In this document: positions 1 through 64,000 of the stretch, piece after piece | How the letters are laid out: the number at the start of each line of letters is the position of its first letter | How positions within the stretch are numbered: position 1 is the first letter of the stretch | NCBI GenBank assembly: GCA_027067055.1 | Contig: JAMOMK010000036.1 | Location: forward strand, 1 to 64,000 | Source of the DNA: Lysobacterales bacterium | GTDB taxonomy: Bacteria > Pseudomonadota > Gammaproteobacteria > Xanthomonadales > Marinicellaceae | Length of the DNA stretch: 64,000 nucleotides | Direction of reading: 5' to 3' | The notes under the pieces: generated by a model | What the model saw: only the letters and a program-made list of their open reading frames with translations | Databases searched by the model: none | What the model was told of the DNA's origin: nothing | Translations under genes and position numbers: made by a program

Positions 1-127
1 CACCAAAAGTAACAGAGAAAAACTCAGGATTTAGTTTGCGTAGTTTCTCTTGCGTATTACACAAAATGACCTTCTGTTCGTTGGTGCGAGCAGGGAAGAA
101 CTCAAAACTAAATTTCACTTTTTTCAT
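1..127 (-). CDS. metF: methylenetetrahydrofolate reductase, N-terminal fragment (partial, runs off window)
   Basis: Only the first 42 codons are present; the gene continues left of the window. The start is the ATG read leftward from base 127. The translation opens M-K-K-V-K-F-S-F-E-F-F-P-A-R-T and reaches P-E-F-F-S-V-T-F-G, which matches the FEFFPP...SVT(Y/F)G opening of 5,10-methylenetetrahydrofolate reductases. The family makes 5-methyl-THF for methionine synthesis, which fits its place downstream of metK and ahcY on the same strand. A double REP palindrome lies between it and ahcY. Most of the protein cannot be seen, so intactness is unknown. Confidence 0.82.
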   Translation of the reverse strand, partial: MKKVKFSFEFFPARTNEQKVILCNTQEKLRKLNPEFFSVTFG

Positions 128-145
128 TATAGTCACCATTATTAT

Positions 146-218
146 GTAAGGTGGGCCCCGCCCACCATATTATCAATCATGTTTATATTAAAACCATGAT
201 GGGCGGGGCCCATCTTAC
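146..218. repeat. REP doublet: two inverted copies of a GTAAGRTGGGC palindrome
   Basis: Two 23-base palindromic units, at 146-168 and 196-218, are inverted relative to each other. They agree at 21 of 23 positions, and the two differences keep each unit's own palindrome intact. The core is TGGGCCCCGCCCA. Related units occur at 4599-4623, 10714-10734, 11290-11305 and 24361-24380. The doublet sits in the ahcY-metF gap and would fold into a strong hairpin in that transcript. Confidence 0.85.
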
Positions 219-230
219 TAGGATAAGCTC

Positions 231-1637
231 CTAATATCGGTAGTGTTCAGGCTTATAAGGCCCATCTGGTGTTACACCAATATATGCTGCTTGCTTTTCA
301 GTTAAACGTGTTAACTTAACACCCACTCTGTCTAAGTGTAAACGTGCGACTTTTTCATCTAATATTTTTGGTAATACATAAACATCATTACCGTATTTAT
401 CACCATCACAAAATAGTTCAATTTGTGCTAATACTTGGTTGGTGAATGAGTTTGACATCACAAAACTTGGGTGGCCTGTTGCACAACCTAAGTTGATTAA
501 ACGTCCACGTGCAAGCAAGATGATTTTCTTACCATCGTCAAAAATAACATGATCAACCTGTGGTTTGATTTCATCCCATTGGCACTTTTCTTCAAGTCCA
601 GCCACATCAATTTCATTATCAAAATGGCCGATGTTACAAACGATTGTCTGGTCTTTCATCTTAGCCATGTGATCATATGTCACGATGTTATAGTTACCTG
701 TAGCGGTTACAACGATGTCTACTTGATCACATACATCATCCAATCTCACAACACGGTAACCTTCCATTGAAGCTTGTAGAGCGCAAATTGGATCAACTTC
801 TGTTATCAATACACTGGCACCGAGTCCACGTAGTGATTGTGCACAACCTTTACCAACATCGCCATAACCACAAACAACGGCTACTTTGCCCGCAATCATA
901 ACATCGGTTGCACGTTTGATGCCGTCGACCAAAGACTCGCGACAACCGTATAAGTTATCGAATTTTGATTTAGTGACTGAATCATTTACGTTGATTGCAG
1001 GAAATGGTAACTCACCCGCTTTAGCTAATTCGTACAATCTGTGTACACCTGTTGTTGTTTCTTCTGTAACGCCTTGGATACCAGCCAGTGCTTTAGTGTA
1101 CCAACCGTTACTTGTTGGTAGTCTTTTCTTGATTGAGTTGAAAAGACAAATTTCTTCTTCTGACTCAGGATTATCTAAAACTGAAGGATCTTTTTCAGCT
1201 TTAGAGCCAAGCATTAATAACATGGTTGCATCGCCGCCATCATCCAAAATCATGTTTGGTGTACCACCATCAGACCATTGCATAATGCGGTGCGTGTATT
1301 CCCAATATTCATCCAAAGTTTCACCTTTTACTGCAAAAACAGGAATGCCTTGGTCAGCAATAGCAGCAGCAGCATGATCTTGAGTTGAATAAATATTGCA
1401 TGATGCCCAGCGAACATCCGCACCTAAGTCAATTAGGGTTTCAATCAATATAGCCGTTTGCACTGTCATGTGTAATGAGCCAGCAATACGCGCGCCTTTT
1501 AATGGTTGCTTGCCTTTGTACTCTTCACGAATTGTCATTAATCCTGGCATTTCAGTTTCTGCAATACGGAACTCTTTATGTCCCCATTCGGCTAATGAAA
1601 TATCAGCAATGATGTAATCTTTGTTATTTTCTGTCAT
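231..1637 (-). CDS. ahcY: adenosylhomocysteinase (S-adenosylhomocysteine hydrolase)
   Basis: The 468-residue protein reversibly hydrolyses S-adenosylhomocysteine to adenosine and homocysteine, relieving product inhibition of methyltransferases. Family landmarks are present: SLHMTVQTA (about 54-62), [13 protein letters not shown] (about 189-201), SVTKSKFDN with the catalytic Lys/Asp region (about 220-228), the NAD-binding GYGDVGKG (about 257-264) and the C-terminal KPEHYRY. It lies between metK and metF on the same strand, the order of the activated-methyl cycle. The start ATG at 1637 follows a palindromic repeat cluster. I saw no SAH riboswitch upstream. Confidence 0.98.
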
Positions 1638-1666
1638 GTTTTTCTCTATTTTAAGTTTAATTACTT

Positions 1667-1774
1667 GGGGCGTGGACTTTAGTCCACGGGTTTAATTTAA
1701 TGGACTAAAGTCCATTCCCCATTATCAGTTTTCCCCCATTAATTCAGTAGTTTGGGGCGTGGACTTTATAGTCC
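1667..1774. repeat. palindromic repeat cluster (TGGACTnnAGTCCA units) in the metK-ahcY gap
   Basis: Three related units lie in about 108 bases. Unit 1 (1667-1690) contains CGTGGACT-TT-AGTCCACG. Unit 2 (1699-1716) contains AATGGACT-AA-AGTCCATT. Unit 3 (about 1754-1774) begins with the same GGGGCGTGGACTTTA as unit 1 and ends in the last codons of metK, so the metK stop codon (1766-1768) lies inside the repeat. The units could form serial hairpins in the metK-ahcY message. Confidence 0.8.
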
Positions 1775-2935
1775 TGCTGCATCTCGCAACAATTCTGCTT
1801 TATCTGTTTTTTCCCAAGTAAAATCAGCATCTTCACGACCCAAATGTCCGTAAGCAGCTGTTTTTTGGTAAATTGGGCGAATTAAGTCCAAACCAGTGAT
1901 GATTCCATAAGGTGTTAAATCAAAGTGTTCACGGACGAGTTCTTCAATACGTGCTTCAGGAATTTTGTTTGTTCCAAAAGTTGTTACTGAAATTGAAGTG
2001 GGTTTTGCAACACCAATGGCGTAAGAAACTTGCACTTCGCATCTATCAGCAAGACCTGCGGCGACAATATTTTTTGCCACATAACGGGTCGCATAAGCTG
2101 CAGAACGATCCACTTTTGAAGGATCTTTACCAGAAAAAGCACCGCCACCATGACGTGCCATGCCTCCGTAAGTATCGACAATAATTTTACGACCAGTTAA
2201 ACCACAATCACCAACAGGACCACCAATAACGAATTTGCCTGTTGGGTTGATGTGGTATTGAGTATTGGCATCCAACCATTGGGCAGGCAATACAGGCTTG
2301 ATGATTTCTTCCATAACTGCTTCGCGTAAATCTTTAAGCGAAATATCTTCATCGTGTTGAGTGGATAAAACCACTGCATCAATAGCAACAGGCTTGTTAT
2401 CAACATACCTAAAAGTTAATTGTGATTTTGCATCAGGGCGTAACCATGATAATTTATCAGCACGGCGTACATAGGCTTGACGCTCAACCAAGCGGTGGGA
2501 ATAAGTAATTGGAGCAGGCATCAAAACATCGGTTTCATTTGATGCATAACCAAACATTAAGCCTTGGTCTCCAGCACCCTGTTCTTTGGCAGTGCTTCTG
2601 TCAACACCTTGATTAATATCGACTGACTGTTTGCCAATTAATGACATAACCGCACAGGTGTTGCCGTCAAATCCGACATCTGAATTGTTGTAGCCAACAT
2701 CGGTGATGACTTTGCGTACAACATCATCAAGGTCAACCCATGCAGAGGTTGTCACTTCGCCAGCTATAATGGCAGTTCCTGTTTTAACCATGGTTTCACA
2801 GGCAACGCGGGCGGATTTGTCTTGCTCTAAAATGGCATCAAGGACCGCATCAGAAATCTGATCCGCCAATTTGTCAGGATGTCCTTCGGATACTGATTCC
2901 GAGGTAAATAGATACTCATTGCTATTTTGGCTCAT
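1766..2935 (-). CDS. metK: S-adenosylmethionine synthetase
   Basis: The 389-residue enzyme makes S-adenosylmethionine from methionine and ATP. Visible family motifs are [15 protein letters not shown] near residues 17-30, the [12 protein letters not shown] stretch and the glycine-rich phosphate loop [16 protein letters not shown]. Length is typical. It heads the minus-strand metK-ahcY-metF group and is transcribed away from the acyltransferase gene at 3074. The C-terminal residues and stop codon overlap a dispersed palindromic repeat. No SAM riboswitch or clear MetJ operator is visible in the 138-base upstream gap. Confidence 0.98.
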
Positions 2936-3073
2936 AATAATATATCTCTATATTTGAATAAAGAGATGTATTTTATAGATGAGATGGTTAAATGTGTAGT
3001 GAAAAGGCAAAACTTGATGAAAAATAACAGATTTATCGTTAAAATTATGGAATATTATAAATTATGAGAAAAT

Positions 3074-3937
3074 ATGTCCACAGTTAAGGGATTCATTATA
3101 CTAATGGTTGTCATTGTCAATACATTGTTTTGGGTGCCTGTTTTGGTGCTATTCTCTCTAGTAAAACTTATTATTCCTTTAGCGATAGTGAGAAAGTATG
3201 TTTCTAAATTTCTTGTCTGGATTGCTAATAATTGGATTTGGCTGAATTCCAAAATTCATTTATTGTTTCACGGTAATAAAGTTGAGTTGAAAGGTATGGA
3301 AGATTTAAAACCCGATGATTGGTATTTGGTTATTAGTAATCATGCGGCAGCAGCAGATATTCCTATCCTGCAGAATGTATTCTATAAGAAAATTCCATTC
3401 TTAAAATTCTTCCTAAAACACGAACTTATCTATGTACCTTTTTTAGGTGTGGCATGGTGGGCGCTTGATTTTCCATTTATGCGTCGTTTTTCGGCGAATT
3501 ATTTAGCCAAAAATCCACACATGAAAGGCAAGGATTTAGAAGTGACAAAAAAAGCCTGTGAAAAGTTTAAAGATTATCCTATATCAGTGATAAATTTTAT
3601 AGAAGGCACGCGTTTTTCAAAGGAAAAACACAAAAAACAACATTCAAAATACAAGCATTTACTCAAACCAAAATCAGGTGGAATCGGATTCGTATTGGGT
3701 TCGATGGGTGAGCAAATGAATTATTTGGTACAAACTAGCCTAAATTATTCTCCAAAAGCGCCCTCCGCATGGGAATATTTATGTGGAAAGTATGATAAGG
3801 TGGAAATAATAGTAGAAAAAATTAACATCCCAGACAATTTGAAAAATAGAAACTATATCACCGATATGGAATTCAGAAAAGAATTGCAACAATGGCTTAA
3901 TGGCTTATGGGAGAATCAAGATGCGAGGTTATCATGA
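3074..3937 (+). CDS. YihG-like 1-acylglycerol-3-phosphate O-acyltransferase (PlsC family)
   Basis: The 287-residue protein has an N-terminal hydrophobic segment (about 7-40). It then carries the acyltransferase motif H-x4-D as NHAAAADIP (H90, D95) and the glycerolipid-binding F-I-E-G-T-R motif (175-180). The sub-family features around PFMRR and KHLLKPKSGG resemble YihG/YihR-type inner-membrane acyltransferases, which acylate lysophosphatidic acid or related lysolipids. Its stop codon overlaps the start of the next gene (ATGA at 3934), so translation of the repeat protein is probably coupled. The exact lipid substrate cannot be told from sequence. Confidence 0.88.
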   Translation: MSTVKGFIILMVVIVNTLFWVPVLVLFSLVKLIIPLAIVRKYVSKFLVWIANNWIWLNSKIHLLFHGNKVELKGMEDLKPDDWYLVISNHAAAADIPILQNVFYKKIPFLKFFLKHELIYVPFLGVAWWALDFPFMRRFSANYLAKNPHMKGKDLEVTKKACEKFKDYPISVINFIEGTRFSKEKHKKQHSKYKHLLKPKSGGIGFVLGSMGEQMNYLVQTSLNYSPKAPSAWEYLCGKYDKVEIIVEKINIPDNLKNRNYITDMEFRKELQQWLNGLWENQDARLS

Positions 3938-4587
3938 GTGCTGAAAATTTATTTGATGTAGTGTTTAAAGGCAAATTTGCTAGAGAACTGGAAAAAAATA
4001 GAGCAGTTTTACATTTTTCAAAAGTCTTTAAATTACCTGTTGAAAAGGCAGAAAGATTCTTCGATGGCAATCCGCGCGTACTAAAAAAAGACCAAGTGCT
4101 TGAAAAAGCAAACAGCTTCCGTCAAGCATTAAAAAAAGCAGGCTTGAAAGTTTCTTTAGTCAAAAGGGTTAATGAAAACTTCAAAGCCGAGCTCACCATG
4201 TCAGCACCAGGTGTGATACTTGTTTCGCCTCCTGCACCAATCGTTGCGAATATCCCGACCTCACAGTTTTCACTGGATGAAGTGGGTGCACAATTCGCCA
4301 ACCCAGAACCTGTGGTACCTGTCAATATAGACACCACCTCATTCACTATTGACGAAGAAGACCGAGAGATTGTCGAAAAAGAAGAAATCCCCGAACCAGA
4401 ATTTGACGTCTCAAGCATCAGCTTAGATGAAGTCGGTGCCATCTTCGACGAACCACAAGAACTCCCAGGACCACACCTCGATATCTCCGACTTATCTTTA
4501 GATGAAGTCGGCGCAACGATTGTTGAGAAAAAACCAATAGCACCCGTTGAAATTGATACAAGTGGTATAAAATTGTTTGAAGAGTGA
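3934..4587 (+). CDS. unknown protein: small N-terminal alpha/beta domain plus SLDEVGA repeats
   Basis: I do not recognise a named family. The ATG at 3934 was chosen because it forms an ATGA overlap with the upstream gene and follows GCGAGG; the frame is also open for nine codons upstream. Residues 1-78 form a compact domain (FDVVFKGKF...RVLKKDQVLEKA...AGLKVSL) resembling, from memory, an N-terminal domain found before membrane modules in other proteobacterial proteins. Residues 105-217 are acidic and proline-rich with SLDEVGA at about 113, 163 and 188 and a degenerate FTIDEED copy at 137. There is no signal peptide or membrane segment, so it is probably cytoplasmic. Confidence 0.75.
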   Translation: MSAENLFDVVFKGKFARELEKNRAVLHFSKVFKLPVEKAERFFDGNPRVLKKDQVLEKANSFRQALKKAGLKVSLVKRVNENFKAELTMSAPGVILVSPPAPIVANIPTSQFSLDEVGAQFANPEPVVPVNIDTTSFTIDEEDREIVEKEEIPEPEFDVSSISLDEVGAIFDEPQELPGPHLDISDLSLDEVGATIVEKKPIAPVEIDTSGIKLFEE

Positions 4588-4598
4588 AAAGTATCTCC

Positions 4599-4623
4599 GT
4601 AGGATGGGCAGGGCCCATCCTAC
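4599..4623. repeat. single REP palindrome
   Basis: GTAGGATGGGC-A-GGGCCCATCCTAC-type palindrome just downstream of the repeat-protein gene, belonging to the same family as the 146-218 doublet. It may act as a transcript end stabiliser. The remaining 4624-4872 holds a weak hairpin (ATACAG/CTGTAT near 4637-4653) and no credible gene. Confidence 0.8.
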
Positions 4624-4872
4624 AAGTGCAAAACAAGATACAGTATTTCTGTATTGCAACTTTGGTTTGGTTCGGATATACGCATAACTAACAAAATTGA
4701 CCATTACAAGGAGATCCTTATTTGCCCACGAGTTATCGTTGGGGATATGGTGAGGATTTTAAATTAAATGAGTAAGTTAGTTCCAATTTAATGCTAATTA
4801 ATCGATTCTATATATTCTAGGCTATAATCACAGCTTGTTTTATTTATCTTTTATCAAAGGAGTTAATTTCTT

Positions 4873-5115
4873 ATGAGTGATCCTTTACATGGGAAAACAC
4901 TAAAATTTATTGTTACCGAATTGCAGCAAAATTATGGATGGGAGAAGCTTGGTCAATTAGTTAAAATTAATTGTTTTAACATAGACCCTTCTCTGAACTC
5001 TAGCCTTAAATTTTTACGCAAAACACCATGGGCGCGAAAACAAGTCGAACAATTGTATATTAGGTCTTTGCAAAAAGAGTCGCCCTTTTCTTGGAATTCA
5101 AACAAGTCAGACTAA
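4873..5115 (+). CDS. VF530-family (DUF2132) small DNA-binding-like protein
   Basis: The 80-residue protein starts at ATG 4873 behind a good AAGGAG. DPLHGKTL at the N-terminus, NYGWEKLGQLVKINCF, and SLKFLRKTPWARKQVE match the VF530/DUF2132 family, a small SAP-like fold first solved from Vibrio fischeri and proposed to bind DNA. The cellular role is not established. It is followed after only 10 bases by the DUF2161 gene, so the two are probably co-transcribed. Confidence 0.88.
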   Translation: MSDPLHGKTLKFIVTELQQNYGWEKLGQLVKINCFNIDPSLNSSLKFLRKTPWARKQVEQLYIRSLQKESPFSWNSNKSD

Positions 5116-5125
5116 TTGATACTCA

Positions 5126-5791
5126 ATGAAAGAATCCGATCTTTATATTCCATTAAAACACTTTCTAGAAGCCCAAGACTATGAGGTCAAAGGTGAGGTG
5201 GGGCAGTGTGATGTCATGGCGGTACGTGGTGATGAAGAGCCTGTAATTATTGAGTTTAAATTATCCATAAATTTATCCGTAGTTCTGCAAGCAGTGGATC
5301 GTTTGTCTTTGTCTTCAAAAGTTTATATCGGCATACCAAAAAATTATAAAATTCAGCGACACCGTAAACGTAAAATTCTAAAACTCTTGAAGATGCTTGG
5401 CTTGGGATTGATTGTCATTGATCCAAGCATTAAAACAGGAAGTGTTGATATTGTAATCGACCCAAAGCCATATAAACCTAGAAACTCTAAGCCACGATTG
5501 CAACGCTTGTTGGGTGAGTTTATGTACAGAGATGGCGATCCAAATCTTGGTGGAGCATCTACCAAGCAAGGCAGAATGACTGCTTACAGACAACGCGCCT
5601 TAGCTGTTGGAATCTATTTACACAAAAATGGAGCAACTAAAGCCTCCGAGGTTTCAAAACAAACCCAGCAGCCAAAAGCCAGGGATATTTTATATAACAA
5701 TTATTACGGTTGGTTTGAAAAGCAATCCAGAGGCATCTATCAGTTAACAGAAGCTGGACGAGTTGTTATTAAAAAAGTGGAGGAGGAGTAA
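5126..5791 (+). CDS. DUF2161 family protein with PD-(D/E)XK nuclease-like fold
   Basis: The 221-residue protein shows the nuclease-fold core D29...E43-x-K45 (GQCDVMAV...VIIEFKLS), then a helix-rich middle and a C-terminal segment (about 150-220) that looks like a winged-helix (TKASEVSKQTQQPKARDILYNNYYGWFEK...GIYQLTEAGRVVI). This agrees with DUF2161, annotated as a putative PD-(D/E)XK phosphodiesterase. No substrate is known. It sits directly behind the VF530-like gene; together they could be a small DNA-transaction pair, which is inference. Confidence 0.85.
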   Translation: MKESDLYIPLKHFLEAQDYEVKGEVGQCDVMAVRGDEEPVIIEFKLSINLSVVLQAVDRLSLSSKVYIGIPKNYKIQRHRKRKILKLLKMLGLGLIVIDPSIKTGSVDIVIDPKPYKPRNSKPRLQRLLGEFMYRDGDPNLGGASTKQGRMTAYRQRALAVGIYLHKNGATKASEVSKQTQQPKARDILYNNYYGWFEKQSRGIYQLTEAGRVVIKKVEEE

Positions 5792-5823
5792 ATTTTAGAT
5801 ATAACCCTTCTGACTTCAGGAAC

Positions 5824-6234
5824 TTATTTAATCAAAGTGGTAAAAGTCTTCTTTTTCTTCAATCGATAGATGTCAAAGTCTCTGTCTATGGTGGCAATGG
5901 TATCAATTTTGAGTTTGTCTGCGACGAAGACTAAACAGGCGTCGGCAAAATCCATGGGTAAATCGGCATACTTTAACATCATTTGAGCAATGTCATGAAA
6001 ATCGTGGCTGCTAATATTCTCGATTTTTATTGCCCCTGAGTAAATCCATTGAAGAAAATCAGCTTGTGCATGACGAGAAAAACCCAATAAATGCAAGGTT
6101 TCAGTGATGGATGCCAATGTGGTAATTAATTCAGCAGAATTGTTTTTGATAAATTCAACCGAAGCCTTGTAGTATTTATCAGAACCATCAAACAAAGCAA
6201 TCATCGGGCCAGAATCAATTAAGATTTTATCCAT
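5824..6234 (-). CDS. PIN-domain toxin (VapC-like)
   Basis: The start is taken as ATG at 6234 (M-D-K-I-L-I-D-S); five extra in-frame codons upstream overlap the antitoxin more deeply. PIN hallmarks are the N-terminal acidic residue in ILIDSGP, the middle DFADACLVFVADK and the late TIATIDRDFDIYR, giving the conserved aspartates of a metal-dependent RNase. At 136 residues it has normal VapC size. The ATG lies in an ATGGATAA overlap with the stop of the ribbon-helix-helix gene upstream, as is usual for type II toxin-antitoxin pairs. The RNA target is unknown. Confidence 0.86.
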   Translation of the reverse strand: MDKILIDSGPMIALFDGSDKYYKASVEFIKNNSAELITTLASITETLHLLGFSRHAQADFLQWIYSGAIKIENISSHDFHDIAQMMLKYADLPMDFADACLVFVADKLKIDTIATIDRDFDIYRLKKKKTFTTLIK

Positions 6235-6472
6235 GATGTTTCTTTTCAAGAATGTCCTTTAACAGAGTTTTTCTGTCTTGTGCTAGATTGCCTTTGCCAC
6301 TGCTGTACTTGCCAAATTTATCTTCGCCAGTTTCCCAAGGTGTGGGTGGTTGGTACTCAACAATATACTGCGCTAGACACTCGCGCACAAATTCAGACTT
6401 TGTCTTACCAGTCTGTTTCGCTAAGTAATCAATGTTCTTTTCCATATCTTTTTCGAGTCTAATGTTAAGCAT
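6227..6472 (-). CDS. ribbon-helix-helix antitoxin of the PIN toxin pair
   Basis: The ribbon-helix-helix motif is plain: MLNIRLEKDMEKNIDYLAKQTGKTKSEFVRECLAQY in the first 36 residues, followed by an acidic/hydrophilic tail that would wrap the toxin. The ATG at 6472 fits the usual start directly before the DNA-contacting strand, but ATGs at 6499 and 6511 are in frame and no strong ribosome site decides between them. Its product would repress the pair and neutralise the PIN toxin, whose start overlaps its stop. Confidence 0.82.
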   Translation of the reverse strand: MLNIRLEKDMEKNIDYLAKQTGKTKSEFVRECLAQYIVEYQPPTPWETGEDKFGKYSSGKGNLAQDRKTLLKDILEKKHHG

Positions 6473-6540
6473 AATATTTCTATTTTTTGCGTATGACATA
6501 TTGTAATACAAATAAATAGAAGTTTCAATTATATTTATCG

Positions 6541-6596
6541 CTTCTCTTAGCGTTCTTTGCGTTACTTAACAGCGAAGCTGTGGCGAAAGCCAAAGT
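6541..6596. repeat. dispersed intergenic repeat, copy 1 (TTCTTTGCG...GAAGCTGTGGCG)
   Basis: The segment TTAGCGTTCTTTGCG...AGCGAAGCTGTGGCGAAAGCCAAAG recurs with several substitutions at 24259-24317. It lies directly before sbcD and adds in-frame codons upstream of that gene, which are repeat and not protein. Confidence 0.7.
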
Positions 6597-6613
6597 TATG
6601 TTATTATTCAAAC

Positions 6614-7825
6614 ATGAAAATCCTCCATACATCTGACTGGCATTTAGGGCAGTATTTCCTTGGGAAATCACGCCAGAATGAGCATAAGCAATTTCTAGAT
6701 TGGTTGCTTGTCTGTGCTTGCGAGAATCAAGTGGGTGCGATTATTGTCGCGGGTGATATTTTTGATACGGGTTCACCACCTTCTTATGCGCGGGAGTTGT
6801 ATAATCAGTTTATTGAGGATTTACAAGCAACAAAGATTAAGTTGGTTGTTGTTGGTGGTAACCACGATTCGGTGGCGACTTTGGGGGAATCCAAAGGTTT
6901 GTTGAAGTTGCTTAATACTTTTGTTATCCCTGGCGTGATGGCAAATCCTGATGAACAAGTCATTACCTTAACCGATAAAAATAAACAGCCTGTTGCGATG
7001 ATTTGTGCGGTGCCATTTTTGCGGGCGCGTGATTTGCAGTTTTCACAAGCAGGTTTGTCGGGTCAACAAAAACAAGCCTCACTACAACAAGCCATAAGCG
7101 AGCATTACCAACAAATATACGATTTAGCTAAAGCACAACGTCAAGTCACAGGCAAAAAGATTCCGATAATTGCCACGGGACATTTGGCAACAGTGGGTGC
7201 CAAGACTTCAGATTCGGTACGGGATATTTATATTGGCACTTTGGAGAGTTTTTCATCCAACAATTTTCCTCCAGCCGAATACATCGCTTTGGGTCATATT
7301 CATCGTGCTCAAAAAGTGGGTAAGACTGAACATATTCGTTATTGTGGTTCACCTATTACTTTGAGTTTTGATGAATTAAACTCTGCTAAAAAAGTTTTGT
7401 TAGTTGAATTTAATGAAGATAAATTACAAGAAGTTAAGGAACTCGAAGTTCCGTGTTTTCAACAGTTAAAACAAATCAAAGGAGATTTGGCAGAAATTGA
7501 AAAGCAGTTGAGTGAATTAAAGGGTAATATTTGGTTGGATATAGAAGTTTCTACCGAAGACTATTTAGGTGATTTGCATCAACGCATCGAAGGCATGGTT
7601 ACTGATAAACCTTTAGAGGTATTAAAACTTCGACGAAAGAAACAACAAAAGCTAAAGAGTCTTGAGCAGGTTGAAAAAGAAACATTGCAAGAACTCACAC
7701 CACTGGATGTGTTAACTCAGCGTTTGGCAGAAGAAGAGTGGGATAGCAAAGAACAAAAGAAACTTAAAAAGCACATCACCAAAGCCTTTAATAGCATAGT
7801 TGAGGATTTACATGAAAATCCTTAG
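6614..7825 (+). CDS. sbcD: exonuclease SbcCD, nuclease subunit SbcD
   Basis: The start is ATG 6614, giving MKILHTSDWHLG; upstream in-frame codons are repeat DNA. Calcineurin-like phosphoesterase motifs are in order: SDWHLG, GDIFDTG, GGNHDS, GHLATVG, and LGHIHRAQ. The protein of about 403 residues is the Mn-dependent nuclease of the Mre11/Rad50-type complex that cleaves hairpins and processes DNA ends. It overlaps sbcC by 14 bases, so the subunits are probably translationally coupled. The many palindromic repeats in this window are plausible physiological substrates, which is inference. Confidence 0.97.
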   Translation: MKILHTSDWHLGQYFLGKSRQNEHKQFLDWLLVCACENQVGAIIVAGDIFDTGSPPSYARELYNQFIEDLQATKIKLVVVGGNHDSVATLGESKGLLKLLNTFVIPGVMANPDEQVITLTDKNKQPVAMICAVPFLRARDLQFSQAGLSGQQKQASLQQAISEHYQQIYDLAKAQRQVTGKKIPIIATGHLATVGAKTSDSVRDIYIGTLESFSSNNFPPAEYIALGHIHRAQKVGKTEHIRYCGSPITLSFDELNSAKKVLLVEFNEDKLQEVKELEVPCFQQLKQIKGDLAEIEKQLSELKGNIWLDIEVSTEDYLGDLHQRIEGMVTDKPLEVLKLRRKKQQKLKSLEQVEKETLQELTPLDVLTQRLAEEEWDSKEQKKLKKHITKAFNSIVEDLHENP

Positions 7826-10631
7826 CCTGCGATTTAAAAATATCAACTCACTTAAAGGTGAATGGAAAATTGATTTTGCCAAAGAGCCTTTTGCCAGCAG
7901 TGGCTTGTTTGCCATTACAGGCGCAACGGGTGCAGGGAAATCCAGTATATTGGATGCCATCTGTTTGGCTTTGTATCATCAAACACCGCGTATTGATTCG
8001 GGACAATCTGCAGAAATGGTTATGACACGCCACACGGGCGAGTGTTTGAGCGAAGTCGAGTTTGAAGCCGATGGCAAGGTCTATCGTGCTTTTTGGGAAG
8101 TGCGAAGAGCACGAGGTAATGCCGATGGTAAACTGCAGCCTGCGGTGGTTGAATTAGCACAAGGAGAAAAAATACTCGCCGATAAAATTAATGACAAAAA
8201 AGACTTAATCGCAAAAATTACAGGTTTAGATTTTGCTCGGTTTACTAAATCCATGTTGTTGGCTCAAGGTGGTTTTGCGGCTTTTTTAAATGCCAAAGCC
8301 GGTGAGCGGGCGGAGTTGTTAGAAGAACTCACAGGCACAGAGATTTACGGACAAATATCGCAGAAAGTTTATGAAAAGTATAAAGAAGAAAGACTGAAAT
8401 TAGATTTGTTAAATGCCCAAAATAAAAGTGTTGAATTATTGGATGATGAGCAAATCAAGCAATTTGGATTGCAATTAACAGCTATTGAAAAATCAATTGA
8501 TTCAAAGGATAAGCAATTAAACCACGTTCAATCGCAGTTGCAACAAATCAATCAATACAATTCACTTAAATCGAATGCACAAAAGGCAGATGATGAGTGT
8601 AAAAATGTTCAAAATAAATTAGAGTTGCACAAAATGGATTTGGCTAAACTAAAATTAGCAGAACCAGCCAATGCAATTAACCCTCTTTTTCAAATAGTGC
8701 AAAAAGAACAGCAAAGACTCAAGGAGTCAGAAAACAAAGCCACACAATTAAAAGCGAATGAGGTAAAAATTACGGCAAAATACAGTAGTCATATTCAAGC
8801 CATTGCATCTTACATCGCACAAAAGAACAAGCAACTAAAAAATAAACAACAAGAATTATTGGCAAAAATATCTACGCAGTTTGATGCAAATGACGGTGAG
8901 CAATTTAGGCAAAAGATTCATCAAGAGAATAATAAGTTAACGCAATTACAAACACTGTTCAAGAATTATTGCCAGTTAAAAAACAAACAAAAACAAATTG
9001 ATAAAAAAATCATATTCCACACAAATAATGCAAGTGAAAAATTAATTTTAGTAAAAAAACTTCGTGAGGATTATAGATTTAAAAATGACATAATTGATAA
9101 ACTTGATGAAAAGCTCAAGCTTGAAATTCAAATCCAAGGTTTAACCAAGCAAAGAGAAAAACTAAAAAAAGGGGAAGAATGTCCTCTTTGTGGATCGCTT
9201 GAACACCCTGCTATTGAAATTTATCAAAAGATTGATGCAAGCAAATCAGAAGAACAATTGTTGAAAGTTAAAACTGAATTAAAAGCAATAGAAGAGCAAG
9301 GAGAGCAAGTCAAGAATCAACAAATACATGCCCAATCACAATGTGAATCGTTGGCCGAACGCAATCGTGAGATACAAGAAGGCCTAAATGATTTGTTCGA
9401 TAATTGGCAACAACTCACTGCAGAGTTTGCCATAGATGACGCTGATTGTTTGGATTTGATTAATAACAAACTCAATAAAAATAAGAAACAACTGCAATGG
9501 TTTGATGCATTTAATCAAGTCAAGCAGGATCTACAACAATTAGAAAACCAGCAAAATCAACTAGATTCTAAAATAATGTCAGTATCAATAAAATCACCAA
9601 TCACAAAAAAAGTTCATGAGATTGATGATTTAGCAATCGTATTAAGTTATCTTGATACTATCATTGCCCAGATACATAAATTAATTGGTCAAATAGCGGA
9701 AAGTAAACAAAGTATTGCTGAACAAAAAGAAAATAGCCAACAAGCACAAACACAATGGGGCAATACTTTACAAAGTTCAATATTTTCTGATGTAGCAGCT
9801 TTCCAGAATGCTTTACTGTCAGAGTCTGAATTTATTCAACTAAAACAACTTAAAGAGCTGTTGGATAAGGAGTTGTTGCAAACACAAACACTAAAAGCCC
9901 AAGCTCAACAACAGTTAAGTGATTTTGATGCTCAAGCTGTTAAAGGTTGTGATGCTGAGATTCTAAAGACCCAAGCACATGAACTTAAAAGTGCTGTTGC
10001 CGAATTAAACACCACGCAAGGACAAATTCAACAACAAGTAGAAAATGATAAACAACAGCGAGTCAAACAACAAAAACTGCTCAAAGCCATTCAAAAACAA
10101 CAACAAAGCTATGATATTTGGTCACATTTGAATTCTTTAATTGGTTCTGCTGATGGCAAAAAGTTTCGTGTCTATGCCCAAGGCTTAACCTTGGATTATC
10201 TTATTTATCTCGCCAATCAACAGCTCAAACAACTACACAAACGCTACCAACTAAAGCGCAAGGCTGATGTCGCATTAGAAATTGAAGTCATAGACACATG
10301 GCAAGCCGATAGTCTGCGTGATACCAAAACATTATCAGGAGGGGAGAGCTTTTTGGTGTCCTTAGCATTGGCTCTGGCATTATCAGATTTGGTCAGTCAC
10401 AAAACCTCGATTGATAGTTTGTTCCTTGATGAAGGCTTTGGCACACTCGATGCCCAAACCTTAGATATCGCCTTAGATGCCCTAGATAACCTCAATGCCA
10501 AAGGCAAGATGATTGGCATAATCAGCCACATAGATGCCCTAAAAGAGCGCATCCCTGTGCAAATTCATATCAAAAAACAAAGTGGTTTGGGGTTTAGTTC
10601 TCTCGACAAACAATATATATTTCAGGATTAA
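7812..10631 (+). CDS. sbcC: exonuclease SbcCD, ATPase subunit SbcC
   Basis: The start is ATG 7812 (MKILSLRFKNINSL), four codons inside the open frame. The 939-residue SMC-like ATPase has Walker A GATGAGKSS near residue 37, long glutamine- and lysine-rich coiled coils, a zinc-hook C-P-L-C (CPLCGSLEHP, mid-protein), the LSGGE signature and a Walker B LFLDEGFGTLD near the C-terminus. It dimerises through the hook and drives SbcD. It is co-transcribed with sbcD. The coiled coils are unusually glutamine-rich but intact. Confidence 0.97.
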   Translation: MKILSLRFKNINSLKGEWKIDFAKEPFASSGLFAITGATGAGKSSILDAICLALYHQTPRIDSGQSAEMVMTRHTGECLSEVEFEADGKVYRAFWEVRRARGNADGKLQPAVVELAQGEKILADKINDKKDLIAKITGLDFARFTKSMLLAQGGFAAFLNAKAGERAELLEELTGTEIYGQISQKVYEKYKEERLKLDLLNAQNKSVELLDDEQIKQFGLQLTAIEKSIDSKDKQLNHVQSQLQQINQYNSLKSNAQKADDECKNVQNKLELHKMDLAKLKLAEPANAINPLFQIVQKEQQRLKESENKATQLKANEVKITAKYSSHIQAIASYIAQKNKQLKNKQQELLAKISTQFDANDGEQFRQKIHQENNKLTQLQTLFKNYCQLKNKQKQIDKKIIFHTNNASEKLILVKKLREDYRFKNDIIDKLDEKLKLEIQIQGLTKQREKLKKGEECPLCGSLEHPAIEIYQKIDASKSEEQLLKVKTELKAIEEQGEQVKNQQIHAQSQCESLAERNREIQEGLNDLFDNWQQLTAEFAIDDADCLDLINNKLNKNKKQLQWFDAFNQVKQDLQQLENQQNQLDSKIMSVSIKSPITKKVHEIDDLAIVLSYLDTIIAQIHKLIGQIAESKQSIAEQKENSQQAQTQWGNTLQSSIFSDVAAFQNALLSESEFIQLKQLKELLDKELLQTQTLKAQAQQQLSDFDAQAVKGCDAEILKTQAHELKSAVAELNTTQGQIQQQVENDKQQRVKQQKLLKAIQKQQQSYDIWSHLNSLIGSADGKKFRVYAQGLTLDYLIYLANQQLKQLHKRYQLKRKADVALEIEVIDTWQADSLRDTKTLSGGESFLVSLALALALSDLVSHKTSIDSLFLDEGFGTLDAQTLDIALDALDNLNAKGKMIGIISHIDALKERIPVQIHIKKQSGLGFSSLDKQYIFQD

Positions 10632-10763
10632 ATGATAGACTTTACTAGTAATGAGTGTTCTTGGTTTGATGATGAGCAGGACTTATCGCACAATTTTTAT
10701 TCGGAGCTGATTTGTAAGATGGGTCCCGCCCATCAAGAGCTAACCAAAATCCTCAATCTGTGA
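10632..10763 (+). CDS. small ORF (43 aa), probably a truncated remnant read into a REP
   Basis: It starts at the ATG immediately after the sbcC stop (MIDFTSNECSWFDDEQ) and reads through the REP at 10714 into the 3' end of the transposase gene. I do not recognise the peptide. The junction with the REP suggests that an original downstream gene was cut off when the REP/RAYT unit arrived; it may equally be chance. Confidence 0.2.
   Translation: MIDFTSNECSWFDDEQDLSHNFYSELICKMGPAHQELTKILNL
10714..10734. repeat. REP palindrome flanking the RAYT gene, 3' side
   Basis: GTAAGATGGGTCCCGCCCATC lies just past the 3' end of the transposase gene and is oriented as an inverted partner of the half-REP at 11290-11305. 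Confidence 0.82.
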
Positions 10764-11276
10764 AAAATCGCACCAATCTTCATCATAAAAGCCATGCTTA
10801 ACAAATTTCCTAAATGAAGAATACTCCCAATCTTTTGCCCTTTCAACTAATCCATGCTTGACAGGGTTGAAGTGTACATAGTCAGTAATATGATTTAACT
10901 CTGTTTGAGTTGTGATTGTTTTTTCATAAAAACGTCGGTGCCAAACACCGCTTTCATGCTTTTTTATTTTGCTGGCGGATATTTCGCTTTGTAATTGCTG
11001 TCTTAACTCTTGCGGTAAACTTTTAGTAAACTCACGTTTGATGAGCGAAATAATTTTTGAGTAGGCGTGTATATCATCTGGTTTTAAAATCAAATGAAAA
11101 TGTTCAGGCATAATTGCAATGGCATGTATTCCAAAAGGCTCTATATTTTGAGTGTGTTTAAATGCAGCCCTCAAGTTTTTAATGTAGTCTGTCAGCAGTG
11201 TTCTTTTGCGATTATTGAGAAGTACCGTAATAAAGACATAGCTGTTTTCAACATAAACTCTTCTGAAATTTGGCAT
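10740..11276 (-). CDS. REP-associated tyrosine transposase (RAYT, IS200/Y1 HUH family)
   Basis: The start is set at ATG 11276 (M-P-N-F-R-R-V-Y-V), the usual RAYT opening; eight further in-frame codons begin inside a REP. The HUH motif is seen in IAIMPEHFHLIL (H-F-H), and the candidate catalytic tyrosine is in HITDYVHFNPVKHGL, followed by WEYSSF. At 178 residues it is a single-domain Y1 transposase. RAYTs bind and nick REP hairpins at GTAG/GTAAG-like tetranucleotides. REP copies flank the gene on both sides and are scattered in the window. It looks intact. Confidence 0.9.
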   Translation of the reverse strand: MPNFRRVYVENSYVFITVLLNNRKRTLLTDYIKNLRAAFKHTQNIEPFGIHAIAIMPEHFHLILKPDDIHAYSKIISLIKREFTKSLPQELRQQLQSEISASKIKKHESGVWHRRFYEKTITTQTELNHITDYVHFNPVKHGLVERAKDWEYSSFRKFVKHGFYDEDWCDFSQIEDFG

Positions 11277-11289
11277 ATTTTTTTTCTTT

Positions 11290-11305
11290 GTGGGGCCCAT
11301 CTTAC
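11290..11305. repeat. half REP at the RAYT 5' side
   Basis: GGGGCCCATCTTAC, inverted with respect to the REP at 10714. On the transposase strand it reads GTAAGATGGGCCCC, so an ATG within the REP is in frame with the transposase. Confidence 0.75.
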
Positions 11306-11458
11306 GTTGTGGGGTTTAGTTTACCATGTTTCATTTGCTGGCAGGGCTCATCTTAGGTATGGGATCGAATAAAAAAATTGCTTTCCTTTAACATAAATCA
11401 ATTCAAATTTAGCTCAATTGCATTAGAATGCGGCTTTACTTAATTATATTTATCAAAA

Positions 11459-12616
11459 ATGAAATCAGTCTTTTTTTCAATCGGTTTTAGACCATTCTTT
11501 TTAATAGCGACACTTTTCTCTGCTATTTTACTGGGTTTGTGGGTGTTTTTTTATGCCACACATACTCCTTTAGCTTCATTTGATTATTATTATTCGTCTA
11601 TCACATGGCATGCACATGAAATGATTTTTGGTTATGGTATGGCAGTTGTGGCTGGGTTTTTGTTAACGGCTATTCGTAATTGGACGCGTATTCAAACGGT
11701 TAGTGGAACAGGTTTAATGCTGCTTGTTGTTGCGTGGATTTTAGGGCGAGTAGCACCGTTTGTGTTGAATCAATCGTGGTTGATAGCGGTTGTTGATATG
11801 TTGTTCTTGCCATTGTTGGCTGTCTTTGTGGCCATTCCTTTGGTAAAAGCGGGTAACAAGCGTAATTATTTTATGGTTGGCATGATTGTTTTAATGTCAG
11901 TGTTAAATTTATTGGTGCATTTAGATAAACTTGGGGTTGTGCAAAATACCGCTGCCATAGCCTATAAAACAGCCTTTTATATCATTATTGCCTTAATCAT
12001 TGCTATGGCAGGCCGGGTGTTTCCTATGTTCTCACAAAATGGTGTGCCAGTGCGCTACCAAGTGGTTAAATACCCTTTGGTTGAGAAGTTTGCTTTGCCA
12101 AGTTATTTTGTTTTTATGGTGAGCTTTTTATTTATTGGCTTACCATTATTAACCGCACTAACAGCCATTATTGCTGCGGCTCTCCACAGTATTCGTTTAA
12201 AAGGTTGGTATAACAAGCAAATCTGGCAAGTGCCTTTGGTTTGGGTTTTGCATGTGGGATATTTGTTTTTAATTGTTGGTCTAGTGATGACAGCAATTAG
12301 TCAATATAAACCATCTCTGTATTTTTTAGCCTTACACGCGTTTAGTATTGGTATGCTTGGTATTGTTACTATTGGTATGATGGCGCGTGTGAGTATTGGG
12401 CATACGGGTAGAGATTTGCGTTTCCCGCCCAAGCTTATTAAACCCGCTTTCCTTTTGTTGGTTTTAGCAACACTTGTCCGCGTGTTTGTTCCATTGATTG
12501 TTCCTTCAGCCTATCAATTAACGATTATTGTTTCAGGTTCTCTATGGGTAGTGGCTTTTGGGTTGTTTGTGTTGAGTTATGCTAAGATTTTGATAAGTCC
12601 TAGGGTGGATGGTTAG
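11459..12616 (+). CDS. nnrS: NnrS family heme/copper membrane protein
   Basis: The 385-residue, highly hydrophobic protein opens with SIGFRPFFLIATLFSA. It carries the family histidine motifs WHAHEMIFGYGMAVVAGFLLTA near residues 50-70, and LHAFSIGMLGIVTIGMMARVSIGHTGR near 300-325. About twelve membrane segments are predicted by eye. NnrS proteins reduce nitrosative stress and are linked to denitrification or NO detoxification. No other NO genes occur in the window, and I see no convincing Fnr or NsrR site upstream. The ATG at 11459 lacks an obvious Shine-Dalgarno. Confidence 0.93.
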   Translation: MKSVFFSIGFRPFFLIATLFSAILLGLWVFFYATHTPLASFDYYYSSITWHAHEMIFGYGMAVVAGFLLTAIRNWTRIQTVSGTGLMLLVVAWILGRVAPFVLNQSWLIAVVDMLFLPLLAVFVAIPLVKAGNKRNYFMVGMIVLMSVLNLLVHLDKLGVVQNTAAIAYKTAFYIIIALIIAMAGRVFPMFSQNGVPVRYQVVKYPLVEKFALPSYFVFMVSFLFIGLPLLTALTAIIAAALHSIRLKGWYNKQIWQVPLVWVLHVGYLFLIVGLVMTAISQYKPSLYFLALHAFSIGMLGIVTIGMMARVSIGHTGRDLRFPPKLIKPAFLLLVLATLVRVFVPLIVPSAYQLTIIVSGSLWVVAFGLFVLSYAKILISPRVDG

Positions 12617-12623
12617 TTTGTAT

Positions 12624-12655
12624 GTTGGCGCTTAGGTACGAAACTCAGCGCCAAC
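12624..12655. repeat. short inverted repeat (GTTGGCGCT / AGCGCCAAC)
   Basis: A 9-base stem with a 14-base loop just after nnrS. The stem matches part of the longer palindromic repeat at 13377-13523, so it is probably a degraded member of that family and not a terminator (no T-run follows). Confidence 0.6.
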
Positions 12656-12695
12656 GACGGTAAAAATTCTCTAATAGGAATATTCTTGTGCATGC

Positions 12696-12720
12696 GTACG
12701 CAATATGATATTATACGTAC
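12696..12720 (+). promoter_or_regulatory. palindromic operator / promoter abutting the antitoxin start
   Basis: GTACG and CGTAC (12696-12700, 12716-12720) enclose the perfect inner palindrome AATAT-G-ATATT. TATGAT or TATTAT inside it could serve as the -10. The site ends at the base before the antitoxin ATG, so an autoregulated and perhaps leaderless transcript is likely. This is inferred from position and symmetry only. Confidence 0.45.
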
Positions 12721-12960
12721 ATGAGTAATATGACACCTACCGAATTAAGAAATAATATCTATAATGTGCTGGATGAGGTTTTGGCAACTGGCATTCCTGT
12801 TGAGATTATTAGAAAAGGGAAAATCTTGAAAATTATTGCTGTCGATACTATTGATAAGCTACAAAACTTATCCAAGAAACCTGGCTTTATTACGGGTGAC
12901 CCTGAGGATTTGCCTGAGATTCATTGGGATGAGGCTATAAAACTCGATACCGATTTATGA
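12721..12960 (+). CDS. Phd/YefM-like antitoxin
   Basis: The 79-residue protein opens with MTPTELRNNIYNVLDEVLATGIPVEIIRKGKILKIIAV, the Phd/YefM-type N-terminal DNA-binding pattern (residues 4-42), then a flexible acidic tail ending in WDEAIKLDTDL, which would bind the toxin. The ATG at 12721 directly abuts a palindrome; a second ATG (12730) is possible and neither has a Shine-Dalgarno. The stop overlaps the toxin start by four bases (ATGA). It is unrelated in sequence to the ribbon-helix-helix antitoxin at 6227. Confidence 0.85.
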   Translation: MSNMTPTELRNNIYNVLDEVLATGIPVEIIRKGKILKIIAVDTIDKLQNLSKKPGFITGDPEDLPEIHWDEAIKLDTDL

Positions 12961-13331
12961 TATACCTCGATACTCATGTGGTGGTTTGGTTGTATGCTGG
13001 TGATAAGAATAAGTTAACAAAATTAGGTGCTGATTTGGTTAATGCTCATGATTTATTGATATCACCTATTGTACAACTTGAATTGCAATACCTACTAGAA
13101 ACTAAAAGAATCACTCAATCCGCTGATATTATTCTTAAAGATTTATCCAAAACTATAGGTTTAAAAATTTGTAATAAACCCTTTGAAGAAATCATTAAGC
13201 AATCCATTAACCAAAACTGGACAAGAGACCCTTTTGATAGAATCATCGTGTCCCAAGCTTCTATTAACAAATCTCTTTTATTAACAAAAGACAAAACAAT
13301 TTTGGAAAACTATAAAGAGGCTTGTTGGTAA
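12957..13331 (+). CDS. PIN-domain toxin (VapC-like)
   Basis: The 124-residue protein shows the PIN pattern: YLDTHVVVWLYAG (D5), ISPIVQLELQYL with an acidic residue near 38, TRDPFDRIIVSQA near 87-97 and LLTKDKTI near 106. This is the VapC-type Mg-dependent RNase set. It overlaps the antitoxin stop by an ATGA, so translation is coupled. It is the second PIN toxin pair in the first 14 kb, with a different antitoxin type. Confidence 0.88.
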   Translation: MIYLDTHVVVWLYAGDKNKLTKLGADLVNAHDLLISPIVQLELQYLLETKRITQSADIILKDLSKTIGLKICNKPFEEIIKQSINQNWTRDPFDRIIVSQASINKSLLLTKDKTILENYKEACW

Positions 13332-13376
13332 TAAATATCTTGTCAGTAAATACCGCTCAACTCAATTTAAAAACTT

Positions 13377-13523
13377 GTAGGTTGGTGCTGAGCTTGCGAA
13401 GCCCAACGACAGGTTGTCGGCAAACTCATAGACAAATACTGCGGATTAAATGCCTTGTATTTTAATATTTCACCAAACCCAAACATCGCAATGTTGGGCT
13501 TCGCAAGCTCAGCGCCAACCTAC
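13377..13523. repeat. 31-bp inverted repeat pair (GTAGGTTGG...AGCCCAAC)
   Basis: Arms at 13377-13407 and 13493-13523 are complementary at 30 of 31 positions (one C/T difference) with an 85-base spacer. Each arm contains CTGAGCTTGCGAAGCCCAAC. The shorter inverted repeat after nnrS (12624-12655) shares the GTTGGCGCT core. It looks like a dispersed palindromic element; no coding potential is seen in the spacer. Confidence 0.85.
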
Positions 13524-13566
13524 GTCGTTCATCCAAACGTCACGATATTAGCTAACCTAATATAAG

Positions 13567-13603
13567 AAAAAGCCTGTAAGACTCGCATCTTACAGGCTTT
13601 TTT
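13567..13603. terminator. duplicated copy of the pnp terminator
   Basis: AAAAAGCCTGTAAGA, then CTCGCA, then TCTTACAGGCTTTTTT. It is nearly identical to the terminator after pnp at 15532-15569 and works in both orientations on paper. Confidence 0.85.
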
Positions 13604-13611
13604 AAAATTCA

Positions 13612-13717
13612 GTCATTCCCTTGAAAAAGGGAATCCAGTAACTCAATGATTGAAAATAGAAAAACACTACAAATATTGAGTTCTAAAATACTGGATCCCC
13701 GCCTTCGCGAGGATGAC
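13612..13717. repeat. GTCATTCCC...GGATGAC palindromic intergenic element
   Basis: The ends GTCATTCCC and GGATGAC are complementary, and the interior pairs GGGAATCCAGTA with TACTGGATCCCC. This 106-base unit resembles the widespread GTCATTCCCGCGAAGGCGGGAATCC class. It separates the duplicated terminator from the pnp 3' remnant. Confidence 0.75.
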
Positions 13718-13729
13718 AACAGAGTAAAA

Positions 13730-13803
13730 TTAATCTTCTTTTTTTGCTGGTGCGTCTAGTAAAGCTTTGATAGATAATCTTACGCGGTTTTGCTTGTCGA
13801 TTT
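13730..13803 (-). pseudogene. duplicated 3' end of pnp
   Basis: Read on the minus strand, this 74-base piece encodes the last 24 residues of polynucleotide phosphorylase including the stop codon (compare 15589-15662). It differs from the intact gene at three bases, and all three are synonymous third-position changes. Similarity stops abruptly at 13803. The stretch 13804-14046 holds no recognisable gene. Confidence 0.85.
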
Positions 13804-14046
13804 AATTTAAGGAGAAAATTCAATCAAAACTTAAAGCTAAGGTGGCTTACAGTAGTCGAGGAATACCAAGGAAATTATGACATTAATTTTATTTTTGAAT
13901 CTGTATTATTTAAGCATTATGGAGTCATATACAAGGATTGCTAACTGAATGTATTGTCAAAAACTAATTCAAGTTATTATTGTTATTATTGTTAACGTAA
14001 TATACAATTCGAAAATTAGATCTTAGAATCAAAAAGGAAAATGGAA

Positions 14047-14811
14047 ATGAATTTTAAAATAGCAATCATCCTCTCAATCGTATTATTCAGCAACTTTAAC
14101 ATAGCTCAAAGCGGTCCTATTTTTAAATCAGGCTTTGAGTTTATCCCAGCACGTAACGACACAGGTATAACAAGGGCAGGGAATGATCTGGCAGGCAACA
14201 TTGCAAATTGTATCAGTAATGTTTTATCACCACAAGATTGTAATATTGGTCGCGATTTTACACATAATGATGACAGTGATGGTCATGCAGGCTTTAGCTT
14301 CACCAAGCTTGATGCAGGCGGAATCCCGTTAATTGACCAAACAGTTGAATATATCAATACACCTTGGTCTTGTGTTAAAGATAATATTACAGGATTGATA
14401 TGGGAAGTGAAAAATGAAACCCCAAATAGCATTCACCATAAAGACATATTTTACAAATGGGGGGGTATTACAGCTATTGGTTTAGGTCATCCAGATGCAG
14501 AAGGTATATACTATAATGATTGGAATGTTCTGGTGAATGGATCAAATACAGAAAATCTTTGTGGAATTGATAACTGGCGAGTACCAAATGTCGAAGAATT
14601 ATCAGGTATAACAAACCAAGGGGCCTCAAGTCCTGCAATAGATGTAAACTATTTTCCAAATACTGTATCAAATGAGTATTGGTCATCCTCGCCAATTATC
14701 GCTCACAATAATCACACTGCTTGGACTGTCTATTTCGATACTGGTTTTGTTTCATTCGATAATCGTGACAGCAGTGTTCGTTTGCGATTGGTTTACAGTT
14801 CTGGACAGTGA
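14047..14811 (+). CDS. secreted DUF1566 (Lcl-type) domain protein
   Basis: ATG 14047 is preferred over ATG 14041 because AAGGA ends eight bases upstream of it. A signal peptide (about 1-22) is followed directly by GPIFKSGFE. The C-terminal half carries the DUF1566 pattern: TGLIWE, NWRVPNVEEL, VNYFPNT, EYWSSSP, and SSVRLRLVYSSGQ. The fold is related to C-type-lectin-like and sulfatase-modifying modules, and the function is unknown. It is paralogous to the next gene. Both lie between two copies of the pnp 3' end. Confidence 0.82.
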   Translation: MNFKIAIILSIVLFSNFNIAQSGPIFKSGFEFIPARNDTGITRAGNDLAGNIANCISNVLSPQDCNIGRDFTHNDDSDGHAGFSFTKLDAGGIPLIDQTVEYINTPWSCVKDNITGLIWEVKNETPNSIHHKDIFYKWGGITAIGLGHPDAEGIYYNDWNVLVNGSNTENLCGIDNWRVPNVEELSGITNQGASSPAIDVNYFPNTVSNEYWSSSPIIAHNNHTAWTVYFDTGFVSFDNRDSSVRLRLVYSSGQ

Positions 14812-14984
14812 TTTTCATTTTTAGAATTATGAATAAAAATTTACTATATGCCCAAATGCCAATCAATGGGTTATTTAAAAAGAAACACCTGTGAATCCGT
14901 TTTCGCGCTACCGTAACAAAGCCGTAAAATGCTCTCGTATGGGAAGCTAATACAATTTAACAATATAAGTTCAAAGGAACTACT

Positions 14985-15509
14985 ATGAAAATATTTGCAA
15001 TAACAATATCAATATTAACAATTTATTTTCTGCAAACAGCAGATGCCGCTCAAACTTGTAAAAATTATGTTACAGACCAATGGCCTGATTCTCGTTATAC
15101 AGTAGAAACATTGTCTGGTGACAATGTGGTCACAGATAACCAGGCCAGGTTGATGTGGAAACAATGCAGTGAAGGTTTAACAGGCCCTTCATGCAGTACT
15201 GGTAGTATAACATCCTATACATGGCTACAAGCACTAGACTTGGCCTATACAGAAGATTTTGCAGGTTTTGCTGATTGGCGAATACCCAACCAAAAAGAGT
15301 TAAGAACATTAGTAGTAAGAAACTGTTATAGCCCAAGTATCAATGAAATAGTTTTTCCAAATACACCAAATAGTTCATACTGGTCGTCCTCACCAGTTGC
15401 TGCCAGTAATACTAGATCATGGGTTACTTCGTTCAACGATGGCTCTGATTCCAGTAACTGGCGAGGAATTGAAGCTCCAGTACGGTTAGTGCGTAGTTCT
15501 GGACAGTAA
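14985..15509 (+). CDS. secreted DUF1566 (Lcl-type) domain protein, second copy
   Basis: The 174-residue protein starts at ATG 14985 behind AAAGGA and has a signal peptide ending near A-D-A-A-Q. The domain runs through NQARLMWKQC, DWRIPNQKELRTLV, NEIVFPNT, SYWSSSPVA, WVTSFNDGS, and PVRLVRSSGQ. It shares the C-terminal frame with the gene at 14047 but not its N-terminal half, and it lacks the IFxxGFE motif. Several cysteines (in KQC, GPSC, RNCYS) could form disulfides outside the cytoplasm. No reverse transcriptase or template repeat is nearby to make it a diversity-generating target. Confidence 0.84.
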   Translation: MKIFAITISILTIYFLQTADAAQTCKNYVTDQWPDSRYTVETLSGDNVVTDNQARLMWKQCSEGLTGPSCSTGSITSYTWLQALDLAYTEDFAGFADWRIPNQKELRTLVVRNCYSPSINEIVFPNTPNSSYWSSSPVAASNTRSWVTSFNDGSDSSNWRGIEAPVRLVRSSGQ

Positions 15510-15531
15510 GTTTACAATACTTCTTAGACAT

Positions 15532-15569
15532 AAAAAAAGCCTATAAGACTCGCATCTTACAGGCTTTTT
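15532..15569. terminator. pnp terminator
   Basis: On the minus strand AAAAAGCCTGTAAGA...TCTTATAGGCTTTTT forms a long stem with flanking A and T runs, immediately after pnp. It can also end the plus-strand DUF1566 transcript. Confidence 0.85.
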
Positions 15570-15588
15570 ATTTGATTAAATTAACTAA

Positions 15589-17706
15589 TTAATCTTCTTT
15601 CTTTGCTGGTGCGTCAAGTAAAGCTTTGATTGATAATCTTACGCGGTTTTGCTTGTCGATTTCTAGTACTTTAACTTTAACCATTTCACCTTCTGTTAAC
15701 ACGTCAGTTACATTAGCAACGCGATCGTGTGATATTTGTGAAATGTGTACCATGCCGTCTTTGCCAGGTAGTAAGTTAACAAATGCACCGAAGTCCATTA
15801 TCTTAACGATCTTACCTTCATAAACAGCACCTACTTCAACATCGGCAGTGATTTCTTCAATGCGTTTAACCGCATTGCGAGCATCATCACCATTAACAGC
15901 TGCGATTGTAACGACACCATCATCGTTGATTTCGATTACTGTGTTTGTTTCTTCAGTTAAGGCACGGATAGTTGAACCACCTTTACCAATAACATCGCGA
16001 ATTTTGTCAGGATGTACAGTAATAGTGATTAGCTTAGGTGCGTAATCAGACATTTCTTCGCGTGTTGCGTCTAAGACTTTATTCATTTCGCCTAAGATGT
16101 AATCACGTCCGCCTTTAGCTTGAGATAAAGCTTTTTGCATGATTTCTTCTGTGATACCTTCGATTTTGATATCCATCTGTAAAGCAGTAATGCCATCAGC
16201 AGTGCCGGCTACTTTAAAGTCCATATCGCCTAAGTGATCTTCATCACCTAAGATATCAGATAAAATAGCAAAATCATCGCCTTCTTTGATTAAGCCCATA
16301 GCAATACCAGCAACTGGTGCTTTTAATGGAACACCTGCATCCATCATTGATAATGATGAACCACAAACTGATGCCATTGAACTTGAGCCGTTTGATTCAG
16401 TAATTTCTGAAACTACACGAATAACATATGGAAAATCATCCTCATGTGGCATAACAGCCATTAAACCACGTTTAGCCAATTTACCATGACCAATTTCGCG
16501 GCGTTTAGGGCCACTCATGAAACCTGTTTCGCCTACACAGTATGGAGGGAAGTTGTAATGTAACATGAATTTATCTTTTGCTTCACCATCAAGTGAATCA
16601 ATCATTTGTGCATCACGTCCTGTTCCAAGAGTTGTCACAACAATCGCTTGAGTTTCTCCACGTGTGAATAATGCAGAACCATGTGTGCGTGGTAAAACAC
16701 CAGTGCGAACAGCAATATCACGTACATCAGCAGGTCCACGACCATCAATACGAGGTTTGCCTGAGATGACTTTTTTACGAACATGTGCTTTTTCGATTAA
16801 CGCAACAATTTCTTTGATTTCATCAGCACTTGGTGAATCATCTTCTTCTGTTACTAACGTTTCAACTGCATTATTACGCATGACACCTAATGCATCGTAT
16901 CGTGCTGCTTTATCGTGCGTGTTGTAAGCTGCTACCAAACGAGGTGCAATAATTTCTTTAACTTTATTAACCAATTCTTGGTCTAATTTAGGCGCTTCCC
17001 ATTTCCATTGTGTTACACCTAAGTCTGCAACCATTTCATTGATTGCCTTAATTACAACTTGTTGTTCTTTGTGACCATAGCTAACTGCACCAAGCATGAT
17101 ATCTTCAGAAAGCAAGTCTGCTTCTGATTCAACCATCAATACGGCTGATTCTGTACCTGCTACAACTAATTCAAGTTGAGATTCTTTTAACTGCTCGTTT
17201 GTTGGGTTTAAGATGTATTCACCATCTTGGTAACCCACTTTTGCCGCAGCGATAGGACCGTGGAAAGGAGCGCCAGATAAACTCATGGCAGCAGATGCGC
17301 CAATTAGTGCAGGAATATCTGCATCGATGTCTTCTGAATAAGAGATAACCGTTGCAACAACTTGTATCTCATTTTTAAAACCTTTAGGGAATAAAGGTCT
17401 TATTGGTCTATCGATTAATCGACAGATTAGAATTTCTTTTTCCGTTGGGCGACCTTCACGTTTGAAGAATCCGCCAGGAATTTTACCTGCCGAATAAGCC
17501 TTTTCTTGGTAATTAACTGTAAGTGGAAAGAATCCTTGTCCAGGTTTTGCTTCTTTTTTAGCTACAACTGCCACCATGACAACTGTATCTCCCATTTTAA
17601 CCATAACGGTCGCACTTGCTTGACGTGCGATTTCACCCGTTTCGATTTCTACTGTATGATTTCCATACTGAAATTTTTTTGTATATTTAGCCACTGCTAT
17701 TTTCAC
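15589..17706 (-). CDS. pnp: polynucleotide phosphorylase
   Basis: The 705-residue 3'-5' exoribonuclease of the RNA degradosome contains two RNase PH-like domains. The first begins at [19 protein letters not shown]; the second contains the [18 protein letters not shown] and catalytic-region [16 protein letters not shown] motifs. KH ([16 protein letters not shown]) and S1 ([33 protein letters not shown]) domains follow at the C-terminus. Length is typical. It lies downstream of rpsO with a hairpin between, the classical arrangement. A copy of its 3' end is found at 13730-13803. Confidence 0.98.
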
Positions 17707-17733
17707 CTATAATTTGATTTTTCATTTGCCTAT

Positions 17734-17761
17734 AAAAAAAGGCACACAATGTACCTTTTTT
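17734..17761 (-). terminator. rpsO-pnp intergenic hairpin
   Basis: On the minus strand AAAAAAGGTAC-ATTGT-GTGCCTTTTTTT makes an 11-base stem with one G-U pair and a T-run. It resembles the partial terminator or RNase III processing hairpin known between rpsO and pnp in enterobacteria. Confidence 0.75.
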
Positions 17762-17770
17762 CGTCTTAAA

Positions 17771-18037
17771 CTATCTACGCAATCCTAAGCGCTTGATTAG
17801 ATCCTGATAACCGACAGCATCTTTTCCTTTTAAGTATTTTTGCAACTTACGACGCTGGTTAACCAACTTGATAAGACCTCTACGTGAGTGAAGATCTTTT
17901 TTGTGCGATTTAAAATGCTCAGTAAGGTATGTGATACGTGCAGTTAATAAAGCGATTTGGACATTGGCAGAACCGGTGTCGTTGTCACTTGTTTTGTAAT
18001 CATTGATAATTTCTTGTGTTTGTTCTACAGTCAACAT
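17771..18037 (-). CDS. rpsO: 30S ribosomal protein S15
   Basis: The 88-residue protein matches S15 throughout: [48 protein letters not shown]-type core, and the terminal LIKRLGLRR. It starts at ATG 18037 behind a good AGGAG. S15 binds 16S rRNA early in 30S assembly. It precedes pnp on the same strand. The 160-base leader could hold an S15 autoregulatory site, but I could not identify a specific fold. Confidence 0.98.
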
Positions 18038-18239
18038 AATGACTTCTCCTAATTTTTGGCTATAATGCCAGTTTTATATGACCAATCGAGCGTTGAACAT
18101 TCGCATCGACTAGGTAAACTTACAGGATTGACCTGCAAGCGCGCGTATTTTAAGTGATTCACCCCTAGATTAGCAATGAAATACTTGAATTTAGCTCACT
18201 TATTCGATATTGTTCTCACCCGTATTTCAAGATTTTTAT

Positions 18240-18638
18240 ATGACAACACTTCAGACTCTCAAAAGCCATGCGCAAAAAGCCATGGGAAAAGCCTACGCTC
18301 CTTATTCAAATTTTAGTGTTGGCGTGGCACTCATTGATGAAAATAGTAACATTCATTTGGGTTGTAATGTTGAAAATTCAGCTTACCCCGAAGGAGTATG
18401 TGCTGAGGCTGGAGCCATTTCAAATATGATTTTGTCGGGTGGAAAATCCATTAAAAAAATCTTAATTGTTTCATCGGGTGAACTCATGGTCACTCCCTGT
18501 GGTGGATGCCGTCAAAAAATAAAGGAATTTAGTGATGAAAATACACAAATACTCATAGACCACAATAATGAAATCACACGATTTGGCATAAATGACCTGC
18601 TACCTCATTCCTTTGATAAAACGCACTTGCCACGATGA
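18240..18638 (+). CDS. cdd: cytidine deaminase
   Basis: ATG 18240 is chosen; the open frame extends ten codons upstream from a TTG with no ribosome site. The 132-residue homotetrameric-type deaminase shows the cytidine-binding N-V-E-N and zinc site C-A-E (CNVENSAYPEGVCAEAGAI) and the second zinc pair P-C-G-G-C (TPCGGCRQ). It converts cytidine and deoxycytidine to uridine nucleosides for salvage. It overlaps the SURF1 gene by an ATGA, an odd functional pairing. Confidence 0.95.
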   Translation: MTTLQTLKSHAQKAMGKAYAPYSNFSVGVALIDENSNIHLGCNVENSAYPEGVCAEAGAISNMILSGGKSIKKILIVSSGELMVTPCGGCRQKIKEFSDENTQILIDHNNEITRFGINDLLPHSFDKTHLPR

Positions 18639-19357
18639 AAGATTTACCTCTTATTCCGACACTGATGGTTTTGTTCTTTGTTATTCTTATGACCTTTATG
18701 GGATTTTGGCAAATCAGACGTGCTGCCGAAAAAGAACATTTACTCGAATTGCTTACTGATGATAATATCATTGAAGTGACACAAAAAGTACAAATTAAAG
18801 ATTTGCCACGATACGCCAATGTTAAATTGAAAGGGCATTTTATTGATGCACCACAATTGTTGTTAGACAACCAAGTAAATGAAGGAGTACAAGGCTATCA
18901 TGCATTTACCCCTTTTGTTGTCGATGAGTTAAATCTCATTATTATGGTCAATCGTGGATGGCTGGTCAAAAATAAATTTTCCGATGAGAAACTGGGTATT
19001 GATAGTCAACAAATCACACTCTTGGGTAAGCTTAACACACCACCCAAAGTTGGTATCCAATTAGGAGAAATTGAATTAATCAAAGAACGTGCCATCCAAG
19101 TAATGACTTATTATGAAGAAGATAAAGTCAAAAGCTTGGTGCAAGAACGACTCTGTAAAAGTTTGGATTGTGTGGTGAGTGATAAAATTCTACTCATGGA
19201 TAAATCCCAAGACCAGGGTTTTAAACGTGATTGGAAACCAATAATTATGCAACCTTCCAAACACATTGCCTACGCGGTGCAATGGTTTGCCATGACATTG
19301 GTTTTGATTGCAATTTTTATTTATTGGTTAAGGAAACAGGCGACTGCTAAAGATTAA
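18635..19357 (+). CDS. SURF1 family protein (cytochrome oxidase biogenesis)
   Basis: The 240-residue protein has membrane segments at both ends (about 9-26 and 215-233) around a periplasmic domain. Typical SURF1 marks are the N-terminal LMTFMGFWQIRRAAEK, the middle MVNRGW and the C-terminal HIAYAVQWFAMTL. SURF1 helps insert heme a into cytochrome c oxidase subunit I. No cox or ctaA/B genes are in the window. Translation is coupled to cdd by an ATGA overlap. Confidence 0.92.
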   Translation: MKDLPLIPTLMVLFFVILMTFMGFWQIRRAAEKEHLLELLTDDNIIEVTQKVQIKDLPRYANVKLKGHFIDAPQLLLDNQVNEGVQGYHAFTPFVVDELNLIIMVNRGWLVKNKFSDEKLGIDSQQITLLGKLNTPPKVGIQLGEIELIKERAIQVMTYYEEDKVKSLVQERLCKSLDCVVSDKILLMDKSQDQGFKRDWKPIIMQPSKHIAYAVQWFAMTLVLIAIFIYWLRKQATAKD

Positions 19358-19509
19358 TTAAATAGGCTTTTTTATCTCGTTCCCACGCTCCTCGTGTGTA
19401 TAGATAATGTACATCCTTTACAACCGTAAAGGTACATGGTTTACACTTTTTATAATTAAAAGTCGCTAAAATAGCTCTTAATTTTGGAGTATTTTATGAC
19501 TTGGTTGGA

Positions 19510-19547
19510 GTGTAATTTAATGCCCTAACCAACTGAACTACCATTCT
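19510..19547 (-). pseudogene. tRNA-Asp 5' fragment, third tandem copy
   Basis: Only the 5' half (acceptor strand remnant, D-arm and the same extra GGCATTAAATTAC insertion as the second copy) remains. The flank TTGATAATTGTTTCTTGGAATTGAG matches the flank of the second copy, showing tandem duplication with about 146-base spacing. Confidence 0.7.
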
Positions 19548-19606
19548 TGATAATTGTTTCTTGGAATTGAGATTAGGAACTTATGGTGCAATATCAACTA
19601 AAAAAA

Positions 19607-19693
19607 TGGCGGAGTGGACGAGACTCGAACTCGCGACCACCGGCGTGATAGGCCGCTGTAATTTAATGCCCTAACCAACTGAACTATCACTCT
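19607..19693 (-). pseudogene. degenerate tRNA-Asp copy with D-loop insertion
   Basis: The 3' half including CCA is identical to the good tRNA, but the 5' acceptor strand reads AGAGTGA (two mismatches), the anticodon reads ATC, and about ten extra bases sit between the D-arm and the anticodon arm. It is unlikely to fold as a working tRNA. Confidence 0.75.
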
Positions 19694-19753
19694 TGATAAT
19701 TGTTTCTTGGAATTGAGGTTGAGAACTTATATTGAATATAAACCATAAAAAAA

Positions 19754-19830
19754 TGGCGGAGTGGACGAGACTCGAACTCGCGACCACCGGCGTGACAGGC
19801 CGGTATTCTAACCAACTGAACTACCACTCC
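19754..19830 (-). tRNA. tRNA-Asp (GTC)
   Basis: The 77-base gene on the minus strand starts GGAGTGG and ends CCACTCC-G-CCA, so CCA is encoded. The anticodon arm is CCGGC-CTGTCAC-GCCGG with anticodon GTC, and the T-arm contains GAGTTCGAGTCTC. All four stems pair. Two decaying copies lie to its left. The first 53 bases of the intergenic region 19358-19410 contain a CGTTCCCACGCTCC segment of the kind seen in dispersed repeats. Confidence 0.95.
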
Positions 19831-20020
19831 TGATAGTTGCTTCTTGAAATAATTTACCTTTTTATTTGGCTGTATATTTAAGAGAAGCGCATTCTATAGG
19901 AGTGAAGAAAATAAAACCACAAAGATGTCAAAAAAAAAGTAAAAACCTATACTTTTTCATGAATTTCATTAAGCTACACAAACTAAGCTAATTTAAGCAT
20001 AATAAATAAGAGAAAAATCA

Positions 20021-21466
20021 ATGGATTTCGCATCATTAGGGCTTGCCCCTGAAGTACTAAAAGCTGTCATTGCCAAAGGGTATGACAAACCATCGCCGAT
20101 TCAGGCACAAGCCATTCCAATCGTGCTAAAGGGCAAAGACGTTATGGCTGCCGCACAAACTGGAACAGGCAAAACTGCGGGTTTTACCTTGCCAATATTA
20201 AGTAATTTGCTCAAAGGCCCACGAGTTAAACCGAACCAAGCACGGGTTTTGATACTGACGCCAACACGTGAGTTAGCCGCACAAGTACATGACAGTGTGG
20301 TGGAATACGGCAAATACGCATCCATACGTTCGACGGTTGTCTTTGGTGGAGTGAAAATCAATCCACAAATGATGAAATTACGTCGAGGTGTTGATGTATT
20401 AGTGGCAACACCTGGTCGATTGCTTGATTTACACAATCAAAATGCAGTCAAATTTGATCAACTCGAAGTGTTGGTGTTGGATGAAGCTGACAGGATGTTG
20501 GACATGGGTTTTATTCATGATATTCGCAAAATTATCGCTAAATTACCGAAAATACGCCAAACACTAATGTTTTCAGCAACGTTCTCTCCTGATATTCGTC
20601 AATTAGCGAGTACCTTAGTGAATAACGCCTCAGAAATTTCGGTCACACCACGAAATACAACGGTAGAAGCCATTGTGCAACGTGTTTATCCTGTGGATAA
20701 AAGCAAAAAGATTAAATTATTAACACATTTGATTAAAGAGCACCAGTGGAATCAAGTGCTGGTTTTTACCAGAACAAAGCATGGTGCTAACAAAGTGGCA
20801 AAGCACCTGAATACACAAAACATTAGTGCATTGCCGATACATGGTAATAAATCACAAAGCGCCCGTACCAAGGCATTAGCCGCATTTAAAGCCAACGAAG
20901 TGCAAGTAATGGTAGCAACCGATATTGCTGCTCGTGGGATTGATATTCATTTATTGCCGCATGTGGTTAACTTCGACTTGCCAAATGTCAGTGAAGATTA
21001 TGTACATAGAATAGGGCGAACAGGGCGAGCAGGTTCAGATGGTGAAGCGATTTCATTAGTTAGTGCGGATGAAGCGAAGATGTTGCAAGATATTGAACGC
21101 TTGATTCAAAAGAAAATACCGCGCACTTTGATTGATGGTTTTGAACCGGGTCACGATGTGCCAGATACCGCATTAAACACTAAACCATTCAAAGCAAGAA
21201 AAACTAAAATAAAGCCAGAAAGAAATGCTGGCGGTGGCAGGGGTAGTAACCGTTCAAATAATGGCGGCAAAGCAAAGCGAAAAAATCCACGCAACCACAG
21301 AAATCGTAATAAAGCCGATGGCCCAAAAACTGGAAACAAACCCGATCAAAAAGGCAAAAACCTAAGAAAACCAGTGGCAGCAAAAGGTAATAACAAACCC
21401 AATAAGCCACAAAACAAAAAGCCTGCCAATAAAGGCAATGATCCTTACGCTAAATACCGTAAGTAA
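20021..21466 (+). CDS. rhlE: DEAD-box RNA helicase, RhlE type
   Basis: The 481-residue protein has all helicase motifs in order: Q-motif (FASLGL...[13 protein letters not shown]), [31 protein letters not shown], then ARGIDI and [10 protein letters not shown]. After about residue 375 the tail is a low-complexity, Lys/Asn/Arg/Gly-rich extension ([25 protein letters not shown]), typical of RNA-binding tails of RhlE-like enzymes. It likely remodels rRNA or mRNA, perhaps with PNPase. A clear terminator follows. Confidence 0.94.
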
Positions 21467-21478
21467 AATAGGCAAGGC

Positions 21479-21511
21479 AAAAAAAGCCCATTATGTGATG
21501 GGCTTTTTTTA
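21479..21511. terminator. bidirectional terminator between rhlE and the cytochrome gene
   Basis: AAAAAGCCCAT-TATGTG-ATGGGCTTTTTTT: an 11-base stem followed by a T-run. It serves rhlE on the plus strand and, by symmetry, the cytochrome c gene on the minus strand. Confidence 0.9.
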
Positions 21512-21536
21512 TATCTGTCAATTGATGAAAGATTAA

Positions 21537-22019
21537 TTAAAGTCCAGCAGTCATAAACTCGACAACGGCTTTCATTTGTTCATCGGATAAATCAGCACGT
21601 CCACCGCGAGGAGGCATGGCGCCCTTGCCGTTGATAGCACTAGTAACTAAAGCGTCGATTCCACCTGTCATTCTATCAGTCCAAGCAACGGCTTCAAGTT
21701 TTGGTGCGCCAGCGGCTCCTGATGAGTGACAAGCGGCACAAACATTATCATAAATCATTTGTCCATCTAATGATCCATCAAATGCGGCTGCCGGTGCTTT
21801 TTCTTCTTCGACTTGGGCAACGATGACATCACCAGTGTTGACTTTTGCAACAGGTTCTAAGATTTTGGCAATAGCGCTTCGGTCTTTTGCCATTTCATTA
21901 TTGCCAAGTATATCGTCATGCATCAAATAACCAGTGATAGCTAGTACAATTGTTAAGAATACTAGAAACCCTAATAACATGGAAAAATTTCTAAAAAATA
22001 TGGAATCTTGATCTTTCAT
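21537..22019 (-). CDS. membrane-anchored cytochrome c5-like protein
   Basis: The 160-residue protein has an N-terminal membrane anchor (about 9-33), a linker rich in Ala/Val/Glu, and a class I cytochrome c domain with heme-binding C-A-A-C-H and axial Met in GAMPPRGGRADLSDEQMKAVVEFM. The pattern resembles cytochrome c5/CycA proteins that feed electrons to terminal oxidases in the periplasm. It stands alone on the minus strand between rhlE and the WYL regulator. Confidence 0.9.
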   Translation of the reverse strand: MKDQDSIFFRNFSMLLGFLVFLTIVLAITGYLMHDDILGNNEMAKDRSAIAKILEPVAKVNTGDVIVAQVEEEKAPAAAFDGSLDGQMIYDNVCAACHSSGAAGAPKLEAVAWTDRMTGGIDALVTSAINGKGAMPPRGGRADLSDEQMKAVVEFMTAGL

Positions 22020-22128
22020 TTACCCGCCCTTTGTTTGTGTATAAAATTATAAGCTGTGTATTATAATGTCAAATCTTGATAATTCTCAACTTTTTAGGAA
22101 ATTATGCAAATAAAAGCCTACTCAATAG

Positions 22129-23085
22129 TTACAACTCATAATTTTTTTGCATATTGGCAATAACTGATTTTATTTTGGTTTTTAAATTATCGGGGCTCAA
22201 TACCGTAATATTTTCACCATAGCGTAAAATATCCATCACTAATTCTGTATCGTTGTTGAATGGAACTTCTAAAAATATTGATCCATCATTTAAAAAGCTC
22301 ATTTTTTGGTCTGAATGCCATTGTTCTTTAGCCACCCATTTGCTCACCGTTGGCGATATTTTTAAACGAGCGGTTTGGTTGGCAACACCAGAAAAAATTC
22401 CATAAGAGCCACTAAAATGCTCTTTGAGTTGGTCTTTACTAATGGATTTACACTTTTCGCCCAATTGTTGGCAGGATTTAATTTGTTCTAATGCAAAACT
22501 ACGAATGCCCTGACGCAAATGACACCAAGAGTCCAAATACCAAGCGTTTTTGTAATTGGTGAGTTTCAAAGGAGAAACTACACGGGTGCTGGTTTGGTTG
22601 GTTGAACGTGCTTCGTATTCTAATTCTAATTTTTTGCTTTCTTGCAAGGCAGTAAACACGGATGAAAATATCTTTTTATCGGCTTTGCGAAAGAGCGCAT
22701 AAATTATCTGAATATTGCGTTTGTCCTTGATGCCATGTTCTTTAAGTAAAGAACTGATATTATCCAATAAGCGTGATAAAGGCTCTTTTAGTAATCCCTT
22801 TTGTATATCTTCTAGTAAATATGAGGCCATCAATAAGGCTTCGATTTCATCTGATTGCAAACGCAGGCCAGGCAATTCAAATACGCCTTGAGAGGCATAA
22901 AATATTCCATTTGTAGACTCATTAGTTTCAATTGGTGCACCATAGCCATCACGCAAATCTGCAATCATTCGATAAGCAGTAGCTGTTGAACATTCGAGAC
23001 GTTCTTTAATCATATCAATGCTAACAGGGTATTTAGCAGCCTTTAGCATTTGATCAAGTGTATAAATTCGGTCTTGTTTTTTCAT
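22129..23085 (-). CDS. WYL-domain transcriptional regulator (YafY type)
   Basis: The 318-residue protein has an N-terminal helix-turn-helix (RIYTLDQMLKAAKYPVSIDMIKERLECSTATAYRMIADLRD, about 6-46), a central helical part, a WYL domain (VVSPLKLTNYKNAWYLDSWCHLRQGIRSFALEQI) and a C-terminal WCX-like extension (LEVPFNNDTELVMDILRYGENITVLSP). WYL proteins sense nucleic acid or nucleotide ligands and often regulate defence or DNA-damage genes. No defence locus is adjacent here, so its target is unknown. Confidence 0.9.
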   Translation of the reverse strand: MKKQDRIYTLDQMLKAAKYPVSIDMIKERLECSTATAYRMIADLRDGYGAPIETNESTNGIFYASQGVFELPGLRLQSDEIEALLMASYLLEDIQKGLLKEPLSRLLDNISSLLKEHGIKDKRNIQIIYALFRKADKKIFSSVFTALQESKKLELEYEARSTNQTSTRVVSPLKLTNYKNAWYLDSWCHLRQGIRSFALEQIKSCQQLGEKCKSISKDQLKEHFSGSYGIFSGVANQTARLKISPTVSKWVAKEQWHSDQKMSFLNDGSIFLEVPFNNDTELVMDILRYGENITVLSPDNLKTKIKSVIANMQKNYEL

Positions 23086-23152
23086 AAAGAGATTCTAACA
23101 CAAAACCTTAAATTGTCTATAAACTACCGTTTGATAAATATTTGCTATCTAC

Positions 23153-23572
23153 TCACATATCTTTTGTGAACTTTTCAAGTCTTGTTTTTCTTAGTCGTTG
23201 GTTATTGAGCTCAAATAAATTGTTTGTATAAAATAGAATCTCATTACTATCCGCTCCTGCAAAAGAATAGTCAGATTGTCTTGCTAAAAAATTTATAAAT
23301 TCTTCAGGTAAATTAAATTTTTCTAATGTTAAAGCATCTTCAATATCAGCATCTATAATTCGAAATATATGGTAAGAATCATCTTTATACATTAAACCAT
23401 GACCACAATAGTCTCGATGAGAATAATATAATTGTTTGCCTTGTTTTAGTTTGTCTGCGACTTTTTTAGCCAGTTCAACGCCAATTTTCTCGCGACTTAG
23501 TGAATTGATAACCTCAGGAGTTGACCACTTAGGAGGAGGTTGTTTAATCAGAGCTATGAGTTTTTTAAACAT
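23153..23572 (-). CDS. hypothetical protein, unknown family
   Basis: I do not recognise this protein. The start at ATG 23572 (MFKKLIALIK) is favoured by AAAGG about nine bases upstream; an in-frame ATG at 23605 is possible. It is about 139 residues, soluble, charged, with a conserved-looking core GKQLYYSHRDYCGHGLMYKDDSYHIF and a Lys/Arg-rich C-terminus. It lies between the WYL regulator and a repeat-rich gap on the same strand, so it could be an accessory gene. Confidence 0.6.
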   Translation of the reverse strand: MFKKLIALIKQPPPKWSTPEVINSLSREKIGVELAKKVADKLKQGKQLYYSHRDYCGHGLMYKDDSYHIFRIIDADIEDALTLEKFNLPEEFINFLARQSDYSFAGADSNEILFYTNNLFELNNQRLRKTRLEKFTKDM

Positions 23573-23757
23573 ATCAATATGCCTTTGTTTAAAAGTGTTT
23601 GGCATGAACTCTACTAAATATCACAATGACATTGGTTTTAAAGAGGGTTCAACACCAACCTATCTTTCCTATTGTTGTTAAATCAATATTTCCCCATGCG
23701 TATTTTACTCCTTTGTTTTATTGTTGGTAAGTTTTTTTTAAATAGTTTTGTTGTTTT

Positions 23758-23880
23758 CTAACTCTTTGCCATGGCATAAATTGCGGTTTCTAATTTTTTA
23801 TCTATTGGAGTTAATTTTGTAAATATTGAATGGGGTTTTGGAGGTTGAATAGGCAAAAACTTTACTTTTAGCCTGTGTCT
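23758..23880 (-). pseudogene. possible decayed coding fragment
   Basis: One minus-strand frame reads KVKFLPIQPPKPHSIFTKL...AIYAMAKS and stop, with protein-like composition but no start codon. It follows the 58-codon ORF at 23868 in another frame, so a frameshifted end of that gene is possible. 23606-23757 holds nothing I can support. Confidence 0.25.
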
Positions 23881-24044
23881 CGTAATTTTTCACTTGTTGG
23901 AAAATCCTTCCAAAGTTGGTTTTGTTCATCAAAAAATCTATTGCTCAATTCAATCGAATTATCCTTAATTGTTATTGTGCAACCTTTTGGTTTTATGACT
24001 TTTAAATAGGGGAGCCATTGGATGTGAGGGTTTGTTTTATTCAT
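23868..24044 (-). CDS. small hypothetical protein (58 aa)
   Basis: The ORF runs from ATG 24044 (M-N-K-T-N-P-H-I-Q-W-L-P-Y) to TAA at 23868. It overlaps the preceding small ORF in an ATGAATAA arrangement, which suggests a real coupled pair. It has no signal peptide or recognised motif. Tryptophans and a balanced composition argue mildly for coding. Confidence 0.4.
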   Translation of the reverse strand: MNKTNPHIQWLPYLKVIKPKGCTITIKDNSIELSNRFFDEQNQLWKDFPTSEKLRDTG

Positions 24045-24180
24045 TTATCTCTACGCTGTTTAGAATTATTATTACATCAATATCATCGCTAGTAACAGTA
24101 ATATTGAATGCCGTATTATTTTTATTGGTAACTATGTCACCATTACCATTAAAATATTTTAATATTTCTTTCTTTTCCAC
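24037..24180 (-). CDS. small hypothetical protein (47 aa, GTG start)
   Basis: It begins at GTG 24180 behind AGGA with a seven-base gap and runs V-E-K-K-E-I-L-K-Y-F-N-G-N-G-D to a TAA at 24037-24039. The stop overlaps the ATG of the next small ORF. No family is recognised. The ribosome site and overlap are the only support. Confidence 0.35.
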   Translation of the reverse strand: MEKKEILKYFNGNGDIVTNKNNTAFNITVTSDDIDVIIILNSVEINE

Positions 24181-24258
24181 TAGCTATTCCTATTAAGTCA
24201 ATGATTGTTTATGCCTGATTTTATCATAAGCTTTACTGCAATTATACCTCTGCGATTT

Positions 24259-24317
24259 TTGCAGTTCTTTGCGCTCTTTGCGTTCCTTAGACAGTGAAGC
24301 TGTGGCGTTAGCCAAAG
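24259..24317. repeat. dispersed intergenic repeat, copy 2
   Basis: TTCTTTGCGCTCTTTGCG...CAGTGAAGCTGTGGCGTTAGCCAAAG matches the element before sbcD (6541-6596) in the same orientation. Confidence 0.7.
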
Positions 24318-24360
24318 AATTTAGTATTCAGTGATTATCGAGGCAACGTAAACACTGTCG

Positions 24361-24380
24361 GTGGGCGGAGCCCACCCTAC
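24361..24380. repeat. REP palindrome
   Basis: GTGGGCGGAGCCCACCCTAC belongs to the REP family associated with the RAYT at 10740. It lies among other repeats downstream of sufS. Confidence 0.7.
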
Positions 24381-24416
24381 GCGAAAATTGTTGTAAGGAT
24401 TATGAAAAATATATGA

Positions 24417-24501
24417 AGTAGTGGAGTCCCTTGTGGGCTCCTTTTCAAAAATAAACAAAGAAGCTAACCCAAGCAAGGAGCCCACAAGGGACTCCACTAC
24501 T
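24417..24501. repeat. 27-bp perfect inverted repeat downstream of sufS
   Basis: Arms at 24417-24443 and 24475-24501 are exact reverse complements (core GGAGTCCCTTGTGGGCTCC) with a 31-base spacer. The element ends 14 bases past the sufS stop and may end or protect the suf transcript. It is a different sequence family from the REPs. Confidence 0.9.
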
Positions 24502-24515
24502 GGTAATAAGTGATT

Positions 24516-25718
24516 TTAAAGAAACATCTCTCGGGCTTTTTCTAGGCTTTCGACAAAATAATCAATTTCGGCTTTGGTGTTGTAAAAGGCAAACGATGCA
24601 CGTGCGGTTGCGGGTACGCCGAAATGTTTTATTGCTGGCATGGTGCAGTGATGCCCTGTGCGGATAGCGATGCCGTAGTAGTCTAAAATTGTTCCTAAAT
24701 CATGTGGATGCACACCTTTTAGAGTGAATGAGATAACCGAAACTTTGTGGCTTGCTGTGCCAATTATTTTCAAACCATCGACAGAGAGTAATTTTTCTGT
24801 GGCGTAATTCAGTAATTCGGTATCGGCTTTGTGGATATTTTCTATTCCACTTTCAAGAATATAATCGGCTGCAGCTCCAAGTCCGATAGCACCTGCGATA
24901 TTGGGTGTGCCTGCTTCAAATTTGGCAGGGACTGCATTGTAAATGGTTTTCTCGAAGGTTACATGACTAATCATTTCGCCACCGCCATGGTACGGAGGCA
25001 TGGCTTCTAAGTGTTCCATCTTGCCATAGACCACACCAATGCCTGTTGGTGCGTACATTTTATGTCCAGATACGGTGTAAAAGTCACAGTCTAAATTTTG
25101 AACGTCGACTTTTATATGCGGCATGGCTTGTGCGCCATCAACTAATACGGGCACATTTCGTGCATGAGCTATTTTGACTATTTGTTTGATTGGGTTGATT
25201 GTGCCTAGTGAATTTGAGGCATGAACCACAGCTAAAAATTTTGTTTTATCGGTGATTAAATCATTGAGTAATTCAATTTGTAATTCGCCATTATCGTTAA
25301 AGGGCAGAACTTTAAGAATCGCGCCCGTTTGTTCGCACACTAATTGCCACGGTACGATATTGGAGTGGTGTTCCATTTCTGAAACTATGATTTCATCGCC
25401 TTTTTGTATGCGTGAACGCACGAAGGTTTGTGCCACTAAGTTGATGCCTTCGGTTGAACCACGGGTAAAGATAAGGTTTTTATCACTGGGTGAATTCATC
25501 AGTTTTGCCATCGAAATTCGGGCTTCTTCAAATAAATCTGTTGCTTCACCACTTAATGAATGCACACCACGATGGACATTGGCATTAGTTTTGCTGTAAT
25601 AATTGGTCACAGCATCAATCACTGATTGTGGACGTTGTGCCGTGGCTGCATTGTCAAAATAGACCAATGGTTTATTGTGAACTTTTACATCAAGGCATGG
25701 AAAATCTGATCTTTTCAT
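24516..25718 (-). CDS. sufS: cysteine desulfurase SufS
   Basis: The 400-residue PLP enzyme takes sulfur from cysteine for Fe-S cluster assembly. Landmarks are the N-terminal YFDNAATAQRPQSVI, HHSNIVPWQ, the PLP lysine in VSGHKMYAPTGIGVVYG and the active-site cysteine in RTGHHCTMPAI near the C-terminus. The start overlaps the sufD stop by four bases. No sufE, sufU or sufA follows; the operon ends in repeats, so the sulfur acceptor must be encoded elsewhere. Confidence 0.97.
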   Translation of the reverse strand: MKRSDFPCLDVKVHNKPLVYFDNAATAQRPQSVIDAVTNYYSKTNANVHRGVHSLSGEATDLFEEARISMAKLMNSPSDKNLIFTRGSTEGINLVAQTFVRSRIQKGDEIIVSEMEHHSNIVPWQLVCEQTGAILKVLPFNDNGELQIELLNDLITDKTKFLAVVHASNSLGTINPIKQIVKIAHARNVPVLVDGAQAMPHIKVDVQNLDCDFYTVSGHKMYAPTGIGVVYGKMEHLEAMPPYHGGGEMISHVTFEKTIYNAVPAKFEAGTPNIAGAIGLGAAADYILESGIENIHKADTELLNYATEKLLSVDGLKIIGTASHKVSVISFTLKGVHPHDLGTILDYYGIAIRTGHHCTMPAIKHFGVPATARASFAFYNTKAEIDYFVESLEKAREMFL

Positions 25719-26938
25719 AACTCTATCCTATCAAGGAAATCTTCGGTGTTAAATATATTGGCATCTTGCAAAAATGATTCAATCAACATAAATTTGGCTT
25801 GTTCTTTGGGTATTCCGCGTGAGCGTAAATAAGTTAAGGATGTTTCGTCTAACTCACCGACGGTTGAACCGTGGGCTGCGATAACATCATCGGTATTGAT
25901 TTCAAGCTCAGGGCGTGAATAGATGTTGGCATCATCGGTGAGTAAGATGTTCTTTAAACTTTGAGCGACATCACTGCCATCAGCGCCTTTGGACACAATT
26001 GCCTTGGCGTTAATTGCAATTGATGCTTTATCCGTTGCTAGTGAACGTTTGAGGACATTACTTTTACAGTTTTGCACCTTGTGATTGGTGAGGATGTTTT
26101 CACTAATATGACATGAATCGTGTGCGACATTAACTGATGCGGCTTCAAACTTGCTGTGTTGTCCGTTGAAATTAACTTCTTGTATTGTGTGCGATAAAGC
26201 AGCATTGTTGTTAACTGCCCCTTGTTGAATGGTTACATTTTGCGCGCAATTGATTTGTGAAAAATGAATTAAGGCAGCAGTTTTACGCAATAATTTATTC
26301 GATTGAAATTTTAAGCGTGAATCAGCAGTCATATTGATGACTGAAACATGGTTAATGCGGCAATCGTAATCATAGCTTTCAGTTAAGTCTAGTTCGGCAT
26401 TTTCGCCGACATTTATGACGGTGCGAATATTTTCCCAATCTTTTGATATTTGTTGGTATTGTATATGTAGTTTTAATTGCGAATTCTTAGGAATGGTTAA
26501 TTGAAATCCACCATTAAGCATGGCAGTATTGAGTTCGACAAATGTTCTTTCTTTGTCAGTTTTAATGTTTTTCCAGTTTTTTTCATCTATTTGCAGTATG
26601 TCTTGCATTTGTGTGTTTTTGGGCAATTCACCTTCTATGGTGAAAACGAATAGTTGCTCTGTTTTGGGGTCAGTACCCTTTTCTGTTTGCGTGTTTTGCT
26701 TCTCTGACAAGCTGGAGTCAGAAAAGAGTACCGACCCCGATTCTGCAATATCGGTGACTTCTTCTAGTCTTTCTAACTTTTTGGTATTGGTGTATTTCCA
26801 CAATTCAGATTTGTGCGTCGGTATACCGTAGTCTTGAAACTTTTTTAGGGCATTGCTTCGTTTTTTCTGTAACCATTTTGGTTCATCAAGTTGGCTTGTG
26901 AGTACTTCAAAAGCTAAATTTATTGGGTTTTTAAACAT
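25715..26938 (-). CDS. sufD: Fe-S assembly scaffold subunit SufD, carrying a repeat-derived insertion
   Basis: The 407-residue beta-helix protein is a partner of SufB in the SufBC2D scaffold. Family marks are WKYTNTKKL (about 47-55), the C-terminal AAHGSTVGELDETSLTYLRSRGI and LIESFL. Residues about 67-91 (SGSVLFSD...TEKGTDP) are encoded by a palindromic repeat related to the one between sufB and sufC. The insertion keeps the frame and lies in the variable N-terminal helical part, so the protein is probably functional. It overlaps sufS. Confidence 0.94.
   Translation of the reverse strand: MFKNPINLAFEVLTSQLDEPKWLQKKRSNALKKFQDYGIPTHKSELWKYTNTKKLERLEEVTDIAESGSVLFSDSSLSEKQNTQTEKGTDPKTEQLFVFTIEGELPKNTQMQDILQIDEKNWKNIKTDKERTFVELNTAMLNGGFQLTIPKNSQLKLHIQYQQISKDWENIRTVINVGENAELDLTESYDYDCRINHVSVINMTADSRLKFQSNKLLRKTAALIHFSQINCAQNVTIQQGAVNNNAALSHTIQEVNFNGQHSKFEAASVNVAHDSCHISENILTNHKVQNCKSNVLKRSLATDKASIAINAKAIVSKGADGSDVAQSLKNILLTDDANIYSRPELEINTDDVIAAHGSTVGELDETSLTYLRSRGIPKEQAKFMLIESFLQDANIFNTEDFLDRIEL
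26666..26738 (-). repeat. palindromic repeat inside the sufD coding sequence
   Basis: Arms 26666-26682 (GGGGTCAGTACCCTTTT) and 26722-26738 pair at 15 of 17 DNA positions. On the mRNA strand both remaining pairs are G-U wobbles, so the RNA stem is uninterrupted. The arms match those of the intergenic element at 27691-27780. About 25 codons of sufD come from it. Confidence 0.85.
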
Positions 26939-26942
26939 GGCT

Positions 26943-27683
26943 TTAATCCTCTAACCAACCGTAACCTGTTTTTTCTAGCTCTATGGCTAATGATTTGTCA
27001 CCTGAGCGTACAATTTTACCATCGGCTAGTACATGCACATAATCAGGCACGATATAATCGAGCAAGCGTTGGTAATGGGTGATTACAATAAAGGAGCGGT
27101 TATCATCACGTAATTGATTTACGCCATCGGCAACGATTTTTAATGCATCAATATCCAAGCCTGAATCAGTTTCATCCAAAATTGCCAACTTAGGTGCTAA
27201 AATACTCATCTGGAATATTTCGTTACGCTTTTTCTCACCACCTGAGAAACCTTCATTGACTGGACGACGCAATAAATCATCACGCATACTCATCTGTTTG
27301 ATTTTTGTGCGTACCAGTTTTAAGAACTCTGAGGAATTCATTTCTTTTTCGCCACGGTATTTGCGTTGTGCATTCAAGGCTGCTCGTAAGAAATACATAT
27401 TGTTAACACCTGGGATTTCTACAGGGTATTGAAATGCCAAGAAGATGCCTTCAGCTGCTCGTTGTTCAATTTCAAGGTCTAATAAATTTTTGCCCAAGAA
27501 ATCAACTGAACCTTCGGTTACTTCAACTTTTTCCATGCCAGCAAGCACGTTGCCGAGTGTGGATTTGCCTGCACCGTTTGGACCCATAATGGCATGAACT
27601 TCACCCGGTTTAATATCGAGGTTTAGGCCTTTTAGTATTTTGTTATCGCCTACTTGGGCGTGTATGTTTTTTATATTTAGCAT
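26943..27683 (-). CDS. sufC: Fe-S assembly ATPase SufC
   Basis: The 246-residue ABC ATPase has Walker A GPNGAGKST near residue 35, Q-loop AFQYPVEIPGV, the SGGEKKRNEIFQM signature, Walker B LAILDETDSGLDIDAL and the switch His in VITHYQRLLDY. It drives the SufBC2D scaffold. It sits between sufB (with a palindromic repeat in the gap) and sufD (four bases away). Confidence 0.98.
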   Translation of the reverse strand: MLNIKNIHAQVGDNKILKGLNLDIKPGEVHAIMGPNGAGKSTLGNVLAGMEKVEVTEGSVDFLGKNLLDLEIEQRAAEGIFLAFQYPVEIPGVNNMYFLRAALNAQRKYRGEKEMNSSEFLKLVRTKIKQMSMRDDLLRRPVNEGFSGGEKKRNEIFQMSILAPKLAILDETDSGLDIDALKIVADGVNQLRDDNRSFIVITHYQRLLDYIVPDYVHVLADGKIVRSGDKSLAIELEKTGYGWLED

Positions 27684-27690
27684 AGTTTTG

Positions 27691-27780
27691 TTTTTTAAAG
27701 GGGTCAGTACCCTTTATATTTAGTCATCTACAATTTATTTAAGTGAATAGCTTGAAAAGGGTACTGACCCCTTTAAAAAA
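27691..27780. repeat. 25-bp inverted repeat between sufB and sufC
   Basis: Arms 27691-27715 and 27756-27780 (core AAAGGGGTCAGTACCCTTT) are complementary over about 25 bases with a 40-base loop. The right arm ends at the base before the sufB stop codon. It can fold as a strong hairpin inside the suf message and might lower sufCDS output relative to sufB, which is inference. A divergent copy lies in sufD. Confidence 0.9.
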
Positions 27781-29271
27781 CTACCCTACAGCTCCTTCTA
27801 GAGATATATCTAATAAAGCCTTTGCTTCAACCGCAAATTCCATCGGTAATTCTTTAAACACTTCTTTGCAAAAACCATCCACTATCATTGAGGTGGCATC
27901 TTCTTCTGATATGCCTCGTTGTTTACAGTAGAATAACTGGTCTTCTGAAATTTTGGAGGTGGTGGCTTCGTGTTCGAGTTGGGCGGTGCTATTGGCACTT
28001 TCGATATAAGGGAAAGTGTGTGCGCCGCAGTTTTTGCCGATTAACAAGGAATCACATTGTGTGTGGTTTCGTGCGCCTTCGGCTCGTTTGGATATTCGTA
28101 CTAGTCCTCGATAGGTGTTGTGGCTTTTTCCTGCTGAGATGCCTTTGGAAATAATAGTGCTTTTAGTGTTTTTGCCCAAATGTATCATTTTGGTGCCAGT
28201 ATCAGCTTGTTGGTAATTGTTGGTTAGAGCAACAGAATAAAACTCACCGCGTGAGTTATCACCACGCAAGATACAACTTGGGTATTTCCATGTGATGGCA
28301 GAGCCTGTTTCAACTTGTGTCCAAGAGACTTTGGCATTAACGCCATTGCAAGCCGCACGTTTGGTAACGAAGTTAAATATGCCACCTTTGCCATTTTCAT
28401 CACCGGGATACCAGTTTTGTACGGTTGAATATTTGATTTTGGCATCATTTAAGATGAATAATTCAACAACCGCTGCGTGTAATTGGTTCTCATCTCGCAT
28501 CGGTGCAGTACATCCTTCCAAATAGCTGACTTCTGCTCCATCATCGGCAATAATCATGGTACGTTCGAATTGTCCTGTATTCATTTCGTTGATGCGAAAA
28601 TAAGTGGATAACTCCATTGGGCAACGGGTATTTTTTGGGATATAGACAAATGAACCATCACTAAAAACAGCGGCATTTAAGGCTGAAAAATAATTATCAC
28701 CAATAGGTACAACCTTACCTAAATATTGTTTGACTAAATCAGGATGATCTTTGACCGCTTCGGAAAACGAACAAAAGATAACGCCTGCTTTTTTGAGTTC
28801 TTTCTTGAATGTTGTGGTCACAGATACCGAATCAAATACCACATCAACTGCTACGGGTGTTTTTCTGGTTTTAACGCCTGCTAGAATTTCTTGTTCGTGC
28901 AAAGGCACACCGAGTTTAGCGTATGTTTCTAATAATTTTGGATCAACATCATCGATGGTTTCAGGTGCATTTTCATTGCTTTTAGGAGATGAATAATAGG
29001 ATATGGCATTAAAGTCAATCGGTGGAATTTTAAGCTTAGCCCAATTAGGTTGTTCCATGGTTAACCATTTTGCATAGGCTTTTAAACGCCAATCAAGCAA
29101 CCATTGTGGCTCTTCTTTTTTTGCAGAAATCGCACGAATGACTTCTTCGTTTAAGCCAGGAGGAAATGTATCGGATTCAATATCGGTAACAAACCCATCC
29201 TTATAGGTTTGTTCAATTCGTTTATGCACTTCGGCATTTTCTTGTTCACTTGTTTTTATCTGTTCAGGCAT
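27781..29271 (-). CDS. sufB: Fe-S assembly scaffold subunit SufB
   Basis: The 496-residue protein matches Suf[89 protein letters not shown], and the conserved C-terminal [21 protein letters not shown]...[24 protein letters not shown]. It forms the nascent cluster with SufC and SufD. It overlaps the upstream Rrf2 regulator by eight bases. Confidence 0.98.
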
Positions 29272-29710
29272 AATCTTTGACCATTATTTTTATATCAGGT
29301 TTTGATGCGCCATTAAGTTCTGCCATTTTGGCTATGGTCATCTGTACCAGAATTTGTTCGATTTGTTGATTCACTTTTTGCCAACCAGTTCTGCTGTCAC
29401 AACTTTGTTCTTGAGCACACAGGCTATCGGTTTTTGTGCATTCTGTGATGGCGGTATTGCCTTCGATTGCTTGGATAACATCAAATAAGGTTATGTCATC
29501 ACTGGCTTTGGCTAATTGATAACCGCCATTAGCTCCACGAGTGGAGGCTAAAATTTTAGCTTTGGTTAACAACTTTAATACTTTACTCACCGTTGGAATT
29601 TCTAGTGCTACACCGTTTGCAATAATCTCGCTAGAGTACAGTTTATCGTCATTTTGCATAAACAAAATAACGGCAGTTGCGTAATCGGTTAAGCGTGAAA
29701 TTTTTAACAT
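29264..29710 (-). CDS. Rrf2-family Fe-S regulator (IscR/SUF-type)
   Basis: The 148-residue protein opens with [19 protein letters not shown], the Rrf2 winged-helix signature, and continues [13 protein letters not shown]. Three cysteines in [17 protein letters not shown] (about 92-106) could bind a 2Fe-2S cluster. It leads the suf operon and overlaps sufB, so it most likely senses Fe-S status and autoregulates sufBCDS. The spacing C-x6-C-x5-C is one longer than the usual IscR first gap. Confidence is in the family and not in the exact ligand set. Confidence 0.93.
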
Positions 29711-29771
29711 GAGGGTATTATAATTTAAAGTGTACTAATATTGTACTCTTTTAAAAAATAAATAGTACCTT

Positions 29772-30407
29772 TTAAGTCCTTTTTAGCGTTTTGGGCAATA
29801 ATTCTTCAATTTGTTGCATAACATCGAGGCGGTCTACAAAGTCGCACATATAGTCGAGTTTGCCCGAATCAATAACCAAAACCTTGCTCATGGTGTAGTT
29901 GCTTATCCAGTTTTCGTAGAGTTTGTCTAGGCGTTTCAGGTAAGATAAAGGAATGCCTTGTTCCATTTGACGACCTCGGATCTTGATGCGTTTACGAATG
30001 GTTCTGATGGAGCATTTGAGGTATATCATTAAATCGGGTGGACGAATAGAGGCGGTAATGCTTTGGTAAAAATCGTGGTAGGTTTTCCAATCTCGTTCAC
30101 TGATTTGTTTCATCTGATGTAGGGCAGTAGCAAATATTTCGACATCTTCAAATATTGTTCTGTCTTGCACCACAACTCCATCGGTATTATCCACTTGCTG
30201 ATGAATGCGAAATTTATTGCTCAAGAAATACAATTGTGAATGAAAAGACCAGCGTTTCATGTCTTTGTAAAAATCCTCAAGATACGGGTTTTTATCGTTT
30301 GGTTCGTAAAACGGCGTGATGTTGTAGGTGCTGGTTAAAAAGTCCACCAAGGAAGTTTTACCAGCACCGATGTTTCCTGCTATGGCAATAACACGTTTAC
30401 TTGTCAT
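29772..30407 (-). CDS. deoxynucleoside kinase (dNK family)
   Basis: The 211-residue enzyme has P-loop GNIGAGKTS (11-19), the substrate-binding EPNDKNPYLEDFYKD, the DR(S/T) motif in VVVQDRTIFED and an arginine-rich lid RIKIRGRQMEQGIP. These match bacterial deoxyadenosine/deoxyguanosine kinases. It phosphorylates deoxynucleosides in salvage. Its start overlaps the end of the M61 peptidase gene by 11 bases, so they are probably one operon without clear functional link. Confidence 0.92.
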   Translation of the reverse strand: MTSKRVIAIAGNIGAGKTSLVDFLTSTYNITPFYEPNDKNPYLEDFYKDMKRWSFHSQLYFLSNKFRIHQQVDNTDGVVVQDRTIFEDVEIFATALHQMKQISERDWKTYHDFYQSITASIRPPDLMIYLKCSIRTIRKRIKIRGRQMEQGIPLSYLKRLDKLYENWISNYTMSKVLVIDSGKLDYMCDFVDRLDVMQQIEELLPKTLKRT

Positions 30408-32199
30408 TTTTAAAGGCTGATTTTATGTCTTGCTTTAGCCAGCTTTTGAAATGTTGTTTTTGTGTTTTTGTTGGTTTTTTGACTGCAATGATTTTTAGTT
30501 TTTCAGGTGGTGCGACTTGTGGAGTGATTGTGGTTTGTTTCATCAATCCTTGATTGAAATAATGAATCTCATAACTTTGATCGACTTTTAAATTTTCAAT
30601 AATTTCATCTAAATTATCTTTTATTTGCATGTTATCAATAGCAACAACCTCATCTCCAGCGGCTAAACCTGCGTTGAATGCTGCACCATTAGTATCTACC
30701 AAAGTTAGTTCAATTATGTTGTTGGCTGTTTTGGTTTTCCAGCCCATTGATACTTTATTATTATCGTCTTTATTGCCAGTCTTGATTGTTAAGCCATAAA
30801 AGTTCAACAATTCATTAAAGTTGATTTCATTTATGCCCTCAACATAGTCATTCCAAAATGGCGAGAAGTCTTTATTGGTTATTTCTTTAAGTAGTTGTTT
30901 GACATTGTAGCTTGTATAACCTTGCTTACTTTTACCGTACTTTTGAAACAATAATAAGCTTAAATCATCAAGGCTTTTTTTGTTGTTTGTTGCTGCTCTT
31001 ATTTCTTTGTCTAATAACCACGATACCAATGAACCTTTTAAATAAATACTAACCGTTGTGTTATGGCGGCGATTGGCATCGTTATTAAGCCAGGTGTTGA
31101 AACTGGATTGCGATAAACTCATCACATTTCGCCCAGGTTTGTTTTGGAAAGTATTAATGTCTTCTGCCATATTCTCCAAATATTGTTCGGTAGTATAAAT
31201 TCCAGCCCTTACATTAAATAGATTATCATAATAACTGGTTGTGCCTTCTGCCATCCAAAATAGGTCGGAGTAATTTTCTTTATCGTAATTATACGGAGAG
31301 ATACCGGCAGGGCGATAGGCTTTAACATTCCATGTGTGAATAAATTCGTGTGCGGTTGTACCAATGACTTTGCGGTATTTTTTATCAGGTGCAAAACCTA
31401 AACGATCGGTTTGAATAATTGTTGAATTAACGTGTTCAGTTGCTCCGCGTAATTTATCACCGACATGATACATATAAACATATCGTGTATAAGGAAAGGT
31501 TTTCCATAAAGCTTTGGCTTGGTAATGCAGTTTTTTTATATCTTTTTTTAGCCTCTGCATATCATAGTTGCCTTTGCCCCAAATGACTATTTCATAAGTT
31601 TGCGCTTCAACTTTAATAGAGTCAAACTGATGAATGCCTGATTCGATTGGGGAGTCAACTAGTTGGTCATAATTGCTGGCTGTAAACTGGTGTTCATCAA
31701 TAGAGTCCATCCCAGAAACAGATTTCCAATCATTTGGCACATTAAGTTTAACTGTTAAAGCTTTATCACGTTGCGAAGGGCTGTACATAAAGACACCACT
31801 GGCATCCAAATAAGCGTGTGTCGCATCTATATGGCTGACCCTGTTACGCAATTGATTAGCATATACTTGGTATTTGACTTTCACATAACCTGGTGTGTTG
31901 ACAAAGATGCGCCAAGTATTTTTATCGTCTTGATGCCATGTGAGTGATTTTCCACTGGCATCGAAGGCTTGGAAATCACGAATATTGGAACTTAAATCCA
32001 AAATCTCGTATCGTCCAGAGCGCCACACAGGCAGTTTAACAGTAAAAGCCTTTGTCCGAACATCTTTAAAAGTGACTTCAATATTTGCCAAATGGTGCTT
32101 GGCATTGGTGATGGTTAAGGTGTAATTATTCGCTTGACTGATAAATGAAGAAAATACAGAAAATAAGATCAGGGATTTAAAACTTAGACTTGTTGGCAT
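30397..32199 (-). CDS. M61 glycyl-aminopeptidase-like metalloprotease with PDZ domain
   Basis: The 600-residue protein has a signal peptide (to about 23), an N-terminal beta domain (VEVTFKDVRTKAFTVKLPVWRSGRYEI region), the zinc motif H-E-F-I-H in IGTTAHEFIHTWNVKAYRP, a third ligand Glu in FWMAEGTTSYY and a C-terminal PDZ (GAAFNAGLAAGDEVVAIDNMQI). This is the M61 layout, with preference for N-terminal glycine in studied members. It acts outside the cytoplasm. It is followed by the deoxynucleoside kinase. Confidence 0.94.
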   Translation of the reverse strand: MPTSLSFKSLILFSVFSSFISQANNYTLTITNAKHHLANIEVTFKDVRTKAFTVKLPVWRSGRYEILDLSSNIRDFQAFDASGKSLTWHQDDKNTWRIFVNTPGYVKVKYQVYANQLRNRVSHIDATHAYLDASGVFMYSPSQRDKALTVKLNVPNDWKSVSGMDSIDEHQFTASNYDQLVDSPIESGIHQFDSIKVEAQTYEIVIWGKGNYDMQRLKKDIKKLHYQAKALWKTFPYTRYVYMYHVGDKLRGATEHVNSTIIQTDRLGFAPDKKYRKVIGTTAHEFIHTWNVKAYRPAGISPYNYDKENYSDLFWMAEGTTSYYDNLFNVRAGIYTTEQYLENMAEDINTFQNKPGRNVMSLSQSSFNTWLNNDANRRHNTTVSIYLKGSLVSWLLDKEIRAATNNKKSLDDLSLLLFQKYGKSKQGYTSYNVKQLLKEITNKDFSPFWNDYVEGINEINFNELLNFYGLTIKTGNKDDNNKVSMGWKTKTANNIIELTLVDTNGAAFNAGLAAGDEVVAIDNMQIKDNLDEIIENLKVDQSYEIHYFNQGLMKQTTITPQVAPPEKLKIIAVKKPTKTQKQHFKSWLKQDIKSAFKNDK

Positions 32200-32246
32200 T
32201 ATGATGGATTAGTAATTAAAAAAATTATCTTAGCAAAAATAAATTT

Positions 32247-33056
32247 TTAAACCCACTCAATTGGATCAATCTGATAATATTTTTTGAGTTCGTGGTAAAG
32301 CTCAGGGTGCTTTTTAAATAATTCTTTGGGTTGTTCAATAAAATGCTCGGTAATAACAGCAAAAAACTCTGCTGGATTAGTGGCACCATATTTATTGAGT
32401 AAACTTTTTTTGTGTAATTTTTTCTTAATGCTTAAGGCTTTAAATTCTTTACCTAAAACAGTGCTCCATTGCTTGATGTTGTTATATTGTAGCTCGGGTA
32501 GACCTGTCCCTTGGCTATTTTCTTGATCTAATTGGTGAGCAAATTCGTGCATCACAACATTCTCACCATCTTTATCGTTTAACGCGCCTTGCTCAGAATG
32601 TTGCCACGATAAGACGATTGGTCCTCGGTGCCATGATTCTCCCAATCGAATATGTTCTTCAAACTCACTTTTTGGATCTTTATTGGTGAAGGCATTGGGG
32701 TAAACTAAGATATTATCCAAATGCGGGTAATAATTGGTTTTGCGATTGAGTAAAAGCACACAAGCTTGAGCAGCAATAGCCACGCGAATAGTGTCATCAA
32801 TTTTAATGCCTTGGTAGCCAACAAAGTTTTTTTCATCTAAGAAAATATTAATGTGTCCATGTAGCTGTCTTTTTAGGTCATCTGGTAATTTTGAATAAAG
32901 TGCAAAATGACGGTTAAGAATGTCAATCCATTCGTGTGGGAACTCTTTTTTATAGAGTTGTGAGCGTCTGCGTTTTTTTGGAATCTTAGCTAAATAAAAT
33001 GCAAATGCAATTATGGCTAAGAGTGCAATAAAATAAAGTAATAACTGTGAATCCAT
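32247..33056 (-). CDS. MtfA-like zinc peptidase (M90)
   Basis: The 269-residue protein has an N-terminal membrane segment (about 4-23) and then the M90 domain. It contains H-E-F-A-H in NVVMHEFAHQLDQ and the distal acidic ligand region NPAEFFAVITEHFIEQP. E. coli MtfA is a cytoplasmic peptidase interacting with the repressor Mlc and lacks such an anchor; the extra segment, as in many proteobacterial homologues, would tether it to the membrane. It starts one base into the end of the neighbouring reprolysin-like gene. Confidence 0.92.
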   Translation of the reverse strand: MDSQLLLYFIALLAIIAFAFYLAKIPKKRRRSQLYKKEFPHEWIDILNRHFALYSKLPDDLKRQLHGHINIFLDEKNFVGYQGIKIDDTIRVAIAAQACVLLLNRKTNYYPHLDNILVYPNAFTNKDPKSEFEEHIRLGESWHRGPIVLSWQHSEQGALNDKDGENVVMHEFAHQLDQENSQGTGLPELQYNNIKQWSTVLGKEFKALSIKKKLHKKSLLNKYGATNPAEFFAVITEHFIEQPKELFKKHPELYHELKKYYQIDPIEWV

Positions 33057-34453
33057 TAATTTTCAAAACCGTTGTTAAATATAGTGTTTGCAGTTGGGTC
33101 TACAAAAGGCACAATGCAAGTTGGAGAGGAGTTTGCTGCAATTCTTCCTGTAATTTGAGTGATGACTGTAGGATGGAAGTTTTCATTGCTGATTCCACAA
33201 CCTGCACCACTTGCACCACTTACATGGCAATAACTCATAATTGTGCCCTTGCCGCCAACAGGGCAAGAAGTGGCTCCACTATAACATCCTGCTTCTGCAT
33301 TGTAGCATTGGTCGACAGGGGTGTTGTAACAATGAGTGTGAGGAGAGCCAAAGTTATGCCCTAATTCATGCCCAACAAACTGTGAAACAAAACCGACGCT
33401 TAAGCTGCTACCCATTCTATTAACGCTATAACTGCCCGGTGTTTGCGAGCCTTGCTGAAACCCATCATTACATAACAAATTCAGCCATGCAATTCCAGAA
33501 AAGCTATTGCTAGCGATGTTTTGACCACTCAATAGCAGTGCAAAATCTCTATCAATAGCTGTTTGATTAACGCGCCACTCTTCACCAAAATCGGATAAAT
33601 AAGTTGAAATATTGGGTTCGGGAAGGTAAGGGTCGGGTGAAGTTCTTAAGAAGGCATCACCAATTAATAATCGTGTAGCAAAATCTCTTTCAAAATAGAC
33701 ATTCATATTAACAAATAAAGTTGTGATAAAAGTCATGGCTGTTGTTGTGTTATTGCCTTTTCCTAACATCCACTCGTTGTCGGTATCAACAGCAATGACT
33801 GCTTGGTAGTTTATTGCACCTGCTGGTGCATGTGGTGCTTGTATTGAGTTGTTGCCTAAATCGATTGTGGATAATGCTGGCTGATCATCCATTTTAGTTG
33901 AACACTGTTTAGTTACTTCTGTATTCTGTGTGTGCTCTTGTTGCATCTTTACTGATAAACTCGTGTGGATATTGCCAATAATATCCAAGCTTATCCCTGC
34001 TTTGTTGTAATAGCCATGTGTTTCTCCAGTCTCAGGATTAACCACTAATGCAATGCCATTGATAATTGATGAGTAAGCAACAAGATTTGGTCTTTTTAGT
34101 TCTTTGCTGCCCTTGGAAGTGACTTGGTAGATTTTGGCATTCTTTGCAAAAACATCGTACTTTTTTAAAATTATAGGTATCAGAGAAGTGTCATTTTTAA
34201 TTTGAATAGATGTGACAGGAAAGTTTTTTATTGTGATACTTTCTTCTGCATTAATAAAATGGTTAATGTCATCTTTATTCAACTTCCAAATACTTTCGTG
34301 AATGTTTGCTGGGGAAGATGATTTTTGGTTATTCAAGATTAAACTTTTTTGTTTATTTATGTTTTTCAGGCTAAAGTCTTGTGCTTCAAGGTTAGCTGAC
34401 AAGAGTAAAAAGAAATAAATAATAGTTATAATGGATTGTTTAGTTGTATTCAT
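33056..34453 (-). CDS. secreted reprolysin-like (M12B-type) zinc metalloprotease with C-terminal IFNNGFE
   Basis: The 465-residue protein has a signal peptide (to about 24), a propeptide-like region and a metzincin domain. Zinc binding is by H-E-L-G-H-N-F-G-S-P-H, followed by several cysteines and the Met-turn I-M-S-Y-C-H. The C-terminus ends F-V-D-P-T-A-N-T-I-F-N-N-G-F-E-N, a short tail like those on other secreted proteins of xanthomonad relatives. It probably degrades extracellular protein. It is adjacent to two other unrelated metalloprotease genes. Confidence 0.92.
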   Translation of the reverse strand: MNTTKQSIITIIYFFLLLSANLEAQDFSLKNINKQKSLILNNQKSSSPANIHESIWKLNKDDINHFINAEESITIKNFPVTSIQIKNDTSLIPIILKKYDVFAKNAKIYQVTSKGSKELKRPNLVAYSSIINGIALVVNPETGETHGYYNKAGISLDIIGNIHTSLSVKMQQEHTQNTEVTKQCSTKMDDQPALSTIDLGNNSIQAPHAPAGAINYQAVIAVDTDNEWMLGKGNNTTTAMTFITTLFVNMNVYFERDFATRLLIGDAFLRTSPDPYLPEPNISTYLSDFGEEWRVNQTAIDRDFALLLSGQNIASNSFSGIAWLNLLCNDGFQQGSQTPGSYSVNRMGSSLSVGFVSQFVGHELGHNFGSPHTHCYNTPVDQCYNAEAGCYSGATSCPVGGKGTIMSYCHVSGASGAGCGISNENFHPTVITQITGRIAANSSPTCIVPFVDPTANTIFNNGFEN

Positions 34454-34635
34454 GAGCCTAGTATCAAGTATTGTTATTTGCTAGTATATGATAAAATAGC
34501 TTTATGTTTAATTTCTTATAATAAGTTGTTTAAATTTGTGACTGTCATCACGATTTTTTTAGTTTATGTGAAAATCTGTCAACCTCTTTGGTTTGGTGAC
34601 GTTAAAGGTTGCATATTTCCAATAAAAGGTGCTGT

Positions 34636-36138
34636 ATGCAATCAAATCGTCGAGAATTTATTAAACAAGCCTCAGTCATTGGGCTAGGCGTTGGAGCATT
34701 ATCGCTGACATTAACGCCAACTGATCTTATGGCAGTCAATAATTCAGAAAATGTTTTGCCCGATGTCTCAGCTTATACGCATTTATTAAATCGAACAAGT
34801 TTTGGTGTTAATCAAGAGTCCATGAGAATGATTAAAAGGCTTGGGTATCGGAAATATATTGAGCAACAACTCAACCCTGATGCAATTGATGACTCGCAAC
34901 TTGAGGCATATATAGATGAATACTTGCCAACGGTGAATCAATCAATAGCACAGACACGTTTACAAGTAAGAAATGATGAAATAAGACGTTTACAAGTTGC
35001 TGATGAATTAACCATGGCGACTTATTTGCGGGCAATTTACAGTAAAAAACAATTGTTGCAAGTAATGGTGGAATTTTGGAACAACCATTTTAGTGTTTAT
35101 CACCTAGATGGACCTGTTGTATTTTTAAAAACTCAAGAAGACAAAGAGGTTATGCGTCCTTTGGCTTTATCCAGTTTTTCACAGTTGCTTCATGCCAGTG
35201 CCAAAAGTCCAGCCATGATTTATTATTTGGATGGTTATGCCAGTACCAAGGAAGCACCCAATGAAAATTATGCACGCGAGTTAATGGAATTGCATACATT
35301 AGGTGTAGATGGACCCTATACACACCATGATATTGATGAAGTCGCTCGCTGTTTTACGGGTTGGCAAATAAACCAACGCAATGGTAAGTTTCGATTTAAC
35401 CGCAGAGATCATGACAATGATGAAAAAATTGTGTTAGGGCATGAAATAGCTAAATCAGGAGGTGTTTTTGATGGAGAACAAGTTCTGGATATTTTAGCAA
35501 CTCAACCGGCTACGGCAGCATTTATGGCAAAAAAATTATGCCGGCATTTTATTGCTGATTACCCTAGTGATGCAATTATTGAATCCACAACTGATGCTTT
35601 TATTGACTCTCAGGGTGATATTAAAGCCTGTTTACGCCATATTTTATTGTCGGATGAATTTATCAATTCACAGAATCAAAAATTAAAACGCCCATTTCAT
35701 TATATGGTATCCGTTACTCGCTCACTAAATGTAAAGTTTAGTGATAGACGCTCTGTTCGTGCCACACGACAAATGTTTGATTCATTAGGTCAGCGTCCAT
35801 TCTTTTGGCAATCACCCGATGGTTATCCTGATGTTGCTAGTTATTGGGAGTCCACTACAGGTATGCTATTTCGTTGGAATTTTGTCAATGATGTCAGCTT
35901 TGAAAACTTTCCCGGCTATCAATATAGGTTGGAAAGTTTAATTGCTCAACCGCATACGCCTGAAAATATTTATCGGCAAATCACTGAAAAAATAATATTC
36001 AGAAAAATGAGTGCTTATGATGAGAGTATTTTGTTTGATTATTTATATGATGGAGCAGAAAATAATAAGGTTTCACCAATAAAAATACAAGGGGCTTTAG
36101 CCTTAGCTATGGGCTCACCTTATTTTCAACTAAACTAG
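34636..36138 (+). CDS. DUF1800 family protein, Tat-type signal
   Basis: The start at ATG 34636 gives MQSNRREFIKQASVIGLGVGALSLTLTP, a Tat-like twin-arginine signal; a few codons are open upstream. The 500-residue protein shows DUF1800 marks: AYTHLLNRTSFGVNQESM, LQVMVEFWNNHFSVY, ENYARELMELHTLGVDGPYTHHDIDEVARCFTGW, and FFWQSPDGYPD. The biochemical role is unknown; it is nearly always paired with a DUF1501 gene, which follows 10 bases later. Confidence 0.93.
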   Translation: MQSNRREFIKQASVIGLGVGALSLTLTPTDLMAVNNSENVLPDVSAYTHLLNRTSFGVNQESMRMIKRLGYRKYIEQQLNPDAIDDSQLEAYIDEYLPTVNQSIAQTRLQVRNDEIRRLQVADELTMATYLRAIYSKKQLLQVMVEFWNNHFSVYHLDGPVVFLKTQEDKEVMRPLALSSFSQLLHASAKSPAMIYYLDGYASTKEAPNENYARELMELHTLGVDGPYTHHDIDEVARCFTGWQINQRNGKFRFNRRDHDNDEKIVLGHEIAKSGGVFDGEQVLDILATQPATAAFMAKKLCRHFIADYPSDAIIESTTDAFIDSQGDIKACLRHILLSDEFINSQNQKLKRPFHYMVSVTRSLNVKFSDRRSVRATRQMFDSLGQRPFFWQSPDGYPDVASYWESTTGMLFRWNFVNDVSFENFPGYQYRLESLIAQPHTPENIYRQITEKIIFRKMSAYDESILFDYLYDGAENNKVSPIKIQGALALAMGSPYFQLN

Positions 36139-36148
36139 GAGAATTGAT

Positions 36149-37327
36149 ATGCATACAAGAAGAAGTTTTTTACAAATAGGTTCGAGTAACAAAGTTGAAA
36201 ATAAAAATGCAGATATATTAATTTATGTATTTCAACGTGGTGCTGCAGATGGTTTGAATTTGGTTGTGCCTTATGGTGATGAGAACTATTATGCCAATAG
36301 ACCTAGTATCGCTATTGCCAAACCAAATAGTTCTGAAGGTGCTGCATTGGATTTAGATGGTTTTTTTGGTTTAAATCCCGCATTGTCAGCTTTGTTGCCA
36401 ATCTATCAGAGTAATGATTTGGCAATGGTTCATGCCTGTGGATCGCTTAACTCTAGTCACTCTCATTTTAAGGCTCAAGATGATGTTGATCGAGGTGCAC
36501 TTAATCAAGATATCAACTCAGGCTGGTTAGCTCGTTATGCTAACTCTTATGAAAATAATGATTCAACAGCTTTTAAATCAGTGGCATTGAGTAAGTCTAT
36601 TCCTAAAAGTTTGTCGAGTGCAGAACAGGTTGTTGCATTGGATAACATTGCTAGCTTTGTTATAAAAGCACCAGAATCTGAAAGCGTTGATATACAAAAT
36701 AATTTATTGACACTCTTTGCCGGTGCAACGAGCTTAGATAAGGTTGCTCAAGCTACTTTTAATGGCCTTGAGGAAGTGGCTTCGATTAATCCAGAAGATT
36801 TTCCCGTTGAGAATGATGCCACTTATCCCAGCAGTGGATTTGGTAATCGCTTTAAAGACTTGGCTTTGCTGATTAAATCAGGCATTGGTGTGGAGATGGC
36901 TAGTATTGATATTGGTGGTTGGGATACGCACAACGATGAAAATACAGCACTAACACCTTTAGCACAAGATTTTGCCGAAACTTTAGCCACTTTTTATACC
37001 GATATGGGTGATAGAATGCAAAATATTACCATTATTGCTTTGACTGAATTTGGGCGACGAGTGGCTGAAAATGGTTCGGGTGGAACTGATCATGGCACAG
37101 GAAATGTTGCCTTTGTTATGGGAGGAAGTGTTAACGGTGGTCAAGTATTTACTGATTGGCCTGGTTTACGCGCAGAAGATTTAGTTGGTCCTGGTGATTT
37201 GTTGCCAACCACTGATTATCGCACTGTTATTGCAGAACTGATGGAAAAACGCATGAATTATACGAATTTTGAAGAGTTGTTTCCCGATTTTGAAGTGCCA
37301 GAATATTTAGGGATATTTAAAAATTAG
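36149..37327 (+). CDS. DUF1501 family protein with shortened Tat-like N-terminus
   Basis: The 392-residue protein starts behind AGGAG with MHTRRSFLQIGSSNKVENKNADILIYVFQRGAADGLNLVVPYGDENYY. The core matches DUF1501 (FGLNPALSALLPIYQSNDLAMVHACGS, SHSHFKAQDDVD, DIGGWDTHNDEN, ALTEFGRRVAENGSGGTDHGTGN), a sulfatase-like fold. The twin-arginine box is present, but the hydrophobic stretch normally after it is missing, so export may depend on its DUF1800 partner. Function is unknown. Confidence 0.93.
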   Translation: MHTRRSFLQIGSSNKVENKNADILIYVFQRGAADGLNLVVPYGDENYYANRPSIAIAKPNSSEGAALDLDGFFGLNPALSALLPIYQSNDLAMVHACGSLNSSHSHFKAQDDVDRGALNQDINSGWLARYANSYENNDSTAFKSVALSKSIPKSLSSAEQVVALDNIASFVIKAPESESVDIQNNLLTLFAGATSLDKVAQATFNGLEEVASINPEDFPVENDATYPSSGFGNRFKDLALLIKSGIGVEMASIDIGGWDTHNDENTALTPLAQDFAETLATFYTDMGDRMQNITIIALTEFGRRVAENGSGGTDHGTGNVAFVMGGSVNGGQVFTDWPGLRAEDLVGPGDLLPTTDYRTVIAELMEKRMNYTNFEELFPDFEVPEYLGIFKN

Positions 37328-37404
37328 ACGACTTTGTTTGGTGAATTAATTTACAAAAACATAAGCTGAGCTACAATAAGTCTTAATTGTTAGGAAAAAT
37401 ATTT

Positions 37405-38007
37405 ATGTCACCTATTCACCAAGCTCTCAAGCCATCCAAAATCCTCTGCGTAGCAAGAAACTATGTCGAACATATCAAAGAATTGGATAATGAGGTTCCA
37501 ACTCAACCCGCTATTTTTATGAAGCCGTCTTCGGCTATTGCTGATGAAATATACTTTAATGCCTTAGACTCAATTCATTATGAGAGTGAGCTGTGTTTTA
37601 TCATCAAAGACAGTAAACTTAGTGAGGTGGGGTTCGGTTTGGATTTGACTAAACGAGAGATTCAATCGCAATTAAAAGCCAAAGGGTTGCCTTGGGAGCG
37701 AGCCAAGGCTTTTGATGGTTCGGCAGTTTTTAGTACATTTGTTGCCTTTACTGGTGAAGTTAAAGACCTTCGCTTAGAGCTGTTTATCAATGATGAACTT
37801 GTTCAGCAAGGTGGTTGTGAACTAATGCTGTACCAACCTGAGGAAATCTTAAGCGAAATACAAAGTTTTTGTACACTGGTTGATGGTGATATCATCATGA
37901 CAGGCACACCAAAAGGTGTGGGTGAAATTCATAAGAATGATAAATTTGTCGGTAAAATATTTTCTAAACAGGATTTGCTTGTAGAAAAGTTGTGGATAGT
38001 TAAATGA
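37405..38007 (+). CDS. fumarylacetoacetate hydrolase family protein
   Basis: ATG 37405 is used (AGGA nine bases upstream); a TTG six codons earlier is in frame. The 200-residue protein has the short FAH-type domain: KILCVARNYVEHIKELDN, FMKPSSAI, the metal ligand acidic residues in HYESELCFII, and GDIIMTGTPKGVGEIHKND. This resembles YcgM/acylpyruvase-type hydrolases that cleave acylpyruvates or decarboxylate oxaloacetate. The glycine-rich loop near the N-terminus is shorter than in the longest members. It overlaps the DUF1801 gene. Confidence 0.9.
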   Translation: MSPIHQALKPSKILCVARNYVEHIKELDNEVPTQPAIFMKPSSAIADEIYFNALDSIHYESELCFIIKDSKLSEVGFGLDLTKREIQSQLKAKGLPWERAKAFDGSAVFSTFVAFTGEVKDLRLELFINDELVQQGGCELMLYQPEEILSEIQSFCTLVDGDIIMTGTPKGVGEIHKNDKFVGKIFSKQDLLVEKLWIVK

Positions 38008-38405
38008 ATTCAAGCGTTGAAAAGGTTGTCAACTCTTACCCCGAGGAAATCCAAGATAAGATTTTGCAATTAAGACAGCTTATCTTTGATGTAGCAAAAG
38101 AGTTAAATTTATCCCTGATAGAAACCCTTAAATGGAATGAACCCAGTTATTTAACCGATGGTGGTAGTACTGTTCGCATTGCTTGGAAAAAAGCATTTCC
38201 TGCCCAATTTGGTATCTATTTTAATTGCAAAACCAGTCTGATAGAAACTTTCAAAGAAATTTGTCCACAAAAACTCTCCTTTGAAGGCAATCGAGCCATT
38301 ATTTTTGAATTAGATGATGAGATTCCTAAACAAGAACTCAAAACCTGTATTGCTTTATCTCTGAATTACCATGCACTAAAACATCTCCCTTTGCTTGGCG
38401 TTTAA
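38004..38405 (+). CDS. DUF1801 family protein
   Basis: The 133-residue protein matches DUF1801 in ETLKWNEPSYLTDGGSTVRIAWKK, FGIYFNCKTSLIETFKE, and FEGNRAIIFELDDEIP. Family members are small soluble proteins of unknown function, some annotated as iron-chaperone-like. Its ATG overlaps the stop of the FAH-family gene (ATGA), so expression is coupled. A weak stem followed by nine Ts (about 38441-38470) may end the transcript. Confidence 0.85.
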   Translation: MNSSVEKVVNSYPEEIQDKILQLRQLIFDVAKELNLSLIETLKWNEPSYLTDGGSTVRIAWKKAFPAQFGIYFNCKTSLIETFKEICPQKLSFEGNRAIIFELDDEIPKQELKTCIALSLNYHALKHLPLLGV

Positions 38406-38549
38406 CGCTTTATTTACGATTTCTTAATACCGTGTTCACGAAAACTTAAGTATACCTTAATTTTTTTTTAACTCTAATTTAATGCACCTAGCACTACAAT
38501 CTCAGCCGTCAAACAATTCTGTTTGGCACTTAACATTGAGATATTAATT

Positions 38550-39134
38550 ATGAAATTAAAAACACTAATTCTGGCTTCAAGTTTAGTCACCAGTTTGACG
38601 ACTTTGGCAAATGATGAGATTGACTATACATGGTTGGAAATTAATTATACAAATCTACAATCAGATATATTTGGAAGTAACTATTTTATAACATTGGATG
38701 GTTCATATGCCATTAATGATGACTTTTATTTGTCCGCTGATTTTTCTCAAGCGAATCAAAATTCAGGTTCAAGCTTTGAAAATTCTTACAGATTCAGTTT
38801 AGGTTTTAATAAAGCGATAGCAGATAAAACTGACTTTTATGCTGAACTTGGTTATAGATGGTATGATTCAAATAGTAATGGAGGCATTTTAGCAACGATT
38901 GGAACGAGAACTATTTTGTCGGACAAATTTGAACTAATTACGGCTCTTGACTATCAGGATTATAATGTCAGTGGGTTTGGTGATTATATTGATGGATTAA
39001 ATGCCGCAGATGAAGGCTTTAGTTTAGGTGTTAGTGCTCTTTATAAATTTAATAAAAACTCATCACTGCATTTTGGTCTTAAAGAAAAAGCATCAAATGT
39101 GTCTCCAACTATCGGTTATCGATATAGTTGGTAA
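38550..39134 (+). CDS. small outer-membrane beta-barrel protein
   Basis: The start at ATG 38550 gives a signal peptide (MKLKTLILASSLVTSLTTLAN). The mature 170-odd residues alternate polar and aromatic residues in short strands (DDFYLSADFSQ, SYRFSLGFNKAI, TDFYAELGYRWYDSN, FELITALDYQDYNV, FSLGVSALYKF, SLHFGLKEK, PTIGYRYSW) and end in an aromatic residue, the BamA recognition signature. This fits an eight-strand barrel of the OmpA/OmpX size. Substrate or ligand is unknown. Confidence 0.8.
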   Translation: MKLKTLILASSLVTSLTTLANDEIDYTWLEINYTNLQSDIFGSNYFITLDGSYAINDDFYLSADFSQANQNSGSSFENSYRFSLGFNKAIADKTDFYAELGYRWYDSNSNGGILATIGTRTILSDKFELITALDYQDYNVSGFGDYIDGLNAADEGFSLGVSALYKFNKNSSLHFGLKEKASNVSPTIGYRYSW

Positions 39135-39154
39135 ATAATTACATTTTGTTTTAT

Positions 39155-39179
39155 GAGTTTCGCTATAATGGCGAAACTC
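39155..39179. terminator. hairpin before uvrC with TATAAT in its loop
   Basis: GAGTTTCGC and GCGAAACTC form a perfect 9-base stem, and the loop is TATAATG. It may terminate the barrel gene or, by its loop, provide the -10 of uvrC. No T-run follows, so termination is unproven. Confidence 0.5.
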
Positions 39180-39195
39180 AATTAAAAAACAATAA

Positions 39196-41007
39196 ATGAC
39201 CTTCAACGGTAAAGAATTTGCTCAACAGTTGCCACCAAAACCTGGTATTTATCAGATGTTTGATAAACGCGATAAGGTTATTTATGTGGGCAAAGCTTTA
39301 AATCTAAAAAACCGTGTAACAAGTTATTTTTCTGGCAAAGCCAAAGACCGTAAGACCATGGCGTTGGTTGCTATTGTGGCTAATATGCGTTTTAGCATTA
39401 CACGTAACGAAGGTGAGGCGTTGATTTTAGAAAATCAACTCATCAAACAACATAAGCCCAAATACAATGTCTTACTTAAAGATGGTAAGAGTTACCCTTA
39501 TATTTATTTGTCAGAAAATGACGATGAGTTTCCGTTGTTAGAGTTTCGGCGTGGCTCAAAAAAAGGCAAGGGGCGTTATTTTGGACCATTTCCTAGTGCA
39601 CAAGCAGTTCGACACACCTTAAACCATTTGCAAAAACTATTTAAAATCAGGCAGTGCAATAACAGTACCTATGCCAATCGTTCACGTCCCTGTTTGCAAT
39701 ACCAAATAAATCGTTGCTCGGCTCCTTGTGTTGGTTTGGTGACACAAGAGGAATACAAAAAACAACTGCATTACACCAAAGAATTTTTAGCAGGAAAATC
39801 AATTCAAGTAATTCATGAATTAGTTGAGTCTATGAATTGTTATTCGCAAGCCTTGGACTTTGAGAAAGCTGCCCAAATTCGTGATCAAATAAAAGAGTTG
39901 AAAACAATTCAATCTCAACAAGTGGTTGAATCCAAATCGACTCTCAATATTGATCTCTTTAGTGTGGCGCATGAGTTAGGTTTATTTATTGTTACTTTAT
40001 GTGCAGTCAGAGGAGGGCAAATGCTGGGGCATCGGAATTTTTACCCGAAAGTACCCAAAGACAATAAAGACGATGAAGTCTTATCGGCTTTTATAACCCA
40101 ATATTACCAAGACAAACCTGTACCACCCTTGATTATAATTAACAAAGAATTAGAAGATAAACAATGGATTGCCAATGCCTTATCACAAATAGCACAAGCC
40201 ACGATCAAGTTAAGTGACAAGCCAAGAGGCGATAGAAAAAAAATGCTAGAGTTGAATAATCTCAATATGACCAATGCACTAGAATTGTATGTAGCTAAAA
40301 AAGCAAATTGGCAACACAAATGGCAAACATGGGTGACACAAGTCGGATTAAAAAAACCACCAAATCGAGTCGAGTGTTTTGATATTTCGCATGTGTTTGG
40401 CGAAAAAACACGCGCATCCTGTGTGGTTTTTGATGGTAATGGCGTCAAGAAAAACATGTACCGCAATTATAAAATTTCAGGTATAACAGGCGGTGATGAT
40501 TATGCTGCCATGCGTCAAGTGATTCAAAAACGACTTGAATCTATTAAAAAGCACAAATACGATTTACCTGCTGTTTTCTTAATTGACGGTGGTAAGGGAC
40601 AAGCCAATCAAGCCTTGAAAATTTTGAACGAAAACAATATCAAAGGCATCGAAATCATCGGCATTGCCAAAGATGAAAACCGTACAGCAGGCGAAGAGCG
40701 CTTATTCGTGTTATCCCAGAATATCATGATAAAACCAGAGTCAAGCTCTTTGCTTTCACACATGACTCAATTTATCCGCAACGAAGCCCATCGTTTTGCC
40801 ATCACAGGGCATAGAAAGGCTCTTGCTAAGTCGCGTAAAAAGTCATTACTCGAAGGCATTGATGGCATCGGTGAAAAACGCCGAGCCGATTTACTCAATC
40901 ATTTTGGCGGTTTGCAAGGATTAAAAAAAGCTAGTATTGATGATTTGCAAAAAATCAAAGGTATTAGTCAAGAAATTGCCAATAGGCTTTATAAGTACTT
41001 GCATTAA
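39196..41007 (+). CDS. uvrC: excinuclease ABC subunit C
   Basis: The 603-residue nuclease has the GIY-YIG domain (KPGIYQMFD...VIYVGKALNLKNRVTSYF), the cysteine motif QINRCSAPCVG, a UvrB-binding UVR motif (YSQALDFEKAAQIRDQIKEL), the RNase H-like C-terminal nuclease (RVECFDISHVFGEKTRASCVVFDGNG, LIDGGKGQANQAL) and two helix-hairpin-helix motifs. It makes both incisions in nucleotide excision repair. The end overlaps the convergent methyltransferase stop by four bases. Confidence 0.98.
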   Translation: MTFNGKEFAQQLPPKPGIYQMFDKRDKVIYVGKALNLKNRVTSYFSGKAKDRKTMALVAIVANMRFSITRNEGEALILENQLIKQHKPKYNVLLKDGKSYPYIYLSENDDEFPLLEFRRGSKKGKGRYFGPFPSAQAVRHTLNHLQKLFKIRQCNNSTYANRSRPCLQYQINRCSAPCVGLVTQEEYKKQLHYTKEFLAGKSIQVIHELVESMNCYSQALDFEKAAQIRDQIKELKTIQSQQVVESKSTLNIDLFSVAHELGLFIVTLCAVRGGQMLGHRNFYPKVPKDNKDDEVLSAFITQYYQDKPVPPLIIINKELEDKQWIANALSQIAQATIKLSDKPRGDRKKMLELNNLNMTNALELYVAKKANWQHKWQTWVTQVGLKKPPNRVECFDISHVFGEKTRASCVVFDGNGVKKNMYRNYKISGITGGDDYAAMRQVIQKRLESIKKHKYDLPAVFLIDGGKGQANQALKILNENNIKGIEIIGIAKDENRTAGEERLFVLSQNIMIKPESSSLLSHMTQFIRNEAHRFAITGHRKALAKSRKKSLLEGIDGIGEKRRADLLNHFGGLQGLKKASIDDLQKIKGISQEIANRLYKYLH

Positions 41008-41738
41008 TTTTTGAATGCAACAATAACAGGTCGCCCAAATCCAAATAGTTTGTTTTTATGTGGTTGGTATATATTACATTCTTGAAATCCAGCGCTCTTT
41101 AGTCGTTGAAGAATATCAATGCCGTAATTTCGATAACAAAACACCTTATTGTAGCCACGTAAACTATCTGAATGGTATTCTGGGGTTAGTGTGTTTTTTC
41201 TAATGCCGTTAATTAATTGAGTTCTTTCAACTGTTTTAGTGTGTAAATTAATCGGTACTGTAAAGAGAAAAAAGCCTTTGGGTTTGAGAACTCGGTAAAC
41301 TTCTGCAAAACCTTTGTCGTCATTTTCTACATGTTCAAAGACTTCAAGTGAAGTACAAATGTCAAAGATTCCATCTTCAAATGTTAATGATTCAACATTC
41401 TGGCACAACACGCCATCAAAACAAGTGCCTGTTTGGATGTTGTCAAAGTATTCGCTCAATGTAAGTTGTGTTTTTTGTTTCTTAAGGAAATTAACAAAGG
41501 CTCCTCGTGAAGATAACTCATACACACTTTTATTGCTTATTTCAGGGATATGTTTTTTAAGGGCAAGACCTAGAGATTGTACAACTGGCGATGCAAAACA
41601 TCGAAGGCATCTAACTGCCATTTCATCGTTGTTGATTTTTATTTGTATTGGACATCCACAAAGTATGCACTTTTCTAATTTAATCGAAAAATGCCGAAGA
41701 CTAAAATTTTGTAGATTGTAAACAAATTTAGCAAGCAT
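41004..41738 (-). CDS. class I SAM methyltransferase with N-terminal zinc ribbon
   Basis: The 244-residue protein has two CxxC pairs (CILCG at about 24-28; CLRC at about 43-46), then a Methyltransf_11-like domain with VYELSSRGAF in place of the glycine-rich motif I, DICTSLEVFEHVEND as motif II and LKPKGFFLFTVP as motif III. The C-terminus contains PEYHSDSLRG and NYGIDILQRLKSAGF. It is a paralogue of the next gene and is read one base after it (TAATG). The substrate, perhaps a glycan, is unknown. Confidence 0.78.
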   Translation of the reverse strand: MLAKFVYNLQNFSLRHFSIKLEKCILCGCPIQIKINNDEMAVRCLRCFASPVVQSLGLALKKHIPEISNKSVYELSSRGAFVNFLKKQKTQLTLSEYFDNIQTGTCFDGVLCQNVESLTFEDGIFDICTSLEVFEHVENDDKGFAEVYRVLKPKGFFLFTVPINLHTKTVERTQLINGIRKNTLTPEYHSDSLRGYNKVFCYRNYGIDILQRLKSAGFQECNIYQPHKNKLFGFGRPVIVAFKN

Positions 41739-42601
41739 TATTTTTCAGCACAAATCAATATCTGTTCGCCACCAAGATAGGCATATTTTTCTGACCAGTA
41801 GAGTAATAAATAGGCATCTTTAAAGCCGACATTTCGGAGTTCTGTTAAAATATCCCAGCCGAAGGTGTAAAAACTTAAGCAGCCAGTTTTGGATACGGGA
41901 TTGCCATGGTATTCAGGTTTTGTTAGATGTTTAATTTTGCCTTCTTCTATCGTTGCTCTGATGAGATGTCTTTTAGAGTTGATGTCAAAAGGAACAGAAA
42001 AAAGTAACGTTCCATTTGGCTTTAGTGTTCTGTAAATTTCTTTTAGAGCCATTTTGTAATTAGGTACATGCTCTAGGCAGTCAAATGAAAGAGTAAAGTC
42101 AAATGAGTTCTCTGGATAAGTTAGTTTGGTTAAATCTTGGTGATTCAGTGACTGCATAAAATTACGAAAATAGAGTTTAACTTTTGTTGCCACAGAGCAG
42201 TCGTTCAAATATTCACTCAGATAAAGGTTGTGGTATTTTTTGCCCATCCATTTTGCGAGTATGCTGAATTGCTCAGTCATATAGATGTTGTCATTTGTCT
42301 TTGCTTTAAAATAGGACTCAAGAATATGTATGCATCCACGTACTCTGTTATTGAGATGAGTTTTGTTGCACACTAAGCGTTCTCTAAAATTAATTTCATT
42401 ATGGTTGGCATACTGTGAATCAATAAGGAATTGGCTATTTTTTTGAGCAGTCCAGGAGTAGCCGTCTAACAAAAACTCTTCATGCGTGAGAAGCTTGTCT
42501 TGCAATTTGTTTTCTAGTATTTTTAAAAGTTGATTGTTTTTAAAGTTAGATTCTTGGTGTGTAATGTAGTCTTCATGGCTATGAAGTTTGTTGATATGCA
42601 T
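41738..42601 (-). CDS. class I SAM methyltransferase, second member of pair
   Basis: The 287-residue protein has a long unique N-terminus and then a degraded motif I region (NLYLSEYLND), FDFTLSFDCLEHVPNY as motif II and LKPNGTLLFSVPFD as motif III. PEYHGNPVSKTGCLSFYTFGWDILTELRNVGF parallels the end of the gene at 41004. Similar domain pairs occur in surface-polysaccharide loci, but no glycosyltransferase is nearby. The gene is the first of the two-gene minus-strand unit. Confidence 0.78.
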   Translation of the reverse strand: MHINKLHSHEDYITHQESNFKNNQLLKILENKLQDKLLTHEEFLLDGYSWTAQKNSQFLIDSQYANHNEINFRERLVCNKTHLNNRVRGCIHILESYFKAKTNDNIYMTEQFSILAKWMGKKYHNLYLSEYLNDCSVATKVKLYFRNFMQSLNHQDLTKLTYPENSFDFTLSFDCLEHVPNYKMALKEIYRTLKPNGTLLFSVPFDINSKRHLIRATIEEGKIKHLTKPEYHGNPVSKTGCLSFYTFGWDILTELRNVGFKDAYLLLYWSEKYAYLGGEQILICAEK

Positions 42602-42687
42602 TGTGGCTACGTAGTTTTAGACGATAATTAAACCTATTATACTTGATAATCACCAATAAAGCTTACTCAAAATAAAGTAAACAGTCT

Positions 42688-42717
42688 TTGATTAGTTGTT
42701 GCTTGTCTTGATATAAT
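42688..42717 (+). promoter_or_regulatory. probable sigma-70 promoter of the dehydrogenase gene
   Basis: TTGATT (42688-42693), an 18-base spacer and TATAAT (42712-42717), 30 bases upstream of the ATG at 42748. Confidence 0.55.
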
Positions 42718-42747
42718 AGAGCAATCATATAATTTGACGGAAATAAC

Positions 42748-43638
42748 ATGACAAATATCGCATTTATAGGCCTGGGTAACATGGGCGGACCCATGGCTGA
42801 AAATTTAATCAAAGCAGGGCACAATCTTACTGTTTATGATTTAAACAAAGATGTTGTGGCAAAGGCTGTGCAAGCAGGTGCAAAAAAAGCAGACTCTGCT
42901 ATTGCTGCTTTAACCAATGCGAAAGTTATTATTTCGATGTTGCCTAATGGTTCAATTGTCAAGTCACTTTATACGGGTAAAAATGGTTTAATCAACCACA
43001 TCTCCAAAGATGTTTTGGTTATTGATAGCTCTACAATTGCTGCAGATGATGCGCGCCATGTTGCCACTGCCTGTAAACTAAAGGGTATAAATATGGTGGA
43101 TGCACCTGTTTCTGGGGGAACAGCTGCTGCAATAGCTGGCACATTAACTTTTATTTGTGGTGGTGAAGTAGAGGCTTTTGAAAAAGCAAAGCCAATACTT
43201 GATGCCATGGGCAAAAACATTTTTCATGCTGGTGCCTCAGGTGCTGGGCAAGTAGCCAAAATTTGCAACAATATGTTATTGGCTGTGCATATGATTGGAA
43301 CTGCGGAGGCATTAAATATGGGAACAAGACAAGGTTTGGATGCAGGTGTTTTATCTGAAATCATGAAAGCTTCTTCTGGCAATAACTGGTCGTTGCAAGT
43401 GTATAATCCATACCCTGATGTTATGCCAAACGTGCCATCAAGCAATGATTATCAAGGTGGCTTTATGACCAATCTTATGAGTAAAGATTTGGGTCTGGCG
43501 CAGGAGCTCGCTAGTAAATCACACAGTCCCATTCCATTAGGAGCAGCTGCTGGTCAGTTGTATGAATTACATAAATACAATGGTCAAGGGACAAAAGATT
43601 TTTCGAGCATTTTGCAAATGTTGCAAGAAAAGAGCTGA
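42748..43638 (+). CDS. mmsB: 3-hydroxyisobutyrate dehydrogenase
   Basis: The 296-residue NAD-dependent enzyme has the Rossmann motif GLGNMGGPMA (8-17), the substrate-binding DAPVSGGTAAAIAGTLTFICGG, the catalytic lysine in GAGQVAKICNNMLL and NNWSLQVYNPYP before the C-terminal KDLGLAQE. It oxidises 3-hydroxyisobutyrate in valine breakdown; close paralogues use related hydroxy acids. No other valine genes are adjacent, so the exact substrate is inferred from family. Confidence 0.92.
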   Translation: MTNIAFIGLGNMGGPMAENLIKAGHNLTVYDLNKDVVAKAVQAGAKKADSAIAALTNAKVIISMLPNGSIVKSLYTGKNGLINHISKDVLVIDSSTIAADDARHVATACKLKGINMVDAPVSGGTAAAIAGTLTFICGGEVEAFEKAKPILDAMGKNIFHAGASGAGQVAKICNNMLLAVHMIGTAEALNMGTRQGLDAGVLSEIMKASSGNNWSLQVYNPYPDVMPNVPSSNDYQGGFMTNLMSKDLGLAQELASKSHSPIPLGAAAGQLYELHKYNGQGTKDFSSILQMLQEKS

Positions 43639-43665
43639 TTTAACCATGAAATTTCAACAACTTCC

Positions 43666-43694
43666 TTGTTGGATAAACTGCTTTACAGTATAAT
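43666..43694 (+). promoter_or_regulatory. probable rpsB promoter
   Basis: TTGTTG (43666-43671), 17 bases, TATAAT (43689-43694). The transcript would have a leader of about 130 bases before rpsB, where ribosomal protein S2 autoregulation commonly acts in gammaproteobacteria; I did not resolve a specific fold. Confidence 0.6.
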
Positions 43695-43830
43695 CCCGCG
43701 GCTTTTCGCTTGTTTTGCGAGAAAGTAAATCCTGCATCATGCTAAATGGTTTAACTGGGTGCCAATTTTTATTGGTTGTTAATCAAGCATGAATGCATAG
43801 TTTATAACCCTTAAATTAGGAAAATTAATA

Positions 43831-44733
43831 ATGGCTAATATTAGCATAAAACAGCTGCTGGAAGCTGGTGTACATTTTGGACACAATACCAGATATTGGA
43901 ATCCAAAAATGGATCAATACATTTTTAGTTCTAAAAACAAAATTCATATCATTGACTTATCCAAGACTGAAAAACTAATGAAAGACGCTTTAAACTACGT
44001 AAGCTCTTTGGCTTCGCGTCGTGGAAAAGTAATGTTTGTTGGTACTAAGCGTTCAGCTGGTAAAGTCATGAAACAAGAAGCAATTCGTTGTGGCATGCCT
44101 TATGTGACTAACCGTTGGTTAGGTGGCATGATGACTAACTACAAGACTGTAAAACAATCTATTAACCGTATTCGTGACATTGAAGCAATGAAAGCTGATG
44201 GTCGTATGGACAAGTTAATCAAGAAAGAACAGTTAAAGCACGAAAGAGAGTTAATCAAACTAGAAAAATCTTTAGGCGGAATCAAAGACATGGCTGGTGT
44301 TCCAGATGCAATGTTTATTGTTGACACTAAGCATGAGTCAATTGCGATTAAAGAAGCAAAAACATTAGGTATTCCTGTTATTGCTGTTGTTGATACAAAC
44401 AATTCATTTGAAGGCGTTGATTATATCATTCCTGGAAATGATGATGCAATGAAGGCAATTAAACTATATGCATCAACTTTTGCAGATGCAGTATTAGAAG
44501 GAAGAGCTTCAATGCCAACTCCTAGTGATGCGGAAAAAGTTAAAAAAGAAGCTAAAAAAGCGGCAGCTCCTGCTAAGAAAGACGAAGCAAAAGCAGCTTC
44601 TGCTGAAAAAGTAGAAGAAGCTAAAGTTGAAGCAAAGACTGAAGTAAAAGAAGAAGTTAAGAAAGTAACAAAGAAAAAAGTTGCTAAGAAAAAAGTAACA
44701 AAGAAAAAAGTTGCTAAGAAAACTGAAGATTAA
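43831..44733 (+). CDS. rpsB: 30S ribosomal protein S2 with long basic C-terminal tail
   Basis: The first 235 residues are a normal S2 ([74 protein letters not shown]). After that come about 65 residues rich in Lys, Ala, Glu and Val ending in a tandem [17 protein letters not shown], coded by a 30-base direct repeat (44661-44720). E. coli S2 has 241 residues. The tail could contact rRNA. The gene opens the rpsB-tsf-pyrH-frr cluster. Confidence 0.98.
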
Positions 44734-44753
44734 TATCTTTTTTTGATACGTTA

Positions 44754-44780
44754 TTAAGGGCAAGCATTGCTTGTCCTTAA
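44754..44780 (+). terminator. hairpin between rpsB and tsf
   Basis: TTAAGGGCAAG-CATTG-CTTGTCCTTAA, an 11-base stem with one wobble and no T-run, probably a partial attenuator or processing site as known between rpsB and tsf. Confidence 0.55.
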
Positions 44781-44834
44781 CTAAATTTTAAATATATAAA
44801 CGGGCAGTTGCTCGTAAACGATGAGGATTTAAAC

Positions 44835-45713
44835 ATGAGCGTTACAGCTTCAATGGTTAAAGAATTAAGAGAACGTACCGGCGCTGGTATGATGGAATGT
44901 AAAAAAGCATTAGTTGCTTCAAATGGAGATGTTGAAGTAGCTATCGAAGAAATGCGTAAATCTGGTGCTGCAAAAGCAGCTAAAAAATCAGGTCGTGTTG
45001 CAGCTGAAGGTGTTGTGAAAATCATTATTTCCGATGATGGCAAAAAAGCCACAATAGTTGAAATCAACTCAGAGACCGACTTTGCTGCAAAAGACGCGCA
45101 GTTTTTGGCATTTACAGATAAAATTGCAACTCAGGCTGCGGCATTAGGTACAGATGATGTTGAGCAATTGTTGGTATCAGAAATTGATGGTGATAGTGTT
45201 GAAGCAATTAGAACCGCATTGATTGCTAAGATTGGTGAAAACATTCAAATTCGTAGAATTTCACAATTGTCTGCTGATCAAGGTGTGTTTGGTCATTACA
45301 TACATGGTGTAAAAATTGGCGTAGTTGTCAATGTTTCTACAGATAATACTGATTTAGCAAAAGATTTAGCTATGCATATTGCGGCAGTTAGCCCAGAATT
45401 CATTGCTGAAAAAGATGTTCCTGCAGATGTTATTGCTAAAGAAAAAGAAATTTTAATTGCGCAAGTTGCTGACAGTGGTAAGCCACCAGAGATTGTTGAA
45501 AAAATGATTGGCGGCCGTTTACGTAAATTTTTAGCAGGTATTACATTATATGGACAACCATTTGTTAAAAACCCAGATATGAGCGTTGAGAAATTGTTGA
45601 AGTCAGAAGGGTCAGACGTGGTATCCTATGCTCGCATGGAAGTAGGCGAAGGCATAGAAAAGAAAGAAGATAATTTTGCAGAAGAGGTTATGGCACAAGC
45701 CCGTGGCGAATAA
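44835..45713 (+). CDS. tsf: elongation factor Ts
   Basis: The start at ATG 44835 gives [32 protein letters not shown]. The 292-residue nucleotide-exchange factor for EF-Tu also shows [29 protein letters not shown], and [10 protein letters not shown]. Length is normal. It lies downstream of rpsB, and its stop overlaps the pyrH start. Confidence 0.98.
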
Positions 45714-46425
45714 TTCTTCAAAATTTAAACGTATCCTTCTCAAACTCAGTGGTGAAGCATTGATGGGCGAGGAGGATTACGGTATCGACCCAAAAGTTAT
45801 CAATCGAATTGCTACCGAAATTCATGAGATTCATGAAATGGGAGTAGAAATTGGTATCGTTATTGGTGGAGGAAATATATTCCGTGGTGCTGGTCTTGCC
45901 AAGTCAGGTATTGATCGCGTTACTGGTGACCACATGGGCATGTTGGCAACCGTGATGAATTCGTTAGCATTACAAAATGCTATTGAAAAAGCTGGCTCTA
46001 AAGTTCGAGTTATGTCAGCCATACAAATTCATGAAGTCTGTGAAGATTATATCCGTCGTAAAGCCATTAGACATTTAGAAAAAGGCAATATTGCTGTTTT
46101 TGCAGCAGGCATTGGTAATCCGTTTTTCACTACTGATTCAGCGGCCTCCTTAAGAGCAATAGAAATTGACGCGGAAATTGTTTTGAAAGCTACCAAGGTT
46201 GATGGAGTTTATTCTGCTGATCCAGTGACTAATCCTGGTGCTGTTAAATATGATGAGTTGTCTTATGATGAAGTCATTGAAAAAAAGCTGGCAGTGATGG
46301 ATACAGCGGCAGTGGTCTTGTGTCGGGATCAAGGCATGCCATTGAGGATTTTTAATATGGGTGCTTCTGGAGCATTGATGAAAATCATTCAAGGTGAAAG
46401 CATAGGAACAATCGTAAAAAACTAG
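45703..46425 (+). CDS. pyrH: uridylate kinase
   Basis: GTG 45703 is chosen as start: it gives a 240-residue protein (E. coli 241), overlapping tsf by 11 bases; no in-frame ATG exists nearby. Family motifs are [51 protein letters not shown], and the amino-acid-kinase motif [18 protein letters not shown]. It phosphorylates UMP and is allosterically regulated by GTP and UTP in related species. Confidence 0.96.
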
Positions 46426-46468
46426 TGTCAAAGGCACTGTTTCAACTCGTAAAATTAGGTGTAATAGT

Positions 46469-47026
46469 ATGATAAATGAAATTTTAGATGATGCAAAAGT
46501 GAGAATGGGTAAGAGTGTTGAGTCATTAAAAAGTGAATTAACCAGTGTCAGAACAGGTCGTGCAAATACGGCTTTACTCGATGGAATCTCTGTTGATTAT
46601 TATGGCAGTGCGACCCAATTAAGTCAGGTAGCAAATGTAGCCGTATCTGATGCACGAACACTAACCATTACACCGTGGGAAAAAGAAATGGTTGCCCCCA
46701 TTGAAAAAGCAATCATGCAATCATCATTGGGTCTAAATCCAGTCAGTGCAGGAATGGTTATTCGTTTGCCTTTACCTCCATTGACAGAAGAACGCCGTAA
46801 AGAAATGGTCAAATTAGTTCATTCGTTAGGTGAAAACTGCAAGGTTGCCATTAGAAATATCCGCCGTGATGCCAATCATTCTTTTAAAGTGATGCAGAAT
46901 GATAAAGACATTACCGAAGATGAGCAGCATAATGCTGAAGATAGCGTTCAAGATATAACCAATACTTTTGTTGGTAAAGTTGATGAAGTGGTCAAAGTTA
47001 AAGAAGAAGAATTGATGGAAATATAG
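46469..47026 (+). CDS. frr: ribosome recycling factor
   Basis: The 185-residue protein matches RRF fully: [64 protein letters not shown], and [11 protein letters not shown]. It splits post-termination ribosomes with EF-G. Its stop codon sits inside a 10-base-stem hairpin that precedes uppS. Confidence 0.98.
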
Positions 47027-47043
47027 TTCTTTTAGAACTATAT
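47021..47043 (+). promoter_or_regulatory. hairpin over the frr stop, before uppS
   Basis: ATATAGTTCT-TTT-AGAACTATAT is a perfect 10-base stem with a 3-base loop; it includes the frr stop TAG and ends eight bases before the uppS TTG start. No Shine-Dalgarno is visible for uppS, so the hairpin may govern its translation. Confidence 0.6.
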
Positions 47044-47051
47044 CATTCGTT

Positions 47052-47789
47052 TTGTCTATAGAAATCTCAAAAGTACCCAAACATATTGCTATTATCATGG
47101 ATGGCAATGGTCGTTGGGCTACCCAAAGAAATAAATACCGAACATCTGGACACAAAGCAGGTGTAAATTCGGTGAGGAAAACCATAAAACAAGCATCAGA
47201 AATTGGGGTGCAATGGTTGACACTGTTCGCCTTTAGTAGCGAAAATTGGCAGAGACCTGAAAAAGAAGTATCAATGCTGATGGAATTATTTACACGGGCA
47301 TTAAAAAAAGAAGTACCAGAACTACATGAAAATGGCGTTCGTTTAAGCTTTATTGGGGACTTGTCAAGATTTTCAGATGGCTTGCGTAAACGTATGAAAA
47401 CTGTAGAAAGCTTAACAAAGAATAATAGGAAAATGGTTCTGACCATAGCAGTCAACTATGGTGGACGTTGGGATATCGTTCAAGCAGCACGCCATTTAGC
47501 ATTGGCTTTACAAAATGGACGGATAAAAGAGTCAGAAATTACTGAAGAATCATTTGAACGGTTTTTATCATTAAATAATGCTCCGCATCCTGATTTGTTG
47601 ATAAGAACAGGTGGAGATCAACGCATGTCAAATTTTTTGTTATGGCAAGCAGCCTATGCAGAACTCTATTTTACCCAAACATTATGGCCTGACTTCGATG
47701 AGTCAAGTCTGAACCAAGCTGTAGAGGAATACTATAATCGTGAAAGAAGATTTGGTAAAACTCCAAAGCAAGTAAAGGAAGAAAGTTAA
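47052..47789 (+). CDS. uppS: undecaprenyl diphosphate synthase (TTG start)
   Basis: TTG 47052 must be used or a still weaker codon, because the first in-frame ATG falls within the catalytic M-D-G-N-G-R-W-A motif. The 245-residue cis-prenyltransferase also has GHKAGVNSVRKTI, LFAFSSENWQRP, LTIAVNYGGRWDIVQAA, and LLIRTGGDQRMSNFLLWQAAYAELYF. It makes the C55 lipid carrier for peptidoglycan. It abuts cdsA. Confidence 0.96.
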   Translation: MSIEISKVPKHIAIIMDGNGRWATQRNKYRTSGHKAGVNSVRKTIKQASEIGVQWLTLFAFSSENWQRPEKEVSMLMELFTRALKKEVPELHENGVRLSFIGDLSRFSDGLRKRMKTVESLTKNNRKMVLTIAVNYGGRWDIVQAARHLALALQNGRIKESEITEESFERFLSLNNAPHPDLLIRTGGDQRMSNFLLWQAAYAELYFTQTLWPDFDESSLNQAVEEYYNRERRFGKTPKQVKEES

Positions 47790-48584
47790 ATGCTTAAACA
47801 AAGAATACTCACCGCACTATTATTAGCTCCTGTTGTTATAGTGATTATTTTAAAAGGTGATGAACAGATTTTTACCTTATTTGCTGCATTTTTGGCTATG
47901 ATGGTTGGGTATGAATGGTTTCAATGCGTTAAAAAAAGCTCAATAAACTCATTAGTTATGTCGGCATTGGTGGGTATAAGTATTATTTTTATAAATAAAG
48001 CCAGTTTTATTGAAATTGATGTTGTACGAATTCTCATTGCTGCTTGCGTAATTTGGCTGATTTGTTTCATATGGTTGTTTAAACCTCATGAAGGCAAGGA
48101 AAAATATGCAAAAAAATATGCCTTAGGTGTTGGTGTGTTATTGTTATTTGGCGCATCACTTATTTCAATTCATCAACTACCACAAAATGGAGTGCAACTG
48201 ACCCTAGGTTTATTTATACTTGTTTGGGTTGCTGATATTGGCGCTTATGTTTCAGGTAAAACTTTTGGCAAGCACAAGCTGGCTCCACAGGTTAGCCCTG
48301 GTAAGACTATCGAAGGGATGGTTGGTGGTCTTTTGTTTACTGCTATTTATGGCGCTATTATTGCTTCTTGGTTGGGTTATAACTGGAAGTATTTTGTAGT
48401 ATTTTTCCCTTTAATAACTGTTATTTCGGTTATTGGAGATTTGTTTGCTAGTTTGTTAAAGCGACACAACAATATCAAAGACAGTGGTTTCTTATTACCT
48501 GGTCATGGTGGCTTTTTAGATCGCTTTGATTCATTAATTGCTGCTACACCTTTCTATTTTGCTTTCATCCATTATATTTCATGA
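47790..48584 (+). CDS. cdsA: phosphatidate cytidylyltransferase
   Basis: The 264-residue integral membrane enzyme makes CDP-diacylglycerol. It has many hydrophobic segments and the C-terminal signature SPGKTIEGMVGGLL...DLFASLLKRHNNIKDSGFLLPGHGGFLDRFDS. It starts at the base after the uppS stop and overlaps dxr by four bases, so the genes are one operon. Confidence 0.97.
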   Translation: MLKQRILTALLLAPVVIVIILKGDEQIFTLFAAFLAMMVGYEWFQCVKKSSINSLVMSALVGISIIFINKASFIEIDVVRILIAACVIWLICFIWLFKPHEGKEKYAKKYALGVGVLLLFGASLISIHQLPQNGVQLTLGLFILVWVADIGAYVSGKTFGKHKLAPQVSPGKTIEGMVGGLLFTAIYGAIIASWLGYNWKYFVVFFPLITVISVIGDLFASLLKRHNNIKDSGFLLPGHGGFLDRFDSLIAATPFYFAFIHYIS

Positions 48585-49762
48585 TGACAAGTCCAAAAAA
48601 TGTCGTTGTTTTAGGTGCAACCGGCTCTATTGGAACCAGTACATTAGATATAATAGCTCGACACCCTGATAAATTTAATGTTCTGGCAATCAGTGGGCAT
48701 AGTAATGTCTATAAGCTTGCTGAATTGGCGCAAAAGTTTAAACCAAAATTTGTAGTAATTTCCGATAGCAATAAATACAGCCAACTATCTGATTTAATAG
48801 GTAATGGTAGTACCGTATTAGCAGGGGCTCAGGAATTGGAAACAATTTGTCAATTGGATGCTGTTGATATGGTTGTTGCTGGTATTGTAGGGTCAGCAGG
48901 AATGCAACCTGTTTTGGCAACAGTCCAAGCAGGAAAGACCTTGTTGCTTGCCAATAAAGAAGCGTTGGTTTTGGCAGGTGAACTGGTTATGAAAGCGGCA
49001 CAAGATAATAATGCATCCATTATTCCTTTAGATAGTGAGCATAATGCTATATACCAATGCTTGCCTGACTCCTATCGTTGCGGCATAACACCAAAGAACC
49101 TAAATAAGATCATTTTAACTGCATCGGGAGGTCCTTTTTGGAATAGGGAAGTGTCGACTTTTGCTGAAATATCACCAGATGAAGCGTGTGCCCACCCCAA
49201 TTGGGATATGGGACGAAAAATATCGGTGGATTCTGCCACTTTGATGAATAAAGGTTTGGAAATCATCGAAGCTCACTGGCTATTTGGTTTAAACGAAAAA
49301 GACATAGATGTTCATGTTCACCCTCAAAGCATAATTCATTCGATGGTATGTTATAAAGATGGATCAGTTTTAGCTCAGTTAGGAGAGCCTGATATGCGTA
49401 TTCCCATAGCTAATGGACTTGGTATGCCAGAACGAATAACCTCTGGTGCTAATATGTTGGATTTGTTACAAAGAGATGATTTGCAGTTCTTTGCTCCTGA
49501 TTATATAAAATTTCCTTGTCTAGCATTAGCAAAGCAGGCAATAAAAACAGGAGGGACATCCATGGCTATTTTAAATGCGGCTAATGAAATAAGTGTTGAG
49601 GCATTTTTGAGTAATCAAATTTCATTTACTGCTATTGCCAAAATAAATGCAAAAATCATGACTAATGCCACTGTATCTCAAGTTGATAATGTCGCACAAT
49701 TGTTGCAATTAGATGAAGAAGTACGTGCCAATGCACGTCAAATGGTAAAACAATATGCTTGA
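48581..49762 (+). CDS. dxr: 1-deoxy-D-xylulose 5-phosphate reductoisomerase
   Basis: The 393-residue enzyme of the MEP isoprenoid pathway has NADPH-binding GATGSIGTSTLDII, LLLANKEALVLAG, the metal and substrate region IPLDSEHNAIYQCL, ASGGPFWN, HPNWDMGRKISVDSATLMNKGLE and the C-terminal NAANE. It overlaps cdsA (ATGA) and rseP (8 bases). Confidence 0.98.
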   Translation: MMTSPKNVVVLGATGSIGTSTLDIIARHPDKFNVLAISGHSNVYKLAELAQKFKPKFVVISDSNKYSQLSDLIGNGSTVLAGAQELETICQLDAVDMVVAGIVGSAGMQPVLATVQAGKTLLLANKEALVLAGELVMKAAQDNNASIIPLDSEHNAIYQCLPDSYRCGITPKNLNKIILTASGGPFWNREVSTFAEISPDEACAHPNWDMGRKISVDSATLMNKGLEIIEAHWLFGLNEKDIDVHVHPQSIIHSMVCYKDGSVLAQLGEPDMRIPIANGLGMPERITSGANMLDLLQRDDLQFFAPDYIKFPCLALAKQAIKTGGTSMAILNAANEISVEAFLSNQISFTAIAKINAKIMTNATVSQVDNVAQLLQLDEEVRANARQMVKQYA

Positions 49763-51125
49763 GTTTATAAGTTCGATTTGGTGGATGTTGGTGACACTTG
49801 GGGTGTTAGTGACGTTTCATGAGTTTGGTCATTTTTGGGTTGCACGTAAATTCGGTGTACATGTCTTAAAGTTTAGTGTTGGCTTTGGCAAGTTTTTTTG
49901 GTCAAGAATTGATAAAAAAGGGACGGAAATTGGGTTTGCTCCCATTCCTTTAGGGGGCTATGTCAAAATGCTTGATACGCGAGATCCCGCCATCAATCAT
50001 TCAGATTTCGAATATTCTCAAACCTATAATTCAAAACCGATTTGGCAACGTGCATTAATTATGTTTGCAGGCCCTGCTTTTAATTTTGTTTTGGCAGTCC
50101 TGCTTTTTTGGGGGATGTTTATCTATGGTAAAGATGAGATTAAACCTATATTAGGTGAGCCAACAAAGTTATTGTTACAGGCGGGAGCTAAAAAGCAAGA
50201 TCAAATTGTTAGTATCAATGGTTACCCAGTTAAAACTTGGCAAGATGTAACTTTGGAATTGGTTACCGAAAGTTTAGATAGGAAGGACATTGAGTTAACG
50301 GTGCTGCGAAACAACAATGAAGTTAAACATTTGAAGTTGGAATTGTCAAAACTGCCAGAAGACTCTGATGAAACTAAGGTTTTTGAAAATGTTGGACTTA
50401 AAGCCTGGCGTATACCTTTGCAGAATCGAGTTTACACTCTAGCACCAGGAAAACCTGCAGAATTAGCAGGAGTTGAAAAGGGAGATAGAGTCATTGCTGT
50501 TAATGGAGAGGAAACAAAAGACTGGTATGATGTTGTTACACTTTTAAATAAACACATTGATAGCGAAATTAATTTAACTATTTTACGAAATAATAATACT
50601 TTAAATGTTATTATTGCCCACGCAGTTGATGATGAATCAGGCACAAGGCGAATTATTGGTATAGGGCAGCAGCCTCCAAGCGAAACTGATAAGGAATATT
50701 ATCGTTCATTGGTGTTTAGTAATTCTTATGGTGTCTTTGAAGCGTTGACAACGGCCTTTAAGGAAACGTGGCGTATGACTACGGTATCTTTGAATATGAT
50801 GGGTAAAATTATTACTGGTAAAGCTTCGTTAAAAAACTTATCAGGACCTATCACAATTGCTCAAGTAGCCAATGATTCGGCTTCTCGAGGAGTGGCTTGG
50901 TTTTTGGGTTTTTTGGGTTTGGTTAGTTTGAGCCTAGGAATAATTAACCTGATGCCAATTCCTATGCTTGATGGTGGGCAATTGCTGTTTTTACTCTTTG
51001 AGAAGATTAAAGGCTCTCCATTGAGCGAAGAATTTCAATTGAAAGGACAGACTGTAGGGGTGATTTTCTTACTTTGTTTCATGTCAATTGCATTTTATAA
51101 CGACATTTTGAGACTTGTGTCTTAG
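49755..51125 (+). CDS. rseP: site-2 protease RseP
   Basis: The 456-residue membrane protease has the zinc motif H-E-F-G-H (about 22-26), two PDZ domains (about 130-300, with GAKKQDQIVSING and LAGVEKGDRVIAVNGEE) and the third-ligand motif MPIPMLDGGQLLF near residue 400. It cleaves anti-sigma factor in the envelope stress response and clears signal peptides. It sits before bamA, as in most gammaproteobacteria. Confidence 0.97.
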   Translation: MLEFISSIWWMLVTLGVLVTFHEFGHFWVARKFGVHVLKFSVGFGKFFWSRIDKKGTEIGFAPIPLGGYVKMLDTRDPAINHSDFEYSQTYNSKPIWQRALIMFAGPAFNFVLAVLLFWGMFIYGKDEIKPILGEPTKLLLQAGAKKQDQIVSINGYPVKTWQDVTLELVTESLDRKDIELTVLRNNNEVKHLKLELSKLPEDSDETKVFENVGLKAWRIPLQNRVYTLAPGKPAELAGVEKGDRVIAVNGEETKDWYDVVTLLNKHIDSEINLTILRNNNTLNVIIAHAVDDESGTRRIIGIGQQPPSETDKEYYRSLVFSNSYGVFEALTTAFKETWRMTTVSLNMMGKIITGKASLKNLSGPITIAQVANDSASRGVAWFLGFLGLVSLSLGIINLMPIPMLDGGQLLFLLFEKIKGSPLSEEFQLKGQTVGVIFLLCFMSIAFYNDILRLVS

Positions 51126-51190
51126 AATAGCAAGCTGAAAATTATTGAGCCACAATTTATGTGTACTCATTCACAGAAAAGAAATTATTT

Positions 51191-53665
51191 ATGATTAGAT
51201 CTTTATTATTACTAGTATTGTTAACTTTAACATCTTCACCTTGGGCTTTTACGCCGTTTGAAGTAACTGATATTCGACTGGATGGAGCTAATAGAATTTC
51301 CCATGGAACAATATTTACTTATTTGCCAATAGAAAAAGGTGACAGAGTAACTAAAAGAAGTATTAAGCGTTCCATTAAGTCACTTTTTAGAACAGGCTAT
51401 TTTAGTGATGTAAAACTTTTTCGAGAAGATGGTGACGTACTTGTTGTTAAATTGGTCGAAAGGCCTGCTATAGCTTCAATTGATATTGATGGAAATAAAG
51501 CCATTAAAACAGATGAACTTTTGAAAGGTTTAAGGAATATTGGTCTTATAGAAGGTGAGGTTTTTGACAAGTTACAATTAGAGCGTGTTCAAAATGAATT
51601 AACAAAACAGTATTTTTCTCGAGGCAAATATAATGTTGTTGTCGATGCAAAAATTAAGAAGTTGGATCGGAATCGAGTTAAAGTTAATATTGATATTGTT
51701 GAAGGAAAAGCAGCAAAAATCAAGCATATTAAAATTGTTGGTAATACAGTCTTTACCGATGAAGAGTTAATAGGTACATTCGAATCAGATACGACAAATT
51801 TTCTCTCCTGGTATTCATCAGATGATAAATATTCAAAAGAAAAACTAAATGGTGATTTAGAAAAATTAAAATCTTATTACATGGATAGAGGTTACGTTGA
51901 TTTTAACGTAGAATCTGTACAAGTTTCGATTAGTCCAGACAAAAATGATATTTATATTACAGCCAATATTAACGAAGGAGAGGTTTATACTTTTGGTGAA
52001 ATGAAAGTCACTGGAGAAATGGTGGTTGCCAAAGAGACATTTGAAAGATTAATGGTGACACAGGAAGGAAAAACCTTTGCACGTAATCTAACAGAAGCAA
52101 GTGCCGAACGCATGAAAATCATATTAGGCAATTTGGGTTATGCTTTTGCTGAAATAACACCAGTCCCTGAGACACATAAAGATACTCATATAGTTGATGT
52201 TGTCTATTTTGTTGATCCAGGTAAGCGTGTTTATGTAAGGAATATAAATTTTAATGGCAATATTAAAACAAAAGATGAAGTGTTAAGACGCGAAATGCGT
52301 CAGTTTGAAGGTGGCTGGTATTCAAAGGCTTTAGTGGAACGATCAAAAATTAGGTTGCAACAGAAACCTTACTTTGAAGAAGTTAAAATAGATACACCAA
52401 AAGTTCCAGGCACAGATGATCAAGTTGATGTTGAAGTAACAGTCAAAGAAAGAAACTCTGGTCAGTTTCAGTTTTCAGTGGGTTTTTCACAAGTTAGTGG
52501 TATAAATACCTCTATTTCTGTCTCATTACAAAACTTGCTAGGAACAGGTAATGCACTCTCGTTTGCCGTTAATAACAGCAGTTTTTTCAAACGTCTTAAT
52601 GTCTTTTATGAAAACCCTTTTTATACGGATGAAGGAGTTAGTCGTGGATTTAGTATGGACTATTCTACTTCAAATTTTGGTGAAGCTAATATTGCACGCT
52701 TTACTTCCAATAATGGTGGATTCGGAATGCACATGAGCTTTCCCATCTCAGAGTACGATCGGGTTTTTACCAGTTTTGCCTATAAACGTAGAAATATAGA
52801 AGCGGTTTTAGGTCAAACCGCTTCCCTTATATTTAATGACTTATGTGATTTGGGTGGTTATACATATACAACTCAACCGGCATTACTAGAGGGTGTTTCT
52901 TGGGATGGTATCTCGTGTGCTCCAGAAGCGGTAGAAACGACACCTCCTGATGATCCCGGAGGTATTAGACCCGGAGAACTTATTCCGTTTCAAGTCAGAA
53001 AGGCATTTACCTTTTACACTGCCACGGCACGTTGGTCACGTGATAGCCGTAATCGATTTTTCAACCCAACACGGGGTGCATTTTACCGCTTAGGAGCTGA
53101 GTTCACTGTGCCAGGATCAACTGCTCAATTTTATAAGTTTACTGCTAAGGCCAATAGACTATTTCCATTAACTAAAAATTTAACATTATCTTTAACTGGT
53201 GAATTAGGTTATGGTGATGGCTATGGAAGTACAAAGAAGCTACCATTTTTTGAAAACTTTTTTGCAGGTGGTACACAATCATCAATTCGTGGTTACCGAG
53301 ATAATACACTTGGACCAAAATCAACAATACTTGGCGATGATTTATCTGGAGACTTACCCCTAACATCCCGTCAGGGCGACCCAGTTGGTGGTAGTTTAAA
53401 GACTGTTGGTTCAGTTGAGTTAGTGTTTCCTACACCATTTGCTAAAGTTGGAAACTCTGCTCGATTAGCACTGTTTTGGGATTTTGGTAATGTTTTTAGT
53501 ACTTACAATGACTTTGAAGCACGCGAGTTTAGGCACTCTGTAGGTCTTGCCTTGAAGTGGCAAGCACCTGTTGGACCGATTATTATCAACTTTGCCCGCC
53601 CATTTAACGATGATAAATTTGATGATACAGAAACAATACAGTTTGCATTTGGTAATACATTCTGA
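51191..53665 (+). CDS. bamA: outer membrane assembly factor BamA
   Basis: ATG 51191 gives a signal peptide (MIRSLLLLVLLTLTSSPWAF). The 824-residue protein has five POTRA domains (TPFEVTDIRLDGANRIS; RPAIASIDIDGNKAIK; KAAKIKHIKIVGNTVF; VYTFGEMKVTGE; RVYVRNINFNGNIKT) and a C-terminal 16-strand barrel with NSGQFQFSVGFSQ, the RGYRDNTLGP loop and final phenylalanine. It inserts barrel proteins in the outer membrane. Length is close to E. coli (810). Confidence 0.98.
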   Translation: MIRSLLLLVLLTLTSSPWAFTPFEVTDIRLDGANRISHGTIFTYLPIEKGDRVTKRSIKRSIKSLFRTGYFSDVKLFREDGDVLVVKLVERPAIASIDIDGNKAIKTDELLKGLRNIGLIEGEVFDKLQLERVQNELTKQYFSRGKYNVVVDAKIKKLDRNRVKVNIDIVEGKAAKIKHIKIVGNTVFTDEELIGTFESDTTNFLSWYSSDDKYSKEKLNGDLEKLKSYYMDRGYVDFNVESVQVSISPDKNDIYITANINEGEVYTFGEMKVTGEMVVAKETFERLMVTQEGKTFARNLTEASAERMKIILGNLGYAFAEITPVPETHKDTHIVDVVYFVDPGKRVYVRNINFNGNIKTKDEVLRREMRQFEGGWYSKALVERSKIRLQQKPYFEEVKIDTPKVPGTDDQVDVEVTVKERNSGQFQFSVGFSQVSGINTSISVSLQNLLGTGNALSFAVNNSSFFKRLNVFYENPFYTDEGVSRGFSMDYSTSNFGEANIARFTSNNGGFGMHMSFPISEYDRVFTSFAYKRRNIEAVLGQTASLIFNDLCDLGGYTYTTQPALLEGVSWDGISCAPEAVETTPPDDPGGIRPGELIPFQVRKAFTFYTATARWSRDSRNRFFNPTRGAFYRLGAEFTVPGSTAQFYKFTAKANRLFPLTKNLTLSLTGELGYGDGYGSTKKLPFFENFFAGGTQSSIRGYRDNTLGPKSTILGDDLSGDLPLTSRQGDPVGGSLKTVGSVELVFPTPFAKVGNSARLALFWDFGNVFSTYNDFEAREFRHSVGLALKWQAPVGPIIINFARPFNDDKFDDTETIQFAFGNTF

Positions 53666-53678
53666 TTAAATAATAACC

Positions 53679-54209
53679 ATGAGAAAAGGGTGCAATAATA
53701 AAACCATAAGAAAAGCAATGTTTTTAATATTGTTTTTTTTTAGTGGCTATTCTTTTTGTACCAATAAAATTGGCTTTGTTGACATGGATAAGCTGATTGA
53801 TAACTCTCCTCAAATTAGTAATGCTCGTGCATTGATTACCAGTGAATTTGAGTTGCAATATACTGGTATTGAACAAAAGGAAGCTGATTTAGAGCGCTTA
53901 GAGAACAGAATAACCAAGGATGGAGCAATGATGTCCCTAGCTGATTTAAAACCACTTCAAGAACGAGCGCGAATATTAGATAGGCAAATCAGGCGAGCAA
54001 AAGAAGACTTAAAAGATGCAATCAGTATCCGTAAAAATCAAATATTAAGTAAAATTCAAGATGACTTAAATAAAACAGTAGAACAATATGCAAGAGATAA
54101 TGGCTATGATGCTATATTAATAAATGCTATTTTATATGTCAGTGATGAAATGAATATTACATCAGAAATACTGCAAATATTAAAACAAAAAGATAAGAAT
54201 GAAAATTAG
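53679..54209 (+). CDS. skp: Skp/OmpH periplasmic chaperone
   Basis: The start at ATG 53679 is used; ATG 53718 (MFLILFFFSG) would give a shorter signal peptide. The mature part shows IGFVDMDKLIDNSPQISNA, helical coiled-coil (about 60-120, QKEADLERLENRI, RARILDRQIRRAKEDL) and YARDNGYDAIL. This is the Skp trimer fold that holds unfolded barrel proteins for BamA. It overlaps lpxD by 11 bases. Confidence 0.93.
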   Translation: MRKGCNNKTIRKAMFLILFFFSGYSFCTNKIGFVDMDKLIDNSPQISNARALITSEFELQYTGIEQKEADLERLENRITKDGAMMSLADLKPLQERARILDRQIRRAKEDLKDAISIRKNQILSKIQDDLNKTVEQYARDNGYDAILINAILYVSDEMNITSEILQILKQKDKNEN

Positions 54210-55218
54210 CCTCGGTGAGTTAGCACAAAGATTTAATGCTAAATCTTTAGGTAACTCCAATCACCAAGTATGTGCAGTTGCTGCATTAGATACAGCGAAA
54301 GTTCATCACATTAGTTTTTTATCCAATCTAAAATATTCATCATTGCTTGAAAGTACAAAAGCAGGTATTGTCATTCTTACTAAGGAAAATAGTGACTCTT
54401 TTCAAGGTAATCAAATCATTGCTAATGATCCTTACGTTGTCTTTGCTAAGATTGCCGCACTTTTTCAAAACTCTAAAGAACTGATTCATGAAATTCACCC
54501 AAATACAGTTGTTGCAGGTTCTGCTATTATTGGTAGTAATGTCCATATTGGAGCCTATTCAATTATTGGAGAGAATACAGTTATAGCAGATGATGCGGTT
54601 TTAGAAGCCCGTGTGACAATTGGAGATAATTGCCGTATAGGAAAGAATTGTCTAATTAAACCCAATGTTGTTATCTCAGAAGGATGTACAATAGGTGATA
54701 ACGTCATATTACATCCAGGCTGCATTATTGGAGCAGATGGGTTTGGTTTGGCTAGAGATAAAGATAAGTGGATAAAAGTTCCACAACTAGGAGCGGTAGT
54801 CATAGGTAATGATTGTGAGGTTGGAGCCAATACAACCATTGACCGTGGTACAATGGATGATACTGTTTTGGAAAATGATGTACATCTAGACAATCAAATA
54901 CAAATTGCCCATAATGTTAGAATAGGTGCTCATACGGTCATGGCAGGCTGTTCTGCTGTGGCAGGATCTGCCAAAATTGGAAAAAATTGTCTTATTGGAG
55001 GTGGAGTAGGTGTAATCGGGCACATAGAAGTGTGCGATAATGTGACATTACAATCTATGGCATTGGTGACACATTCCATTAAAAAACCGGGTAGTTATAG
55101 TTCAGTGTCACCATTACAAGAGACCTCAAGCTGGCGCAAAAGTGCAGTACGAATAAAACAATTAGACAAAATAGCCAAGCGATTAGCGCGTTTGGAAAAG
55201 CAAGAGAGCAAAAAATGA
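54199..55218 (+). CDS. lpxD: UDP-3-O-(3-hydroxyacyl)glucosamine N-acyltransferase
   Basis: The 339-residue enzyme adds the second acyl chain in lipid A synthesis. An N-terminal uridine-binding domain (ISLGELAQRFNAKSLG) precedes many hexapeptide repeats (IGDNCRIGKNCLIKPNVVI and so on), catalytic-histidine region IAHNVRIGAHTVMAGCSAVAGS, and a C-terminal helix. It is in the skp-lpxD-fabZ-lpxA operon. Confidence 0.97.
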   Translation: MKISLGELAQRFNAKSLGNSNHQVCAVAALDTAKVHHISFLSNLKYSSLLESTKAGIVILTKENSDSFQGNQIIANDPYVVFAKIAALFQNSKELIHEIHPNTVVAGSAIIGSNVHIGAYSIIGENTVIADDAVLEARVTIGDNCRIGKNCLIKPNVVISEGCTIGDNVILHPGCIIGADGFGLARDKDKWIKVPQLGAVVIGNDCEVGANTTIDRGTMDDTVLENDVHLDNQIQIAHNVRIGAHTVMAGCSAVAGSAKIGKNCLIGGGVGVIGHIEVCDNVTLQSMALVTHSIKKPGSYSSVSPLQETSSWRKSAVRIKQLDKIAKRLARLEKQESKK

Positions 55219-55676
55219 CAGAAGAAAGTAATACATTAAATAGTGTGGAAGTCACAAAAATAATGAAACTATTGCCACACAGGTATCCTTTTTTATTAGT
55301 GGATAGAGTTATTGACTATAAACTTGGAGAACATTTAACGGCAATAAAAAATGTGACCGTCAATGAACCTCATTTTAATGGTCATTTCCCAAAATTTCCA
55401 GTTATGCCTGGTGTGTTGATTATAGAAGCTATGGCACAAGCATCAGGAATATTATCTCGCCTTGCTATTGGTGAACTAACTGATGAAGAGGATATATTTT
55501 ATTTGGTGAAAGTGGATAAAGCAAAATTCACTAAGACGGTTGTTCCAGGTGATCAACTGCACTTGCACACAACAATTAAGCGTAGAATGCGAAACATGGT
55601 TCAGTATGTTTGTCAGGCTAGTGTTGATGGAAAAGTGGTCGCAAAAGCAGAATTGTTATGTGCTAGTAAAAGTTGA
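55215..55676 (+). CDS. fabZ: 3-hydroxyacyl-ACP dehydratase
   Basis: The 153-residue hot-dog enzyme has LLPHRYPFLLVDRVIDY and the catalytic HFNGHFPKFPVMPGVLIIEAMAQ. It dehydrates 3-hydroxyacyl-ACP and competes with LpxA and LpxD for the same pool, which fits its place between them. Starts overlap the lpxD end (ATGA). Confidence 0.98.
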   Translation: MTEESNTLNSVEVTKIMKLLPHRYPFLLVDRVIDYKLGEHLTAIKNVTVNEPHFNGHFPKFPVMPGVLIIEAMAQASGILSRLAIGELTDEEDIFYLVKVDKAKFTKTVVPGDQLHLHTTIKRRMRNMVQYVCQASVDGKVVAKAELLCASKS

Positions 55677-55678
55677 TC

Positions 55679-56458
55679 ATGAGTCATCTTATTCACCCAA
55701 CAGCCTTAATTGATCAATCGGCACAAATTGCTGATGATGTAAAAATTGGTGCTTATACAATCGTTGAAGCAGATGTAAGCATTGGAAAAGGTACAGAAAT
55801 TAAACATCATGTGACTATTGCTCGATATACAGATATTGGAGAAAATAATCGCATCTTCCAATATTCATCCATAGGCGAAGAGTCACAAGATAAAAAATAC
55901 AATGGTGAACCCACACGAACACTCATTGGAAATAATAACACAATTCGGGAATATGTATCTATACACCGTGGAACAGTTGATGATAAAGGATTAACCCAAA
56001 TAGGCAATGATAATTGGATAATGGCTTATGTTCATATTGCGCATGATTGTGTCTTAGCCAATAATATAATCATTGCAAATTGTGCAACTCTTGCAGGCCA
56101 TGTGCATTTAGATGATTATGTTATATTAGGTGGATTTACAAAGTTACATCAATTTTGCCGCATAGGAGCTCATGCTTTTACTGCAATGGATACCAACTTC
56201 CAAAAAGATTTACCACCTTATGTGATGGCTCAAGGAAGTCCTGCAAAACCCCGTATCATCAATGCAGAAGGACTCAAACGCCGTGGTTTCAGTCAAGATG
56301 ATATCACAGCCCTTAAGAAAGCCTTTCGGTTACTGTATAAATCTGATTTACGTCTGACCGATGCCTTAGAAGGAATGCAAAAGTTGGCTGATAAGCATGA
56401 TTGTGTTCAATTAATGGTTGATTTCATCAACTCAAGTAGTCGCAGTATTGTTCGGTAA
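55679..56458 (+). CDS. lpxA: UDP-N-acetylglucosamine acyltransferase
   Basis: ATG 55679 gives MSHLIHPTALIDQSAQIADDVKIGAYTIVE. The 259-residue left-handed beta-helix enzyme has NTIREYVSIHRGTVDDKGLTQIG, the catalytic His in YVHIAHDCVLA, and the C-terminal RGFSQDDITALKKAFRLLYKS. It catalyses the first acylation of lipid A. It is separated from lpxB by an unknown gene. Confidence 0.97.
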   Translation: MSHLIHPTALIDQSAQIADDVKIGAYTIVEADVSIGKGTEIKHHVTIARYTDIGENNRIFQYSSIGEESQDKKYNGEPTRTLIGNNNTIREYVSIHRGTVDDKGLTQIGNDNWIMAYVHIAHDCVLANNIIIANCATLAGHVHLDDYVILGGFTKLHQFCRIGAHAFTAMDTNFQKDLPPYVMAQGSPAKPRIINAEGLKRRGFSQDDITALKKAFRLLYKSDLRLTDALEGMQKLADKHDCVQLMVDFINSSSRSIVR

Positions 56459-56469
56459 GAGAAAATCTA

Positions 56470-57531
56470 ATGGAACACAATAAGTTTAGAGTTATTGTTA
56501 CAGGGCGATATAAAAAGCAGATTGATATAGCTATTGCTGCAGAACGAATAGGCCTGCATTCACCCATTACACCAACGCAAGCCTTAGCACTTATTCAATC
56601 AAGAGAATCACAAGTTTTGCACGGGTCAATGGAGCATGTAAAGGCTTATGAAATCAAACGACTTTTACAAGAAAGTGGTGTAGAGATTAAACTAGAACCA
56701 GCCCAAACTTATTTTGCCCAGTCAAGTGATGAACATAATGATGAAGAGAGCAAACCTTACTTATTGGCTAGGCTGTTCAATTTTTTTAAGAAAAAGCCCA
56801 AAACTGAACAGCAAGTCGAAATAAACTGGGAAGATAAGCCCCGCTTTAATCGTAGTACCATAATCTACAGCAATAAGATAAAGCTCCCCATAGGTTTAAT
56901 TTTAAAAGCGGCACTTATACTATTTGCTCTATGGTTTTTTTGGTTAAAAGCCATAACAACAGATATTTCTGGCGATGGTTTTGATGAATATGGTGATCCA
57001 ATTGTTATGGTGTTTACCAATAAAAGTTGCCAGCAAGAATGTTCACAAGTCTTGGGAAATTTAAGAGTACGTAAAGTTCCTCATGAACATTATATTATCA
57101 ATACAAGACTAAAAGATGATGATAAATATAAGTTATGGAAGAAGTACTCTAAAGACAGATTTCCATTTGTGATGGCAGGTAAAAACACACTAACAGATAG
57201 TAGTAATACCGGTTTAATTACATTATTGGGAACGACTTTTGGGAGTCAATATTTAACATCAATAGAAAAAGAACTCTACAGTAAACATTTTCATGAAGAT
57301 GGAACGCCAAAGATAGCCATTTATTGCAAAAGTAATAATGGTGTCTGTCAACAATTGAATAGAAAGCTAAAGATAGCTAGTTTAAAATTTAGTTATATTG
57401 AGGTAGATAAATTAGACAATACCAATTCTGTGGTGGAAACCTTGGAATTAAAACAATATCCTACCATGTGGAAGGGCTATAAAAAAACTCAAGGTACAGA
57501 TGTTAGTGGTATCTCATTGATGTTTGAGTAA
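56470..57531 (+). CDS. unknown membrane protein with two thioredoxin/glutaredoxin-like domains, between lpxA and lpxB
   Basis: I do not recognise the 353-residue protein as a named family. Residues 1-78 form a small alpha/beta domain (FRVIVTGRY...VLHGSMEHVKAYEIKRLLQESGVEIKL) reminiscent of that in the gene at 3934. A membrane segment spans about 139-159. Then come two similar modules: IVMVFTNKSC187QQEC191 with FPFVMAG at 231, and KIAIYC286KSNNGVC293 with YPTMWKG at 330. Each resembles a thioredoxin fold with a cysteine pair and a cis-proline. It starts 12 bases after lpxA and ends 5 before lpxB, so it is in the lipid A operon. Confidence 0.8.
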   Translation: MEHNKFRVIVTGRYKKQIDIAIAAERIGLHSPITPTQALALIQSRESQVLHGSMEHVKAYEIKRLLQESGVEIKLEPAQTYFAQSSDEHNDEESKPYLLARLFNFFKKKPKTEQQVEINWEDKPRFNRSTIIYSNKIKLPIGLILKAALILFALWFFWLKAITTDISGDGFDEYGDPIVMVFTNKSCQQECSQVLGNLRVRKVPHEHYIINTRLKDDDKYKLWKKYSKDRFPFVMAGKNTLTDSSNTGLITLLGTTFGSQYLTSIEKELYSKHFHEDGTPKIAIYCKSNNGVCQQLNRKLKIASLKFSYIEVDKLDNTNSVVETLELKQYPTMWKGYKKTQGTDVSGISLMFE

Positions 57532-57536
57532 ATATA

Positions 57537-58676
57537 ATGGGTTTTAATATAAAAACAATAGCCATAGTTGCAGGAGAAGATTCTGGTGATGCGCTTGGTG
57601 CCGAATTAATTAAGGATTTACTCCAGCTTAACCCTTATCTTGAATTTGTTGGTGTTGGTGGTGATAGAATGGTCAAAGCAGGTCTAAATTTAATCTGTTC
57701 CAACCAAGAATTTGCCATCATGGGAATTGCCGAAGTCTTTAAAAAGTTACCTAAATTATTAAAACTTCGCAAATATATTGTCAAAGAAATTAGTGCTGCA
57801 AAACCTGATGTTTTTATCGGCATAGATGCACCTGATTTGAATTTCCCAATTGAAAATATACTCAAAAAGCAGGGAATTAAAATCATCCACTATGTTAGCC
57901 CATCCATCTGGGCATGGCGACCCAAAAGAGCAATCAAAATAAGTAAATTAACAGATTTAGTTATGACCTTATTTCCTTTTGAACCGCAGTATTATGAAAA
58001 ACAAGGTGGAAAAGCGGTATTTGTTGGGCATCCATTGGCGCAGAATATTTCACTAGAAATTGACAAAAAACGTGCCAAGGAACAACTGAAACTAGATACA
58101 TCAAACCCAGTTCTGGCGTTATTACCAGGTTCCAGAACCAATGAGCTCAAAGCACACACTGAAATATTTATCAAAACGGCTTTGCAATTAAAGAAACAAC
58201 AAGCCAAATTACAAATTATTTCAGCCAATACCAATCAACAGAAACGAGACTATATTTTAACAATAGCCAAAGAAAATAATTTAGATATTTTGATGTTTGA
58301 TGATGCCACACAAGTCTTAAAAGCTTCAAATCTCGCCTTGCTTGCATCAGGTACCGTGGCATTAGAGGCAATGCTGTGCAAAACACCGATGGTTGTTGGT
58401 TATAAAATATCACCAATTACTTATGGCATTGTCAAAACATTCAACATGATGTTATTGCCCTATTACTCTCTGCCCAATGTCATCAAAGGTGATTTTTTGG
58501 TGGCTGAAGTCTTACAAAAAGACATGACAGTGACTAATTTAACTCAAGAACTGACTTTATTGCTTGATAAAGAAAAGCAAAAAAAACTAATTAAAGAATT
58601 TACCCAATTGCACAAAAGTTTGTTAAACCCCAATAATAATGCAGCCAAAGCCGTGATGAAATTTTTAAATGAGTAA
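57537..58676 (+). CDS. lpxB: lipid-A-disaccharide synthase
   Basis: The 379-residue GT19 glycosyltransferase has IVAGEDSGDALGAELI, GIDAPDLNFPIE, HYVSPSIWAWRPKRA, FVGHPLAQ, LLPGSRTNE, and LLASGTVALEAMLCKTPMVVGYK. It joins two lipid A precursors. Its stop overlaps the rnhB start by eight bases. Confidence 0.98.
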   Translation: MGFNIKTIAIVAGEDSGDALGAELIKDLLQLNPYLEFVGVGGDRMVKAGLNLICSNQEFAIMGIAEVFKKLPKLLKLRKYIVKEISAAKPDVFIGIDAPDLNFPIENILKKQGIKIIHYVSPSIWAWRPKRAIKISKLTDLVMTLFPFEPQYYEKQGGKAVFVGHPLAQNISLEIDKKRAKEQLKLDTSNPVLALLPGSRTNELKAHTEIFIKTALQLKKQQAKLQIISANTNQQKRDYILTIAKENNLDILMFDDATQVLKASNLALLASGTVALEAMLCKTPMVVGYKISPITYGIVKTFNMMLLPYYSLPNVIKGDFLVAEVLQKDMTVTNLTQELTLLLDKEKQKKLIKEFTQLHKSLLNPNNNAAKAVMKFLNE

Positions 58677-59256
58677 TTTTACAGCTGGTGTTGATGAAGC
58701 AGGCCGTGGGCCTTTAGCTGGACCTGTCACAGTAGCTGCTGTTATACTGAAAAATCCGATAGCAGGTTTGAATGATTCCAAAAAATTGAGTGAGAAGAAG
58801 CGTTTTGAGCTAGAGCCATTAATTATAGAAAATGCACTGGCTTATGCAGTAGTACATATTTCTGTTGAAACAATTGAAGAAATCAACATCTTGCAAGCCA
58901 GTTTACTTGGAATGCAGCAAGCGGTAGCGGCTTTGGATATTATACCCGATGAGATTTTGGTTGATGGCAATAAATGCCCTGATTTTACTCAGCCAGCACA
59001 AGCAATTGTCGGTGGAGATGGCAAAATAGCCGAAATTTCTGCTGCCTCAATATTGGCTAAAAATTCACGCGATAGATTAATGCTTGAAATGGCGCAAGAG
59101 TTTCCTCAATATGGTTTTGAAAGACACAAAGGCTATGGAACAAAATACCATTTAGAACAACTTAAATTGCACGGACCATGTAAACACCATCGCAAAAGTT
59201 ATGCGCCTATTCAAAAGTTGCTGCAAGGGGAGTTGTTTAGGATACAAAAAGCATGA
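58669..59256 (+). CDS. rnhB: ribonuclease HII
   Basis: The 195-residue enzyme shows catalytic GVDEAGRGPLAGPVTVAAV, LNDSKKLSEKKR, VDGNKCP, GGDGKIAEISAASILAKNSRDR, and HKGYGTKYH. It removes RNA from DNA, including single ribonucleotides. In E. coli it is followed by dnaE; here a CrtC/AttH-like gene follows instead, starting in its stop codon. Confidence 0.97.
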   Translation: MSNFTAGVDEAGRGPLAGPVTVAAVILKNPIAGLNDSKKLSEKKRFELEPLIIENALAYAVVHISVETIEEINILQASLLGMQQAVAALDIIPDEILVDGNKCPDFTQPAQAIVGGDGKIAEISAASILAKNSRDRLMLEMAQEFPQYGFERHKGYGTKYHLEQLKLHGPCKHHRKSYAPIQKLLQGELFRIQKA

Positions 59257-60260
59257 AATCATATCAAGATGCCAACCGGTTAATATTTAATAAAAAATCA
59301 AAGAATGGTCATTATGAAAGTTATTTTCTGCGAGCAAATCACCCTTCAAAAAAACTAGCCTTTTGGTTTAGATATACGATTTTTAAACCTAAAGATAGTG
59401 GGCAGGAAACGATTGCAGAGGTCTGGGGTGCCTTTTTTAAAGAAGATGAAATAGTGGCTATTCAACAAGATGTTCCTTTAGATAAATGCGATTTTACTTC
59501 AAGTAGTGACTTCTTAGGTATTTCGACTTCTAAGCTCACTTTTCTAAAAAATGGAAAAGCCTCAGTTAATGGTGAACTTGAAAATAAACAAAACAGCATC
59601 ACTTGGCAACTGAATTATACGGGTAAAGAGTCGCCATTGTTATTGCTCCCTTTTCAATACTATAAACGCCGTTTGCCAAAAGCCAAAGCTTTAGTCGGTT
59701 TGCCCAATGCACTGTTTGACGGCTCAATCCAAGTCAATAACAAGAGTTACACTATTACAAACTGGCAAGGCAGTGAAAATCATAACTGGGGTTCGCAACA
59801 TACCGATGAATATGCTTGGGGACAAGTTTGTGGATTTGATAATCAGCCCAATAGCTTTTTAGAATGTTCAACAGCACGAATTAAGTTAGGGCCTTTTTGG
59901 TCACCGTGGATGAACCTAGCAGTATTAAGAATTGCAGGAAAAGAATACCGGTTTTCTGGTTTATGGCGGGCAATTAATAACCAAGGTCACTATGGCTATT
60001 TTGATTGGACTATGCAGTGCGAATCCAGAGAGTACCAATTACAAATTAAAATCAAAGGAAGCCCTAAAGGTTTTGTCGCTTTTTATTACAAAAATCCACC
60101 AGGTGGAAGACATACATGTCTTAATAGTAAGGTTGCCTTTTGTAAAATTATACTCAGTAAAAACGGCAAAGAAATTCACCACTTGACTAGTCAAAATAAA
60201 GCCGCATTCGAAATCTTAACAGATGATAAGCAGCACGGAATAGAATTAAGAAATATCTAA
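59253..60260 (+). CDS. CrtC/AttH-like (tandem lipocalin-fold) protein
   Basis: The 335-residue protein lacks a signal peptide. It resembles the hydroxyneurosporene synthase/AttH group: YESYFLRANHP...FWFRYTIFKP near the start, EVWGAFF, ITNWQGSENHNWGSQHTDEYAWGQVCGFD in the middle and RFSGLWRAINN later. The H-N-W-G motif is typical of the fold. No carotenoid genes are near, so hydratase activity is not claimed; a lipid-related role is inferred from the fold. It overlaps rnhB (ATGA). Confidence 0.72.
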   Translation: MKSYQDANRLIFNKKSKNGHYESYFLRANHPSKKLAFWFRYTIFKPKDSGQETIAEVWGAFFKEDEIVAIQQDVPLDKCDFTSSSDFLGISTSKLTFLKNGKASVNGELENKQNSITWQLNYTGKESPLLLLPFQYYKRRLPKAKALVGLPNALFDGSIQVNNKSYTITNWQGSENHNWGSQHTDEYAWGQVCGFDNQPNSFLECSTARIKLGPFWSPWMNLAVLRIAGKEYRFSGLWRAINNQGHYGYFDWTMQCESREYQLQIKIKGSPKGFVAFYYKNPPGGRHTCLNSKVAFCKIILSKNGKEIHHLTSQNKAAFEILTDDKQHGIELRNI

Positions 60261-61300
60261 CTCACATCAATGATGGACAACACCTCTCGCATAATCCCAG
60301 TGGCATAGGCTCCAGGCAACAATTTGAAATTGAGTTGAAGTGTATTAGCATCTTGCCATGAATGTTCGAAATCTAAGGGGCAGATGCGCATGGCTCTGCG
60401 GTCTTGTTTGAGGCGAAATTTTTCAAACCCTTGTTGGTAGATGGGAAAGTCTTTTGCAATTGAGTTTTCTAAATCTGCACAATCTTTTGAACATTGAACT
60501 TTATCTTCTCCCCACATGGCTGCAGTGATGTGTATATCAAAGTCTTTGAGGCGTTTTTTGATCTCATTTTCACTGGCATTCTCACTTGGAAACCATGAAT
60601 GAGACTTGTTTAATTGTAAAATGTCACCTTCGATGCATTTATCCCAAACCCCAAGCTTGAGACGTTTAGCAACAATAAGATTGAAAATATGACTGCGAGC
60701 AGTTGAAATAAGCAGACTTTTGAGGTTTCTGGATTTGACTTTGTAGTTTCCAGCAAACCAATCTTGGCATTTGCCAATATTACCCATATCATGTCCAAAA
60801 CGTTGCGAACCAAAATAATTGGGTACTCCATCTTGTATAATTGAGGTGATATTTTGTTCAATTTGGCTTTTGTCTCCTTTAATATTTCGAATAATAATTT
60901 CAAAGGCATTGGCATCGAGTTGCCCTGTTTTGATTTTACGACTGTGTTTGTCTGATTTGATGATTTCAATACCTTCACACAAGGCTGATTGTATTTTGTC
61001 AGGGCCGCTAATTTTAGGCAGTTGCACACTAAACCACTGTTTTGTCACGGCATGGCGGTCTTTTTGCCCTGCAAAGGCTACTTGTTTTTGCGGTACTTGG
61101 CAAACATTAGCAAGCGCTTTGGAGACCCAGATACTGTTGTTACTTGTTTTCTGAATATACAGCCATAAATGTTCGCCTTCACCAGATAATTCAATCTCAT
61201 TGAGTTCTGTGACCTGAAAATCTTCGGGGGTTATTCGGATGTTGCCTGTGCCTGTTATCGTGTTTCGTGTTGGAAACAAAGTATTAAATTCTAAAGTCAT
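60257..61300 (-). CDS. truD: tRNA pseudouridine(13) synthase TruD
   Basis: The 347-residue enzyme has the catalytic Asp in AFAGQKDRHAVTKQWFSV, the motif NYFGSQRFGHDMGN, and the C-terminal LKQDRRAMRICP and LLPGAYATGIMREVL. It makes pseudouridine 13 in tRNA-Glu. It converges on the CrtC-like gene with a four-base overlap. Confidence 0.96.
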   Translation of the reverse strand: MTLEFNTLFPTRNTITGTGNIRITPEDFQVTELNEIELSGEGEHLWLYIQKTSNNSIWVSKALANVCQVPQKQVAFAGQKDRHAVTKQWFSVQLPKISGPDKIQSALCEGIEIIKSDKHSRKIKTGQLDANAFEIIIRNIKGDKSQIEQNITSIIQDGVPNYFGSQRFGHDMGNIGKCQDWFAGNYKVKSRNLKSLLISTARSHIFNLIVAKRLKLGVWDKCIEGDILQLNKSHSWFPSENASENEIKKRLKDFDIHITAAMWGEDKVQCSKDCADLENSIAKDFPIYQQGFEKFRLKQDRRAMRICPLDFEHSWQDANTLQLNFKLLPGAYATGIMREVLSIIDVS

Positions 61301-61448
61301 GATGCTATTATCGCTGTTTTTCTATTAAATTTGTAACATCTATTTTACAAATACGTTAAAAAGGTGACTTTAAGCCTATTGGAATTGAATCCTTCAAATT
61401 CTATAATGGGAATCCATAATTATACTAGCCTTGGGAATTAACTTTACG

Positions 61449-62561
61449 ATGAAGAACTTAATTATTTTACTATTATTATCAACACTTATTTCATGTTCAA
61501 AAGAAAATGTCGATACAAAAGATAGTTCGAAAAAACAATCTACTGAAAAAACATCCAAAAAGGATAAGAAAGATAAAAAGGGTAAAAACAAAAAAGAGGA
61601 AGAGGTTGTTATCAATGTAGAGGCAACTCAAGTCACGACGGGTGATGCGGTTTTATTGTTCAAGACCACAACTATATTAGAGGCGGATTTAGAGTCGGCA
61701 GTCACATCTAAGGCCAGTGGAATAATTTTAAAGGTGAATGTTGAGGTTGGTGATAAAGTTGAAGCAGGTGATGTGTTGGCTGTTTTGGAGTCCGATGTAC
61801 AACAGTTGCTTTATGCCAGTGCTAATGCCAATTACCAAAAAGTATTGAATAATTATGAGCGTGCAAAGTCTTTATTGAAAAAAGGGTTAGCCAATAAAGA
61901 ATCAGTTGATAATTTGAAGTTTGAAAGTCAAGCATTAAAAACAAGTCGTCAGCAAGCCAAATTAGATTTAGATTTTACACAAATCAAAGCACCAATTTCA
62001 GGTGTGGTAACGAAGAGAAATATCAAAAAAGGAAATTTGATTCAGACTAACACTCAAGTGTATGAGATTGTCAATTTTGACTCATTGCAAGCAGTTATTA
62101 ATGTGCCAGAAGATAAGTGGAATGTTTTCAAAAAAGGATTAGAGGTTGATTTTATATTTACCAGTATGACTGAAACAGTAAAAGGACACATCTTGCGAAT
62201 TGACCCAATTGTAGATAGTACCACAGGAACATTTAAAGTGGTGATAGCTTTGGATGAAGGTGCAAGTAAGCAATACAATTTGCGTCCAGGTTTGTTTGGT
62301 AAAACTAAAATCATATTAAATAAACACGATAATACCATGCTAATTTCGAAAAATGCAGTGATTAGAGAAGATGATAATGCCTTTGTTTATGAAATCAATT
62401 CAGACAATACCGTGACTAAACGTAATTTGGTTTTGGGTTATGAAATGGATGATGCCTTGGAAATTATTTCTGGTATTGAGGAAGGTAAACGTGTAGTCAC
62501 AACTGGCAAAAACAATATTTCAGAAGAATCTAAAGTCGAAGTCATTGAGTATAAGGATTAA
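61449..62561 (+). CDS. RND efflux periplasmic adaptor lipoprotein
   Basis: ATG 61449 gives MKNLIILLLLSTLISC with a lipobox L-I-S-C (Cys16), then a Lys-rich linker (EKTSKKDKKDKKGKNKKEEE). The 370-residue MFP/HlyD-type protein has a lipoyl domain (ASGIILKVNVEVGDKVEAGDVLAVLES), a helical hairpin, a barrel (DFTQIKAPISGVVTKRNIKKGNLI) and a C-terminal domain. It links the inner-membrane pump encoded next with an outer-membrane channel not seen here. Confidence 0.93.
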   Translation: MKNLIILLLLSTLISCSKENVDTKDSSKKQSTEKTSKKDKKDKKGKNKKEEEVVINVEATQVTTGDAVLLFKTTTILEADLESAVTSKASGIILKVNVEVGDKVEAGDVLAVLESDVQQLLYASANANYQKVLNNYERAKSLLKKGLANKESVDNLKFESQALKTSRQQAKLDLDFTQIKAPISGVVTKRNIKKGNLIQTNTQVYEIVNFDSLQAVINVPEDKWNVFKKGLEVDFIFTSMTETVKGHILRIDPIVDSTTGTFKVVIALDEGASKQYNLRPGLFGKTKIILNKHDNTMLISKNAVIREDDNAFVYEINSDNTVTKRNLVLGYEMDDALEIISGIEEGKRVVTTGKNNISEESKVEVIEYKD

Positions 62562-62575
62562 ATAAGGGCGAACTC

Positions 62576-64000
62576 ATGATTAAATCATTAATAAATTTTG
62601 CAACTAATCGCCGTGTGACTATTTCCATGTTGGCAATCACTATGATGTTATTTGGTAGTATTGCACTAAAAGAAATGTCACAAACACTTTTACCTGATTT
62701 GCAGTACCCAACTTTTACCGTGCGTACAGAATACGCCAATGCCGGGCCTGAAGAAATTGAACTGTTGATTACCAAGCCAGTTGAAGAATCTGTTGGTGTG
62801 GTTAAAGGCTTGTCACGTATTTATTCTGTCTCAAGCACAGGGCGTTCAGATGTTAAATTAGAATTAAACTGGGATGCCGATATAAAACAAGCCGCGTATG
62901 AAATTCGCGATAGAATTGATTCGGTTCGTTTGCCTTTGGATGCAGATTCTCCTGTTTTATTGCGTTTTAATCCCTCAACGGCACCGATTATGCAAGTGGT
63001 GTTGATGATTGACAAAAAAACAGGTAACTTGAATCAACTTAAAAAAATACGCACATTAAGTGAGCAATTATTTAAAAAGAAGCTCGAACCCGTTACAGGT
63101 GTGGCAGCAGTCAAAATCAGTGGGGGATTAGAACAGGAAATACAAGTAGAGCCAGACCAATACAAATTGGCTCAATTAGGCATTAGTATCAGTGATATTT
63201 CAACGCGTTTACGTCAAGAAAACATTAACCTTTCTGGTGGAGCCATTAAACAAGGCACGCAATTGTATCTAGTAAGAACGGTGAACCAATTTAAATCTTT
63301 AGATGCCATTAGTGAAATTATAATCAGTTTAAAAGAAGGCACGCCAATTCGTATCCGTGATGTAGCGAAAGTAAGCCTATCTCACAAAGACCGCACTTCA
63401 ATTAACCGCCTAGATGGTAAAGAAGCCATTGAAATAGCCATTTATAAGGAAGGCGATGCTAATACCGTAGAAGTGGCGCAAAATGTAAAAGATAAGTTAG
63501 AAGAGTTGAAAAAGAATTTGCCGGCTAACACTTCGTTAAAAATCATCAATGACCAATCCATATTTATTAAAGATGCCATTGGCAATGTCACCAGTGCGGC
63601 TATTATTGGTGGTATTTTAGCTGTTTTCGTTATTTACTTATTTTTGCAAGATGTATTGGCAACAGCTGTTATTGCTTTATTGATTCCGATTTCGGTAGTG
63701 TCTGGATTCTTTTTAATGTATAAGGCTGGAATTTCCTTTAATATCATGTCATTGGGCGGTATTGCATTGGCAATAGGATTGTTGGTTGATAATGGTATTG
63801 TGGTGTTGGAAAACATAGCCTCCAAACGCAAACAAGGTCTGGGTAAACTGGAATCCGTTAAGCAAGGCACGATCGAAGTAGGCGGGGCAATAGTGGCATC
63901 AACCATGACAACTGTTGCCGTATTTTTACCCTTGGTTTTCGTTAAAGGAATTGCTGGGCAGTTATTTAAAGACCAAGCACTGACTGTAACATTTACTTTG
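62576..64000 (+). CDS. RND efflux transporter, inner-membrane subunit (partial, runs off window)
   Basis: The ATG at 62576 lies 14 bases after the adaptor stop. 475 codons are present without a stop and the gene continues. It begins MIKSLINFATNRRVTISMLAITMMLFGSIAL (first membrane helix), then a porter domain (LPDLQYPTFTVRTEYANAGPEEIE, ITKPVEESVGVVKGL) and helices 2-5. The proton-relay helix reads GLLVDNGIVVLENI, with D-N in place of the D-D of AcrB. It is an HAE-like pump of unknown substrate. Confidence 0.95.
   Translation, partial: MIKSLINFATNRRVTISMLAITMMLFGSIALKEMSQTLLPDLQYPTFTVRTEYANAGPEEIELLITKPVEESVGVVKGLSRIYSVSSTGRSDVKLELNWDADIKQAAYEIRDRIDSVRLPLDADSPVLLRFNPSTAPIMQVVLMIDKKTGNLNQLKKIRTLSEQLFKKKLEPVTGVAAVKISGGLEQEIQVEPDQYKLAQLGISISDISTRLRQENINLSGGAIKQGTQLYLVRTVNQFKSLDAISEIIISLKEGTPIRIRDVAKVSLSHKDRTSINRLDGKEAIEIAIYKEGDANTVEVAQNVKDKLEELKKNLPANTSLKIINDQSIFIKDAIGNVTSAAIIGGILAVFVIYLFLQDVLATAVIALLIPISVVSGFFLMYKAGISFNIMSLGGIALAIGLLVDNGIVVLENIASKRKQGLGKLESVKQGTIEVGGAIVASTMTTVAVFLPLVFVKGIAGQLFKDQALTVTFTL

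Follow-up and report, generated by a model that had tools for sequence, protein, structure and literature searches.

A membrane-anchored protein combining a bL12-like domain with two glutaredoxin-like domains, encoded between lpxA and lpxB

What is the nature of the protein encoded by the gene that, in the 64,000-nucleotide stretch of DNA analyzed here (the window), is lodged between lpxA and lpxB, and does this location in the lipid A operon tell us anything about its role? The initial annotation of this locus, made from the sequence alone, described the product as a double thioredoxin-fold protein anchored in the membrane and proposed for it a redox or scaffolding function linked to lipid A or outer-membrane assembly. 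The gene, hereafter X, and its immediate neighbors are as follows.

56470..57531, + strand: gene X, an open reading frame of 353 amino acids with an ATG start, encoding a bL12-CTD-like domain, one transmembrane (TM) helix and two glutaredoxin-like domains
55679..56458, + strand: lpxA (UDP-GlcNAc acyltransferase), the upstream neighbor (Pfam Hexapep, E=9.7e-27; Acetyltransf_11, E=1.1e-26)
57537..58676, + strand: lpxB (lipid A disaccharide synthase), the downstream neighbor (Pfam LpxB, E=1.4e-111)

The presence of a gene for a 353-residue protein between lpxA and lpxB, as originally claimed, is confirmed by the frame itself and by the Pfam matches of the neighbors, which also include RNase HII; the annotated spacing of 5 bases to lpxB is correct as well, but X starts 11 bases after the end of lpxA rather than 12. 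Numerous stop codons close the opposite strand. In comparisons with the homologs from G003, G007 and G009, dN/dS ranges from 0.08 to 0.12 at dS of 0.77-1.03, and a ratio of about 0.1 indicates that X is a real gene under purifying selection. Upstream of lpxA, we take the open reading frames, as judged by their translations and not by a Pfam run, to be rseP, bamA, an OmpH/Skp-like gene, lpxD and fabZ; bam-lpx genes usually come in this order. Just 3' of rnhB, the product of the frame at 59253-60260 matches tocopherol cyclase (PF14249, E=3.9e-7) weakly, though above the cut-off. A PADLOC search gave no match to anti-phage defense, and there was no match indicative of plasmid carriage.

A phmmer search of the PDB with the X protein gave chance matches only (septin). 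An AlphaFold2 model obtained from the single sequence had a pLDDT of 36 and was discarded; the models discussed below were instead based on an alignment of six sequences (A1), namely, the window protein and its homologs from five congeners. The protein consists of the following parts.

56470..56709, + strand: N-terminal domain, residues 1-80, predicted to be cytosolic, with a fold like that of the bL12 C-terminal domain (b-a-a-b-a-b)
56890..56946, + strand: transmembrane helix, residues 141-159, predicted N-in/C-out from hydropathy and charge count (AlphaFold2 helix 141-163)
56977..57264, + strand: glutaredoxin-like domain 1, residues 170-265, with a CxxxC motif (C187, C191) starting helix 1 and the proline P232
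57301..57528, + strand: glutaredoxin-like domain 2, residues 278-353, in which NNGVC replaces the WCxxC of relatives, with the proline P331

The segment 141-159 is the only hydrophobic one in X, in agreement with the single membrane helix noticed previously. In the window protein, six lysines and arginines flank it on the N-terminal side versus two on the other, and an N-side excess is seen in 6/6 homologs, so the C-terminal domains are predicted to be periplasmic. The basic linker that connects the N-terminal domain to the helix is disordered in the AlphaFold2 prediction from six sequences.

The C-terminal half is modeled by AlphaFold2 as two compact domains (about 179-262 and 282-345) with a pLDDT of about 80-90, and Foldseek searches with this model returned glutaredoxins. 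When compared by hhalign with the single-domain glutaredoxins of this and related genomes, domain 1 scored 97.5% (E=8e-12) and domain 2 98.6% (E=1e-15). The profile and structure-prediction searches that had been suggested as a check of the initial annotation thus recover the thioredoxin fold in both anchored domains, specifically in its glutaredoxin version. The FP (231-232) and YP (330-331) loops, previously singled out as cis-proline-like, have prolines that are invariant in the six homologs. The window protein itself scores 13.1 bits against Pfam Glutaredoxin (PF00462), below the cut-off of 22.9, and is under the NCBIfam cut-offs as well; the Pfam cut-off is passed by both domains of the G008 homolog and by domain 2 of the G004 homolog.

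The cysteines of the window protein are at positions 187, 191, 286 and 293; all but C286 are invariant in the six homologs. The spacing in domain 1 is CxxxC in all members, with C187 located just ahead of helix 1, so that the annotated pair C187/C191 stands. The second proposed pair, C286/C293, does not. In alignment A7, the site in domain 2 reads GAQWCKSC in G004 and GAEWCSPC in G008, and CKSNNGVC or similar in the window and its close relatives; in the window protein, an asparagine (N290) occupies the nucleophile position and the resolving cysteine, C293, persists, and C286, an added cysteine that lies seven residues before C293, is confined to the window's subgroup. Because the relatives have WCxxC where the window lineage has N290, C286/C293 is not the usual redox pair, and the alignment with the GAxWCxxC of the relatives rules it out as an active-site pair; the two cysteines may form a disulfide. 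The CxxC or CxxS arrangement with an N-terminal nucleophilic cysteine is accordingly found in neither domain of the window protein, domain 1 having CxxxC and domain 2 NxxC. Both domains, the degenerate one included, evolve under purifying selection, with dN/dS of about 0.06-0.11 in more distant pairs.

The small N-terminal domain had been recorded without further description; it resembles the C-terminal domain of the ribosomal protein bL12. The AlphaFold2 model from six sequences has the b-a-a-b-a-b topology over residues 5-77 (pLDDT about 80), and its Foldseek matches are mitochondrial bL12 (TM-score 0.81 normalized by target, rmsd 1.9) and, more weakly, ClpS. A profile of this domain and its relatives in the family (A5) matches the E. 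coli L7/L12 CTD, 1ctf, with E=4.4e-4, and hhalign with the rplL-domain profile of the same genomes gives 82% (E=1.1e-5). The curated score of PF00542 is not reached, the best member being a weak match at E=0.018 and the scores in the genome search being under the cut-off, and the N-terminal domain of the window protein alone gave no match to the Pfam L12 model. As judged by the 82% hhalign probability between sequence profiles, the likeness to bL12 is remote. Domains of this kind are common at the N-termini of other proteins in this family of bacteria, where they head acidic-repeat proteins of about 220 amino acids, one of which is encoded at 3907-4587 in the window, and TM proteins of about 450 amino acids with a Cys-rich C-terminus. 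The product of 3907-4587 is a second bL12-CTD-like protein, of a type about 216-226 amino acids long with acidic repeats (IDxxxLxLDEVGA type), and unnamed proteins like it are found in many related genomes. The combination of a bL12-CTD-like domain, a TM helix and a tandem glutaredoxin is real and unnamed, with no curated model for this architecture among the Pfam and NCBIfam models searched; X consists of known parts in a new arrangement.

The redox half of X has relatives of its own. Three genomes of another order carry a shorter tandem protein (about 220-243 amino acids in G797 and G798) that consists of a single N-terminal helix and the same two domains, with CG[KR]PC and WC[GP][YH]C motifs, and the neighbors of these genes are unrelated to lpx. 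In the G661 copy (L165:1460-1520), a short tandem duplication shifts the frame near the first cysteine motif, which may reflect either a decayed gene or an assembly error. No other tandem copies were detected at an E of 1e-9 or better in a 398-genome sample of the phylum. Given that the free-standing relatives lie away from lpx, the redox module itself is not lpx-bound, and the form and distribution of these relatives imply that the redox half is a membrane-anchored tandem glutaredoxin of sparse occurrence, found by itself as well. The most fitting view of X is that of a fusion of this module with a bL12-like domain, with the fusion alone being linked to lpx. The occurrence of relatives at random loci without lpx linkage, which had been named in advance as evidence against the initial proposal, is therefore partly what we observed: the fusion is always linked to lpxA, within one genus, but the relatives of its redox module reside at unrelated loci in another order. 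What emerges from the comparison is a sparse and unnamed family of tandem glutaredoxins that are membrane-anchored and pair CxxxC with WCxxC.

The complete X gene is present in 6 of the 11 sampled genomes of its genus (the window and five congeners) and was detected nowhere else among 399 genomes of the order, searched with the C-terminal half as query, or 369 genomes of the class. In all six carriers, X is directly 3' of lpxA; lpxB comes next in five, and in the remaining one, G007, the contig stops. Among the genomes lacking X, G001, G005, G006 and G010 have lpxA without lpxB next to it, and G002, with a contig break inside lpxA and lpxB, was excluded from the comparison of this interval. 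In the sister genera g3 and g4, at the loci with readable orientation, lpxB directly follows lpxA with no insert. The lpxA tree is compatible with a gain of X either before or after G008 split off. Several side observations pertain to the genomes without X. In G001 and G005, lpxB is outside the lpx operon, next to a divergent mraZ-like gene and with rnhB after it (L028, L029). G010 (99% complete; L173) and G006 (85% complete) have lpxA and lpxH but yielded no lpxB; this absence may be an assembly gap or a real loss. Finally, at G006:C270:20312-20635 (about L174:5313-5636), 84 bases 3' of lpxA, there is a remnant of a Cys-rich C-terminal domain of the P0002-type bL12-like TM protein (41% identity, E=8e-25), in the same slot that X occupies in the congeners.

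The DNA around X is heterogeneous. Between G003 (locus L014) and G004 (locus L016), identity is about 97% across lpxA and approximately the first 78 codons of X, falls to about 50% from about 56705 to about 57570 of the window (the linker, the TM helix and both glutaredoxin domains), and is about 95% again in lpxB. Conversely, X is nearly identical in G003 and G009 (dS 0.03), yet the part of lpxB that follows differs by 20-30%. This pattern suggests that the lpx region is a recombination mosaic, in which near-identical flanks enclose no fewer than two strongly divergent C-terminal halves of X; for G004, with its 8% contamination, a chimeric metagenome assembly instead of recombination is possible.

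We favor, with a probability of roughly 0.55, the interpretation that X is a thiol-disulfide (or thiol-ligand) protein anchored in the membrane, working in the periplasm and binding another protein through its cytosolic domain. By the charge-based topology, X would be a bitopic inner-membrane protein whose bL12-CTD-like domain probably binds a partner protein in the cytosol, and whose domain 1, with its conserved CxxxC, is the likely thiol-disulfide center. Domain 2 is more likely to bind a substrate or partner in the window's lineage because the nucleophile is lost there, and catalysis is accordingly not assured. Being located inside the lpx operon, X presumably is co-expressed with it, and it probably originated when a common bL12-like domain was fused to a free-standing, membrane-anchored tandem glutaredoxin. 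Counting against the thiol-disulfide interpretation are the departure of CxxxC from the classical CxxC and the scores of the window protein below the Pfam and NCBIfam cut-offs. Furthermore, the periplasm does not normally contain much glutathione, and any glutaredoxin-type reaction in this compartment would therefore have to take its electrons from elsewhere. Conceivably, both folds are mere binding scaffolds with structural or vestigial cysteines, and X is a non-redox adaptor that tethers a cytosolic partner to the membrane. The protein-binding type of the N-terminal fold and the purifying selection on domain 2 despite its missing nucleophile are compatible with such a role; however, C187 and C191 are invariant across the homologs, including the free-standing ones of another order, and in the AlphaFold2 model these cysteines are at the N-terminus of helix 1, the place of the catalytic cysteine, so we regard this possibility as the less plausible one by a wide measure, though worth keeping in mind. 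More doubtful still is copper binding by the CxxxC of domain 1 in the manner of Sco: the spacing is that of the Sco copper site, and a literature search on CXXXC thioredoxin-like periplasmic proteins turned up papers on Sco and copper, but X is homologous to glutaredoxins, has no Sco family match, and has no recognizable copper genes beside it.

Whether X has anything to do with lipid A is a separate matter, and a chance passenger, that is, a gene inserted in a well expressed operon and functionally unrelated to lipid A, would be compatible with the thiol-disulfide interpretation. We lean toward this possibility, given that the sister genera keep lpxA and lpxB adjacent without X, that the free-standing relatives of the redox half are away from lpx, and that the lpx order is unstable in the genus, lpxB having moved in G001 and G005. 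Against it, X directly follows lpxA in every carrier, and no congener without X was seen with lpxA and lpxB linked, among about 10 genomes, some of them fragmented. Its operon position is all that ties X to lipid A, and the connection with lipid A or the assembly of the outer membrane that was proposed initially has little or no support, given the arrangement of the sister genera and the occurrence of the redox module elsewhere. An improbable but specific form of such a link is that the bL12-like domain, on the cytosolic side, keeps LpxA and/or LpxB at the inner membrane and the tandem glutaredoxin, on the periplasmic side, senses or sets thiol state, such as that of LptD or of other outer-membrane assembly factors with disulfide bonds, matching lipid A production to the redox state of the envelope. 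X, which part of one genus retains within a core operon for the envelope, is in this respect a testable candidate for connecting the lipid A enzymes of the cytosol with thiol chemistry in the periplasm; should such a link be absent, X would still be a modest case of domain fusion and active-site loss. The slot of X is also that of lpxI, which lies between lpxA and lpxB in Caulobacter (PMC3087551), so one could imagine that X replaces a missing UDP-diacylglucosamine hydrolase. The chances of this are negligible: a normal lpxH scores above the family cut-off in 10 of the 11 genomes of the genus, this one included, and X has a glutaredoxin fold and family affinities with no LpxI match. An LpxI-like substitute is ruled out because LpxH is present.

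Among known systems, LpxI, the only case that turned up in the literature on a gene between lpxA and lpxB, is similar to X in operon position but unrelated in fold. The Sco proteins, like X, combine a membrane anchor with a thioredoxin fold and CxxxC, but X is of the glutaredoxin type and has no sequence match to them. The N-terminal domain of X shares the b-a-a-b-a-b topology and a significant profile match with the ribosomal bL12 CTD (PF00542, 1ctf) but, below the Pfam cut-off, it is found outside the stalk protein, fused to a membrane helix, and, unlike the CTD of the stalk, belongs to a wider domain family in these bacteria. The same genomes encode secreted glutaredoxin proteins (e.g. G000:C84, L093) with signal-peptide-like N-termini, an N-terminal part that we take to be DUF4124-like (a literature search for DUF4124 with glutaredoxin found none), and one domain resembling domain 2 of X; in contrast to X, this single domain has a canonical WCGYC and no bL12-like domain accompanies it, and the G000 copy is on another contig, outside the lpx operon. 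In multi-domain thiol oxidoreductases, non-catalytic domains resemble the role proposed here for domain 2. Another parallel is the glutaredoxin family itself (PF00462; NrdH/YruB-type NCBIfam models), with which both domains of X share the fold, profile similarity, proline loops and the placement of cysteines where helix 1 begins, along with the WCxxC in domain 2 of the relatives in G004, G008, G797 and G798; X differs in being tandem, membrane-anchored and predicted periplasmic, with CxxxC in domain 1 and, in the window, a domain 2 that has lost its nucleophile.
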